Below are positions 1 through 64,000 of a stretch of DNA of 64,000 nt, piece after piece (the first letter of the stretch is position 1; each line of letters starts with the position of its first letter). The notes below the pieces were generated by a model. That model was given only the letters and a program-made list of their open reading frames with translations. It made no database searches and was not told the DNA's origin. The translations under genes were made by a program, and so were the position numbers. Location of the stretch: the NCBI RefSeq assembly GCF_000835495.1, contig NW_015622548.1, forward strand, positions 1,073,111-1,137,110, written 5' to 3'. The DNA is from Cladophialophora immunda. Lineage: Eukaryota; Ascomycota; Eurotiomycetes; Chaetothyriales; Herpotrichiellaceae.

Positions 1-1084
1 GGGCCCACACGTCAGTACTGATGAGGACTCGGCTATTGCCCTGTCTGAAATCGGACATGATGCTGTCACGTTCCTTTTGCGGCATCTCGCCATGCATGCT
101 GCTGACTGTGAAGTTTGCTTCTCGCATCTTGTCGGTGAGCCAGTCGACCTTGCGGCGCGTGTTGCAGAAAATCACTGCCTGGGTGATGGTGAGAGTGTCA
201 TAGAGGTCGCACAGTGTGTCAAATTTCCACTCCTCCTTTTCAACCGCAATAAAATACTGCTTGAGACCTTCCAGTGTGAGCTCGTCACGCTTGACCAGAA
301 TGCGGACGGGGTCGGTCATGAATTTCGTGGTCATATCCAACACATCGTAAGGAAGGGTGGCGGAGACAACCACAACTTGCGTGGCTGGGGGGAGGTATCG
401 GTAGACATCGTAAATTTGTTCTCTGAAACCGCGGTTAAGGAGTTCGTCTGCTTCGTCCAGGACCAGCATCTTGATGTGTCGTGTGCGGAGGTTCCTTCTT
501 CGAATCATGTCTGCCACTCGCCCAGGTGTACCAGACACCACATGTTGTCCGTAATCGAGTTTTCTGATGTCTTCCCCAACGTTTGTACCTCCGATGCAGG
601 CATGACATTGCACATTCATGTAGTCTCCGAGGGCCATAATCACGCTTTGAATTTGGGTCGCCAATTCGCGTGTCGGGGACAAAACAAGAGCTGAGTTATT
701 GTTAGTCAAATCGCGCATAACGAACTCCTACGCATACCTTGCGTCTCGCGGACGGATGTCTCGATAATCTGAAGAATGCTGATTGCAAAGGTCGCGGTTT
801 TGCCCGTGCCTGATTGCGCCTGCGCAATAGTGTCTCTTCCTTTGCAGATCTGCACAATGGCCCGTGACTGGACTGCTGAGGGCGATTCGTAGCCGTACGC
901 GTAGATTCCACGGAGGAGGTTTTCCTTGAGGTGCATGTCCTCAAATGTTGGGGCGACTGTCACTTCTTTCGAAGTCGAAAACTCCATCCGCTCTGTTTGT
1001 CCAGGTCAGTCTGGAGCGCGATCGCGCTGGTCGTCGAGAAAAGTTGGACTTACCGTCTGCATTTCTGTCGATACCTTCTGCCAT
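1..1084 (-). CDS. FAL1: FAL1 / eIF4A-III DEAD-box RNA helicase (partial, 3' end outside window)
   Basis: This is an ATP-dependent RNA helicase of the eIF4A-III family. Fungal Fal1 acts in 40S biogenesis, and the family also serves the exon-junction complex. Exons read on the minus strand are 1084-1054 (starts [11 protein letters not shown]), 992-738 and 690-1. Introns are GTAAGT...AACAG and GTATGC...CTCAG, and the frame is kept across both. Visible motifs in order: Q-motif region ([16 protein letters not shown]), motif [26 protein letters not shown], and the start of the C-terminal RecA lobe. The gene runs off the left edge of the window after about 320 codons, so the last motifs (HRIGR region) are not visible. 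The N-terminal residues and near-identical Q motif favour Fal1 over the translation factor eIF4A itself. Confidence 0.95.
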
Positions 1085-2120
1085 TTTGATCTCTGTTGTG
1101 ATAAGTACTATGTATGATTTTCAAGTGATGTTGTCGTGAGTTCATTGTTCTCGCCCTCAGGTGGCGGAAGAAATTCGACTCGGACGAAGGCCCCTTGGCA
1201 TCCTTGGGCAGCAACCAATCATTTGATTCCCGCAATTGTACGGAGTATGGCCGGTCTTTCCCGCCACCATTAGTTTCTCCCCCATGGCCCATTCCTCACG
1301 ATGTTTCTGCATAGTATAGACTGCATTCAACAGCATTTTCCGCTTCAGTCCACTTCCTGCTTTGTAGAATCCCAATCCAAATGCGATTCCTTCATCGCCA
1401 TCCTAATGTCCTCAACATTACTCTTCAGATAGGATCCGGAGTCTCGCCCTCAGTTCACTCTGTTACTTACAATCACGCCGTCACACGCCGTCCATACCAT
1501 CCTATTGATACCACCCGTTATAGGAGTAGAGCGCTTCAATCAAAATCCCGACACACTTGTTTCTCTTAATCGTCCTTCCCTGCTCATCACGTATCGGAAA
1601 CGGTGGCGCTGGAGGAGTTCAGGTCACATCGTCGCCGTCGCTGTCGATGGAGGGTGACGCTATATCCGGTTGCTGGGCGTCAGTGCGTCCTATGCCGTGT
1701 CGATTAGAAGTGGATCACTCCAACGCAATCAAATAGGCCTGATACTTAGCAAGCTGGCGGATAAACGGTCCATCAACACACGGACGCGATGATTCGAACG
1801 ATGGAACCGAAGATTTATACTCAAACTTTTTTTTGACTATTTAAGCCCCGAAGGGCACATGAGCACAGGAGTGCTCAAAAAGACGTAAAAAAAGACAACT
1901 GTTGTCGTCTCTTGAGCCCCGAAGGGCACCAGCAAGCCCAAGCACACAGCACACAGCACACAGCACTCAGCACCCACCAACCCCTCCCCACCCCCCTCCT
2001 CCCTGCTCCCTCCTCCCACCTCCCACCTCCCAACGTAAAACCGCGCCCACCCGCGCACCACCAGAGAAGAAAACAAGACACTCTCACAAGACGAGGCCAC
2101 CGCACCCACAACTAACTGCC
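1085..2120. other. Intergenic region with a short direct repeat and CA-rich tract
   Basis: No convincing gene is present. It holds the FAL1 promoter and the 3' flank of the repeat-protein gene. A 15-bp sequence, AGCCCCGAAGGGCAC, occurs at 1844-1858 and again at 1915-1929. Between the copies are a perfect 6-bp-arm hairpin, GAGCAC-AGGA-GTGCTC (1861-1876), and a GACAAC-T-GTTGTC inverted repeat. A CA-rich, then C/T-rich, low-complexity stretch follows at about 1937-2040. Confidence 0.6.
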
Positions 2121-4244
2121 TCACTGCTCGTCCTGAAGCCGCTCCCGCAGGAGAGCGACTTCGATCTGAGCAGCGAGGTACTCAGCTGTGAGGCGGCGGA
2201 CCTCGCCTTGGAGTTGTCGAAACCCCACTTCAGCGTCGACGGCGACCTCCCGCGCCTCCACGAGGGTCCTCCACAGCTGACCGAACGCACCCAGGATCTC
2301 GCCCTCCGCAGAGAGGAGACCCGCGCGGGCGCGGACGGCCACTGGGTTGCCCCTCGCGGCGCCGACCGGGAGATCGCCGTCGAGGACGTCGATGTCGACA
2401 AGGGCCTCGCTCAAGTGAGCGAGCCCGGCGCGGAGTTGCTCCGCAACCGGGGCGTCAACCTCGTCAAGGTTGACGCGCCCTTCCTCCTCTTCGTCCTCCT
2501 CGTCCTCCTCGCCCTCCTCGCCCTCCTCGCCCTCCTCGTCTTCCTCTCCTGAAGACCACCTGTCTTCAGGAGCTTGCCATTGCCCCTGGGCCGGAGCCCC
2601 GTCCTCTTCAGCCTCCGCAGAGGCAGCCGTCATGTCCTCGGCCTCGTCGGCCTCGGCTTGGCCCATGGCCAGGGAGCGGAGAGAGCCAGACCGTGCCACC
2701 CGCCGCAGGCGCGGGACTCCCAAGAGTTGGGAGTCCGTTGCGCTGCGACGGGCCCCATCCTGGTCGACTGGGATGGGTGTTGTAGTGAAGGCACGGCGGC
2801 CAGGATAAAGGAGGCGAGTCATGTTGATGTCGCTAGGCTGCGAAGCCTGAGTCGTGTGAGTCACCTGACCAGGGCGCGGAAAGAGAGGGTTGACGATGCG
2901 GCCGTGATGTTGTAGAGTGAACGGCAACTGTTCAGTCGCCGGTGAGTCTGATCGCTCATGAATCAGAAGAGTGTCTGGTGAGCTTGGAGGTTCTTGGTTG
3001 AACGGAGTGATTGACACAGGGTCAGTTGCCGGTGAGTCTGAACGCCCATGAATCAGAAGAGTGTTCGCTGAGGTTTGAGATTCTTGGATAAACGGAGTGT
3101 TTGACAGAGGATCAGTTGCCGGTGAGTTTGAGTGCTCATGAATCAGAACAGTGTTCGGTGAGTCTGGTTGTTCGTAATTCAGGAGAGTAAGAGAAGAATC
3201 TGAGTGTACAGTCGCCGGTGAGTTCGAACGCTCACGAATCAGAAGGGTGGTCGGTGAGTCTAGATGTTGGTGATTCAGGAGAGTCTGAGAAGAATCTGAA
3301 TGTACAGTGGCTGGTGAGTTCGAACGCTCACGAATCAGAAGGGTGGTCGGTGAGGTTGAATGTTCGTGATTCGGTAGAGTATTGGAAGAATGCGAACGTT
3401 CAGTGGCTGGTGAGGTTGAATGTTCGTGGTTCAGGACAGTGTTAGAAGAATGTGAATGTTCAGTGGCTGGTGAAGTTGGACGCTCGTGATTCAGTAATGG
3501 ACTTGGAAGAGTTTGAGGTGGGATCGAATTTGGAAGGTTGGGCGCTGAATTTACTGCCAGACCAGGGCTGTTTTGAAAACTCCGATGCGGCTCATGAGAC
3601 CAGAAGAGGACAGTGCCAGTGAATCGAGTGCTTGTTTGCGTTGGGAGAGAATTTGGAAGACCTTGTGTAGAATTCGCTGCCACACCACGGATGCTTGCAA
3701 AACTCCAGCCGGGTTCATCAGTCCAGAAGAGTGGAGCACGAGTGTGTTGATTGTCTGCTTGGTTTGCAGTTTGGTGTTCATGCTCAAGTGAACCGTCTTC
3801 TGATGGGATGTTTGCAGGGTCGAGAACAAGATCAGGAGAGTCTGTGATCTGAGGGAAGTTTTGTAAGGATGTCAAGTCTGTGGTTGCGTGCACACGACGA
3901 AGACCAACAGGGGGCTCGACTGGACTCGCAGTGGTGGAAGGGTTCAAGTCTTGAGATGTTGAGGCAGGATCAGAGCCGTTGATGGATTCAGTTGTCTGAG
4001 CAGCTAGGTCTGGGCCAGAAGATGTGCTGGACGGACCAGAGGACAAGCCAGTGTCACCAGGCAAGAGAAACTGGGAGAAGCTGTGACGACGCTGTTCCTC
4101 CTCAGAGCGAGAAGGGGGAGAAGAGTGAGAATCAGGTGGTAAGCCTGGCAAGATTTAACGTTAGAAACAGTCGGCTGGCTGGAGGTTGATGAACTGATCA
4201 TGTCTGAGCGCGAACTTACCTGCGGATCGGTTTGGAGAAGACAT
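2121..4244 (-). CDS. Repeat-rich hypothetical protein (682 aa), acidic tract and C-terminal helical region
   Basis: Family not recognised. Exons 4244-4220 and 4144-2121 join at MSSPNRSAG/LPP, across a 75-nt intron (GTAAGT...TTGCCAG). The predicted protein is 682 aa. The N-terminal part is Ser/Pro-rich. Two diverged units of roughly 38 aa share an LFW..EP..SF core and an LPNS.P.QT core (DNA about 3540-3760). Then come about ten imperfect units of 20-24 aa with consensus TLL.HE...SPAT followed by an HS.SS or DP linker (DNA about 2930-3500). Next are a mixed region, a Glu/Asp run (DNA about 2470-2550), and a charged, Leu/Ala-rich C-terminal tail likely to form a coiled coil. No signal peptide, transmembrane segment or known domain is apparent. 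The first ATG is in the short exon 1; the long exon has no better start. It looks like a fast-evolving, probably lineage-restricted, largely disordered protein. Confidence 0.7.
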
Positions 4245-4801
4245 CCTGACCGGCGCCGATGTCGACGTGATCGGAGAAGCGGTTGGGTTATTGTCGGGGT
4301 CTGTATGCGACGGTCGCGCGACAGTGTCGTAAGTCTAGAAGAGCTGAGACGACGACCTTGACGGAATGCGACAAGTTGAAATGACGATGGTGAGATAGAA
4401 GACGAAGGGAAGTGAGAGGAAGAAGCGTCGACGATCTTTGTTGTCGATTTTTCCAACCATCTTTCTGTCGCACCCTCTATAGCAGAAAAGCAGCGCTAAC
4501 GACTAACTGCGTAGACATTAACATTGAATCGCCAAGCTGAATGGGCTGAAAATGTTGGCTTCTGGGTGCGATATAGTGGTCTTCCCTGGTTGTGATGGAA
4601 TGTATAAGGCATTTGGAAGCATATTGTGTGCGCAAGGCTGAAGCAAGACAGCGCGGGTCTTACCAGGTCAAGCCGCAGTCACACCATCGTCTTATTGAAA
4701 ATCCCTGTCGTGACAGATCTTTATGTCGTCGCGACAAATGTCATTTGTGTCGCGAAAGCCCCCATATACAGGGCATGAGAACCATCTTGAACTTGCCCTT
4801 T
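4245..4801. other. Intergenic region, nothing recognised
   Basis: Upstream region of the repeat-protein gene and downstream region of the NAD kinase gene. The short open frames here have no coding features that I can support. Confidence 0.5.
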
Positions 4802-6763
4802 TCACATATTCAACATGCTTAGCTGTCGCCTCATTGGGCTCGCCGCGTGGTCGCCATCCTCGCTAGGCCCAATGCCGCTGTCCGTTCCTCCAAGAGGGCT
4901 CGAGTCAATGTCGATGTCCCATTTCTCCTCAACATGATCGCTGTCCTCATCATCCCCGATGTCCCATCCTTTCTGGACTGCGCCTCTGACGTTCCATCTC
5001 AAAGCCCTTTGTACACTTTCCACCCATTCGTTCGTGCCGGTCATGACAGTTGGGAGGGGATACTGCGACGCCTCGAGGGTCACATAATCTCCTTGTTTCA
5101 ACTCAATCCGTCCCTTTCCGTCAAAAGAGCAATAGGCTGACGACCGCGATTTGTTAGGTACTGCGATTCGCAATGCAAGAGTGTCGGATAATACCATTGG
5201 CCGGAAGGAAAGGGTGTGCGGACAGATGGGTGTCAGCAAGATGGCAGGAATGGATGGGTGTATCAGAGACCCTCCAGCTGAAAGGGAGTAGGCCGTCGAT
5301 CCTGTCGGCGTGGAAAAGATACACCCATCCGCCTGCACAATAGTCAGAAGCTCATCGTCCCCGTAGAGCTCTAGGTTGGACACATAAGCCGAAGGGCCGC
5401 GGTCAATGACAAGCTCGTTCAATACTTCAAACTGCTCGCCCTCCTCCACAGCACCCTTGACCGCCCCGGGAGCCCGATCAGCTCTCCAGACAGTGCAGGT
5501 AAATCGCATGCGCAGGTTAACTCGCATACCTGCATCGCCCATGACCCGATCAAGATGTTCTTTATACTTGTCGAATTCAAAATTCGTCAAAAAGCCTAGG
5601 CTTCCTAACGAAAAGGAGAGGACAGGTGGGACGACCCGCTGGAACAGCCATGAGGTGAACAAGACAGTTCCGTCACCTCCCATGGTGAGGACCAGGTCGA
5701 ATTTCTCCGGCGACGACCAGCACAGATCTGGAGTCCAGTACTTCAACATCTTGCTGAACCGAGGTTCCTTCGCCAACAATCCAGCGGCATCAAATCGTTT
5801 GGAGTGTCGGAGTTTGGCATCCACGTAGACATTCACGCCTAGATCGTTCCCATACCGAGGCGTGGAGAGCAACCATTCAGCAAGTTCACGCGTCAAGTAC
5901 ACGAGACTGTTGTCGCGAGCCTTGGTCACAATCATGACATTGCGCACGGCCCGCTTGAGCGGTTTGCGCTGCAGCTGCTTAGAGACCTCTCTTACGCCTG
6001 TTGCAGTCTGCATCAGTCGCGAATGCGAGTAGTCGTCGTCTGCAATCTCTTCTAGAACCTTTTGAATGTCCACAACCCCGTCAAACCGCTGATGGAAGAA
6101 ACATGGCGATCGAAGGAAACTCGTCGACGTGGGTGAATAGGTTGACAGCGCACCGGCCTGGAGACCAGCAAAGGTGGCTGTTAACGATGGTGATCCAGAG
6201 CAACTCCTTTGCTGTTCCAGCTCTACCTCGTTGATGGCTGTCTTGAGAGCGTTCACGGCCAACGGTGCCGTGTTAGGCCCCGCACTGGGCCGCCGCGATA
6301 CCAGAGCCTTCATGATCGTCTGTCTTGGTATATCTATTGATTTTGGGTTCTTGCGGTGGGTGAGCAGAGATTTCGGTAGCAGAAGAGGCTTGGGCACGGG
6401 GACTGTAGGGTGGTGTGCGATGTACGAGTTCTTCAGAGGATCGTTGGAGGACGCGTTGTCGCTGCTGACGGCTTTGTCGCTCACGAGATCGGGCTCTGTA
6501 TGGACCAGACTGCGTACAGCGTGTGTTTGGCCGTCAGCATCAATGGGATCTAAATGTTCGGCATATTGACGGAGGATGGACTCTCCAACCGACGTTTTGG
6601 AGGTGGAAGAGGCCATGCCATCAGGGAGCAGGAAGTCAGGATTATCAAGGACAGGAGTTGGTGGAGAAAAGTTGCTGATGCTAGTGGCCTCGGAGGTAGT
6701 GGGCGAGGATAAGGTGGAGTGGGAGTGGGTGTCGAGGTTACTGATCGTGGGAGATGTGGTCAT
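4802..6763 (-). CDS. NAD kinase (ATP-NAD/NADH kinase, Utr1/Pos5 family)
   Basis: Phosphorylates NAD(H) to NADP(H). A single exon of 653 aa starts at MTTSPTISN; further in-frame codons upstream (to 6814) begin only with GTG. The N-terminal ~200 residues are Ser/Thr-rich and low in conservation, as in other fungal NAD kinases. The kinase core begins around residue 240 and includes the ATP-binding GGDGT motif at about residue 361, followed by SLGSLGFLTNF. It also includes the NAD-binding signature DGCIFSTPTGSTAYSLSAGG, then PICPHTLSFRPMVL. The C-terminal tail is acidic. The absence of an obvious mitochondrial presequence suggests the cytosolic Utr1-like paralogue rather than Pos5, but this is an inference. 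Confidence 0.95.
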   Translation of the reverse strand: MTTSPTISNLDTHSHSTLSSPTTSEATSISNFSPPTPVLDNPDFLLPDGMASSTSKTSVGESILRQYAEHLDPIDADGQTHAVRSLVHTEPDLVSDKAVSSDNASSNDPLKNSYIAHHPTVPVPKPLLLPKSLLTHRKNPKSIDIPRQTIMKALVSRRPSAGPNTAPLAVNALKTAINEVELEQQRSCSGSPSLTATFAGLQAGALSTYSPTSTSFLRSPCFFHQRFDGVVDIQKVLEEIADDDYSHSRLMQTATGVREVSKQLQRKPLKRAVRNVMIVTKARDNSLVYLTRELAEWLLSTPRYGNDLGVNVYVDAKLRHSKRFDAAGLLAKEPRFSKMLKYWTPDLCWSSPEKFDLVLTMGGDGTVLFTSWLFQRVVPPVLSFSLGSLGFLTNFEFDKYKEHLDRVMGDAGMRVNLRMRFTCTVWRADRAPGAVKGAVEEGEQFEVLNELVIDRGPSAYVSNLELYGDDELLTIVQADGCIFSTPTGSTAYSLSAGGSLIHPSIPAILLTPICPHTLSFRPMVLSDTLALRIAVPNKSRSSAYCSFDGKGRIELKQGDYVTLEASQYPLPTVMTGTNEWVESVQRALRWNVRGAVQKGWDIGDDEDSDHVEEKWDIDIDSSPLGGTDSGIGPSEDGDHAASPMRRQLSMLNM

Positions 6764-7706
6764 GTTGGAAAGCCGCAAGCCTAAAAAAGAAGTCCTGCAG
6801 GGCAAACGAGGCACAACCCGAGCCGGTGGGAGTGGATCTGGTCAACAGCGGACGATCTGGAGGTCGTGTCACCCTCTGCAAGTGTTGTTGTGGGTGATGG
6901 AAGAGTGATGCCGAGGGGCAAATCCGAACACGGCTCGTAAGCGGGCCAATCTTCGGAACAGTCAGAGCGCCGAACGCATGGGAGCGCACACATGTGCCGC
7001 CGAGAGGAACGGGTGGCCTAGGAACTTGCCTAGGAGACTTGCCTAAAACCTGCCCGGTTGCGAGATGTCAAGGTGCACACGATATCACCAAATGAGTAAT
7101 CCGGAGACTCGGAGTTAGCGGATAAAGCTGGTAAATGAACGCTTTTGTGCTCGTGATGCCAGTGCAGTGTCGTGGTGTGAATTGACTTGACCCTCTGGAC
7201 CAGCCGAGGTTGAACTGATTATGCAAATCTGCTGTAAAGTCGTAAAGCTGGGTATCTTCAGTCCACGTCAAAGCAAAGCAAAAGAGTACCTTGATCGATG
7301 GGGTTGGTGTAAAGGGAGTTGGTGGTAGCTGTTCGATGCTGTGCTCAAGTATTTGTAGCACTGGCACATGCCAGAGGAAATGTCCATTCTGGCCTGGGGC
7401 CCGACTTTGCTGGGCGTGTCTTGATGTTGAGACAGGCACGTGGGGATCTGCTGTGGGCATGGATCAACCACAAAAGCACCTCCTGTTGCCGTGCCTAGAT
7501 CCTCCATAGTGGGCACCTGAATAGCGACCACCGGCCCCTGAACCACCAATGCACCGAGCCTAGAAGCCTGCAGCAAACAGACTATTGCACGACGACAAGC
7601 CTATTTCCCACCCCCACCTCCTGCACCTCACCACTGTTTGGCGTCAGTCAGCCGCCCACTTTGTGACTGTTTCAGCGTTCACACGCTGGCAAAACTTGTA
7701 ACAGCA
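6764..7706. other. Intergenic region, nothing recognised
   Basis: NAD kinase promoter and RRP46 3' flank. Open frames at 7068-7576 on the minus strand lack start context, codon bias and recognisable domains. Confidence 0.5.
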
Positions 7707-8552
7707 TCAATCCTGTCGCCAGCTTTCGTCCTTAATCACCCGGGCTTCCATAGCGTTTCTTATCACATCCAGCACACAGATAACCGAGTTGTTCCCAGTT
7801 ACACCGTCTGTTCCGTTCATGGCAACATCTCCGTTCGATTGTTTGTTGGCTTCTCTTTCAGTGGTGCTGGGGATGGGGTCGGTGCGTAAGGAGTGACCAA
7901 GTACTGCTAAGCGAGCAGCATGTGCTGCTTGTTGCCAACTTTCCATGCTGAATTTGCCTTCACTCTCCATCAACAGCGTCGTGCCATCTTTACTGAAGGC
8001 AAACACATGCAAGCTCGCGCATTTCTTTCGCTGCGAAACCCCGGGGTTGATCATCACCTGTCCATCGTCACGGCTGACCCCAACGAGAGCGGCAGCAACC
8101 AATGTTTTCATCATCACAGCTGCGTCTAAGCATCCAAGGATAGCAGCATTGAGTGCCGAAGCGAGCAAGTCGAGATACGTCTCACCTTGCCCAGCCCCTC
8201 TGACTCCACCGGGTAGGCTCTCGTCACTTTCAACAGACAGGACTTGAAGAGTGACTTGCAACATGGTTCGTGGAGTCTCTTGGCCAAGGACAATAGCTTG
8301 GAGCGTTCGTTTGATGAGTTGCTCAACATGTCGTTCCTTGACCATTCCAACGCCATTGTGGGGTCGGAGATTGACTTCAATCAAGGTCGACTCGGGAATC
8401 TCATCAGATCGGTAGGGGACTTCAACCGGGTAATTGACGCCGGCGACGATTCTGTATGCTTCACGCGGCGCGCTGTACGTTGCTGACCCATCTGCGCTGG
8501 TCAATGTGTGTAGAGATGCTTGGGGAGGCTCGCTCATGACCAGGAGAGCCAT
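7707..8552 (-). CDS. RRP46: Exosome complex subunit Rrp46 (RNase PH-like)
   Basis: A ring subunit of the RNA exosome, which processes and degrades RNA in the nucleus and cytoplasm. The single exon encodes 281 aa from MALLVMSEPPQ; MSEPPQ at 8537 is the alternative start, and an in-frame extension further upstream has only a TTG start. RNase PH fold features are visible: R.SDEIPESTLIEVNLRP at the start of the first conserved block, then the QLIKRTLQAIVLGQETPRTML block. The next block is LDLLASALNAAILGCLDAAVMMKTLVAAALVGV, then FAFSKDGTTLLMESEGKFS. Length and block order fit the Rrp46/EXOSC5 branch, which lacks catalytic activity in fungi. Assignment to Rrp46 rather than another PH-type subunit rests on these blocks. 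Confidence 0.85.
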   Translation of the reverse strand: MALLVMSEPPQASLHTLTSADGSATYSAPREAYRIVAGVNYPVEVPYRSDEIPESTLIEVNLRPHNGVGMVKERHVEQLIKRTLQAIVLGQETPRTMLQVTLQVLSVESDESLPGGVRGAGQGETYLDLLASALNAAILGCLDAAVMMKTLVAAALVGVSRDDGQVMINPGVSQRKKCASLHVFAFSKDGTTLLMESEGKFSMESWQQAAHAARLAVLGHSLRTDPIPSTTEREANKQSNGDVAMNGTDGVTGNNSVICVLDVIRNAMEARVIKDESWRQD

Positions 8553-8832
8553 GATGAAGATCAGTGTCCGATAAACGTTCAGCGAAACAGAGTTCGCGTC
8601 AGTGTAAAGGATTTTATATTGACGAGGCCGTGCCAAGAGCCCTTAGCGCAAGGCTGTGAGGACAAAGGAGATGATAAGAAGAACATCCGCCTCAAGTTAA
8701 TTCATCCCGAACCGGACGGGAGAAGGGAGTATGTTCCTTGTGGATTGATATAGTCGAAGGCGGAGAACAGCAATCATTTATGTACTCGAATTCTAAGCAA
8801 AAAGCCGCCCGGGTATCAAAAGGTGAAGCCAA

Positions 8833-9920
8833 TTAACCAGGCAGTGCCCTCATTACACCTTCAAAGGCCACCAACGCCATCGCGTTCGCAGGGAACGCCC
8901 TCAGAAAGCACGGCACGAAGCCCCTCCAATACCCTCTCCATCCAGACTCTCTATACACAGCAACAGCGGCATCCTTCCAGTGTCTAAAGCGAGGAGTGCC
9001 GTCGTTGAGCGCGCCTCCCAGTGGGTCCGTCATGATGCGTTGCTTGACCACGTCTGAGGGGTAGGAGGTCAGCCAGAAGACTTGCGCAGACATCCCACCT
9101 GCCCAGAAATTGATTGCAGGGGTGGAAAGAGAAGTGTGTTTCTTGAACCACGTCGTCAGGAGGTCGTAGCTGCCCCACCAAAAGAAGAAGAACGAGCGGA
9201 AGATTAATGTTGAGAAGAGGCCGTGATACAAGCCAGCAACGCCGTGGGAACGGAGAATCTTTCTCGTGCAGTCTATAGGACCGCTGTACAGCCTGTCCTT
9301 CTTCTTCGCAGCGTATTGAATCTGTAATCTTGCCTTGACATGTTCAACGGGCGCAGCGATAAAGGAAACGGTAGCACCTGCCATGGTTCCTGCAATCCCA
9401 TGCCCAAAAGCAGGCAACTTCTCGTTCGCAAGCTCTGAGGCGCTCTTGCCGCGCCGGAAAGACGGGTTGGCAAATATATTTTCATGTAACAGCCTCCGGT
9501 AAACTGTCAAGCTCCCCAACATGACAGAGTCCATGGCCATCCATCCTAACAGCGGTGGAGTTGCGCCCTTGTAAATTCCTGCAATCCCCTCTCTTCTCAG
9601 TGTCTGCAACAGGCAGTCCAGCGGCCCTTTGAATTGTGATTTCTGTGAGGTCTGCAAGCGAACCTTGACTGTGTCGAAAGGGTGACCGACGGAGAGTTTT
9701 GCTATGCCCGAGAAGACGCCTGCGACGAAGCCTTTGTAGTTCTTTGCGAACGATTTTGCTCTCGAGTCCTCATTGGCGGCTTGCTCGGGATGGCGCAAGA
9801 CTTTGGGTACGGTTCCTTTGTGATCATCTTGGGTTCTAAGTCATGGTGAGCACGCGTATAGAACGACGAACTGGGGATGAGGTTGTTCACCGGTTCATAC
9901 CTGCTAAATGCTTCTGACAT
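8833..9920 (-). CDS. Mitochondrial carrier (SLC25 family, Ymc1/carnitine-carrier branch)
   Basis: Inner-membrane solute carrier of 340 aa. Exons 9920-9901 (MSEAFS) and 9835-8833 join at MSEAFSR/TQDDHKG across a 65-nt intron (GTATGA...GACTTAG); the long exon has no ATG of its own at the right place. It holds three tandem mitochondrial-carrier repeats with signature motifs PFDTVKVRLQT, PVEHVKARLQI and YPSDVVKQRIM. Each is followed by a typical aromatic/Gly segment (GIAGIYKGATPP, GVAGLYHGLF, GWRGYWRGFVP). The motifs most resemble the carnitine/acylcarnitine, Ymc1 and ornithine carrier clade. The substrate cannot be fixed from the sequence alone. Confidence 0.9.
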
Positions 9921-10391
9921 GCTGGTGGAGGGACTGCCTGCGGGCTCCGCTGGCTACCGACTTCAGAGAGTCGCAGGCGCGATCGCAACCATTATTAAAG
10001 TGATTCAGCTTACCTGGACCCCACAAACAGGCATAACAATCAAGGAGTGTCTGCGATCACATTCTTACGAGAGAGGGGGAGAGAGCAGGAGATGGAGAAG
10101 TGGTGGTCGGGGACGGTTTAGCCTCCCCGACAGGCTTGGTGACGTTGTGGATCTGAATCGCAGGCCAACAGTGGGCTCCCATGGAAAGAATAATTTGGGG
10201 CGTGCCTAATAAAAAGCTTGCTTGTAGCCATCCCTACTTGACCCGCGGTTCTGGTGCCAACAGATCGCCACCATGTAGGACCTCCCTTCACTGTAACTGG
10301 GCATCCCGCTCGGTTACTACCATCCATATATCTCCAGACTTGGGACTCTATACCTAGCAGGTCGAACTGCGAACCCCCGTGCACAGCGACG
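9921..10391. other. Divergent promoter region between carrier and GT8 genes
   Basis: About 470 bp shared by two divergently transcribed genes. No specific sites are called. Confidence 0.5.
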
Positions 10392-11324
10392 ATGGAGAAA
10401 CCCACAAACGGGAGTGCGCCCACCAAAGTGTGGACCACGCTCATCACGAACACTCAGTACCTCTCGGGCCTCCTCACGCTCGAGTATTCCTTGAAGAAAG
10501 TTGGCTCGCAATATCCTCTCGTCGCACTTTACACTGATACGTTTCCTCCCGAAGGCCTGCAAGCCCTCGAAAGGAGAGGCATACCGGCGAAACACATTCC
10601 TTATCTCCTGCCGTCCGTCCCCAAGGAGTACGCCAACGATCCGCGTTTCTACGACTGCTGGAGCAAATTAACTCCCTTCAGCCTCACCGAGTATGAGAGG
10701 GTGGTACAACTGGACAGCGACATGATGGTCTTGAAGAACATGGATGAACTGATGGAGCTGGAGCTGGACCCGCCTGAGATGAATGGCGAGGGAAACAGGG
10801 TATACGCTGCCAGTCATGCTTGCGCGTGTAATCCCTTGAACAAGCCGCACTATCCGAGACATTGGATACCGGAGAACTGCGGATTCACTTCCCAGCATAC
10901 TACACCAGACGATGCTCAGATTCATGGGCCACCTCCCACCGCGGGGATAGGGTCCCCCAATGGCGGGCTAGTCGTGTGCAACCCCAGCCAAGCCATCTAC
11001 AACAAGATCCTCGACGCCATGAAAAACGGCGACTTGACCTCAAGCTACGACTTCGCCGATCAGAGCTTGCTGGGTGACCGATTTTATGGTCGCTGGGTCG
11101 GACTGCCGTACATCTACAACGCTCTGAAGACGTTGAGGTGGAAAGGAGTTCATGACGCCATCTGGCGCGACGATCAGGTCAAGAATGTCCATTTCATCCT
11201 GAGTCCAAAGCCTTGGGATGAGAAATTCGAAGATATCCAGGACGAAACGCACAGGTGGTGGCACCGCATAAACGACGAGCGGTTGGCGCGTGAAAAGTCC
11301 CATGAGATCAGTGATGGGTTTTAG
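10392..11324 (+). CDS. Glycosyltransferase family 8 protein (glycogenin/galactinol-synthase-like)
   Basis: A nucleotide-sugar-dependent retaining glycosyltransferase, 310 aa, single exon. The ATG of MEKPTNGSAP is used; earlier in-frame codons start only with GTG. GT8 features include the N-terminal TLITNTQYLSGLLTLEYSL strand-helix and the metal-binding DSD in VVQLDSDMMVLKN at about residue 109. The GSPNGGLVVCNPS segment and the DQSLLGDRF segment, whose DQ is typical of GT8, follow. No signal peptide or membrane anchor is visible, so a cytosolic enzyme is likely. Plant galactinol synthases and fungal glycogenin-like proteins share these motifs. The acceptor is unknown. Confidence 0.85.
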   Translation: MEKPTNGSAPTKVWTTLITNTQYLSGLLTLEYSLKKVGSQYPLVALYTDTFPPEGLQALERRGIPAKHIPYLLPSVPKEYANDPRFYDCWSKLTPFSLTEYERVVQLDSDMMVLKNMDELMELELDPPEMNGEGNRVYAASHACACNPLNKPHYPRHWIPENCGFTSQHTTPDDAQIHGPPPTAGIGSPNGGLVVCNPSQAIYNKILDAMKNGDLTSSYDFADQSLLGDRFYGRWVGLPYIYNALKTLRWKGVHDAIWRDDQVKNVHFILSPKPWDEKFEDIQDETHRWWHRINDERLAREKSHEISDGF

Positions 11325-11436
11325 CGCAAGTGAGGCTGTTGGTAAGGTGCGAGGTACCAGTAATTAATGGGTATTTAGACGTTGAGCGCAACGCGCAAAA
11401 TAGAGGCTGATAGACAGATAGACAGATATTACGGAT

Positions 11437-13593
11437 TTAAATGCTGATAGCTGGCAGCGGCACCACAGCAGCGCCTCTTTGTTGTTCACTTTTCATCCTT
11501 TCAAAAAGCACCACTGCAGCAGCCTCACAACCCGGGTTCGTCTCTCTATGCAGCTTTCGCAGTGAGTCGATGATCGAATTGTTTGTGTCAGCCGCACTAG
11601 ACCCAAATCCCGATTGCAGAAGAGAGAAATAAGCGGTGTTCAGCAAGAGAAATGCCCACTGCAGGTTTTCTTGGTTCTCCGTGGGACCATTTCTCAGCTC
11701 GCTCATCGACCACCATGTCATGATCGAGCTCAACGAAGGGACATGGACCTTTCCAATGGTGTCATTGATCGAAGTGAACGCCTTCCGATCAACGCTCCAT
11801 CTAGGCTGTCTCATGATGGCTCGAACAAGCCACGCCGTTGGAGCAGCCAAGCCGTTCATTGTGCAGCAGAAAGCAACGCACATTCCAACATCGGTCGATG
11901 CCAAACCTTCCTGCACGAGGATGCCGGACGTAAAATATATCACGACAGCGTGGGAAGCGCCTCCTTGCTCGCTCCTCCCGACCCATAACTTCATATCGGT
12001 TACATTCAGGATCCATCGCAGCAGATGCTGATCCTTCGAACACAGCGCAGCGGCATGCCAGGCAATGCTCTCAGCGGGGATTGGAGTGGATATAGTCATG
12101 TCTGGCGAATAGATCCGCAAGTCGAGACACCTGACGACGGCTTGCGGTCGAGTGTCCACTTCTGTCGCATTTTGGACGGTTATCAGGCCAGTGCTACAAC
12201 ATCTCCAGTCCACTCTTGCTTCACCATATTGACCCGTTCCTGCTCGGAATTGTACTGGCCTGCTTTTCGTAAGACTACGAGCGAAGGCGGCAGCGATGCA
12301 GATAACAAGCTCGCATACACCAAGCCACCAGCTGGAGGAGCGAAGCCCAAGGTAATGGCAGAGGAAGCTCATCGTTAAGCAAATCCCAATTGCGTCAGCT
12401 TTGATGCAATCCCAGCTGGTCAGAGGCTTCAGCCAAACCGCTTCGAATGCCTGTCTTCCACCGTTGACAGCAGTTAGAAATTCTGCTCCCACCTTGCTGT
12501 CAGACTGCGCGGCTATCACAAGGCCATCCTTCCATGTCTGCGACAGTGGTGCATGTCTTGGTCGAAGCGGTATGGAATGACTAGAGTGGTAGATATTCCG
12601 AGCAGCAAGAGTGACGAACGTGACAATTCCAATATATCCTATAATAGTTAGGATCCAGCCAGTCGAAAGTCGCCACACAAGGCTGAACCTTAGCTCAATC
12701 AAGTAGAAGGCCAGAATTGTCAACGTCGAGCTCAGTCCGATGAGAGACGACATCTTTCGTGAGGTAAGATTGGCAGTGGAGTACTCTGAGACAGCATCAA
12801 AGGTGATGGCGAAGGAGATCTTTCCTGCTCCGCTTACAGCAACTCTCATACTTGCTGCACTTTTGTTGTGTTGAGGCGGCATATTTGCAGTTGGCAGATT
12901 CAGTGTATGTTGCAACCAGCCTCTCAGAGTTTCGGATTTCTGATCGAGGAGATTCACTTGCAACGCGGCTGCCAGTATTTCCAGCAACCGATCCTTGATG
13001 TCGTTCTTTTCCTGGTCAGCGACCAGTATCTGCGAGCACCATCTTAGTCTGGCGGCTGTTGTAGGAACATGCAGCCGAATCTTTGCTGCTTCATAGGTAT
13101 GACAAGACTGGAGCTGAATTGTGACATCTCTGATAGTGTCCTCTGAGATGGTTGATTGCAGAATAGACACCCCCACGGCCCGAGCATGAAAAGCCGACGT
13201 AGCTGCAGTTGTTCGCACCAGATAGCCGTCCACCAATTCGGGATGAATGCCATTACAGTTGACACGAGACATCTCCAAGGCGGCAACACTCCGAGATTCC
13301 TGCTCGTATCCCAGAAACGAGCGGATCCGGTGACTGCCAGACATTCGAAAAAGGCTGGTGACGATGGAGACGAGCCCCAGGGGCGCGGCCGCAAGGCTGA
13401 AGGCTCCGCTAATGCCCCTGATATCTCGCAACAGTTGTTTGGTACTTCGTTCGCCGATGAGTAGAATCAGAGGCCCAACATCCGAAAGCGCAGTAGCCCA
13501 CGCGTCGTAACTTGAATCGACGGAGCCGCCGATGGGAAGTCCCCAGACTCTGCCAATCAAAAGGTAGACGTAAAGGACGGAGTCAGAAAACAT
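11437..13593 (-). CDS. Polytopic membrane protein of unknown function (5' end unresolved)
   Basis: Not recognised beyond being a large fungal membrane protein. From the first in-frame ATG (MFSDSVLYVY) it has 718 aa. The frame stays open upstream and reads GPWPSLLKPFSLTSLENI, which looks coding. A probable intron acceptor (TTTGTGTAG) lies near 13762, with a GTGAGTAAAT donor near 13825, so at least one 5' exon is likely, but I could not find a start codon that keeps the frame. Several hydrophobic segments are visible, including VGPLILLIGE, LGLVSIVTSLFRM, a segment around ILAFYLIELRFSLVW, IGYIGIVTFVTLAA and LGVCELVICIAAAFA. No enzyme motif is seen. Confidence 0.7.
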   Translation of the reverse strand: MFSDSVLYVYLLIGRVWGLPIGGSVDSSYDAWATALSDVGPLILLIGERSTKQLLRDIRGISGAFSLAAAPLGLVSIVTSLFRMSGSHRIRSFLGYEQESRSVAALEMSRVNCNGIHPELVDGYLVRTTAATSAFHARAVGVSILQSTISEDTIRDVTIQLQSCHTYEAAKIRLHVPTTAARLRWCSQILVADQEKNDIKDRLLEILAAALQVNLLDQKSETLRGWLQHTLNLPTANMPPQHNKSAASMRVAVSGAGKISFAITFDAVSEYSTANLTSRKMSSLIGLSSTLTILAFYLIELRFSLVWRLSTGWILTIIGYIGIVTFVTLAARNIYHSSHSIPLRPRHAPLSQTWKDGLVIAAQSDSKVGAEFLTAVNGGRQAFEAVWLKPLTSWDCIKADAIGICLTMSFLCHYLGLRSSSWWLGVCELVICIAAAFARSLTKSRPVQFRAGTGQYGEARVDWRCCSTGLITVQNATEVDTRPQAVVRCLDLRIYSPDMTISTPIPAESIAWHAAALCSKDQHLLRWILNVTDMKLWVGRSEQGGASHAVVIYFTSGILVQEGLASTDVGMCVAFCCTMNGLAAPTAWLVRAIMRQPRWSVDRKAFTSINDTIGKVHVPSLSSIMTWWSMSELRNGPTENQENLQWAFLLLNTAYFSLLQSGFGSSAADTNNSIIDSLRKLHRETNPGCEAAAVVLFERMKSEQQRGAAVVPLPAISI

Positions 13594-16127
13594 GTCGGCC
13601 GCATCTGTGTCATTGGCCCATTGGTGGAATATGAGGGAAATGCTCCAAAGTCTTTCTCTCTTTCGTTCTCCATCGCCCGACCGTGAAATATTTTCGAGAC
13701 TGGTGAGGCTGAAGGGTTTCAAAAGCGAAGGCCAGGGGCCAAGGACGGTGTCGGATCTCGCTACACAAATCGAACAACACCAGAAGAATCAGGGACATGG
13801 GATGATTGGATAGCGATTTACTCACCGAATCAACGTACTGCCTGCATCTTGATTTGGCACACAGCTTCGATTGGTTGCTGCAGATCAGTTGCTCTGGGCT
13901 CACCAACAACTGACAAAATGCCCGTTGAGGTTGGGTGGCGAATGTAGGCAGACAACAAGGAGGCGGGCTTCAGAGCACGGATAACGATCTACATCCACAG
14001 AGAGCCGAGAGTCCCATCGGACGGAGACACAGCATTGCCAGGCTTGTGGGTGACATGAATCACCTTATTCACGATTCGAGATCTAGCAGCTTCGGCCTGT
14101 CACTCCCGTCGTTTTTGCCCAACTCGGTCAACTCGCGCCCGTCTGAGAGCACACGACACCGCAGTCCCATGCACGGTTGACACATCCTCACCGAAAGGCT
14201 TCTCGATGAACCCGAGGGGCTTCGTCTTCCTCTTTCCCACGAACACGAGTTCGATGGAAATGCACCGCATGGCACTCATCTGACCTGACGTTCCCTCTGA
14301 TTCTGCAGCTAGGCTGATATTTCCTCACACCCACCCAACCAGCAATTTTCTCGAGCAAAACCGACTGCTAGATGGTCAGAAGAGTGTCGGGTTACTAACG
14401 AACCTTGCCGTTGCATCCGCGGGCTCTTCCTCCTCGTCGAGCAATGAGTGCCCAGCTGAAGTCTACAGCCATGCCTAGTCGTCCCGGCGCAGGGCCCAAA
14501 GCTCAAGAGGAGGCTTCTAAGTGACTGGTTGAAGGCATTCTTCGGACCACGCGCGAGGGAGAAAAGATCAGGAAAGAGGAGGTGCTGGGCAGCGGATGAG
14601 GCGTTCGAAACCAATGGTCGTGCCGCTTCACCTCCACCTACGAGTACGTCCTTCCATCAGTCCATCGGAATCTGCGGTCATGAGTCGATGCCGATGAGCA
14701 CCCCACGCCTAGATCCTCTCCCGCCAACGATCTTCTCCTGACGAGCGGCAGAAATATCACAAATCCAGACTGCCCGAGGAAATTCTCGAAGCATCAGTGG
14801 CTAGAATTAAAGGCACGGTCAGCTTTTTTTGCTCAATTTTTCCCACTCCAATGGCTCGGTGCAACGTGGAAGGACAGACTGCGAATGATGACTGCGACGG
14901 CGCAGCTCATGGTGCCAGATTATTGTGAAAGGACTCTCGCAACTGGGCTTCCCGGTCTGCAGTCTCTCCCAATTCGCAGCCCCAAGATCAGCATCACCGC
15001 CCAATGTCAGCTACAGTTGCCAGTGGGGCGCAGGCCAGAAAGCAATGAGACCTGCAGTCTGGCAAAATGGATCAACGAGGCAAAAAGATGGTTTGACCTA
15101 CTTGCTAGAACGGGCACCGCAAGGACAGCCGACTGAGGCAATTGGGGCGGGCGCCACCGACATGAAACCACCTGTGACAGGGCGAGGAACCGTCGCATCG
15201 GCCAGTCAGCGGCGGCCTGTAGCCGACCATCTCTCACACTGGCCCGTTTCCCCTGCCTCCTCGGGCGTTGAGGGCCGCAGTCCCGTTCCACAAGGTGCCT
15301 GCATTGGCCCAAGCACCAATCCAAAAATGCCGAAGATGGGCTCCTACTCAGCACCGTCGCATGCACCTCGACCGCCCGCTCGAGCCCGGCTTCCTAGCTA
15401 CAACATTGTTCGAGCCATGCGTTTTCTTCGCATACGTCGTCCTTCGCACGCCGAATCTGAGGCGAGATGGAGAGGGATTCTGCATCATGCAGCTGGACCG
15501 AAGTCCTCCCTGAGAAAGTCAAGCTAGTCCGCCTCTTCAAGCCCTGACCTCCTCGTTTTTCGCGCAATTCTGGCATGAGGATATCACCACCTTGCCGTCA
15601 CAAGCCCTTTCCTTTGCCCATCACACTCCCATCACTTCAAACCGCGGTTACCAACAAATTTGCAAAGCTCACAAATTCATTTCTGGTCTCTTGTCAAGAC
15701 TATTTCTTCTTCTTATGCACGTTTCCTTTCTCCGACGTGAGACAGAATCTGTCATCCATGAAGTGCAACAGCGAGAATAACAAAACCGACGGGGTCTCGA
15801 AAGTATCTCGACGTCACGCCTAGCATCTATTAAGACCTGCCTGTGTGACCTCTTGTGCTTCTCTTGAGTCCCGCCATTGCAGTGTACATTGAGCGTGCAC
15901 TTGTTCTGAACGTTCACACAGACGCCTCACCGCTTCTCTCGTACCTGAGCCCTTCTTCTGTGCCTGATTTTGTGAAGCAATACTCTTGCACCACCCTCTG
16001 TGAACTGGGCAATCGGTGCATAAAGATTTGACCTGCTCCACGCTACGCAGCACAGAGGCGAAGATCACTCGGTCATCCAAGAGCACATTTCCAGCCTCCA
16101 AATACACCTTTCAGTCAACTCAAAGCC
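13594..16127. other. Long intergenic region (about 2.5 kb)
   Basis: The proximal part (to about 13.9 kb) probably holds the missing 5' exon of the membrane protein gene. The rest shows only GC-biased open frames, such as one at 14925-15527 on the plus strand with no domain, and I see no gene in it. The last ~500 bp would be the promoter and leader of the gene at 16128. Confidence 0.5.
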
Positions 16128-17036
16128 ATGTGTGTGCGTACGAAGACCTCGTACGGATGCGGATGCGAATACAAGACTACCGCCGAGTGCCACTCTTCCC
16201 GTTGTCCAGGTCTCGAAAGATATCATTACCCTAGGAGTGGTGACTGCCGCACCTGCAAAGAAGCGGGCACTGCAGTAACACGAGGGCGAGATGGCAAAGG
16301 CAGATATGGGCAAGAAATCAACAGGCGAAGACACTCGAGGGAAGATGAGGAAGCCTCCATTGACGACCTAGGCACCGCTGATGTTGGTGATGGGATCAGT
16401 CCGTGGGCGCCTCCATCATCGCGAGAAAAGGAATGGTGCAGCCATTCCAGGAAAAAGGCAGATGATGCTTGGTTGCAGGAGCATGCAGAGCGAAACCATG
16501 ACCTGCAAAGTATCCGCGACTCTCTACCGGAATATCCGCCTTCTGGCTGTGGATCTCCCGTCGCCGACTCTTGTCCTCGACGACATGCACGCGTCTACTT
16601 GGTCGATGACGATGTTCACTACGATCGTGGGGACAGCTACGAGAGACGTCATCGGCGCGAGGAATCGGGCAAGAGTCTTCCTGTCGAAATACGCAGCAGA
16701 AACGTCTACCGCCGGCGAAGACAAGACAGCCAAGACAGTTTTGACAGCATGCGCAGCTCACGCTCGTCGGCCCGAAAGCATACTCCTGCTCTCACAACCT
16801 ACACGTCGTACGAGTACAATGATGTCCACGATTCCGGATATGGCTCATATGGCTCTCGAGCATCCAATGGATATCGAGGAGCAAAGACGGAGCCCTACGC
16901 CTATCCACCATCACCACCCCCTCGAGTCGTGAGCATCAAATCACCCTCACCTCATTCTTATCCCGCCTACGGAACCGGCCCGGTCAATATTGTAACACGG
17001 GCTCCGACATATGGGTACAGCGCTCCCAGATACTGA
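16128..17036 (+). CDS. Hypothetical protein with Cys-rich N-terminus and Arg/Ser/Tyr-rich tail
   Basis: Family function unknown. A single exon of 302 aa starts at MCVRTKTSYGCGCEYKTT. The first ~50 residues hold seven cysteines in CGCEYKT.EC...RCPG and DCRTC patterns, suggesting a small metal-binding module. This type of N-terminus is common in otherwise unrelated filamentous-fungal proteins. The rest is hydrophilic and probably disordered: Arg/Glu-rich to about residue 220, then Ser/Tyr/Gly-rich and Pro-rich, ending YGYSAPRY. No signal peptide or transmembrane segment is seen. Confidence 0.7.
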   Translation: MCVRTKTSYGCGCEYKTTAECHSSRCPGLERYHYPRSGDCRTCKEAGTAVTRGRDGKGRYGQEINRRRHSREDEEASIDDLGTADVGDGISPWAPPSSREKEWCSHSRKKADDAWLQEHAERNHDLQSIRDSLPEYPPSGCGSPVADSCPRRHARVYLVDDDVHYDRGDSYERRHRREESGKSLPVEIRSRNVYRRRRQDSQDSFDSMRSSRSSARKHTPALTTYTSYEYNDVHDSGYGSYGSRASNGYRGAKTEPYAYPPSPPPRVVSIKSPSPHSYPAYGTGPVNIVTRAPTYGYSAPRY

Positions 17037-18930
17037 TTCGGCAGGAACGAAGATTCTATGTTGTTTGCAGCAAGGCATTTTCCCAGGCGTTTTGAGCCCA
17101 AGGCAAGGCTGCACAAGGCATTACATGGTCTCTGCATTGATGCAGGCAACGGAGCATCAAGCACTTTCCTTCTGTCAACTGCATGACGACACCTACCGTG
17201 TCTACAAGCTTGTTCCAGTCAAGAGATATACAAATTTCAGCAATGCAATGCCAAGATGCTAATCAGCGGGCATCTGCTGTGTGGCTCCAGGAGAGTTGTT
17301 TATCCATCTAACGTTTACGGGGCGAAGGCCTCCAGGTTGTTATTGGTCCAGGGTGAGACACGGGTGTCTCAGATGTATGATTGTTACAGTGTGGTTCAAG
17401 GATATCAATGAAGCGAATGAGTGAACGACGGCGGACGACTCGGACTCTATCAGGATGTTTGAGCTAACGATAAAGGAGACGGCGTCTGAGAAGATCCCAA
17501 GGGGGAGGCACGGCTACCGCAAGAGGAGGAACTTGGGCGGCCATAGTCAGTACTTCTATCTAGTTTGGGAGAGGTACTTTGTGACTTGTATCTATTATAT
17601 TTCCTCAACTACGTTGTCACGGTCTTTGGGAATCGGGCCCGTTGTTCGCTCTGAATTCCATGCTTTTTCCCATGGTCGCCGTGATGCTGTGTTTTGTATG
17701 CTGGAGGTGATGCTTAAGCAAACCTGGAGGAGGCGTTCACTTCTAGGCTTGCTTTCTTCATTCATAGAGCCCTGACACACCGGCCAAACTTCGATATAGC
17801 GTACCTGAGTGCCCATGAGCACTACGTAAACACGCGTAGCACATCGTAGGGAGCGGGCTGGAAGTACCGAGTACCCAACGATGCGCTCAGCTGTGGCTTG
17901 CGGCGAACTTGTTCAGGTCGCTGGGAATGTCTGCATGTCCTCTCACCAACCCTTGGTGGATGTGTGTCTAGCTAACTATTAGCTAGCTGAGCGATACGGC
18001 GGGCACCGAACTCGGCTGCCCAACTACCCTAGATAGTAACCAGCTGGATGCCCAGTGAAGTAGCTAAGGGCGCCAGTAGCTGCGATGAGCAAAACCTTGA
18101 GCAGAGGCTGCGCATTTCGCATCGCCCGCCCATCCAGTCGGCAATAATTCTCTGTAGATATCGTGGTCGCATCTCGCGTTTACTTCCCCGTTGAAGCAAG
18201 GCAGTAATATTCGGCATCTCGTACTTTGTGATCTCGTCCTACTGCCTCTGTTGGGTACTGTATGTGCCCGTCCTCCTCTGCGCTGCGGGTTCGACCCAGC
18301 TACACTCCTCGATCCGAGCGCAAGTGCTCTGTACCTTTCTCATTCTGGTCTGCAACGGGGTTCCTTTTCCGCGTGCTTGATGCGGGTCTTCGAGTCGACC
18401 TCAGGGAACTATCCACGTCTACTTCATGCCTCGAGAGAAGTAAGGGCGTCTCAGACTTATCGACGAGATGGACAATCTAAATAACATGGACGGCGCATAT
18501 AATATTAATTGAACTCTCTGTATTTGATTATCACGTACTCGGCACCTGCTCAAGACTCAGCTCCTCCCGCATTATCTGTCTCTCCATTACTGTCTGCTGC
18601 GAAAGCTCGCAATGTAGCATCCTGAATTATCCCCCTGCCCCTTCAGCTCAAAATTAGACGACACCGGATGTGAATTTTCGCAACGTATTCTGACCGCTTC
18701 CCTGCGGAATTTTCCATCTGCCTCTGGCCGTGCAGTCGCTATCAGATCCAAGCACTCCTCAGAGCTCTGCACGCTGCTCACGCGGCACAAAGCACGAAGC
18801 AAGCGGAAATAGACCCTCGACCTGCCTTTGCTTCGAACAGTCCTCGCCGTACCGGAAACCCACTTGCTCACCCACATACTCGATCATCAGTGCACGCCAC
18901 AGATGTTCTCGGCTGGTGCTCGTTGGAGGC
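17037..18930. other. Long intergenic region (about 1.9 kb), nothing recognised
   Basis: 3' flanks of two convergent genes. Short open frames only, with no domain, RNA gene or repeat that I can support. Confidence 0.5.
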
Positions 18931-20347
18931 CTAGCAGAACTCTTTCTCCGACACTATAGCCTTCTCGTTCTCGTACTCACTCCCTCTCAACGTGCTCGAG
19001 TCACCCACACAATCACTGTCCTTTTCTTTCGTCGGGCCTTGCTTCTTCATGGCAGCCTTCAGCTTCGCACAGTTCCAGCGCTCCGTCTTCTCGAGCTTTG
19101 CCACTCGATCCTTGCGTTCCTGCGCGAATTTCGCGGTCCAGTCGATTTTCTTCATCTTGCCATTCTTCTCGATGGCCACGTCACCCGACGGAACCCACTC
19201 TGCGGCTTTGCCCATGGAAGCGATGTCGCCGAGTTTGGCGACACCGTGGCCTACCGTTTTGAGGGCGAGGCCAACTCCCGAGATCGCAGAGCCAGCGGTA
19301 CGCAGCGGGAACTTGGCAATTCGGAGGCGACGAGACTCCTTGACTTGAACCATCGGCATGCGGGGAAGAGCTTTGACATCTCCCGGTTTGAGGGCGAGCA
19401 CCCAATCCCAAGTGAACTGCGAAGTGGCGCCGCGGTATTGGAAGTAGAAATTTCCCTGCACAGCGCTTGTTAGTACTACGGTTTGAATAGAGTGATGGGA
19501 ACAGTTGAAAAGGGGTCATAGGCATTTTTACCATGCCGGACTTGTCAGCCACAGTCCACTGCAGACGCTGAGTATTCGGAACGACGACTGGCTTCGTGAC
19601 GATGACAACCACGAACTGGATCTTGGCATCCTTTGGGTGACTCTTGGTATCAGCAATCGGGCAGTATTTGTAGTCTCCGAAGTTCTGCTTGTCGACGGCC
19701 TGGAGTTTGGCCTTGGGGATGAGGTGAACATGCTCGGTTGGGGACAGCACGGTGACTGAAGCGTGGCAGATAAAGTAAGTCTAGGGTCAAGATGCATGTA
19801 AAGAATCATCTGTAATAGCGAAAGAGGAAGAAGGAGCCGCGGGAAGGTCCATACATAGCCATTGGTAGATGCTTTGGGCGACTTCCTTGACGGTCATGTT
19901 CGTAATACCCAGTTCAAGATGATTTGGTCCCCACTTCGCTTGCTCCTTCTCCTTTGTACCATTTTGAAGATACAGATTCACACTGGCAAAGTTGCGTCCG
20001 CCCTTGATAGCCTGCTCGCGGAACTTCTTGGCGGTCTCGAGCTTGTCAGTGGTCTTGGAGTCTGCAAGATGCTCGGTGATGAGGAACACGTTCTGGCCAG
20101 CGCCAAAGGTGGCGTCGTCTTTGAGACTATCAAGACAGTAACCCAGCTTCTCAGTTTCTGATTCTTCAGTCGCGGAGAGGTTCTCGTCGGGTTTGATGTG
20201 GCCGGACATGATACACTCGCCGATCATGTCTTTGAGACTGGCGGCATGGGGAGTGTTGGTTGTCGGGTCATTGACATAGATCCATGGATGTCTGGACAGA
20301 GGAGGAGGAGTGGTGAGGCTCAAGAATCTGTTTGATTTCTTGCCCAT
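18931..20347 (-). CDS. Hypothetical protein, three exons (413 aa)
   Basis: Not recognised. Exons are 20347-19855, 19755-19532 and 19455-18931, with introns GTATGG...TTCAG and GTAAAA...GTGCAG. The frame is continuous through QWL/FTVLSPTEH and KSGM/GNFYFQY. The N-terminal ~165 residues contain an NVFLITEHLADSK segment and NLYLQNG. The centre has a beta-rich stretch, IQFVVVIVTKPVVVPNTQR. A Gly/Ala-rich helix (SAISGVGLALKTVGHGVAK) precedes a lysine-rich basic C-terminus. No signal peptide or clear transmembrane helix is present. The gene model is well supported by splice signals; the function is unknown. Confidence 0.75.
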
Positions 20348-21300
20348 CTTGGTCGAGGTTCTCGTGGGTCGGAGAGCGATGGAGGGGCAGAGAGGAATGG
20401 TTCACAGGCGGGCAGTGTGGGATAGGTGTGGTTGGTAGAGCAATGTGCTGGGATAACGACAGAATCGAAATGTGCTCAAGTAGCCAAGGTGAGCTCAACA
20501 CACCTGTCACTGCCTGAGATCAAGCCCTTCACACAACGAGAGAGGAAGAAGTGAAGGTGAAGGTGAGGCGAGGTGGTCAACCAAGTGAGGGAACACTAAG
20601 GTTGACTCTTCACAGGATTCAAGGAGGGGTAGCCTGGTTGGTCGAGATGCCAATTGTGTCTTGGTGGGACACTGGCGGTGACTGACCTTGGGAACCAGGC
20701 AAGGCTGAAAATCATCCGTCAATCATCCGTCAATCATTGCCCGGAAGACGACACAAGAGGGCTGCATTGCGATATTAGCACATTGGAAGCATGGGAAGGT
20801 TAAGGCTACGCGGATCACCACATCCTTGTACCACGGCCTTGTCAGGCAGACTCCAGAGTCTCGTCTCCATGAGGCACCCGCACGTCCAAGCTTCCTCAGC
20901 CGCCCTCCTCTTCTCTGTCATAATCCAGAGCACCTTTGTGCATTCGCCGGAGCTAGGTCCGCCAGTTGACCAGGTCCAATAGGAACAGATCTGCAAGCTC
21001 TGAGGATGTGCCAAAAGCAGCTCTGCGAGAAGCCAAGGTTTGGCGTGAACCGGTTAGAAATTCAGTAGCTCGCCAGGGCTTCCACATCACCTAACGAGCC
21101 AACCATCTGTTGCCTGGCCGCGGCATCCCTTCCTGCTATTTGATTCGCCCGTTCTCCAACCACACAGTTGCACGTTCGTGGCCATGCAGATGCAAGGCAA
21201 CTCCTCTCCAGACGCCCGGGTTGGGACAAGAAAAAGCAGGCTTTCCCACCTTGTACGGCCGATACGATAAGCAAGAAAGCTATCGTCCATCGCGTGCCTC
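20348..21300. other. Intergenic region, nothing recognised
   Basis: Promoter side of the unknown three-exon gene and 3' flank of the PTPA gene. No further gene seen. Confidence 0.5.
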
Positions 21301-22581
21301 TCAGTCAAATGGTATTGGGCGGAGTGCGCCCGACATACCCATCCGCTTTCTCATTTCCTCACCTGCCGCTACCGTGCTGGGCACCTTGATACCACAGCAG
21401 TCGCCCCAGTAGTCAGGCTCGTGTCCAAACTCCTTCACATGCTGCATTCTCTCCGCCTGAGCCCGCAGGGTCTCCTCGTCTAGTTGGCCCATGTCCTCAG
21501 TGCCAGGTATTAGGCCACCAAACAGAAAGTGCTGCATGATGGGCAACTTGCCCAGGACTTCCTTGGCAAACATTTTCCTCATGCCGTCTTCCACCTTTTG
21601 CCAGCTCTTTGCGCCCGAGATATCGTCTAGCATGGGGCTATGCCAACGCAGTCCCTTGACAGTCTTGACACTATCCACCCACCGGACTTGGTTGAGGTAG
21701 ATGTAATCGTCGCCCTCCTCGTCCAGAACAACATTGTTGTGGATCGACCTGGGCGTAATATAAGGATGCCCGACGAGCTGGCTTGCCCCGAACAAAAAGG
21801 GCAAGAATTGGTAGTCGTCGAGCCCCCAGACTCCATGGCTCCCTGCAGGCTCCAAGTAATATGTGCTCTGGATCTTCCGCATGAGGTTGAGGTATCGGAC
21901 GAAAGTGTGCATTACGATCGCAGGAAAGTCTTCTCGTTCGATCTGCTTCAGCTGGTACAGACAGAGCAGCCACATCATGAAATTCAGCTCGTGACCAGAC
22001 CCGTAATCAAGCCGCTCCTCGGAACCGAACGAATTGATCAAATAGACAGAGATCTCTTTGATGGCATCCTCATTGTGCAGCCCCAGCAGCTCCTTGTGTA
22101 TTCGGTCCACATCTCTTACAATGGCTTTGTGCAAACTGCGGAAGACTGGATTGCCAAATCTCGATCCCGTGTCGAGAGGAGGATATTGTTTTAACATTCC
22201 TTCCAAAGTGTCAAGGACTGAATCAAGTTTCTTGATTGTGGTCGACAAATGATGAGTGTCCAACGAGGAAATTCGACGGCCGCGGACGCAGTCGGCGAGG
22301 GTAAAGATCCATGCTAGTATCAGCACGTAGGTTGGCGAGGCTAGGAACTTCTCATGGTCACCCGGTGATAGAATTCGCTTGACTGGCGTCGTGAAGTGTA
22401 CAGATTCGATCGACGGAGGAGCAGGTAGGCTAGGTGTCTGGGGAGCAGGGTCGGATGGGCTGGGTTGCTGAGAAGACTTTCTTCGCGAGCTAGGAATCAA
22501 CTTGGGAATTGTATAAGATGTCTTTCCACTCCGGGCGTCGGCATCGACGCTGGTTTGGTTGATTGATTGTTCGGGTGCCAT
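21301..22581 (-). CDS. Protein phosphatase 2A activator PTPA (Rrd1/Rrd2 family peptidyl-prolyl isomerase)
   Basis: PTPA proteins activate the PP2A catalytic subunit and have prolyl isomerase activity. A single exon encodes 426 aa. A Pro/Ser-rich N-terminus of about 60 residues precedes the PTPA domain. Conserved blocks include [46 protein letters not shown] and the IPGTEDMGQ region. The domain continues through [11 protein letters not shown] to the terminal RPIPFD. These blocks cover the full domain, so the gene looks intact. The short length and C-terminus ending in PIPFD suggest the Rrd2 type rather than the longer Rrd1, but I am not certain of that choice. Confidence 0.92.
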
Positions 22582-23037
22582 GGTGCTAAGGCGTTTGTTA
22601 TAAAAGTCTCGTCAGAAACTGTGTCTCTGAAGTTTGCTTTTTGAAGATGTGCTACATCATCGGAAGGGTAAATTGTAGCTGGTGGCGTGAGAGTAGGCAC
22701 TCGAAGCGGCTGGACCGCATTCCGGTGCTCAAGGATGCTCTTTTCCGCCACTGCTTCTCTCGCTGGCTACCCCGCGTCGCTGCTGGCCAATTATTAGCCC
22801 GCCTGAAGAAGTTCGAATTCTTTCCCTTGGGGCTGCCCATCTTTGTCTTCTCTTGTATGAAACGAGGATATCAATGGAACCTCCAAGTACCTGAATGGAG
22901 TATGTCGATAATTCACAACATATCCACACTCATGAGATTTCTATGAAACCTGTCTACCCTTGTAAGCGATGCTGCCAAGTTCCAGCAAATGTTGGAAGCA
23001 ATGGCCATCGATCGATGCCGTTAACCTCTGATGACCA
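22582..23037. other. Intergenic region, nothing recognised
   Basis: PTPA promoter and 3' flank of the FMO gene. No gene seen. Confidence 0.5.
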
Positions 23038-24456
23038 TTACAACCTTGCGCGGAGCTGGTTCTGAGCTGACCGCTTCCAGTATCTATCTTTCAGCTGTAT
23101 CACCTCGAACCCCAGTTCAGCCCATTTCTCATCCCAAGGGGGCAGTTCGTATGCAGAGGTGTTTACTGCCGGAGGCCCTGCAAGATCGCAAAGGAATCCA
23201 TAATACTCACTCCAATCGCCCTTGATCTCGTGGAAGTTGATTCCTGGCCCTTTGTATTGCAGTCTCTTTGTTTCCCAGAGATCCTGCTCATGGGGGGGAG
23301 CCAGTGATTTGGCCTCGCGCCCCGCAAAATAGCGAGCCACTGCAACAGCCTGGTACTCATACACGCGAAAACTGATGCCAGCTTTGAGCTGTCCGATGAT
23401 GGTAAGGGATGGATCCCCAATTTTGAACAAATGTTGGTAAAATCCTGCTAGGCGATTGTTGGGTGTCACCGGGTCTGGCGAGAGGAAGGGGTACGACAGC
23501 CTGTATCCTGTGGCGAAAATCACTTTCTCGATTCCCGAAACTCGGGTGCCGTCATCGAACTCGACGGTGATTCCTGCAGGTGTCGACTTGATTTCGTTCA
23601 GCGTTGGCTTGATCACCACGTTGGGCAATTCGAAGGCAGGTTTGAAGAACTCATTGCTGCCGCGCTGCGCAAGATACAACGGTCCGTTGACTGTGCCCTG
23701 AATGTCCGAGACAATGTCGGCAGCGGAGACGTTTCCTCCTACCATAACCACCTTCTTCCCCACATAATCATCTGGCGAGCGATATGCTTTCGAATGCTCG
23801 AATGCTTCAGGTCGTGCCGCATATGCATCCCTCAGCCCAGGAATTTCAGGGACGGTGGGGATGTTGTAATGCCCTGTCGCCACAATAACACTGTCGAATG
23901 TATCTTGCCACCAATATTCATGGGGCTGGCCGTGCGAGAGGTGATCAGATCGTCGTAGCGTCAAAACCCACTTCCCATCCACTTTCTCAACCCTTTCGAC
24001 GCTGGTGTTAAAGGAAACAAGGTGATAATAATCCCGAAACACATCTTCCAGATAACCGGCAACCGTCCTGAAAGGCCGAGTTGGATTGTCACGACCATAT
24101 CGCTCGATAGAGATGGCTGAGTTCAGCTCAGGCAGTGGAGTGTGGGTAAAAGCCATGACTTTCGCACCGACATTACTGTCGAGACCACCATACACGGCTG
24201 TCCGAGCGCTGGTGTCTTCAGAAGACAATGGGGCTTGATGCGGGAAGCGTGAAGGGATAGAGCGCTTCAATTGACCATTCAGACCCGTCGAGAAGGGATC
24301 TGGCACAGGGTCATAGTTCCAGGTGCCGCCAACTCGGTCTCGTCGTTCAAACACTCGGATTCTGTCAAAGATGTTCTCATCGGACAAGGCTCTGACCGCA
24401 GAAATGCCCGAAGGCCCAGTGCCAATGACAGCGACAGTTCTGTATCTAGCAGACAT
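23038..24456 (-). CDS. Flavin-containing monooxygenase (FMO type)
   Basis: FAD- and NADPH-dependent monooxygenase, 472 aa, single exon starting MSARYRTVAVIGTGPSG. The FAD-binding GTGPSGISA lies at residues 12-20, and FERRDRVGGTWNYD follows as in FMOs. The FMO fingerprint region is present as FEHSKAYRSPDDYVGKKVV, leading into the NADPH-binding Rossmann motif VGGNVSAADI. FATGYRLSYPFL corresponds to the ATG-containing FMO motif. No membrane anchor is visible. The physiological substrate is unknown. The adjacent FAD monooxygenase and permease suggest a role in breaking down an imported compound. Confidence 0.9.
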   Translation of the reverse strand: MSARYRTVAVIGTGPSGISAVRALSDENIFDRIRVFERRDRVGGTWNYDPVPDPFSTGLNGQLKRSIPSRFPHQAPLSSEDTSARTAVYGGLDSNVGAKVMAFTHTPLPELNSAISIERYGRDNPTRPFRTVAGYLEDVFRDYYHLVSFNTSVERVEKVDGKWVLTLRRSDHLSHGQPHEYWWQDTFDSVIVATGHYNIPTVPEIPGLRDAYAARPEAFEHSKAYRSPDDYVGKKVVMVGGNVSAADIVSDIQGTVNGPLYLAQRGSNEFFKPAFELPNVVIKPTLNEIKSTPAGITVEFDDGTRVSGIEKVIFATGYRLSYPFLSPDPVTPNNRLAGFYQHLFKIGDPSLTIIGQLKAGISFRVYEYQAVAVARYFAGREAKSLAPPHEQDLWETKRLQYKGPGINFHEIKGDWSEYYGFLCDLAGPPAVNTSAYELPPWDEKWAELGFEVIQLKDRYWKRSAQNQLRARL

Positions 24457-24960
24457 CTCTTTGACCAGTCGATCTGCGCTAGATTGCAAGTATAGTGGAA
24501 GCAACGCCCGCAGGAACGGCTGGTTGACTCAACTGAGACTTGTGTTGAGAGTTACACCTAAATATGTCGCACTCAGCACGAATTCATTGTCAATTGGTAT
24601 TACAAATTACTACTCCACAGTGTCGACATCAAAGAGAGCGCTTTACCGTACACCATCCTTTGGATTGAGTCGTTCAGGAGTATAGAACGAATCATAACTC
24701 CCTTTCACATAGGTCTTATCGCAGATACGGAAAACTCAACACATGTTCAATGGCGTGATTCTAGATGCGGATGAGGCGTGCGTCCGCTGTCAGGCTCCGC
24801 TCCATCTTCGAAGGAAATCAGCCTTTTCTGTGTTGGAAAGTCGAAACAAGTCAGTCATAATGACGGAGTTCATATGAACAAGACAAGAATCCAGGTTCGG
24901 GAGGGTGGAAACAGGACTCCGGTTTTGAAGCTTTGTGGCTCCAGATATATATTCGTATTT
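24457..24960. other. Intergenic region, nothing recognised
   Basis: Promoter of the FMO gene and 3' flank of the FAD monooxygenase gene, which lie in the same orientation. Confidence 0.5.
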
Positions 24961-26458
24961 CTATAGTCTGCTTTCTCGCACAACCGTATCATCACGTCCT
25001 ATGTGGGCTGCGACCACTCCAGCGAACGCCCTTTCGACGTCGTGTTCGCTCAACCAGGTAGTGCTGGCCCGATTGAGCATCTTTCGCCGCAGCTCCTCAT
25101 CTGTCTGTGGTGGTGTTTCGTTCATGCTGGAATGGACGCTGCGCAAGAGTCTGTCTGTGTGTGGCCGTCTCGCCTCTTCGTACAATTCCAAAGCCGTCTG
25201 TAGTTGGGAGTTTGAGGGCTTCGAGCTCTGCCATTCGGGAATCGTATGCCTCAGGGACAGGAAAAGCGCATAGGCATCATCAAGGGCAAGTGAGCCCCCC
25301 GTCGCGTGGGCCCCGCCATGGGCGTGTGCCGCATCGCCAACAAGTGTAGCGCGTGAGCCGAACACCCAGGTCGTTATCGCCTGACCCGCATAGTTGGGGA
25401 ACCGTCGGACGTTTGGTGTTGCTTCAGTAAGAGCACGAACAACAGGGTTCCAGTCCCGATAGAGCTCGCGGAACAGTTCAACAGAGCCCACGTCGTTCCA
25501 AATTCCTATTCCACTATCATGGCCTTTGGGGAGATTGGCCGGATTGTACATACCAACCACGGTGAATTGATTCCGACCCAGCCTTGAAGCGAAGAAATTG
25601 CGATCTTGTCCCCACCAGTGAGTTGAGTCAAAAGGGAGGTCTGGGATATGTTCGACCAAAGACATGTCAAATGTTGCTCGTAAAGCAGTCCGGTTCGTGT
25701 AGCTTAGTTCAAAGTGAGGGACAAAGGCCTTTCGGACCTTCGAGTTGATGCCATCAGCTCCGACCAAGAGATCTCCCACTGCTGTTGTACCATCCTGGAA
25801 CTCCAAGCTCACGGTGTGGTCCTCGACCTTGGCTCCAATGACTTTCTTGTCCAAATGAATCAGTTCTCTGGGAACATGCTGCAGGAGAGCCTGGTGGAGG
25901 TGGGCTCGATGAAATCTGGCAGTCTGATGGCGTAGGTCGGAGACGGCCTCGAAATGGTCAACACTGACAATCTCATTCGTTTTCCAGTGCCTGCGCCTTG
26001 ATTCAGCAACGACTGGGACCAACAGAAAGTGGTAGCAGAGATGAGATATGGAGTGGGTTTAGAGCCTAGACTTCTCCTTGGCGCTGTTTCGTTGTGACCT
26101 GCATGATTCACTCATGCACTCGGCAACGACAACAACACAATGGAATGTTTGACTAACCTGTAAATCATCGGTATCCCAGCTGGGCCCCGAAATGCCACTT
26201 CATCGTCAAGGGCATTGTTCACACCGAGTCTTTCCAGTGTGCGCAGACCCTGTCATGGATCAGCAAGGATCAAAACACCGACGGCCAAGACACCATTACA
26301 TTCGGACTGAGGGCGATACTTGCGCCGATTTCTGTGAGTTCGAGAGACCGTTCGTACAGCTCCACGTCGACATAAGGAAGCTGTCTCAAGGCAATAGCCG
26401 TGGCGAGGCCAGCTATCCCCGCACCCGCAATAATAACCTTAAGCCGACCGTCCTCCAT
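24961..26458 (-). CDS. FAD-dependent aromatic monooxygenase (salicylate-hydroxylase-like)
   Basis: Class A flavoprotein hydroxylase, 426 aa. Exons are 26458-26300, 26249-26158 and 25990-24961. The donor at 26299 gives LSPN/GLRTLERLG, and the acceptor at 25991 gives MIYR/HWKTNEIVS; both junctions restore typical family sequence. Motifs are GAGIAGLATA (FAD) near the start, DLLVGADGINSKVR (DG motif) in the middle, and LVGDAAHAHGGAHATGGSL (GD motif) towards the end. This matches para-hydroxybenzoate-hydroxylase-fold enzymes such as salicylate and 6-hydroxynicotinate hydroxylases. It lies divergent from a permease gene and next to an FMO gene. Confidence 0.92.
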
Positions 26459-27086
26459 CCTCACAACTCGCGACGGTGCGACGAGGAGATGTCAATGACA
26501 CCAAAGGCCTAGAAGCTCGACTCTTCAATGTCAGTCACTTTGGTTACAAGCGTCGGACATGTGCAAACCAAACTCAATACGATCGCACTGATGAAACCCC
26601 AACGGGCATATCCATGCCTGCGGATAATATCACGCATGGTACGCGAGATAATGCATCACGCAAAAAGCACTTGTATCACGCAAAGACATAGCTTCCCCTT
26701 GCTACTGGCTCACCAACCATTCTGCTGCTCCAGTAACCAGGATGCTCGACACCAGACTCATGGACAATCTCCTATCACGTGGCATCGGCAGGGTACGCCA
26801 GGAAGTTGGACACAATGGAACGAGCAGCGAGATCTTCTTCAAGAAGGCTAATGACGGGCTGAATTGCGAATACTGGATGACATTGACGCAACAGAAGACT
26901 AATCCTGGGAATGACGATCTTGCCCGCAAAGTACTCGTGTTAGATATGCTACCAAGGACGCTCCCCGCGGTCGCGGTCTCGGTCTCAAACTCTACGATGT
27001 CTTGTCGTTGTACCTCGCAAAAGTTGCAAGTGTGAAAAGGCTGGAAGCCTAGATACTGGTTTTTTTGCTTCCAATATATTGACAAG
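26459..27086. other. Divergent promoter region between FAD monooxygenase and permease
   Basis: About 630 bp shared by the two divergent genes, which could allow co-regulation. No specific motif is called. Confidence 0.5.
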
Positions 27087-29020
27087 ATGGAGGACCCCAA
27101 AGTTGTTGCTTCCAGCGACGTTGAACCAGTGGCGGAGACCAACTCTCCCAGACTCCCCGATCGGTACGCCGATGAAAGCTACAAGCTGTTCAGCAAGATC
27201 CAAGTCGAAGACCCAACACCAGAAGCGGCTCGGTCTATTCGCAATAAATGTCTGTGGAGGATTCTTCCCTTCCTGTGCGTCGGTTATCACTTGATGTACG
27301 TCGACAAACAAACGGTATGGACCAGTACCTGTCAATATTCGCCTCTCTATTTTCCGTGCCGTCTAACGACTTTTCTTGTGTAGCTTGGAAGCTCTGCGAT
27401 CCTGGGCATTTTCAAAGATGCACATCTCAATTCTAACCAATACAATTGGCTGTCTTCGATATTCTACTTTGGATACCTGTTGGCGGAATGGCCGCAAAAT
27501 CGTGCGCTACAACACTTCCCCGTGGGCAAGTGGCTTGCCTTCATGCTGATATTGTGGTATGAACCCCGTTCATGGGAGTGGAAAATATCTCACAGAAGAC
27601 ATTCGACAGGGGCGGGGTCACATTGTTACATATACCTTGCAACAACTTTGCATCACTCTTCGTCGTTCGGTTTTTCCTGGGTACTTGCGAGGCCTGCATA
27701 GTTCCTGCTTTTCTGCTCACAATGTCCATGTTCTTCACATACAGAGAACAGTCCATCTTAATGCCTATCATGTGGGCTTCGGGAAACTCTAGCCCTATCA
27801 CTTCAGGTCTTATCTCGTACGGGGTCCTTTGGATCAAGACCGGAAGTTTCGCGCCATGGAAGTGGTTTATGGGTAAGTCCATCGTTCTGCCCTGGCGACT
27901 CTTGGACGCTGATACGCAAAGTCATCACGGGAGGAATCACTATCATTTTTGGGGTGATCGTGTGGTTTCGGTTTCCGGACAACACGTTGCAAGCCGACTT
28001 TCTTACGCTCCAAGAACGTGCTCAAGCCGTGCTTCGTATCAAGGAAAATCATTCAGGAATTGAACAGAAGTATTTCAAACGCCATCAATTCATCGAAGCG
28101 CTCAGAGATCCAAAGACATGGCTATTCTTCTTTCATGCCTGGTCACAGGAGATGGCGAACGGTGTTACAAACCAGTACTCGCTCATCATTAACTCATTCG
28201 GCTTCACAGTTCTCCAAACTACCCTTCTGGGCTGTGTTACTGGGTTGACGGCTCTGGTCTCGCTGCTGGCTGCAGCAGTGGTTTTATGGAAGACACATGT
28301 ATGCTGTATCAGCACCGGCACGATCAAAATGGATTTTCGCTAACCAGTCTTTAGAACTGCCGCGCATGGGTTTCTGTGATTGCATACGTCCCCGGTGTTC
28401 TTGCCAGTGCTCTACTGATAGGTACATTGTTCGGACACTCGCACCTCTGCCGCTAACAGTGTCCACAAGGCTTGCCGTGGACCGATCGATGGGGCCTCAT
28501 ATGGGGTATCTGGATTCGTTCCACCACAGGAATCCCCTACGCTGTTGTTATGGTCTGGGCTGCAAATGCCTCCGCCGGACACACGAAAAAGACCACTGTA
28601 ATCGCTCTTTATCATATTGGCTATGGGCTAGGGAACATTCTTTCACCGCAACTGTTTCAGCCAAGATGGAAGGTAACATAAACACTTGGATGAGCACTTT
28701 AGGGACGCGAACTGACCGTGATACAGCCGAGATATATTCCAACCTGGACTATAATCCTTGTCGTACGTTCGGCGAGCGGTTCTCGTGCATGGTAGCTAAT
28801 CTAGAACGACCAGGTTGCCGTCATCCTTCCGTCCTTCATCATCTTATATCTCCGCTATTATCTCGTCAAGGAGAACAAGCGTCGAGACGCGCTAGTAGCA
28901 AGGGAGAGAGTCTCAAAAACGGGGGTCGTTGAGTCAATTACAGAGGAAGGTGTTACGGTTACACACTCGGTAGACAACAATCAGCTTGACCTGACAGACC
29001 GCGAAAACCTGACCTTGTGA
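27087..29020 (+). CDS. MFS permease of the anion:cation symporter family (Dal5/Tna1 type), 8 exons
   Basis: Plasma-membrane transporter of organic anions (allantoate, nicotinate, vitamins and similar) of 517 aa. Exons: 27087-27314, 27384-27556, 27610-27872, 27922-28298, 28355-28421, 28470-28672, 28727-28762, 28814-29020. All junctions are GT-AG and keep the frame (total 518 codons with stop). Family features include the short hydrophilic N-terminus with KCLWRILPFLCVGYHLMYVDKQ and the NQYNWLSSIFYFGYLLAEWP block. RFFLGTCEACIVPAF and GLPWTDRWGLIWGIW follow, and the protein ends DLTDRENLTL. Because of the many small exons the raw frames look broken, but splicing gives a full-length protein. It lies divergent from the aromatic monooxygenase gene. 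The substrate is unknown. Confidence 0.93.
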
Positions 29021-29645
29021 GTCAAAGCCGGACGGGCGATAGTTGATCAGAGCAGATGCTGATATTTCGAGGCAGTCGTTATGTTCTCTAAGACGTCGGC
29101 TCAACCGGTAACAATCCGAGAAACCGGGCGGAAGCAAAGAGTTCAAACTGAAAACTCACAAGGAGTGAACAATTTAGCGATTCGCAACCTCATGCTGGAC
29201 AGGAATACGCGTGGGACTGGGCGATAGACCTGCTCAGGGGGTTTCTCCAGCCCCACGCCATTCCCACTTCCTTCTGAGCGTTGCTGACTGCCACATTTTG
29301 ACCTTTGAGACATACTACCCTGATATCCTGGACTTAATACGCGGTAAAGGTATGACATTGGGAATCGGAAGGGGCAACACATTCCTGCAGCTTTGGCTGG
29401 GTCCACATACCATACTGCTCGCGGTCACTCCCTTCTTTCTCTCATCTCTACAAGCAGTGAACATTGCTCATCTCCTTATTTCCATGTCTACAAAAGCAAC
29501 TCTACTCTCTTAATATCTGTCCTTGTCGGTCTATACCCCCCTCCTGAGGGCTTCGGGCGTCTCCGGGCTCGACGAGGCTTGTTTCAGGCTACACATCTCA
29601 GTTCTCACCGAGCGCAAGTGCCCGTTCTTCTGCTTGCGATCCGTC
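29021..29645. other. Intergenic region, nothing recognised
   Basis: Permease 3' flank and upstream region of the PAQR gene. An in-frame extension upstream of 29646 exists but has no ATG. Confidence 0.5.
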
Positions 29646-30682
29646 ATGGAGTCTAGTGTTCGCCAGAGGGAATCTATGAAAAACGTGTCGGCCAGAGCGA
29701 TCGCAGCAGCATCCGAGGAGAAACAGTCGCCGCTTGCTACACCCAAAGATCCACTATTGATTAGTTGGGAAGATATCCCTGCATGGTCCAAAGACAATGA
29801 ATTCAGTCACAGCGGGTTTTGTCCGATTACAAATTCATACCGGACATGCATACGAAATCTAGGTTACATACACAACGAGACAGGCAATGCCTACTCTCAC
29901 CTCCTCGCATCTTTATGGGTGTTGCTACTTGCCGCTCGTTACTATGCTTGCTCGAAAGAGCACTACCCGCGAGCCAACAAAGATGATTTGATTGTGTTTG
30001 CATTCCTCTTCCTCGGGGGCGCGACTTGCTTCACAATGTCCGCAGTATTCCACCTTCTCTCGAAACATTCTCGTGCAATCTATGACTTGTGTCACAAGCT
30101 TGATCTGCTTGGTATCATCACTGTGACGAGCGGCTGTTTCCCACCTGGCTTATGGTATACATTTCCCTGCGCACCTAGACGAACGAGATTTGCCTGGATC
30201 GGAGTATGTTGTCACTCGTGAGTGAACGGATGCTAGAAAGGACGTCTGGAGCTGATAACTCATCCCACGCAAATCTGTCTGCTCAGATCCTTATGGCGGT
30301 TTTCGTCCTATTCTCTGAGCGACTTCGTACTCCGGCGTGGCGTCCGGTTCGAGGCCTACTTTTCAGCTTGATGGCTTTGTCAGCGTTTTATCCTTCAGTG
30401 GCTGTATATGCGGTAAGGGGAACCGGTGAATGTCTCGATGCAACGCCGACAAGAGTATGCTGATTCTTTTTCTGTGCAGAGTCGCTTTCCCGAAGCCTGG
30501 CGGCCAGGTCAGTTCGATAATGGGGACATTCTCATAAGATTTTTCATGTTGGCATGGCTGTCGGCTTCACCATCCACTGTATGGCTTTTATGAAAGCAGC
30601 TCATCAGTTTCATCACGGAAACGGCGCTTTGTGCGCAGATCGGGCAGAAACGCGCTCTCCTTACGCCTTTACAGCTTTCTGA
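29646..30682 (+). pseudogene. PAQR / Izh-type (haemolysin III, adiponectin-receptor-like) membrane protein, frameshifted near the C-terminus
   Basis: Seven-transmembrane PAQR family; fungal Izh proteins affect zinc and sterol homeostasis. Exons 29646-30203, 30287-30412 and one from 30480 are joined by GTATGT...CTCAG and GTAAGG...TGCAG introns. The first two encode the family hallmarks: FCPITNSYRTC, NETGNAYSHLLASLW, a SAVFHLLSKHS segment carrying the first zinc-ligand His, and KLDLLGIITVTSGCFPPG. In exon 3 the frame reads RFPEAWRPGQFD and then, at about 30517-30521, needs a shift to continue as WGHSHKIFHVGMAVGFTIH. That stretch contains the conserved SH..FH zinc ligands. The uninterrupted frame instead ends at a TGA at 30591-30593; the shifted frame runs to 30682. 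I see no splice solution. Either a real one-base loss disabled the last helix, or this is a sequencing error. Confidence 0.75.
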
Positions 30683-31547
30683 GGGATGGAACGAAGATTT
30701 GATGAGGACTTCAAATACCGCCAGAGCCTTCAATCGCCAAAACGTGATGATCTTAGATTGGCTGTAGGAAACACAGTTGCTAGTGATTCCCAACTCGTTG
30801 TATGCCGTGTTTGCTGATGTAGGCGGGAATGAATTCTCCACTTAATTAGCAAGATCTTCTATTGGCATGGAGCTCCCCCTGGGGCACGCAGTAGGAACGC
30901 TGCACTTAGCTTATCCTAGGCGTGTTAGGTGCGCTCGCGTGCTTCTTCCCCACTAGAAGAGTATCTCTCAGTGGGCAGCACTCTGACCTTGGTGTCCGGG
31001 GCCCGGAAAATGATCTCATCAATACCGTCACGCACTGCCTGCTATTATTACTGCCCGCTCAGGTACCTACCGTGGTAGGGATCTGGGCCGCGGCACGACA
31101 AGCCAGCTATCAAAGACGCAGCTTTTGTCTCCCGAGTCTCGATCGCTACAGGTCGTTTTAGACGCTCTTTGCAAAATCGATGCCGTGCTCCTTACCTCTA
31201 TCACGCCATAACCTGGATTCTTGCACAATACCTGCAGCTTACGCCATTTTCCCAACAGAACCGAAGTATCCTGCTCCTTAGGCTTCACCACTACGCCCAA
31301 GATTCCGTGATCGAAGCTCATTCGCTGTTCTGAGCTTTTCTCGTAGCTCTGTCTTCACTTTGGAACTGCATACCTCCAACCATTGGTTCTAATCTCTTCC
31401 CGACTCGATATCTACCGTCGCCGAAGGGCTATCAGACTTTGGAATTCCAGGATCGCTAACGAGAATCGCGATCCAGGCTCCTTGACATGACCCGTCCCAA
31501 TTCCGGGCCTGCGGATACCATATGTTTTCCCACCAAACTATGAAGCT
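30683..31547. other. Intergenic region, nothing recognised
   Basis: Between the PAQR gene and the DUF202 gene. No gene or RNA is supported. Confidence 0.5.
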
Positions 31548-32597
31548 ATGGCATCGCACAATCACGATCAAAATGGCAATTCAGGATCCCTTTCCACTTC
31601 CTCGGACATAACTCCAGAGTCTGCAGCGCAATCGCGTCCTCCGCGGCGGCAATCTAGTGTACGGTTTTCCGAGAGCACGAAGGTGCGCTCCCAAGCCCCG
31701 ATGTCGTCCTATCGACGAACCCCCAGCGAGTCGGATGAAATCACGCCCATTCGAACTGCAGACGGGCAGTCAGATCGTCGGTATAACACTACCGAAGAAG
31801 GGACTCCCCAAAGCACTCTCGGCTCTTCAACGGTGGGCTCCTCGACCCTCGCAGGCTCTGGCCAGGAAGAGGAACAGGATGGTGGACAGAAAGATCCCAA
31901 ACACTCCTGGGCACCACAATGGCTGAGGAAGATTCCCGAGAAATATGGTTCAGTGACATTGGAGAATAAGGGATCTGTGGCCCGGGACCATCTTGCTCTA
32001 GAGAGAACCTTCCTCGCCTGGCTGAGAACCAGCTTAGCGTTCGCGAGCATCGGCATTGCAATCACCCAGCTCTTTCGGCTCAACACCACGATCCAGAGTC
32101 GCAGCGAGTCTCTCAGTATACGACAAACACTACCCCTTTCACCACTTGTCGGGCACTCGATGCCGGCGGAGCTACTACCCTTTCTTCAACAATTCGCCGC
32201 ATCGGTTGCTGGGGCCCCCCCGTCAACCCCTACTCTAGGCCCTACCCTCCTCGACCAACTCCTTCTCCTTCCGCCGCGCGATCTCGCCAGCACCGATGCT
32301 TCTAATGACTATTCGAACGACGGCGGCGTCGAGATCGCCGCATTCAACGATGGTGCTGCTACGAAGCTGCGTCATGTTGGGAAACCGCTCGGAGCAACAT
32401 TCATTGCAATCTCAATTGTCATCTTGTTCATCGGCTTCCATCGCTACTTCGAGGCCCAGCACTGGATCATACGCGGCAAATTTCCAGCAAGTCGGGGAAG
32501 CATTTTCGCCGTGTCATTTATCACGGGATCCCTCATCATCGCGAGCTTCGTCGTGGTGATCGCAATATCATCGACCAGTTATGAGAAGAAAAAATAA
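31548..32597 (+). CDS. DUF202 domain membrane protein
   Basis: Single exon, 349 aa. The first ~125 residues are Ser/Thr/Gln-rich and probably disordered and cytosolic. The DUF202 domain starts at LENKGSVARDHLALERTFLAWLRTSLAFA, given here as the ARDHLALERTFLAWLRTSLA core, which is the most conserved part of the family. Three transmembrane segments are visible: one after the core (SIGIAITQLF), one at GATFIAISIVILFIGF, and one at FITGSLIIASFVVVIAIS. A hydrophilic insert of about 100 residues lies between the first and second. The protein ends in a lysine tail (EKKK). DUF202 proteins include the membrane module of vacuolar VTC complexes, but no SPX or polymerase domain is present and the role is unknown. 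Confidence 0.88.
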   Translation: MASHNHDQNGNSGSLSTSSDITPESAAQSRPPRRQSSVRFSESTKVRSQAPMSSYRRTPSESDEITPIRTADGQSDRRYNTTEEGTPQSTLGSSTVGSSTLAGSGQEEEQDGGQKDPKHSWAPQWLRKIPEKYGSVTLENKGSVARDHLALERTFLAWLRTSLAFASIGIAITQLFRLNTTIQSRSESLSIRQTLPLSPLVGHSMPAELLPFLQQFAASVAGAPPSTPTLGPTLLDQLLLLPPRDLASTDASNDYSNDGGVEIAAFNDGAATKLRHVGKPLGATFIAISIVILFIGFHRYFEAQHWIIRGKFPASRGSIFAVSFITGSLIIASFVVVIAISSTSYEKKK

Positions 32598-35500
32598 TAT
32601 CCATGTATGCCATGTACTACAACGGGCGGACAGCGGCAATGCTACATCCTCAGTTTGATGTTTGCGTGGACCGGCGCAGTGACGACGGGTTGTTTGACTG
32701 TTGGTAGGACTGCGAGCGTCGGAGTTCCAGTTCTGTTCGGATTCATGGCGGGAAAACACTGATACTTCCTGAATGGATAAGCCGAGCCAATGTGGCTCAA
32801 CTTTATCCCCCCCTTGTGCGGCTAAAAGGAGTTTCTCATAGGGAGGTATTGCCACATTGAAATGAAAAGGGATGGAGCGCGACATTGCCCAACGCGGTAA
32901 CAGCAGTCTGCTTTGGTTCGCGAATTTTATGGCGCGTGTTCTAATTGTGTAGGGTGCATGTACTCGGTGCAAGGACCTCAAATAACGCGTTGTGCTCGGC
33001 ACATTACCATGATGGCGGTAATTGGGGCCTGGGGAACAAGCACGGAGTACTTGAGCACGGAAGTGCGTAAGGGGGAGTTTGTCATGTAGTGATATGTCTC
33101 TGTGTCAATTCTTCCTACATCCGAGTACCTTATATATCTGTATTCCCTTCATAAGAATGGGCTGACGCTCTCGAGCACTCGGTCGTCGTGATACGGTCGA
33201 ACTGTCAGCCTCAGCCAGCCCAAAGGAGAGGCGCAGTAGGCGAGGAAGCCAGTGTGGCTCGGAAGATTTCTCAGTCGCGCAGCTGCAAGTCATCTCGATC
33301 CCCCTCGCTTGAGATCTTGGCTTTTGGTGCCCCCAGCCACCATCTTTTACTCTTTTCTGGGTCTCTATGCTACTGCAGGCGTGCTCGTGCGCGAAAGGCG
33401 ACCTTTCCCGCAATCAAAAGGCTAAAGTGCTTGCATACGCGTGCAAGATTGCAGGGGCATGCAGGCCCAGAGGGTGAAACAAGACAAGCAACATGGCGTT
33501 CAGAGGCTTTCCAGAGGCGCTTGATAAGGTTGTGCCACTCTGCGGTTGTGGTTGGGTGACAATCGATAAGGGCCGACGCCGCCAAATCTTTGCTTAATTT
33601 AGTAGGCGCCGCCAATGAGGTCTGTCGGATCAGAGTTTGAAAGCGCAGTCGGTGTGGTTTGACCTAAACACCCTTGAACAGGCCGGCAATTCTTAGAGTA
33701 TCTCCTCCCCCACTGGTTCCAGAAACAAAATCCTTTAGCGAAAGCCACGATGAAACGGGTGCGTGGCTTGGGGATTTCGTAAACCGTTGTCGTCGTGGCG
33801 CGTTGCTTGGCCTCTGGTTTTGAAGGCTTTGACGACTATGGTGACGAGTCCGCGGTCGGTGTGCAGATCATCATCTTATTCCAGAGGACCAGGCATACTC
33901 TTCGAAAGCCGCAACCTGTGTCAATCCACTCCACTCCAATCATACTCGTACTCTTCAAAGAGATCCAGTGTGGAAAAGGGAGGTTGCATTGCGTCCGCTG
34001 CCAGACGCATGTTCAACCGCAGTGTAGCCAGCAATCACCTTGTGACAACTTGGTACAAACATCAGTGGGTGGTTTCCCTTGATTTTGGCGAGAGCTCGCT
34101 ATGTCGCTTGTGTCTCACAAGGAATTGGCACCTCGGTTGCAGGTAGCACAGCTTAGGCAATAGTGACTCAGTCATGATACACGAGGATGGGTGGTTTGTC
34201 TTCTTGACGAAGAAGCATCCCTGAATTGGATCTGCTTGAGATCAGAGTTTGCACAAGTAGGATGGCTCGATAACACGAGTACTCGTAGACCTCCCATGTC
34301 CATGGCTCCATTCTGTGGGTCTCTTCGTTCCAACTTGAAGACGAATGCTGAGGTACAACTGCCATGTGGAACAAACACGAGCATTGGATTCTGGTGAGAG
34401 AAACGGCACTCCGTACTCCGTACTGGACTCAGGTCCCTGCTCGTAGGTAGGTACACAGAATGGGTCACGGACCAGACCGAATGCGTTGGTTTGTGGTTTC
34501 ATCTCCCGAGACAGGCCCGCCTGTGTATGAGCAACCACCTTTTAATACTTTTGTGCCTCTAGGTAAGTCGGTTGCGAACAGCGAGGAAAGACGTGCGCTG
34601 CTGCTTGCTATACTCAGCTATTTTCTTGTTGTGTGCGGGTGGGAAATTTGAGACCTGGTAAGCGAATAAAGTGCATGCGTAGAGGTTGCGTGGCCTCTAT
34701 CTCGGGCTGCCTTGATTTGGGATGCGGAGGAGCTTAGCAATGTCTCTGAGGAAATGATTAGCTTCCTGGTCGCCTCCGCAATCAGCTTTCCTTCTCCTTG
34801 ATCCCAAGTTACCTTATCACCACTCTCGCTTCATCAGTGTGTCCACGTTGGAAGGCAAGGCCATCACCAACGGTCTGTAGGCGACTGTTGTTGGTCTCTG
34901 GGCGGTCGTTGCTTTGTCCTCAGATTCGTTTGTTTGAGCCAGACTCTCAAGCCAATGACAGAAGGGCTGGGAGCAGGAACATGGGACAAAATAACTTTGG
35001 ATCCCAAGCTAGCTTTGTTAGCGGACGATCGAGGGCGCTCGAGGTGGAGCTGCAATTTCTTTGTGGTGCAATGTTGGCCCTCGAACAGCAGGGGCGCCAT
35101 TGGAAGGGTGCAGGGGTACGCTCCAGGCTTAACCTGTTCCTGAGCGGCAACTGGGCCACCCCCAGACACAAAGGAATCACCCCCCCCCCCCCAAGAAATC
35201 CTGGCGCCCAGAATTGCGTCTGTAGTCTCCCCTTTCCCTTTCTTTCCCAACCTGCATAACCAGCTCGTTCCATTGCAGACCAAACTGAACACTGCATTTT
35301 TACTCTCGTTCACTACCACTGTCCGTTGTTTATCCTCTGTTTATACTTCTCCCTCCGCCGCCCTCAGTTGGCTCACGTTCATTACCAGAGAGACTTTTCT
35401 CTCGTTCACTCCTTTTGTACAAATCCCTCGACCTAAACGCCAGCTTCCTCCCTTTCCTCAATCCCGCCGCTCTCCAAATTCCGAGAGAGCACTCGAGCCT

Positions 35501-35795
35501 CCGCGTCTAACATTCCAGCACTGATCATATGAGTCTCTGGCTTTGTATGCCCTCCTAACCCTGCGAACGGCCTCGAACACCCCCTTGCCTTGTCTGCCTC
35601 TTTCACGAGGCGATTCATTCTCTGCAAATATTGGAACCAGACAAAGAACTAACACGCGGGTCGTGCGTACACACAGATTCGTCGGGCTTCATTTTCTGCA
35701 GTCCCACATAACCTATACACTCATTGACAATCTCCTCCATAGCCAGTCTTTGAGAGACTGCTGCGTACACTCGTTTCGAGAATCCCACAATCAAC
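32598..35795. other. Long intergenic region (about 3.2 kb)
   Basis: No gene recognised on either strand; the open frames have no domains. A run of 13 C lies at 35180-35192. The last kilobase is C/T-rich, as expected for a fungal promoter and leader in front of the SUN-family gene. Confidence 0.5.
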
Positions 35796-37150
35796 ATGAG
35801 GTTCTCGTCGATTGCCTTGACGGCAGTCACTGCCTCGGCCACTCTCGCCCAGCCTCACGTCCACAAACATCGACACTTGCACGAGCACAAGGAGCGCGAT
35901 GTTACCGAAACCGCCTGGACAGCTGGCCCGACTGCCTACGTTTATATGCTCAATGGCAAGGAGCTGTCGGCTGGAGAGGTGTGCGAAGGTCTGGAGGATC
36001 ATGAATTGAAGTTCGTGGATGGTCAAGATCCCGGTGTTTGCTCCCAGGTTTCGACCACCTCCAGCAGCTGGTCTTCGGCTCCTTCCACTTCAACGGAATC
36101 GAGTACAACCACTTCGACCACCACAACCTGGTCGGCTCCTGCCTCCTCCTCTCCGGCGGCCGAGTTCTTCCAGAGCCCATCTTCAGCCTGGTCCAGCCCA
36201 AGCGATTCTGCTAGTTCTAGCTCATCGCCCACACAGTCTTCCTCTGTGTCCTCTGGCGGCACCGGTATCACTGCTTCATTCCCGGACGGTCAACTTGATT
36301 GCAGCACTTTCCCCTCCCAGTATGGTCCTATCGCCCTTGATTATCTCGGAATGGGTGGCTGGGCAGGCTTGCAGGCAGTTTCGATCGCGGGTGGCTTGGT
36401 TAACCACATTGTGACGGGCGTGTCGGGACAGTCTTGCTCAGAAGGAATGATGTGCTCCTACGCTTGCCCCCCCGGCTATCAGAAATCCCAGTGGCCTTCA
36501 ACCCAAGGTGCTACTGGCCAATCCGTCGGCGGCCTCTCTTGTTCAGGCGGCAAGCTTCATCTGACAAACCCGGGTCTCTCAAGCAGCCTTTGCATTCCTG
36601 GTGTTGGTGGCGTCCAAGCTACCAACGACGCTAGTGGTGTTGTTGCCATTTGCCGTACAGATTATCCTGGAACTGAGTCTGAAACCATCCCAGTCGAACT
36701 TCAATCTGGTGAAACTGAGCAATTGACCGTTCCTGATGCCGCCACCTACTACGAATGGCAAGGACAATCAACCTCTGCCCAGTACTATCTGAATCCCATT
36801 GGAGTGTCTGCCGCTCAAGGTTGCCAATGGGGATCACCTGGACAAAACATTGGCAACTATGCGCCCATCAACTTCGGCGTGGGTGCCAAAGGAGGTGTGA
36901 CTTGGTTATCAATCTTCCAAAATTCTCCAACAACCAACGCCCAATATCAAGGCACCGTTGAGTTGAAGGGTAATTTGTCTGGATCTTGTAAATACTCCAA
37001 CGGTCAATATTGCGGTGCTAGTGGATGCAACTCGCAAGGATGCACTGTGAGTTAACTTTCCAATCGCCTCCTACACCTTGTTGCCCAAGACTAACTTCGC
37101 TCTAGGTCTCGGTCATATCGGGCACTGCAACCTATGTCATCTCCAACTAG
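35796..37150 (+). CDS. SUN-family secreted cell-wall protein (Uth1/Sim1/Nca3 type, GH132)
   Basis: Cell-wall protein of the SUN group, whose members act on beta-1,3-glucan and affect septation and wall remodelling. Exons are 35796-37046 and 37106-37150 (GTGAGT...TCTAG); the second adds VSVISGTATYVISN, giving 431 aa. The signal peptide is MRFSSIALTAVTASATLAQP. A His-rich stretch (HVHKHRHLHEHKE) follows, then a Ser/Thr-rich linker of about 80 residues. The SUN domain begins at FPDGQLDCSTFPSQYG and contains about ten cysteines, including CSYACPPGYQKSQWP and GCQWGSP. No GPI signal is seen at the C-terminus. Confidence 0.94.
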
Positions 37151-38349
37151 ACCAAACATCGAAACAATATCTCCCTGTACATGTTACGATCTTCTTGCTT
37201 TCATACCGCATATCACACCCGGCGTTGACGTCTGGGTTTTCTTACGCATTTTTCGTTGCTGGTTTAGAGCGTGGTGGAGCCTTCAGGATCTACAGTGGTC
37301 GACGATGTCTTGTTGGATATTTGGGATATCAGAAAAAAGACCTCGAGAGCATATGGAGCGGCACGTGCTACAGCAAAATATTTGTTCTGGTACGGAGTCT
37401 CCCTTCCGCGGGAGACTGACGAGTTGTCTCGGCTTCGTCTCCATGTCCAAGATACCCCTTCCGCTGGACATGGAGACGAAGCGCGAGCCAATGAGGGCAA
37501 AATGTGGTTGTCTAGGAGGTAAACTCATCTTATGCCAGACAAGTGAAGCATCAGATGCCAGTGAAATCAAAGAGAGTGGAACTAGCTGCAGGGATATTTG
37601 GCTCTTTACAGACTCAAGACACGACTACTTATGGGAGACGTCTCTACGTGGCCAAATCTTTGATCAACTGCGGCGGCATTCAACTTCATCCACTGGTCTC
37701 TGGGTTAAGATATGCGCATGAAGAGTACGCATTGAAGAACGTGTCGGCCGAGGCGAGAGCTGGACAAGGACGTCTCGCGAAAGTTTGACTCGGCGGCGTG
37801 TCGCTGTGTTCCGATATCCAACATGCTCGTCTAGACGTGGCAATGGTGTACAATATCAATAGAGGGGATACCATGCTCGCAACTAGCTACATGTAGCACA
37901 TGTATCATGTACTAGACAACGCCAGGGTCTCAAGGTCGATTTTCTTCTTGTGCAGTGAAGCCCAATTCCCCGATGCGAATCGATGTTGTTACATTGATCC
38001 TATTACTTCGCTGTCAACAACATACACTTTTGCACCGTTGGCCCGGTTTTCGCTGATCTTGGTAAAATCCTCAATCTTATCCCAAGACGATCGGTCCCCG
38101 CTTCCCTCAAATCACTTCAATAGCCGACGAGCGTGTATGCTCGTACCTATGGCCTCAAGCCCTGCTCCAGTACGTGGGGCCGGGGCTGTGGAGTGATGAC
38201 AACCGGATATTGCACCCTATTTGGGATCTTCTGTCAACATGTGGTCCATGCCGCCGTCTCGTCCTGTGTGCAGCAGGGGGCCACATCAACAGCCAACAAT
38301 GATACTCCCTTCCATCGGGCTCCTGAGCCAAATTTCTCGGGTTGACCTT
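37151..38349. other. Intergenic region with two adjacent hairpins
   Basis: 3' flanks of two convergent genes. Two perfect inverted repeats lie side by side, described in the separate entry at 37396-37481. No coding region is supported. Confidence 0.6.
37396..37481. repeat. Pair of adjacent perfect hairpins
   Basis: The first has 8-bp arms AGTCTCCC (37396-37403) and GGGAGACT (37410-37417). The second has 16-bp arms CTTCGTCTCCATGTCC (37433-37448) and GGACATGGAGACGAAG (37466-37481) around a 17-nt loop. Both loops contain CTTCCGC. They lie about 250-330 bp past the SUN gene stop codon. Confidence 0.85.
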
Positions 38350-43394
<5,045 letters not shown>

Positions 43395-44991
43395 ATGAGG
43401 CACGTCTCACTGCCACTGGAAGACTTGAAAGTCTGGGCGCATTTCAACGATGTCCAGCTCTTCGAGACATCAATCGAGCCTCATATCGTCAGAGAGGATG
43501 GCAATGACAAAGGCGGTGGTCTGCTCGCGACTGGCGAACACGGTCCAGGACAACCTCTTGTTGCGGTTCCACACGAGCTGGTGCTATCGAAAGAGCGAGT
43601 CGAGCAATATGCAAAAGCAGACCAGAGCTTAAAGGAGCTCGTTGAGGCAGCAGCTTCCTTAGTCCAGGTAGGCCCCAGGCAACAGCGTGTCTAAAACCAC
43701 GGCCAGGTAGGTCGATAAACAACACACTGACTCCTCGACCGGAATTTCAGAGTCCCCGAACGACGGTGCTACTGTTTCTCATCTATCAGATGACAATCAA
43801 CAACTCCAGCTCCCACGGCCATGGACTGGGATTCAATAATCCTTTCGCCGGCTATGTCAAAATGTTGCCAGACGCAATCCCGCTGCCGACGTTCTACACG
43901 GCCGAGGAAAGGGAATTACTGATCGGTACATCCCTGTCAGAGGCCCTGGAGCAGAAAGTAATCAGTCTGGAGCGGGAATTTGATAGTCTAAAAGCTGCGA
44001 CTGCAAAGATCCCCTGGTGCCAAGAGATTTGGTGGAGCGAAAGCGCAGATTGCTTGACCTTTGAAGATTGGAAACTTGCAGATGCAATGTACCGCTCTCG
44101 TGCGCTGGAGCTGCCCCAAGGCGTTGGCGTTGGCATGGTCCCTGTCATCGACATGGCGAATCATGCCTCTGACGACCGTTACAACGCCAGGTTCGAGGTA
44201 GACGAAGACTCGGGATCCGTATTGCTCGTCGTACGAGATGACAGGATCGTCCACAAAGGAGACGAGATTACCATCATGTACGGCTGCGGCGGTGCATGCG
44301 AGATGATCTTTTCATACGGGTTCCTGGAAGAGCACGCGAGCAGTGCCAGGGAGATCTTCCTAAGTTTGTCCATCCCATCCGACGACCCTCTACGACTGGC
44401 CAAGGTCCGGTTCGCGCAAGAAGCGCCGGGGGTCCGCATCTATGTGGATGACTCAGATCAGGTACGCTGGGAGAGTACCTTTGTCTGGTGGGCATGCATC
44501 AATGAGGAAGACGGTCTAGATTTTCGAGTGGAGCAGACTATCGACGGAGGTACGGAGCTGAAGGCCTTATGGAAGGACAATGCGCTCGCCTCAGACACAT
44601 CGTTGCAGTCGATCTTGCTCGCAGATCGCCTCCGAGACATATTCGTCCTGCGGGCGGTCGTCACAATCCAAGCAAGGATCGAAGAACAAGGATCACGCCT
44701 CGCTGGACATGAAGAGCAATATAACAACACTGTCTGCAGTGATCAAGTCAGAGATTCGGTATATGGGGCTATCGGGAAACTTCGGAGCCTGGAAATGGAG
44801 CTCCTGACCAGGGCCTATCAGACCCTTGAGGAAGAGGTACGTTTCCTCGCATTCGACAGGTGTGACTAGCGTGTATCCTAAATCCCTTACAGAAAGCACA
44901 ACTCCTGGAATCTACCATCGTCCATGACTTCTTGGCACAGGTTCAAGGCGGCACGGAATCTCCAGGTCGAACCCCAGACGATTTTTCGTGA
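43395..44991 (+). CDS. SET-domain lysine methyltransferase (Rubisco-LSMT / SETD3-SETD6-like)
   Basis: Predicted S-adenosylmethionine-dependent protein methyltransferase of 485 aa. Exons are 43395-43667, 43751-44836 and 44893-44991, with introns GTAGGC...TTCAG and GTACGT...TACAG; all junctions keep the frame. The split SET domain is visible: GGGLLATGEHGPGQPLVAVP at the N-terminus, and MVPVIDMANHASDDRYNARF, which carries the conserved NH. GDEITIMYGCGG and the following SYGFLEEH complete the core. A C-terminal helical half of about 170 residues fits the substrate-binding domain of this subfamily. Targets in fungi are ribosomal or elongation-factor lysines for some members; the target here is unknown. 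Confidence 0.87.
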
Positions 44992-46655
44992 AAGAGAAAA
45001 AAAACTCGTGGCACTAGATGCGAGATGGCTCAAGATTCCAACCAAAGCAATGCTCATCCAGTCTTCCAGATTACAGCGGATCAGCTCGGAAGTGCATGCT
45101 TGAGTGGTGTGAGCTGCCAAATCACATTACAAGGTCGAGGCGCTTCTGCACTGGGGTGGGCTGACGCAACCTACCTGTAGCTTCAGACTTCCCAGACAAA
45201 ACTTAACGCTCGCCCCTCCTTGTCTTTCGAAATGAGCGGATCAAAGCGATTCGTAGGGACTGTGGCTCAATCTGGGGTTTTTCCGCAGGCTTCCGTTCGT
45301 CCATGGGCCACCTGCAAGACTCCTTCAGTCGACACCGCTCCGACACCAAGCCATCATACGTTCAATTCGAGCTGAAAAAGAAAGCTCTCTGCTGGTAGAA
45401 AAAGGTGCAAACATTCACCAAGGCAGAAGCAAGAAGCCCAGCCTGTATTCAGCAGTCAGATCATCACTGCCGTTGCCACCTCTTCTGAATTGCATAATGG
45501 GGGGACTCGAGCGGTTCCGCTAGACCAACGGCAAGACTGGGGGGATTCTAAGCGAACGAGACAGGAGCGTTGATAGTTCGATTCGACCCAAGTTGCAGAT
45601 AAGTTTTGAGTGGTCAAGGTCGATCGCATGATGTTGAGAAAAGGCACCCGTCTGGGCGGCCATTGCTCGGGTGGATGGAAGCAGAGGCGGCCACTGCGCT
45701 GTGATTGGACCCCAAGCCATCTGACTGAGGTAGCTGCGTCGGAAAGGTCGATTCGAAAACGCTATTATTGGACCTTCTGCCCTTCTGCCGATCTTGTTCT
45801 TGCCCTCGTTGGTGCCCATCTAAAAGCTGCGGGGAAATGGAACCGGGCTGGGAAAAGAAGGGACGGGACAGGTTACGAGAAGAGAAGAGAAGAGAGAGCT
45901 TGAATTGAGGTGATGAAGCTGGTTGACCACCAAGTACCGAGTAGATGGCTTACCTAGTCTTCTGGGATGAGCCCACTTGATGAAAAGCTCAACGGGATAG
46001 CCGGTGCTGGGCCTTCCACACTAGGCCCTGTAGGGGTTGCCCAGGGGCCCTTAGCCCTCTTAGCCCTTGTAATCGGGGGCTGATTCTCGGGGTCTCAACA
46101 AAACCTTCAAACCCCGCGCTGTTCTTTCCTCGCTCCATGCCCCGATGTGCATCCCCAGTCTAGTCCCCAAGTCGCCCACACACTTTTGGCCGCGTCGGAA
46201 CAAATTCCTCTCACAATCCAGACACGACCACTTCTCTCGAGCTACCGAGTCCACGAACACGAAAAGCAAAACCTCCTTCAGACCACCCTCCCCTCAGAGA
46301 ACCAGATCCCACCCTCCCTGCAGTTTGCTTAACCCTTGTCCGACCTGCATCCAACGCAATTTCACCCAATCGACGCCGCCCTCGCCCTGAGCTTTCTCGA
46401 ACACGCCTCCAACTACTCTCTTCTGTCGCGGAGGGTGACATGTTGTCATAATCTCGCCCTTGCCCCTGTGCTTTTTCGTCTCCTGCATTCGACCCTTATA
46501 CCATCGCAAGTTCTGGACCATTGTTCACCCATCAGTTTTAAGACGACCCTTCCGTGTTCATTACCCTCTACCGAACGAACTACCTGATACATTGTACTTT
46601 ATATGCGGCTGCCATTCTTAAGATCTCGGTCACAGACCTAGCACAGCCTGCCAAC
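44992..46655. other. Upstream region of the FacB-like gene
   Basis: About 1.66 kb without a supported gene. Regulatory zinc-cluster genes often have long leaders, and pyrimidine-rich stretches occupy the last 500 bp. Three matches to the CreA consensus SYGGRG are visible near 45155, 45538 and 45831, but such short sites are expected by chance. Confidence 0.45.
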
Positions 46656-49403
46656 ATGCCCGGCATCTTGCCGATGAAGATGATTCGAGTGGGGAGCAGC
46701 ACGCAGAGCAGGATTGCGCAAGCTTGTGACAGGTGCCGCAGCAAGAAGATCCGGTGCGACGGTGTAAGACCATGCTGTACTCAATGTGCCAACGTCGGCT
46801 TCGAGTGCAAGACCAGCGACAAGCTGAGTCGCAGGGCCTTCCCTAGAGGCTACACAGAGTCGTTGGAAGACCGCGTTCGAGGTCTTGAGGCGGAGGTTCG
46901 AGAGCTCAAGGAGCTGCTGGACGAGAAGGACGAGAAGATCGATATGCTCTCTCGCATTCACAGTTTTTCGCCTCCTTCTCGAAAATGTTCGGCTTCCCTA
47001 TCGCCTTCACATGCGGCGCAGGTAAAGGCTGAAGTTGAGTCAGCGAGGGAAGAAGTGCTGCATGTTGAGATTCCCGCACCGGTGCAGCCCAAGGCCACCT
47101 CGACTGGCTCCTCAACCACGCCGTCCTTTATTGAGGCGTTTGATCAGAAAGTCCAAGAAGCTGGTCGACAGACGACCGGTATCTCCTCCTCAGGCCTACA
47201 GAAAGCTATTCTACCCACTCGTCGATCTACAGTTCCCGGCCCCAAAGTGCCCCCTAGGATCCATTCTGATCAGTACATAAGTATGCCCACCACATATCAG
47301 GCGTCATTTCGCGCAACGTACTAACATTGGTAGATCTATTCTTCCAAGAGTGGCAACCATTGTTGCCCATCCTCCATCGGCCAACATTCCTTCGCGTCTA
47401 TGAACAGTATCTCGCCAATCCTGAATCGGGTAACTGGCAGAGTAACAAGCAAGCATACGCCCAACTATTCCTGATCTTTGAGATTGCAGCTCTTTCCAAC
47501 ATTTCCACCCCCAAGAAGAATACTCCATCTTACGAGACACAATGGCGAAAGGCTCTCTATTCGACATCTTCTAATGCTTCTCTACCGACGCTCCAATGCC
47601 ACGTGCTAGCTCAGATCTGTTACATGCTGCGTGCCGACTATACCCATCTAGCACGCCATCGCGGCATCGCAATCACTATGTGCCATGAGCTCGAGCTCCA
47701 TCAAGGACACAAGTATCAGAGCTTATCACCTCTCGAGGCGGAGACGAGAAAGAAGGTATTCTGGTGCCAATATGTTCTCGACAAGTAAGTCCTCTAAATT
47801 CTCGCAATTTGGTTGAGAGCCTCAGATGACTAACACCTTCATCCAGGTTCATATCTGCCGCTACTGGTACTCCAGTACTTTTCCGAGATACCGACATAAC
47901 CACGGAATACCCAGCCGACGTCGACGACGAGAACCTCAGTACTCAAGGCTTCTCTCCTACACTTCCTGGCGAACTGACAAAGATTTCAAGCGCCCTAGCC
48001 TTGTTCCGCGTTTCCAGAATTCTCTCCAAAGCACTGGACACTTTGTATCCCGCCAAAGCTAGCTATCAACTATCGTTGACCAAACTTCACGCGCTCTCTG
48101 ACGAGCTTGATCAATGGTCAGAGGAACTGCCCGAGCACCTTCGATTGCGATTCTGCAATGACAAGCCTGCGACAAATTTGATCGGCTGTAGATCACCGCT
48201 TTTGGTATGATGTCTCCCTCTCACTTGCCGAGCGATATTCTAATTGTTCCGCAGTCCCTCGCCTACTTCTATACAAGGAGTTTGATTCACCGACCGCTGC
48301 TTTGCCACGCGTCTGGAAGCGCTTCCTCAGCTGCCGGTATCGTTTTGGCGGCCGCAGGCAAGCACGTTCTGCAGATTCTTGATCTTCTTTTGGAGCGCCG
48401 CATGAACTATACCTTCCCACTGAACAAGGCCGACCTACTCCTGAACTCAGGACTGGCGATACTCTGGCAATCGCTCGATTTGGAAGATGACAGCAAGCTT
48501 GCCAAAGACAACCAGAAGTCGTTGACAATGCTCGTGGGCATACTACATTCTGAGAATGCGCCAGCTGCAGTGGAATTCCAGAAAATCGCCACCTGTTTCG
48601 TTGCACTGGAAGCGCGACCAGCTACGTCGCGAGGCGCAGAACAGACATCTACTAGCGCCCAAACGGCGGCTTGTACCATGCCAGCTCCTACCGAGTCCAA
48701 GTCAAAATCAACTCGCAAGCAGCTGCAAGCCATTGCCTCACGATGGTCCTCATTCAGCAACAAAGGAAAGCCTGAGGACCCCAACCGGCGTGCGACTGTA
48801 CCGCAGACTGGATCGACTTCCCTTAGCCCGGCTAATCGAGCTGCTAGCACTGTCAGCCTGTCTTCCACTCGATCAGCGCCGGTCATGCCAGTGGCCACTT
48901 CCTCGCCCCGCCAAGTTACCTCTTCAGGGCCACTCGGCACCCCAACCATCAACCTAGACTATCTGCCGCTTGGCGATGAGTTTGGAGACTCGCAGACCAG
49001 GACATCCTCGAGCACGATGCTACCTCCGAAGAAACAGCCAACGCCGACCATTCCCGATTCCGGATGGGAAACCCTCCTGGACGGATTCGACCCTAATAAC
49101 CCAGCGATCTACCAGGACCTACAAGCCAGTAGTCATTCGCTCTATCAGGTTCCCAGTAACGAATGGACTCCAGACGCGTGGCACCTCTCAGGTATGGATC
49201 TTGCAACAAAAGCACCCGTACCGCAAAGCCTACTCAGCTTTTCCGAGGAATCATTGACAAGCGGCGACGATTTCCTGTTTAGCACTGCTGGGAGTCACAA
49301 TGGCTCAACGGTCACAGGCGACAGCCTAGAGCTCCCGGAGACATATCGAGGCATCACTATCCCGGTGGACGATGAATTTGAATTTCACGAGGTGGAAGCT
49401 TGA
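46656..49403 (+). CDS. facB: FacB/Cat8-type Zn2Cys6 transcriptional activator of acetate utilisation and gluconeogenesis
   Basis: Nuclear activator that in Aspergillus switches on acetyl-CoA synthase, glyoxylate-cycle and gluconeogenic genes; Cat8/Sip4 are the yeast counterparts. Exons are 46656-47280, 47334-47784, 47847-48204 and 48255-49403, with GT-AG junctions in frame. The protein has 860 aa, very close to Aspergillus FacB. The zinc cluster at residues 24-51 follows CX2CX6CX6CX2CX6C (starts [13 protein letters not shown]). It is followed by [20 protein letters not shown] and a Leu-rich coiled coil ([19 protein letters not shown]). The fungal-specific middle domain contains [20 protein letters not shown] and the [15 protein letters not shown] region. 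A Ser/Thr/Pro-rich acidic C-terminus is the likely activation region. It is convergent with the Fox2 gene. Confidence 0.92.
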
Positions 49404-50698
49404 GCTTGTGTTCGACCCAGTGTGGGTTGGCTGATTGTGTGCAACGATTGAATTCTTGGAAATGGGTGGGTCATTATTTCCGGGAGCGAGAGATGTTTGA
49501 AAAAGTTGTACAGTGACGAGAAACGTTTGACGATGGATTACGGTATATACCCCGATGCTGTTTGGACTTGAGGTAGGCTGAGGCCCGGAATATGCAGGAA
49601 CTTGTGACGATGATACCAACAGTGAAAGAGGTGCAACGAAACGAGCGGGCGAGGAGCAAAATTGATACATGCGGCAAGCAGTGGCAGACGTGTCATAGAC
49701 CTGTGTTTGACGACCCTATATGTGAGAGAAGGCCAAAGTGTGTTTATAGTTATACGCTTGAAAATACATATTGCTTCCTCGATTTTGGGATTTCGGTCCA
49801 CCTCGTTGATAACGTGGTATGACTGTTCCATCCGTCCACACCGCGACAGAGTTTCGTTTTCCGCTCGGTCCATCGGGGCCCTCTACGAGTCATTTTCGAC
49901 TGTTTGGGATATCGTGCACCCCCTCCAGACTTGGCCCTTGACTTAGATGGGCCTGTCACCTGCCGTGACTTCAAGAGCCTCGCGTGAAACCGGGGCAATT
50001 CTAGAATGGAATGACTGTCGTGGATCGCCCTTCCCGTTGAGGCTAGCCATCAACGGTAAAGTACCACATTCGGCTAGGTGGGATCTCGGCCAAGAGATCT
50101 ATTCCCGCAACTCTATAGAATTCAAATATCAGTAAAACTATAAAGATCGGCCTGAAAAGAGGGTTGTTCGCAAGGTGTTGTGCGATCTGAGGCGAGCAGT
50201 AGCAATCCCTTGGTGCACGATATTGCACCCCCTGCCCCTCTCGCCTTTTTTTCCCTTTTTTTTTCCCCTGCCAATGAGAGTTCCGATTCGTTCACTGTCT
50301 CTCAACAGGAATTGGTCCCGCCAACCTTACGTTCCCTCTCTCGGTACGCAACGAGTGTTACGTCTAGAGAACCACATCCGCTTTGAGGATTTAATACGTT
50401 CAACACGGGCATGGAACACTGTGAGGAAATTCAGCTTATAGAACATACCAGACAGCCTCAATCTAGAACCATTCAAGTTTGATGCATCCCAGAGAAATCA
50501 TGTGGATGAGAGCAATCCAGGGGATATCACGGCCAACTCAAAGCCAAGCATCTGGTCCATACCCACGTTAGCACGACAGAGGTCCCCGTCATAGGGAATA
50601 AAGAGTCTCACGTCGTGGTAATGATGTTGGCTACACCCCGCCTTGAGACGCTGAATATGACCTTTGGAGATATCAGATTACTTGGGCATCGTCGCCCA
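49404..50698. other. Convergent intergenic region, nothing recognised
   Basis: 3' flanks of the facB and fox2 genes. No gene or repeat supported. Confidence 0.5.
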
Positions 50699-53585
50699 TT
50701 ACAATTTTGAGCCTCCCTGCAACAATTCCACCGCTGCGTTGCTGATGCAAGATTTCCCCGTCTCCTTCACTTTCGCTTGGTATACGATTTTTCCTCCCTC
50801 CTTCCACATTTCCGTCACAATTGTCTGCCCTGGCAGCACAGTCCCGCTGAATCTCACCTTGATGTTCTTGAAGGGTCCGTAGGTCTGGAACACGTGTTTC
50901 CCAGTGATTCCAAAGGTGGCTAGGCCGTGAAGAATGGGGACTTTGAAGCCACCTGCCGCGGAGAATTTCGGGTCAATATGGAGCGGGTTGCGATCGCCCA
51001 ACAGTCGATAAAGGGCCGCAAGGTCGTCCGACGTCTTTTCCTCGACGACTTTGTCCGGCGCACGAGACGGGGCGGGATTCATGGCTGTGGCGGGGCCGCG
51101 ATCAGCCGGTTTGCGCTGACCACCGAAGTTTCCAGATCCCCGGATGAACGATACACTTTCGTTGTAGAAGACGGGTCGGCCGGCGCTGTCAACCGTCGTG
51201 GCTCCCCGTCTCACAAGGGCAGCGTTTCCTTTGTCGACAACTTCGACCAAGCTTGTTTCGGTCTTCAGCGTGCCTGAGGTCGGAATGGGGAATTGTTTGA
51301 TTTCCAAGTATTGCTCTCCATGAAGGAGCATGCGTTGGTCGTAGTTGGGGACGATGTCCTTGACACTCCAGGGGGTGGTCGCGGAATATGTGGGCACAAT
51401 GCCGAATGTAGGAAGGACCTGGAAGTTCGGAGAGCCCTCATAGACCAGGTCGAGGTCGGTGCGGTGTGCGCCCATGGAAAGGTTGTACAGGATGACTTCG
51501 CGGTCATCATAGGTATAGGTCGATGGAACCGGCTTCAGTGATATGGCCTCTGCAATTTTGGAGATGTATTTGCGGTTGGCGCGGTTTTCTTGAGACAATG
51601 CTGCAGCCTAGGATATCATTAGCATCCAACATCAACCTCATTTCGACACATTCTCTGCCTTACAATCTTGGGGTTCTTCAGCACATTGCCCATGGTGTAT
51701 TTGCTTCCGTCCTGTGGAGTATCCGGGTTATCTGCTTTTCCATTGTCGAAGTTGCAGATCTCCGAGAATGCCTAGAAATCTGGTCAGTGGTCGTCACTTC
51801 GAGTCTCGCCATCCTTGATAACTTACTTCCGCAACCTGTTCCACGCTCGGCACACCCTTTTCATGGTCAAAATCAACACCTCTAGCTCTCTGCCAGCGAG
51901 TGGCTCCGATCCACCCACTACCAGATTCAAAGATCTGCCCTGTGGCTGGAGGCTTCTCACTGCACAAGGCAGCAACGACGGGCGCGACGTATTCAGGTTT
52001 GATGGCCTCGACATCCTTCTCAGGCCAAACTGTTCGAGTCATGTTTGTGCCAGCTGTCGGAGCTAGTGAATTGACCACAACATTATACTTGGCTCCTTCT
52101 CGGGCTATGGTCTTCGTGAAACCAACAATGCCGCATTTCTATGCAAGAGGTCATTAGTCAAGCTCTCGTGACAAGGTGGGAGGGACTTACCGCAGCTGCA
52201 TAATTGGCCTGTCCAAAGTTCCCATAGATGCCGCTCGTGCTGGTAATATTGACAATGCGTCCATATCTCTGCTTGAGCATGATTGGAAATGCTGCTCTGG
52301 TAATGAGGTATGTTCCCCTCAAGTGGATATTCATGACCGAATACCACTGTTCGTCTGTCATATTAACGAAGGCCTTGTCTCCCAAGATTCCCGCATTGTT
52401 GACCACGACATCAATCCGTCCATAGGTATCCACAACCTTCCGGACAATGGTGCCTCCATCCTCGACGGACAAGTTTATGGCAATTGCTTCTCCTCCACGA
52501 GCCTTGATTTCATCGGCGACCTTCTCGGCGTTCTTGACATCGTTGACTGCGACCTTTGCGCCCAGTTGCGCAAAATGAAGGCTGTATGCTCGCCCCAGTC
52601 CGGCTCCAGCGCCAGTCACCAAGACCACTCTGCCTTGAAAGCTCACCCGACCGCCGGCTGTCGCGCTGGTCTTCGGCAAGCTTTTGGCCTCTTCAAGAAA
52701 TTGCAAAATCCTTGCAGGGTCTTTTGGGTGCTCTGCGCCGGAAAAATCCACAACCTTCTCCCAGTTTTCAAGCACTATCTCAGCGGTCAGATCTTCCGGG
52801 CGTGCGAGGAATCCTTTGCTGCGCTCCCACCGGATCTTGCTGTAGTGACCCGCAGCCGCCTCGAAGATACTTCCGTTCTCATGACACTTCTCATTGACGA
52901 GCACACCCACGAGCGGTACGACCCAATCGGGCTTCATCACTTCCATCATGTCTTGCGTCCAGACCGTCTGTGTTAGTCTGCTGGCTGCACCAGGAGCAAG
53001 TACATTGCAGGTGATATTGTATTTCGCGCCTTCCTTGGCCAGTGTCTCGCTGAAACCGACAAGCGCCATCTTTGCCGCCGCATAATTGCTCTGTCCAAAG
53101 TTTCCGAACAGACCAGAAGACGATGATGTATTGATGATTCGGCCATACTTCTGCTTCCGCATATAGGGCCACGCCGCCCGAGCTGTCTTGAAAGCGCCAT
53201 GGACATGGACATCCATAATGCTATCCCAGTCTTCAGTCTTCATGTTTCTAAGGGTGATGTCGCGCAGGATACCAGCGTTGTTGATAAGAATGTCAACTCT
53301 TCCGAAAGCATCGATTGCCGTCTTGACGATCTTGTCGCCGTTCTGTACGGCGTCATAGTTGGCCACAGCAATACCACCGGCATCCCTAATCTCCTTGACC
53401 ACGACATCTGCCACTCTGGAGTCGCCTCTGCCACCGGCGTCCTTCCCGTTGAAAGTACCACCTAGATCGTTGACCACAACCTTTGCTCCGCGTGAGGCGA
53501 GAAATTTGGCATATTGCTTTCCCAGTCCATTGCCAGCCCCAGTGATGATAGCGACTTGGTTATCGTACCGCAGTTGTGAAGCCAT
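50699..53585 (-). CDS. fox2: Peroxisomal multifunctional beta-oxidation enzyme (Fox2/FoxA)
   Basis: Carries out the second and third steps of peroxisomal fatty-acid beta-oxidation: 2-enoyl-CoA hydratase 2 and (3R)-hydroxyacyl-CoA dehydrogenase. Exons are 53585-52191, 52138-51827, 51771-51664 and 51607-50699; total 907 aa, the usual fungal length. Two tandem SDR domains are seen. The first has [20 protein letters not shown] and [21 protein letters not shown]. The second has [20 protein letters not shown] and [14 protein letters not shown], with the catalytic Lys of its YxxxK supplied across the first intron (AAA/KCGIVG). A C-terminal MaoC-like hydratase 2 domain has [15 protein letters not shown] and [14 protein letters not shown]. 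It ends in SKL, a canonical peroxisomal PTS1 signal. Confidence 0.97.
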
Positions 53586-54596
53586 GATTGTTAGTATCCC
53601 ATGCCTGTAGCTGGAACCAGCGTCAAGGACGGTGAAGCAGTACCCTTAATGAACAGGAGTCGGCAATAAAAATCCACGAACCGAGGCACACCGCGGAGAG
53701 TCGAAGGGCCTTAACCCCGCAAAACTGACAGGCCGGCCATTTCCCCACAGTGTCAGCCTTGCTTTTCATTTGGGCCTCGGAGGAGATTCTCTTGCCAGGG
53801 TGTTAAAGGTTGCTCTCGAGACGTGTGGAAGGGCTTGTGAGACTCGCAAGATCTGCGACCCCGAGGCTGCGCTTGTTTGTTGCTTGATGGCGATGTGGTC
53901 AATCGACAGGCCTTAGCAATACTTGTGTTCTTTGCAAAAAATGAGGCTGGTGAAAACCGATGATTGCAAGACTCGGTCGTCGAATGTGGACTGCTGTAAC
54001 CCGAGGTACAACGAGCTACCCGTGATCGTGGGGTCTGACAATGCCATTTTCGTCAAAGCGACCAATTGTGAGGGCGTCCTGCTTGCGATGCGGGTTATCG
54101 TAGGCAAATCATCTGTGTCAGACACACAGTTTCTTCGGTCGACATGATCACTCGTATCAAGTCCCGACTGCCAGCACTCCATTCTTCTCGTCAAGCAGAA
54201 TCGCAACGTTCAGCAGCCTCGATGCAACTACATCTCTCTCGTCAGCGCTTTAGATTCCGAGTCACTTTTCCAATATGTCAGTGGTGCCAAGAAGATTGGT
54301 CGTGAGCCAGTGGTATGCTTGCGCCTTGATGTCGTCATTATTTCGACATCGAAGACATGACAGAGTCAGTGACATGCACCCAAACGCTGTAGTAAGAGAT
54401 TGCAGAGTGTGACGACGGGTCTGACCCTTGAGGGTAGGAATCATTTACGAAGCTTTCTTATGTGAGGTAAGTGCAGGACCTTCCTGCGGAAATGATCAGT
54501 ATATCCTCTGTTTCACCCGCTCAAGGACTCCCGCTTTCACGTAACTATATTATCGAAAAAGATTCCTCTACTCACCTGTTGCCTATTGAATCAAAC
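53586..54596. other. Divergent intergenic region between fox2 and a small gene
   Basis: About 1 kb with the fox2 promoter (see the motif cluster at 53681-54006) and the leader of the small gene at 54597. Confidence 0.5.
53681..54006. promoter_or_regulatory. Cluster of four CCTCGG/CCGAGG motifs upstream of fox2 (FarA/FarB-type sites)
   Basis: Hexamers lie at 53681-53686, 53775-53780 (CCTCGG on plus strand), 53861-53866 and 54001-54006, 96 to 421 bp upstream of the fox2 start codon. CCTCGG is the known core bound by the fatty-acid regulators FarA/FarB in Aspergillus. The density is far above chance for a six-base motif. Binding here is an inference. Confidence 0.65.
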
Positions 54597-54995
54597 ATGC
54601 ATCGTCTCCTGCTGGCCTTGCCTAAATACCGTCAACTCCCGCCCGTCCACTTGCGTCGACACACCTGTTTCCTGTCAACATGTGGTCCCCTCCACAATTC
54701 TAACCAACATTCTCAGCCCTCTTCTAGCGACAGCAAAACCAGCAATGCGGCTCAAGATAGCCTCCCAGGCTGGGGTGGTCGGCATGCTCGGGACCACGCG
54801 GTCAAACGTCCTCCTCATGATGTTCAAGCAGAGACTTCCCAACAAGGAATGAGGGATCACGAGGAATTGAAGGAAGGGAGCGATGCTATTTCACGCAGAG
54901 ATGAGAGAGCAAGTAATAAAAAGGCAAAGGAAGAGCATCCGGAAGCACCAGAGCCAGTCATTGGGATGAATGATGAGAGAGGATCAGTAAGTTGA
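54597..54995 (+). CDS. Small hypothetical protein, possible mitochondrial presequence (3' end uncertain)
   Basis: Not firmly recognised. From the ATG of MHRLLLALPKYRQL it has 132 aa before a TGA; an alternative in-frame ATG lies at 54492. The first ~30 residues are Arg/Leu-rich with no acidic residues, like a mitochondrial targeting peptide. The rest is hydrophilic and charged, ending HPEAPEPVIGMNDERGS. The stop lies inside GTAAGTTGA, which is also a strong splice donor (after GGATCA, about 54986). A further exon, for example after the GCCGCAG acceptor near 55060, may therefore provide the true C-terminus. Confidence 0.45.
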   Translation: MHRLLLALPKYRQLPPVHLRRHTCFLSTCGPLHNSNQHSQPSSSDSKTSNAAQDSLPGWGGRHARDHAVKRPPHDVQAETSQQGMRDHEELKEGSDAISRRDERASNKKAKEEHPEAPEPVIGMNDERGSVS

Positions 54996-55279
54996 AAGAT
55001 TTCCCCTTCACAAGCGACCCCTGAGCATTCCTGCTATGATACCTGAGGATGAGCCGCAGGACGCGGTCCCACGATGGAATCAACTTGCTCACAACTTGGG
55101 CAGAAAACACACTAAATCCACGAAAAGCATACTGGTATGGCCATTGAGATTGTATCATCATTACGGCTGTCATCTGAACACCGACCACGTATTGGAACAA
55201 TGAGACTGCTTCATCTTGTTGAATTGCTCTCCGTGATTTCTAGCCTTTGAGACTTTGCCGCATAGTGAGGGTGCAAGCA

Positions 55280-56701
55280 CTACCTCCCGACATGGAAAGA
55301 CAATATATCATTCTTGCCAACCTCTACTATCGAATCTTCTGCGATCCTCCTCCCACCGTCCCCCTCCACAAATGCGATGGGGGCATCCCCCATGACTTTT
55401 CTTGCCACATCCGCAACTGTACTGCCTTTCTTCACCAGCACGCAGTCTCTAAAAACAGCCGTGGACCCAGCTGTTCCCGACCCGTATGTGTGGATATTCT
55501 TCACAGGGAAGACCGGTACAAGACCTAGCATTGCTGCTGCGCGAGTCAAAACTTGCACCACGCCGGTACTCCCAAAGCGATAGAGCACCATATCCTTGAG
55601 ATTTTCTATCCGTTGTTTTAGCTTGTCATCCATCTCCTTAAGCCCTCCACCGTTAGGATCACCCTGCTCAATCAGGTCTTCCCGGGTGTCGAGGAAGTCA
55701 GCTCCTTCTTTGTATTTGATGTAGCCTTGCTTCGCCAGCCGACGTAGGAACACCTCTGAGATGGCGGAACAGAGAACGATTCGGTCTGCCGGTTGTTGCT
55801 TCGCAATCTTAGCAATGTTGCGATCTGCATCAGGATGGTCGATCTTGTTCAAGGCAAGCACGGTAGGGAACTTCTCGTCGGTGAAGGCATTGACGACTTT
55901 GAGGATAGTCTCATCGCTCCATTCCTCGAGTGGTTGTTTCAACTGTAATTTGTCCAAACACCGGGCGACGACTGCGCTGGTGCTACCGTAGCCTGAGAAT
56001 TGTGCTTGGAGAGTTTCCACCGGCGAGGCCTTCACGGCGAGATGCCGTCTCTTGATGCTCCCCCATTTCTCCATCAAGTTCCCTTGGATCCAACGAACAA
56101 TCTCGCCACGCAGCCATTCGATGTCTACGCTTGGGTCGTAACCTCGGGTTGTTTTGCCATCGGCGTCCGTGGTTCCGCTGACATCAACCACATGTATAAG
56201 AGCGTCCGCATGGCGTAAGTCGTCCAGGAACTTATTACCGAGTCCTCTACCTTCGTGTGCACCAGGGACCAGTCCGGCAACGTCAAGCAGCTCTATCGGC
56301 ACCGATCTCTTGCCATCCACGCATGAACCGTAATTCGGCCTGCACCTTTCGGTAAGGCCATGTCGCTTGCAGGCACAATCGACTTGGAGGTATCCGACGG
56401 CTCTTTGAGGGTCGATCGTCGTGAAACTGATATTACACAGATTTAGTCCAAGCGCAGGTCATACCGAGGCGAGGGGTCTCTCTTACGGGAAGTTGCCTGC
56501 GCAGAGATCATCAGCCTGGTCCTCCTCCTCGGTCGGGAAGAATTATCGCGCACTGACCGACTTTCGAACTAGCATCTGTCAAGCTGTGAGGGGCTTGTAA
56601 GTCCAGGTTGAGATACCGGTAGACAAGACATACCTGTTTAAAGTCGTCGACTTGCCAGAGGATGGTTTTCCCACAAGCCCGATGAGTGGATCTCGGGGCA
56701 T
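55280..56701 (-). CDS. Obg-like GTPase (YGR210C / TRAFAC family), with micro-exons
   Basis: GTP-binding protein of the Obg/YchF superfamily close to yeast YGR210C; the exact role is unknown and ribosome-linked functions are usual for the superfamily. Exons are 56701-56634, 56583-56558 (26 nt), 56496-56487 (10 nt) and 56426-55280, giving 416 aa. Splicing reads [20 protein letters not shown] (P-loop), then [20 protein letters not shown] (switch I region), then a Cys-rich insert [19 protein letters not shown] typical of this branch. [18 protein letters not shown] is the G3 motif and NKID is G4. The protein ends in a TGS-like domain ([11 protein letters not shown] ... DILSFHVGR). All four junctions are GT-AG. 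Confidence 0.93.
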
Positions 56702-57205
56702 CGTAGGGACGCACTCTCAAGCGTGTTCTGGCAGGAGAAAGAAGGAAGAGGGCAATTTCCCCGGCCTGAGCGGCCGCCAAATTATCAGACTAGCAGTCCA
56801 GTTATTCGTGCGGGATGGTTGGAAAATCGTCTGAAGCCTCAAATGGCGCAGGCGAGAGACGCATGCGAAGCGGAAACCTAAATGACGTGCGATGCGGGTA
56901 TCGAATCAACTGCCGCGTTCAACCCACAAACCCTCAAAAGTCGTCAACGAGGTTCCTCTTTGCTTTCCTGAATGAGCTTAAACCTGTGCTTGCCGCGTGG
57001 CCTTTTATTGAAAGAAGCGATGTCTTATTGCAAACACGAACCCGGTTCTATGAACGGCAGGGAGACACCAAGCCGTGTCTTGATATATCACCCGGCGTGG
57101 GATTGACAATGCAGAATGGTTCTGTATCAGGTGTTCTACCATGTTTCATTTCTCGTCACGGCACTTATACATATCTGGTTCAATAATTTGATCAACACTC
57201 TCATC
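56702..57205. other. Divergent intergenic region, nothing recognised
   Basis: Promoters of the GTPase gene and the secreted-protein gene. A short plus-strand open frame at 56815-57186 is not supported. Confidence 0.5.
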
Positions 57206-58047
57206 ATGCTCGTGGTGACGTGTTTGTCAAATCCCAGGCAGCCCATTTTCCAGAGTATCTTGCGTCTGCACTCGGTGGTTCTGGTGTGCTTCGTGCTAGC
57301 CTTCTGCTTCGATACCGTTTCTGCTCAGCCACAGCAGACGGCGCTCAAAGGGGGATACCAAGTACTGAATGTCGGTGACCCTTTCTCGAACATTGAAGCG
57401 TGTTCAATGATGGTTGACCGTATTATATGCAGTTCGATGAGATTGACACACCTGACGGTTTTGGAAACATAACAAATCCATATAAAGGATTTGTCTTCAC
57501 CGACTTCTATGCCTTCAAACCATCACATTCGAGCTTTGACGGGATCATTTCCTCCTATGACTTGAACTGTGCTGTATCAAAGCCAAATGCACTGTACGGA
57601 GCTGCAAATGACGATTTATGGAATAGCAAACAAGACTATGAGGCAACACAACGCGAACGGCCCTCTATCTACCCTCACAATCCATCGGAGACCTTCACTG
57701 TCCATGCGCTGAAGATAAAGCCGCTTAACATGCCGGTCGGTTTTGTGACGATCAACCTCCGAGGTCTTCGTTCGCATAACCCAGGGGATATTATGTCCTG
57801 GAGTGTCGATTTCCCTGCTGGTTTTCATGATGTCCTTGATGTTCAAGTCGAAACTTTCACTGGGAAGACGTGGATGGGCTTGACTAGGCTCGAGATTTGG
57901 GCTGATTTCCACTTCGACAACATCAAAATGGAAGACTGGGAGTTCTGCCTCGACGATATCGAGCTTGAACTAGGGCTGGATGCTCAGACATCAGGGGACC
58001 TAGTCGGCCAAACAGTGTTTTCATCAGGAATGCAGCTTCAAGTCTAA
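57206..58047 (+). CDS. Predicted secreted protein of unknown function
   Basis: Two exons, 57206-57361 and 57433-58047, give 256 aa. The intron (GTACTG...ATGCAG) was chosen because it joins GGYQ to FDEIDTPDGFGNITNPYKGF in frame; another donor at 57369 (GTCGGT) is possible. The N-terminus holds a hydrophobic core (SVVLVCFVLAFCF) followed by DTVSAQP, a good signal-peptide cleavage context. The mature part has the FDEI...NPYKGFVFTDFYAF pattern seen in many fungal extracellular proteins. It continues with MPVGFVTINLRGLR and WADFHFDNIKMEDW, consistent with a beta-sandwich. No catalytic motif is recognised. Confidence 0.68.
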
Positions 58048-58645
58048 TTTAATGATCTTGGCGATATTCATGCCTTCACGTCTTTCCATGCGAAAACCAT
58101 GTCTCGCTTCAAGTGCCTCAATACCAAAGCATAGCATCCGTCGTGGGCACAGTACACCGCAAGGAAATGTCATACGGCAGAGTCGTGCTGGAGTTGGACC
58201 GTGATGCCTGCAGTTATGGCGAGTGTCATCTCCCCTGGTTCCTTTCTATCCGAACTCATGCACATCACCGACCTGATTGGGCCGGGGATGCTTTCCCTTC
58301 AGGCTTCTATCGACCCTAAACTTCTCTGGGCTATGACGTATACTGTGTGTGAGGCCTCAAGTTTTACGGGTCGATCTCGCGCGAAGTTTCGAGAGCACTG
58401 GCAGAATGAGAAACTGGCAAGCAGATCACCGTGCCATCATTGGCTTTCTATGAGTGACGTCTTCGCGGCCACAATGCTGCAGGGCTCAAATAAAGACGCA
58501 GGCAGTTTCCAGAGCTTTACTTGGTTTCTACACATCAATGAAACTTCCTTGAATCATCAAGCCCGATTCAAACCACCTGGACTTGCATCATTCCAGACAA
58601 AGATCACCACTTGGCACAGCTTCAAGACCCGGGAACACGAAGACA
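58048..58645. other. Intergenic region, nothing recognised
   Basis: Open frames at 58113-58677 on the plus strand overlap the following gene and show no domain or start context that I trust. Confidence 0.45.
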
Positions 58646-59093
58646 ATGTCCGACAAAACATTCCACGTCACCGGTGAGGACGTTCGCAAGATGGAGTCGA
58701 AGGAGTCGAAATTCCATAGTGGCCAGACACCGAGGGACTCGGACACATCTGCAATGAAGGTAAGAAACCTCAGTCTATCATCTTCAATTTTCCCAGCCAC
58801 ATTTGTGTCAATTTGCTAACTCCCAATAGCAACTCTTCTCAGAACAGGAATCCAAGCAAGACCAGATCGATCGGGTCAAGGCGAATCTACCACTCCCAGA
58901 TCAGCCCGTGGGCGGAGCGAGCGCAGATCTCCAATCCGCAGACCAGCGCACGGTGAACGTCGGCAGTGGAGGTGTGAACGTAAAATTGGGCACGGGCTCG
59001 GCTTCTGGGTTGAGAGAACCGGCAACAGCCGAAAGCAGCGTGAGAACAGATGGGGGGGAATTCAACAAGGCGACCGAGCCGCCTCGTCCATAA
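58646..59093 (+). CDS. Small hydrophilic protein (125 aa)
   Basis: Function unknown. Exons 58646-58759 and 58830-59093 join MSDKTFHVTGEDVRKMESKE... at AMK/QLFSEQESKQDQ across a 70-nt intron (GTAAGA...CAATAG). The protein has almost no hydrophobic stretches, is rich in Ser, Gly, Gln and charged residues, and is probably disordered. The exon boundary and even codon use support a real gene. The pattern resembles small stress-type hydrophilic proteins of filamentous fungi, but I cannot assign a family. Confidence 0.7.
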
Positions 59094-59600
59094 GGCCACA
59101 AAGCGTGCGAGCCTCCATAAGTGACAGAGACCCCAGATGGTAGGTGGTAGGTGGTAGGTGGTACTGTAGGTGGAGAAGGATCATGACCTAGTCATCGAAA
59201 AAATGGCATGGGACAGCATTGGGAATCATACAGAGGAAGGGAACTTCTCTCAGCGGAGTCTGTATCTTGAAGCGCGTAGCTCGAAAGATCTCAACATTGT
59301 ACATGGCTCAAAGAGCTCCACGTTTAGCTGTACTTCTGTTCAGTTGAATCACCTTTGTTCCCATGAAGATGTGTTCGGCCCATCCATGGGCGTAATCATC
59401 CAACTTCGATCGCCCTTGCATCAAATCCAGCACTCCACGCACATTGTGACTGTGAACACGTTGCCCTCGCTGATATCTGTGCCAGAGGGTAGCCAGAACG
59501 AGGCAAAGACAAGCCTCATGCTCCCGGGCGTCGTCTTGTCACCATGAGAGTGTACGCGTGCAGCGGTTCGCTTCCTTCATTCTATCGTAATGTGGTGCAC
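59094..59600. other. Convergent intergenic region with a heptanucleotide repeat
   Basis: A short (GGTAGGT) tandem repeat lies at about 59139-59162, just after the small-protein gene. An open frame at 59170-59547 lacks support. Confidence 0.5.
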
Positions 59601-60378
59601 TCAGTGTTTCGGGATCAAGCCTCTGAGACTCAAATCATATACCACATCTTCCACCTTCTTAACACTGTATTTGAGCCCATCGACTCTCCGCCGGAGTGTG
59701 TCATTCTTGAGATTTAGTAGCTGAAACCCTGCGTGGACATCTTTGGTAAATTTAGAAATCTGTAACGGGCGAGCGTAGTCGGCGAGAGTCACCGCATTGG
59801 GTGCAAGACGGGCAAGCTCCTCGATCATGTAGGTCAGGGCGAGCAGGTAGTCTTCGATCGTAATATGGAAGGTATCTTCGTCTTTCACGTTTACCGGGAC
59901 TGCAATAGTGATCAGCGACTTCGATGAAAGCGACAATGGGTTCAGATGTACCTTCGAGTATCTGTCCGACTTCTTCCAGAGTCACCAGATTTCCGCTCTT
60001 GAGCCACTCACACATTTGTATGTTGCTGACCACATTCTGAATCTCCCGCTGCCAGATTGAGTTCCATTTGTAGAAGGGATATTTTGAAGCAGCCTGCGCC
60101 AGATCTTTCACCGTGACCACCTGTTCTTTCAGAGACTCGGAGCATGGTGCGAGGACGGATTCTTCCAGGTTTGCAGAAGGCGTGTTGTGGATGCGAGAGA
60201 GGATTGACTGCGTCACTCTACCTTGCTTCGAGAGGGTTTCGACAATGTTTTTGAGCGAATCGCGAATCGCGGTATCTTTGTCTATTTTCGCTTGAAGGGA
60301 GCTGAAGATCGTAGGGTCGACGTTGGGTCGAGAAGTCAGAGCTGCGCTGTTAGTCATGGCCGCGTCGACAGACATCAT
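59601..60378 (-). CDS. Translin (TSN family)
   Basis: Single-stranded nucleic-acid-binding protein that forms octameric rings, in animals with TRAX as the C3PO RNase. Exons 60378-59952 and 59899-59601 give 241 aa, near the usual ~230. The intron is GTACAT...TTGCAG, joining GQILE to VPVNVKDEDTFHITIEDYL. Family features: an all-helical protein with YPFYKWNSIWQREIQNVVS, then EDYLLALTYMIEELARLAPNAV near the middle, given here in part, and KDVHAGFQLLNLKNDTLRRR. It ends VEDVVYDLSLRGLI. Start is the tandem ATG ATG at 60378. Confidence 0.93.
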
Positions 60379-60797
60379 TCTTTGCGAGAGTGCTGACTTG
60401 CTTCACACCTGGGACGCGCTTTGGGAGTTGGGTGTGATTGACCTTGAAGAGAAGATGGAGCGCAGCCACAGCGACAAATCTACCTGGAAAACCAACGACT
60501 GCTGCCCCAGGACGGGTTTTGCTGGCTGCTTCAGACACGGAGATCAAACCTGGGGCTAGGTAGTAGCAGAGAGTCTTTACAGTCCTTCCCTCATGGTACG
60601 GGCACTCAGTGTAGAATAGATTGCTCGGGCAGGAATCGGACGCGTGTAGTGTCAGGCCAAAATTCTGCAGGCAGTTTGCGCGTTGCTCTCGGAGCTGTCA
60701 ACTACGGCACAAGGTTCTTGTTCTTCAACTTCTAGAATCCGGGCTCTTCTGGGCTCTTCTCCAAAGTCTTGCACAAGGCAAAGGACAGTGATGAAAA
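60379..60797. other. Short intergenic region between translin and U2 snRNA genes
   Basis: Translin promoter and the 3' flank of the U2 snRNA gene, both on the minus strand. No further gene seen. Confidence 0.5.
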
Positions 60798-60926
60798 GGG
60801 TGTTGTTTGCGTCACAAGGCGGCAGTGTAAGGCCTCGGACACGGTGCAAGAGTCCTCTGTGCAAGCACAGGGAGACCCAAGCGAGGTGCAAAAATAAATT
60901 TAATCAATGTTTGTCACCGTAGTGAC

Positions 60927-60978
60927 CTGGCAACGGTCAGCAGGGGGGAGGATATTCGGATAGATCAGATTCGCTCAC
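60927..60978 (-). other. Intron 2 of the U2 snRNA gene (52 nt)
   Basis: Begins GTGAGCG and ends GTTGCCAG, with a TGCTGAC branch motif close to the acceptor. It lies between stems IIa and IIb. The exon between introns 1 and 2 is only TCTGAAAT (60986-60979). Confidence 0.82.
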
Positions 60979-60986
60979 ATTTCAGA

Positions 60987-61041
60987 CTTCCAAGGTGTCA
61001 GCACAAGTCAAAATGGGATGCAGTTGGGGGGGAGCACTCAC
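60987..61041 (-). other. Intron 1 of the U2 snRNA gene (55 nt)
   Basis: Begins GTGAGTGC and ends TTGGAAG, with a perfect TGCTGAC branch motif 12 nt before the AG. It interrupts the loop of stem IIa right after TTTAATC. None of it aligns with U2. These are the same signals as in the protein-gene introns of this window. Confidence 0.82.
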
Positions 61042-61093
61042 GATTAAACTGAAAAGAACAGATACTACACTTGATCTAAGCCAGTTGGCAAAG

Positions 61094-61149
61094 CTGAGAT
61101 GATGACATTAGCACAGTTGGGTTGTATGGCGAGATTCGATGGTACTCAC
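61094..61149 (-). other. Candidate third intron at the 5' end of the U2 snRNA gene (56 nt)
   Basis: Begins GTGAGTACC, contains TGCTAAT, and ends ATCTCAG. Splicing would join CTCT to CTTTGCC, giving CTCTCTTTGCC, close to the usual fungal U2 5' sequence. Without splicing the RNA could instead start at ATCATCTC (61103). The choice is open. Confidence 0.45.
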
Positions 61150-61439
61150 AGAGCTGAGGAAAGAAAAGGGAAAGAATTGTGCTCAATGAGGAACTGAAGA
61201 GTTTTTAAATGAGTTGCGGAATCCACAACTGGTAGTGGCTTGGCAAATTCATGTCTTGGCAGTGGTAAGCTATTTGGAGGGAACGTCAGGTCTTTGAGTA
61301 TGTCACGGTTCCGCCAAGACCTAGTTGGCATGTGACTATTTTGCAACTGCCTACGACCTTTACCTCGTCGCAGGCTGGCACACTTTCAAATAGGCTCTTC
61401 TCGAGTTCGTATTCATGTTATCTGTGCTCTACACTGTGC

Positions 61440-61800
61440 TGGCGCCGTGACACCGGATGCTTGATGCTTGAAGATGGATGCCTGAAGGCCGATGCTGGAT
61501 GGCAGAAGTTTGAGGGCGGATGCTGAAAGCAGACGATGCCAGATGCCGGATGCTTGAAGGCTGATACTGGATGGTAGGTGCAGACGGCTGAAGCAGACGG
61601 CTGAAGCAGACGGCTGAAGGCAGATACTGATGGCTGAAGCAGAACCTGAGGGCAATTGATGCTTGATACTTGAAGGCAGAACCTGATGGCTTGAAGGTTG
61701 AAGTAAAGGAATCTGATGCTGAAGCTTGCCGATGCTGAAGCCTACTGATACTGAAGCCTGCTGATACTAAAGCATTCGATGCTAAAGTACGATGCTGAAC
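61440..61800. repeat. Degenerate minisatellite
   Basis: About 360 bp of imperfect short tandem units around the cores GATGCTGAAG, GGATGCTTGAAG and CAGACGGCTGAAG. The clearest are three consecutive copies of GCAGACGGCTGAA at about 61582-61620. Both open strands read as low-complexity peptides with no gene features. Confidence 0.75.
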
Positions 61801-61849
61801 AATTATGTTGTAAAATCCCCCCGCCGGCTCTCTTCCACAAGGTCACTTG

Positions 61850-62185
61850 CTATACGTCTGCAACTGGCATTGCCACACGCTCCTCCACATCCGGTATACA
61901 GGCAGGAGTGTGCGGACATGCGCGCGGTTGCAGAACGTATTCCACGCCATTGATTTTTGTCCTCACTACGAGACGACCCTTGCACATCTTCCGGTCTTCG
62001 TTATCCGGCTTACTCTCGACGTGAAGGTGCACCGGCTCAATGCATAATGGCTCGTGGCAGAGATGGCTGGCGTGCTGGCTGTCGTCACTGAGGAGAAGTT
62101 CCACCTCAGCATCGGTCTTATGGGCTACGACAGCCAGGCGATGTCCACCTTGTGGAAGGGTTTTCGATCCAGTCCTTCCGGACAC
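61850..62185 (-). pseudogene. Fragment with zinc-binding loop of a His-Me finger (homing) endonuclease
   Basis: The frame encodes ASHLCHEPLCIEPVHLHVES, then N and R..C, and a C..H.P.C end. This SHLC..P.C..P.HL..E....N..R..C pattern is the zinc-binding loop of homing-endonuclease-like His-Me finger proteins, found in many fungal genomes as multicopy genes. The frame lacks an ATG (the first usable codon is GTG) and ends soon after the zinc loop. It sits in a repeat-rich zone. I therefore treat it as a degenerate or partial copy; an unrecognised upstream exon is possible. Confidence 0.55.
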
Positions 62186-62564
62186 TGGGAAGCCGACAGG
62201 GGGGATCTGTACATAATCATTTTCCTGTCATAGTCATTAGCTCATCATTGTTTATCACGCCTTGGGAGTTTAGCAATCACGCACGCTGCGGTTGGCAGCC
62301 TTTACTGCCAGCAGGCAGCCCTTGCTGTTCGTCATGGCCGGCCCAACCACCGCCCCTGACCGGGCCCTATACCCGTCCTTGCAGCGTGGTTTTTGATACC
62401 TCGGGTATTGAAAGGTATCATTACGATACTAGTATTAGCGTGTATCACTAGTATTAGTAGTATCATGATACTTCTTGGCATTCCTCACACACCATACACA
62501 CCGCTCTTCAAAAATCTTTCCCTTTCTTTTCTTCGTACGCATTTATTCTTTTAAAGGATAAAAT
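62186..62564. other. Upstream region of the BED ORF with TGATAC/GTATCA inverted repeats
   Basis: ACTAGTATTAG occurs twice (62428-62438 and 62447-62457). A perfect palindrome, GTATCATGATAC, lies at 62460-62471. GATACC (62395-62400) faces GGTATC (62414-62419). Such clustered short repeats beside a transposase gene look like transposase-binding subterminal repeats; this is an inference. Confidence 0.55.
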
Positions 62565-62948
62565 ATGGATTCTGAGGCAGATTCATCTCTTCACGAGCCT
62601 TCTACTATTACAGATTCAGTTTCAATAACCTCGAAAAGAGGTATATCTGCTCCAAAAACATGGGCTCATACTCGTACGCCACTTCAACACAAACCTAAAT
62701 CAAAAGATAGAGTTCGATATCTATATTGTGCCCACTGTTCTCTTACCTCGTCGTACAAGACTACAGTCACTATAAACTTTCGAAAACATCTAAAATCAAA
62801 GCATAATATTGATGTTGAAGAGGATGTTAGTACGATTCAGTCATCAATACTTCAAAATCTTCAAAAGCTTTATCAACAAGCAGCGATTCAAGGTCAAACT
62901 GACGAAATAGACTCTGATGTGAGGGTTTGGAAAGAGTTCTGCAACTAG
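62565..62948 (+). mobile_element. hAT-type transposase N-terminal fragment with BED zinc finger, truncated by a foldback insertion
   Basis: The 127-aa frame starts MDSEADSSLHEPS. It contains a BED-type zinc finger, YCAHCSLTSSYKTTVTINFR followed by KHLKSKH (C..C...H....H), preceded by a basic stretch. BED fingers are the DNA-binding N-terminus of hAT transposases. The RNase H-like catalytic domain and hAT dimerisation domain are absent. The last codons (DVRVWKEFCN and stop) come from the end of the foldback element that starts at 62918, so the insertion broke the gene. Codon use is AT-richer than in the surrounding genes, consistent with a mobile origin. Confidence 0.72.
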
Positions 62949-63719
62949 CTAGCTAACCTAGTAATAAGGAGGATAAATCTGAGGAGAGAGAAAGGAAGGA
63001 ATGGCTGTCCTTCCTTTCTCCTTATATCCTCTAACGCGCTGTAAGGAGGTAACTAGTGTGATGGGTTGAACCCAGGAGAAGGCTCGGTTCTGGCGAACCA
63101 GCGCCAAGACCAACGCCAGGAAATACTGCCTCCTGATTGGTCAAGACGCACACGGTGCAAGGGATACAAAGTCCTGACAGCTGAGACACCGTACGCAAGG
63201 GAAGGTAAGGAGTTGGAACAAGTACGCAAGGGAAGGAGCAAGGAGGTGAGGACAATAGTTACCTCCTTGCGGCGCGTTGGAGGATATAAGGAGAAAGGAA
63301 GGACAGCTATTCCTTCCTTCTCTCTCCTCAGATTTGTCCTCCTTGTTACTAGGTTGGCTAGCTAGTTGCAGAACTCTTTCCAAACCCTCACAACTAGTGT
63401 CCTTACCTCCTTACTCCTTCCTTGCGTATTTGTTCCAGCTCCTTGCCTTCCCCTGCGTACTTGTTCCAACTCTTCACCTTCCCTTACGTACGGTGTCTCA
63501 GCTGTCAGGATTTTGTATCCCTTGCACCGCGTACGTCTTGACCAATCAGGAGGCAGCATTTCGCCTGTACATTGTACAGGCAAATCTTGACCAATCAGAA
63601 GGCAGTATTTCCTGGCGTTGGTCTTGGCGCTGGTTCGCCAGAACCGAGCCTTCTCCTGGGTTCAACCCATCACAACTATGTTGGCTAGCTAGTTGCAGAA
63701 CTCTTTCCAAAACCTCACA
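62918..63719. repeat. Nested foldback (large inverted-repeat) element, about 0.8 kb
   Basis: The left end TGTGAGGGTTTGGAAAGAG (from 62918) reappears inverted at 63374-63392 and again, with one change, at 63701-63719. Each is next to GTTCTGCAACTAGCTAGC or its complement. Arms of about 138 bp (62918-63055 and 63255-63392) pair with few mismatches. The spacer 63056-63254 has its own inverted copy at about 63393-63682, with an internal duplication of TCTTGACCAATCAG. No ORF longer than short shadows is carried. This is a non-autonomous, MITE-like foldback, probably two overlapping or nested copies. No clear target-site duplication is visible. Confidence 0.8.
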
Positions 63720-64000
63720 GGGAGGCACCGTAGGTCCTAGATTTAATGGACGGTAAGTGGAAACGCCCGACGGTTTACGCCTTAAATTAGGCTTGACAGT
63801 GTGGCCTCAGCGCCTAGGACTCAGAATATACATGTTGTCAAAAATCTCTGGCAAAGGGGGACTTTTTTGGTGGGTAGCCGAACAAAAAGGTCCGATGCCG
63901 GGCCCGCGGGATAAGGAGGAGAAATTTCGTCTGCGGTAGGATCGAGGTCTTGTGTAAGAGCGCTGGGGTCCAGACCGACCACCCTTCTAGTACCCTACTA
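63720..64000. other. Right end of window, unassigned
   Basis: Contains an imperfect palindrome ATTTAATGGACGGTAA (63742-63757) with a diverged complement ending CGCCTTAAAT (near 63788). It may belong to the right-hand side of the mobile-element zone. No gene seen. Confidence 0.4.

What the first reader, a model, noticed from the sequence alone, without database searches (positions are those of the whole stretch)
60798..61103. U2 snRNA gene split by two spliceosomal-type introns with an 8-nt internal exon
The unmistakable U2 core (GATCAAGTG, GTAGTA, TCTGTTCTTTTCAG) is followed by non-U2 sequence that starts GTGAGT, has TGCTGAC and ends AAG. Only 8 nt (TCTGAAAT) follow before a second sequence with GTGAGC, TGCTGAC and CCAG. 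Deleting both gives TTTCAG...CTGAAA (stem IIa), a perfect GTCAC-TACG-GTGAC stem IIb, and then the Sm site and stems III and IV. Compensatory structure, conserved sequence and splice signals all point the same way. mRNA-type introns in U2 genes are known in a few basidiomycete yeasts. I know of no description of two, with such a tiny exon, in a filamentous ascomycete. A spliceosomal RNA that must be spliced implies a feedback loop in U2 biogenesis. It also raises the question of how an 8-nt exon is defined.
Basis: partly seen in the sequence, partly recalled or inferred. Interest (0 to 1): 0.93.

Follow-up and report, generated by a model that had tools for sequence, protein, structure and literature searches.

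The report
U2 splicing RNA gene needing splicing
In a fungus related to black yeasts, a gene for U2, a core RNA of the splicing machine, appears to be cut by three introns that leave exons of only 6 and 8 bases, and two U1 genes look cut too, so the splicing machine would have to splice its own parts.

Summary
The window holds a U2 snRNA gene (minus strand; Rfam RF00004, 101.4 bits) with GT-AG inserts of 55 and 52 nt around an 8-nt exon. A second U2 gene on contig C3 lacks just these two inserts, which fixes their places. Removing it completes stem I and a 10-of-11-bp U2/U6 helix II with the genome's own U6. So the window gene has three introns and exons of 6, 52, 8 and about 126 nt; the C3 gene has one intron. 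Two of three U1-like genes carry an intron at AUACUU^ACCUUG, inside their 5'-splice-site-reading sequence. The window copy looks live: its first 66 mature nt equal the C3 copy's although the shared intron agrees in only 36 of 61 columns, and it keeps a 3' hairpin element found genome-wide only behind these U1 and U2 genes. No RNA data were available, so splicing is inferred. Precedents: an intron in U2 of the basidiomycete Rhodotorula hasegawae; introns in fungal U6 and U3. The organism groups with Fonsecaea/Cladophialophora.

The parts
61239..61260 (-). two copies of an upstream motif GCCAAG (61260-61255 and 61244-61239); a third copy, as CTTGGC, at 61318-61313; possible promoter element
   Evidence: 12 copies in the six 200-bp regions upstream of U1 (3), U2 (2) and U3 (1) genes, none upstream of U5 or U6; background 60 in 84,541 bases (the sample includes both U2 loci). 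Motif chosen after inspection.
61204..61209 (-). TATA-like TTTAAA, 54 nt upstream of the inferred start
   Evidence: the C3 U2 gene has TATATAA at -60
61150..61155 (-). exon 1, AGCTCT (6 nt), inferred 5' end of U2
   Evidence: identical in both U2 genes; pairs with the U6 tail; completes stem I. Exact start inferred from the analogous ...C|ATACTT context of the U1 genes.
61094..61149 (-). intron 1, 56 nt, GTGAGT ... CTAAT (61111-61107) ...
   Evidence: 60-nt counterpart at the same place in the C3 U2 gene
61042..61093 (-). exon 2, 52 nt: stem I, branch-site-reading region, 5' side of stem IIa
   Evidence: identical to the C3 gene
60987..61041 (-). intron 2, 55 nt, GTGAGT ... CTGAC (61001-60997) ... 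AAG
   Evidence: absent from the C3 gene; single possible placement
60979..60986 (-). exon 3, TCTGAAAT (8 nt), 3' side of stem IIa
   Evidence: contiguous with its neighbours in the C3 gene
60927..60978 (-). intron 3, 52 nt, GTGAGC ... CTGAC (60940-60936) ... CAG
   Evidence: absent from the C3 gene; three possible placements, one GT-AG
60801..60926 (-). exon 4, about 126 nt: stem IIb, Sm site, stems III and IV; 3' end approximate
60755..60779 (-). core of a 3' hairpin element shared by the U1 and U2 genes
   Evidence: 5 matches in the genome, at the three U1-like and two U2 genes; control pattern 0; folds

Best explanation
This is a live U2 snRNA gene, one of two in the genome, carrying three spliceosomal introns. 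Proposed course: RNA polymerase II starts at about 61155 and the precursor is capped (inferred). The existing spliceosome removes three introns of 52-56 nt by intron definition (inferred). Because an 8-nt exon is too short for both of its splice sites to be occupied at once, introns 2 and 3 are probably removed one after the other (inferred). The joined exons give a U2 of about 192 nt whose 5' end can pair with U6 and whose stems I, IIa and IIb can form (shown in sequence). The 3' end is set near a hairpin element shared by the U1 and U2 genes (element shown, role inferred). Since the other U2 gene also carries the 5' intron, U2 in this fungus would be made by spliceosomes that already contain U2.
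For: Rfam U2 match with inserts; paralogue without the two inserts; insert placement GT-AG; 5' intron at the same place in both U2 genes; U2/U6 helix II at 10 of 11 places, -12.7 kcal/mol when spliced against -5.4 (C8) and -8.4 (C3) for the unspliced junction, as good as or better than all but 37 other 6-mers of 4096; stem I pair repaired; 66 of 66 identity of the first 66 mature nt with the C3 copy against 36 of 61 columns in the shared intron and 26 of 45 in the upstream flank; stem IIb double change that keeps pairing; 3' element found only at U1 and U2 genes; the same kind of 5' intron in two U1-like genes; mRNA introns of 50-55 nt with like signals.
Against: No RNA evidence. Intron 2 ends in AAG, unlike the YAG of the four clear mRNA introns read here. 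Of 55 base pairs of the C3 fold, 5 are broken in the window copy, four in stem III, and its stem III is less stable (-16.7 against -24.8 kcal/mol). The precursor's own 5' end also pairs with U6 fairly well (-10.4). The whole-molecule minimum-energy fold does not show stem IIa, in either copy. No related fungal genome could be searched.
Confidence: 0.84

Rival explanations
1. The window copy is a pseudogene or a barely expressed copy; the C3 gene makes the functional U2, and the two extra inserts are tolerated because the copy does not matter.
For: A second U2 gene without the two inserts and with a higher Rfam score exists (132.1 against 101.4 bits). Stem III of the window copy has lost pairs. 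Intron 2 has an AAG acceptor.
Against: 66 of 66 identity across four exons while the shared intron and upstream flank have diverged; 3' element and upstream motif kept; the inserts are clean GT-AG introns rather than random gaps. Gene conversion of the exons could mimic this in part, but would have to skip the introns.
Confidence: 0.12
2. The 55- and 52-nt stretches are expansion segments that stay in the mature RNA, as in some yeast U2 RNAs.
For: Large U2 expansions exist in budding yeast (recalled). The unspliced sequence still passes the Rfam threshold.
Against: They lie in the stem IIa loop and at the IIa/IIb junction, are absent from the paralogue, and have 5' splice site, branch site and AG in the right order and spacing.
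Confidence: 0.03
3. A stwintron (nested twin intron): the whole stretch from intron 2 to intron 3, with the 8 nt, is removed.
For: Two introns 8 nt apart in an ascomycete; stwintrons are known in this group (recalled).
Against: The 8 nt are part of U2 (3' side of stem IIa) and contiguous in the C3 gene.
Confidence: 0.01

Closest known systems
U2 snRNA gene of the basidiomycete Rhodotorula hasegawae (Takahashi et al. 1993; only the reference entry seen); introns in its U1 and U5 genes are recalled
   Same: mRNA-type intron in a U2 gene
   Different: There, one intron in U2 (by the title and recall). Here three in one U2 gene, with 6- and 8-nt exons, in an ascomycete, and a paralogue with only the first.
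U6 snRNA introns of Schizosaccharomyces pombe and other fungi (Tani and Ohshima 1989; Canzler et al. 2016; cited in PMC5832005, papers not held)
   Same: an RNA of the spliceosome that must itself be spliced
   Different: U6 in this genome is uninterrupted over its Rfam model; the introns are in U1 and U2.
Fungal U3 snoRNA introns (Canzler et al. 2017, PMC5832005, passages seen)
   Same: introns close to the RNA 5' end, GT-AG with RCTRAC branch site; a few genes with two introns; paralogues with and without an intron. This genome's U3 also appears to have one (82 nt).
   Different: U3 is not a part of the spliceosome. The paper names U3 and U6 as the only small structured RNAs known to be often interrupted.

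Membership tests
U2 snRNA (RF00004) | sequence and structure match to the family model over its whole length | tested here: met
   101.4 bits unspliced, gathering score 46, model 1-192 of 192
U2 snRNA (RF00004) | branch-site-reading GUAGUA core, Sm-type U-run, stems IIa and IIb | tested here: met
   Sm function itself not tested
U2 snRNA (RF00004) | 5' end able to form helix II with U6 | tested here: met
   10 of 11 places with the genome's own U6, only in the spliced form to that extent
spliceosomal (U2-type) introns | GT...AG ends, CTRAY branch site, AG 10-14 nt after the branch A | tested here: met
   intron 2 uses AAG
spliceosomal (U2-type) introns | presence/absence difference between paralogues at the exact splice positions | tested here: met
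   introns 2 and 3. Intron 1 is present in both U2 genes, so this test does not apply to it.
spliceosomal (U2-type) introns | removal from the RNA in the cell | not testable with these tools
   no transcript data held
introner-like repeated introns | further copies in the genome | tested here: not met
   introns 2 and 3 with exon 3 (115 nt) match only themselves at E up to 1; the search skips simple repeats and very common words; intron 1 not searched
stwintron | the stretch between the two splice units is itself removed | tested here: not met
   the 8 nt are U2 sequence and are kept in the C3 gene

The most novel reading that the evidence does not exclude
In this fungus the core of the spliceosome is built through an obligatory self-referential loop. 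Both U2 genes must be spliced to work, and so must two of three U1-like genes, which are cut within the very bases that read 5' splice sites. First exons are 6 nt, next to the cap, and one U2 gene has an 8-nt internal exon. U2 supply is thereby tied to current splicing capacity, and a working spliceosome must be handed on through the cytoplasm for the next one to be made.
Probability: 0.6. Interest if true: 0.9.

Novelty: new variant of a known kind. Interest (0 to 1): 0.82.

Why it matters
A U2 gene with three introns and exons of 6 and 8 nt would be an extreme test of how tiny exons are recognised, in an RNA that is abundant and easy to measure. The U1 introns at AUACUU^ACCUUG interrupt the sequence that reads 5' splice sites, so unspliced U1 should be inactive there, a possible autoregulatory switch. 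It also warns that the 5' ends of fungal snRNA genes may be wrongly annotated where a 5'-proximal intron is aligned as if it were snRNA: on this reading the Rfam alignment does so in both U2 genes here.

Tried and rejected
Pseudogene by decay: disfavoured by the conservation pattern. Introner repeats: no further copy found. Stwintron: the 8 nt are retained U2 sequence. Self-splicing introns: the inserts are only 52-56 nt (inference). The minimum-free-energy fold of the whole spliced RNA does not show stem IIa, but the C3 copy gives the same alternative pairing, so it is not diagnostic. A pattern for intron-like signals is weak evidence by itself (15 against 9.45 in controls; it misses introns 2 and 3 because of their AAG and GTGAGC).

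U4 was not found: RF00015 gave 0 matches, and the tool warned that this does not show absence; one pattern gave 0; another gave 2 places in which Rfam shows no U4. It may be missing, diverged or interrupted. Relatives: U2 core patterns gave 0 in IMG/VR and 3 contigs of MAGs labelled bacterial, which I read as eukaryotic contamination; no fungal relative could be compared. Ten literature searches, seen as listings, showed no report of introns in ascomycete U1 or U2 genes; the library lacks most subscription papers, so this is weak evidence that none is in print.

Full report
What is there. Rfam cmscan of the whole window finds one RNA match over threshold: U2, 61100-60801, minus strand, 101.4 bits, with two large insertions.

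The genome. The window is the end of contig C8 (G000:C8:1073111-1137110) of an assembly of 42.2 Mb in 39 contigs. A NAD kinase of the window is 95% identical to one of Fonsecaea monophora and 93% to one of Cladophialophora psammophila; Fonsecaea belongs to Herpotrichiellaceae, Chaetothyriales, Ascomycota. A Fox2-type protein of the window had as best named relative Lithohypha guttulata at 71%. The species was not determined.

A second U2 gene. The genome shows two U2 genes by Rfam and by DNA search. The C3 gene (3065520-3065714, 132.1 bits) lacks both inserts. Given the joined sequence, the 55-nt insert has one possible placement, which begins GT and ends AG; the 52-nt insert has three, of which one is GT-AG. 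This is the strongest evidence that they are introns.

Upstream of the part that Rfam aligns, both genes read CTTTCCTC-AGCTCT-GTGAGT ... CTAAT or CTGAC ... CAG-CTTTGCC. Removal (56 nt in C8, 60 nt in C3) gives a U2 5' end AGCUCUCUUUGCC. The one U6 found in the genome (89 bits, uninterrupted over its model) has CAAAGAGUGCU in its tail, which pairs with AGCUCUCUUUG at 10 of 11 places (-12.7 kcal/mol). The unspliced junctions give -5.4 (C8) and -8.4 (C3); the precursor's own 5' end gives -10.4. Of the 4096 possible 6-mers before exon 2, 38 (AGCTCT included) pair at least as well as AGCTCT does. Splicing also replaces a non-standard pair of stem I, marked in the cmscan output for both genes, by U-A. 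So the window gene has exons of 6, 52, 8 and about 126 nt and introns of 56, 55 and 52 nt; the C3 gene has one intron.

U1 as well. RF00003 finds three U1-like genes, all below Rfam's gathering score of 69.5 (43.6, 40.3 and 29.1 bits). The C3 one begins ATACTTACCTTG. Those on C1 and C8 read ATACTT|GTGCGT...CTAAC...TAG|ACCTTG (63 nt) and ATACTT|GTACGT...CTGAC...TAG|ACCTTG (57 nt); each insert has one possible placement, GT-AG. They split the sequence by which U1 reads 5' splice sites (recalled). The first exon is again 6 nt. U3 likewise appears to have a 5' intron (82 nt after GTCGACTTT), a known kind in fungi (PMC5832005). U5 and U6 are uninterrupted over their Rfam models. U4 was not found.

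Is the window copy live? The first 66 nt of the two spliced RNAs are identical (66 of 66), whereas the shared intron agrees in 36 of 61 columns and the upstream flank in 26 of 45. Over the whole RNA 173 of 195 columns agree. Of 55 pairs of the C3 fold, the window copy keeps 46 unchanged, changes 3 on one side and 1 on both sides (stem IIb) with pairing kept, and breaks 5: four in stem III and one at the foot of stem IV. Many of the 55 pairs lie in the identical part and say nothing either way. Stem III still folds, in a shifted register and more weakly (-16.7 against -24.8 kcal/mol; z -1.9 against -4.4 in single-base shuffles). A hairpin element GCCTTG..GCAA..TGGAGAAGA lies 21 and 24 nt behind the two U2 genes; the pattern occurs five times in the genome, behind the three U1-like and the two U2 genes (the pattern was written from these five genes, so that it finds them is by design, that it finds nothing else is the result). 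A short upstream motif CTTGGC/GCCAAG occurs 12 times in the six 200-bp regions upstream of U1, U2 and U3 genes and not upstream of U5 or U6; background 60 in 84,541 bases, a sample that includes both U2 loci; the motif was chosen after inspection. This points to a transcribed gene with drift or specialisation in stem III.

Are the introns ordinary for this genome? Introns read from the Fox2 gene of the window (52 and 55 nt), actin (52 nt) and an actin-related gene (50 nt, boundaries set by eye) have GTAAGT or GTGGGT, CTAAT/CTGAC/TTGAC, and TAG or CAG. A fifth junction was ambiguous (57 or 61 nt). The U2 introns fit in length and branch site. The AAG acceptor of intron 2 is atypical; it is the first AG after the branch site. 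Introns 2 and 3 are not copies of a repeat found elsewhere.

Mechanism. Shown: gene anatomy, paralogue comparison, pairing with U6, shared 3' element. Inferred: capping at AGCUCU, removal of the three introns by intron definition, stepwise removal around the 8-nt exon, 3' processing near the hairpin. Because both U2 genes carry the 5' intron, new U2 would depend on old U2; U1 has one gene without an intron and could be made without splicing. Whether introns 2 and 3 were gained in C8 or lost in C3 cannot be told without relatives.

What is known. An mRNA-type intron in the U2 gene of the basidiomycete Rhodotorula hasegawae was reported in 1993 (reference entry seen in PMC2586383; paper not held); introns in its U1 and U5 genes are recalled. 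Canzler et al. 2017 (PMC5832005, passages) state that U3 and U6 are so far the only small structured RNAs known to be often interrupted. [quoted passage not shown] the passages seen mention no introns in them, and its RNA was poly-A selected. Ten full-text searches, seen as listings, showed no report of U1 or U2 introns in ascomycetes; many relevant journals are not held.

Verdict. The finding is real and understated. It is a new variant of a known kind (introns in spliceosomal RNA genes), unusual for three introns in one U2 gene, exons of 6 and 8 nt, and companion introns in U1. RNA evidence is the missing piece.

Noticed in passing
L010 (G000:C1:4336854-4336982) and L012 (G000:C8:512098-512243), minus strands: Two of three U1-like genes carry a GT-AG insert (63 and 57 nt) at ATACTT^ACCTTG, inside the 5'-splice-site-reading sequence; the third (L011, C3) does not.
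   Followed up: yes
L014 (G000:C1:2159456-2159717, minus strand): The U3 snoRNA gene appears to have an 82-nt intron after GTCGACTTT near its 5' end, as is common in fungi.
   Followed up: partly
window 60755-60779 and four other places: A hairpin element shared by U1 and U2 genes just behind the RNA, with base changes that keep pairing in some copies; possibly a 3' processing or termination signal.
   Followed up: partly
200 bp upstream of U1, U2 and U3 genes: Motif CTTGGC/GCCAAG is enriched upstream of these six genes but not upstream of U5 or U6.
   Followed up: partly
whole genome: No U4 gene was found by Rfam RF00015 or by two patterns; it may be interrupted or diverged.
   Followed up: partly
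L015, L016, L017: Contigs of MAGs labelled as bacteria hold U2-like core sequence, probably eukaryotic contamination.
   Followed up: no
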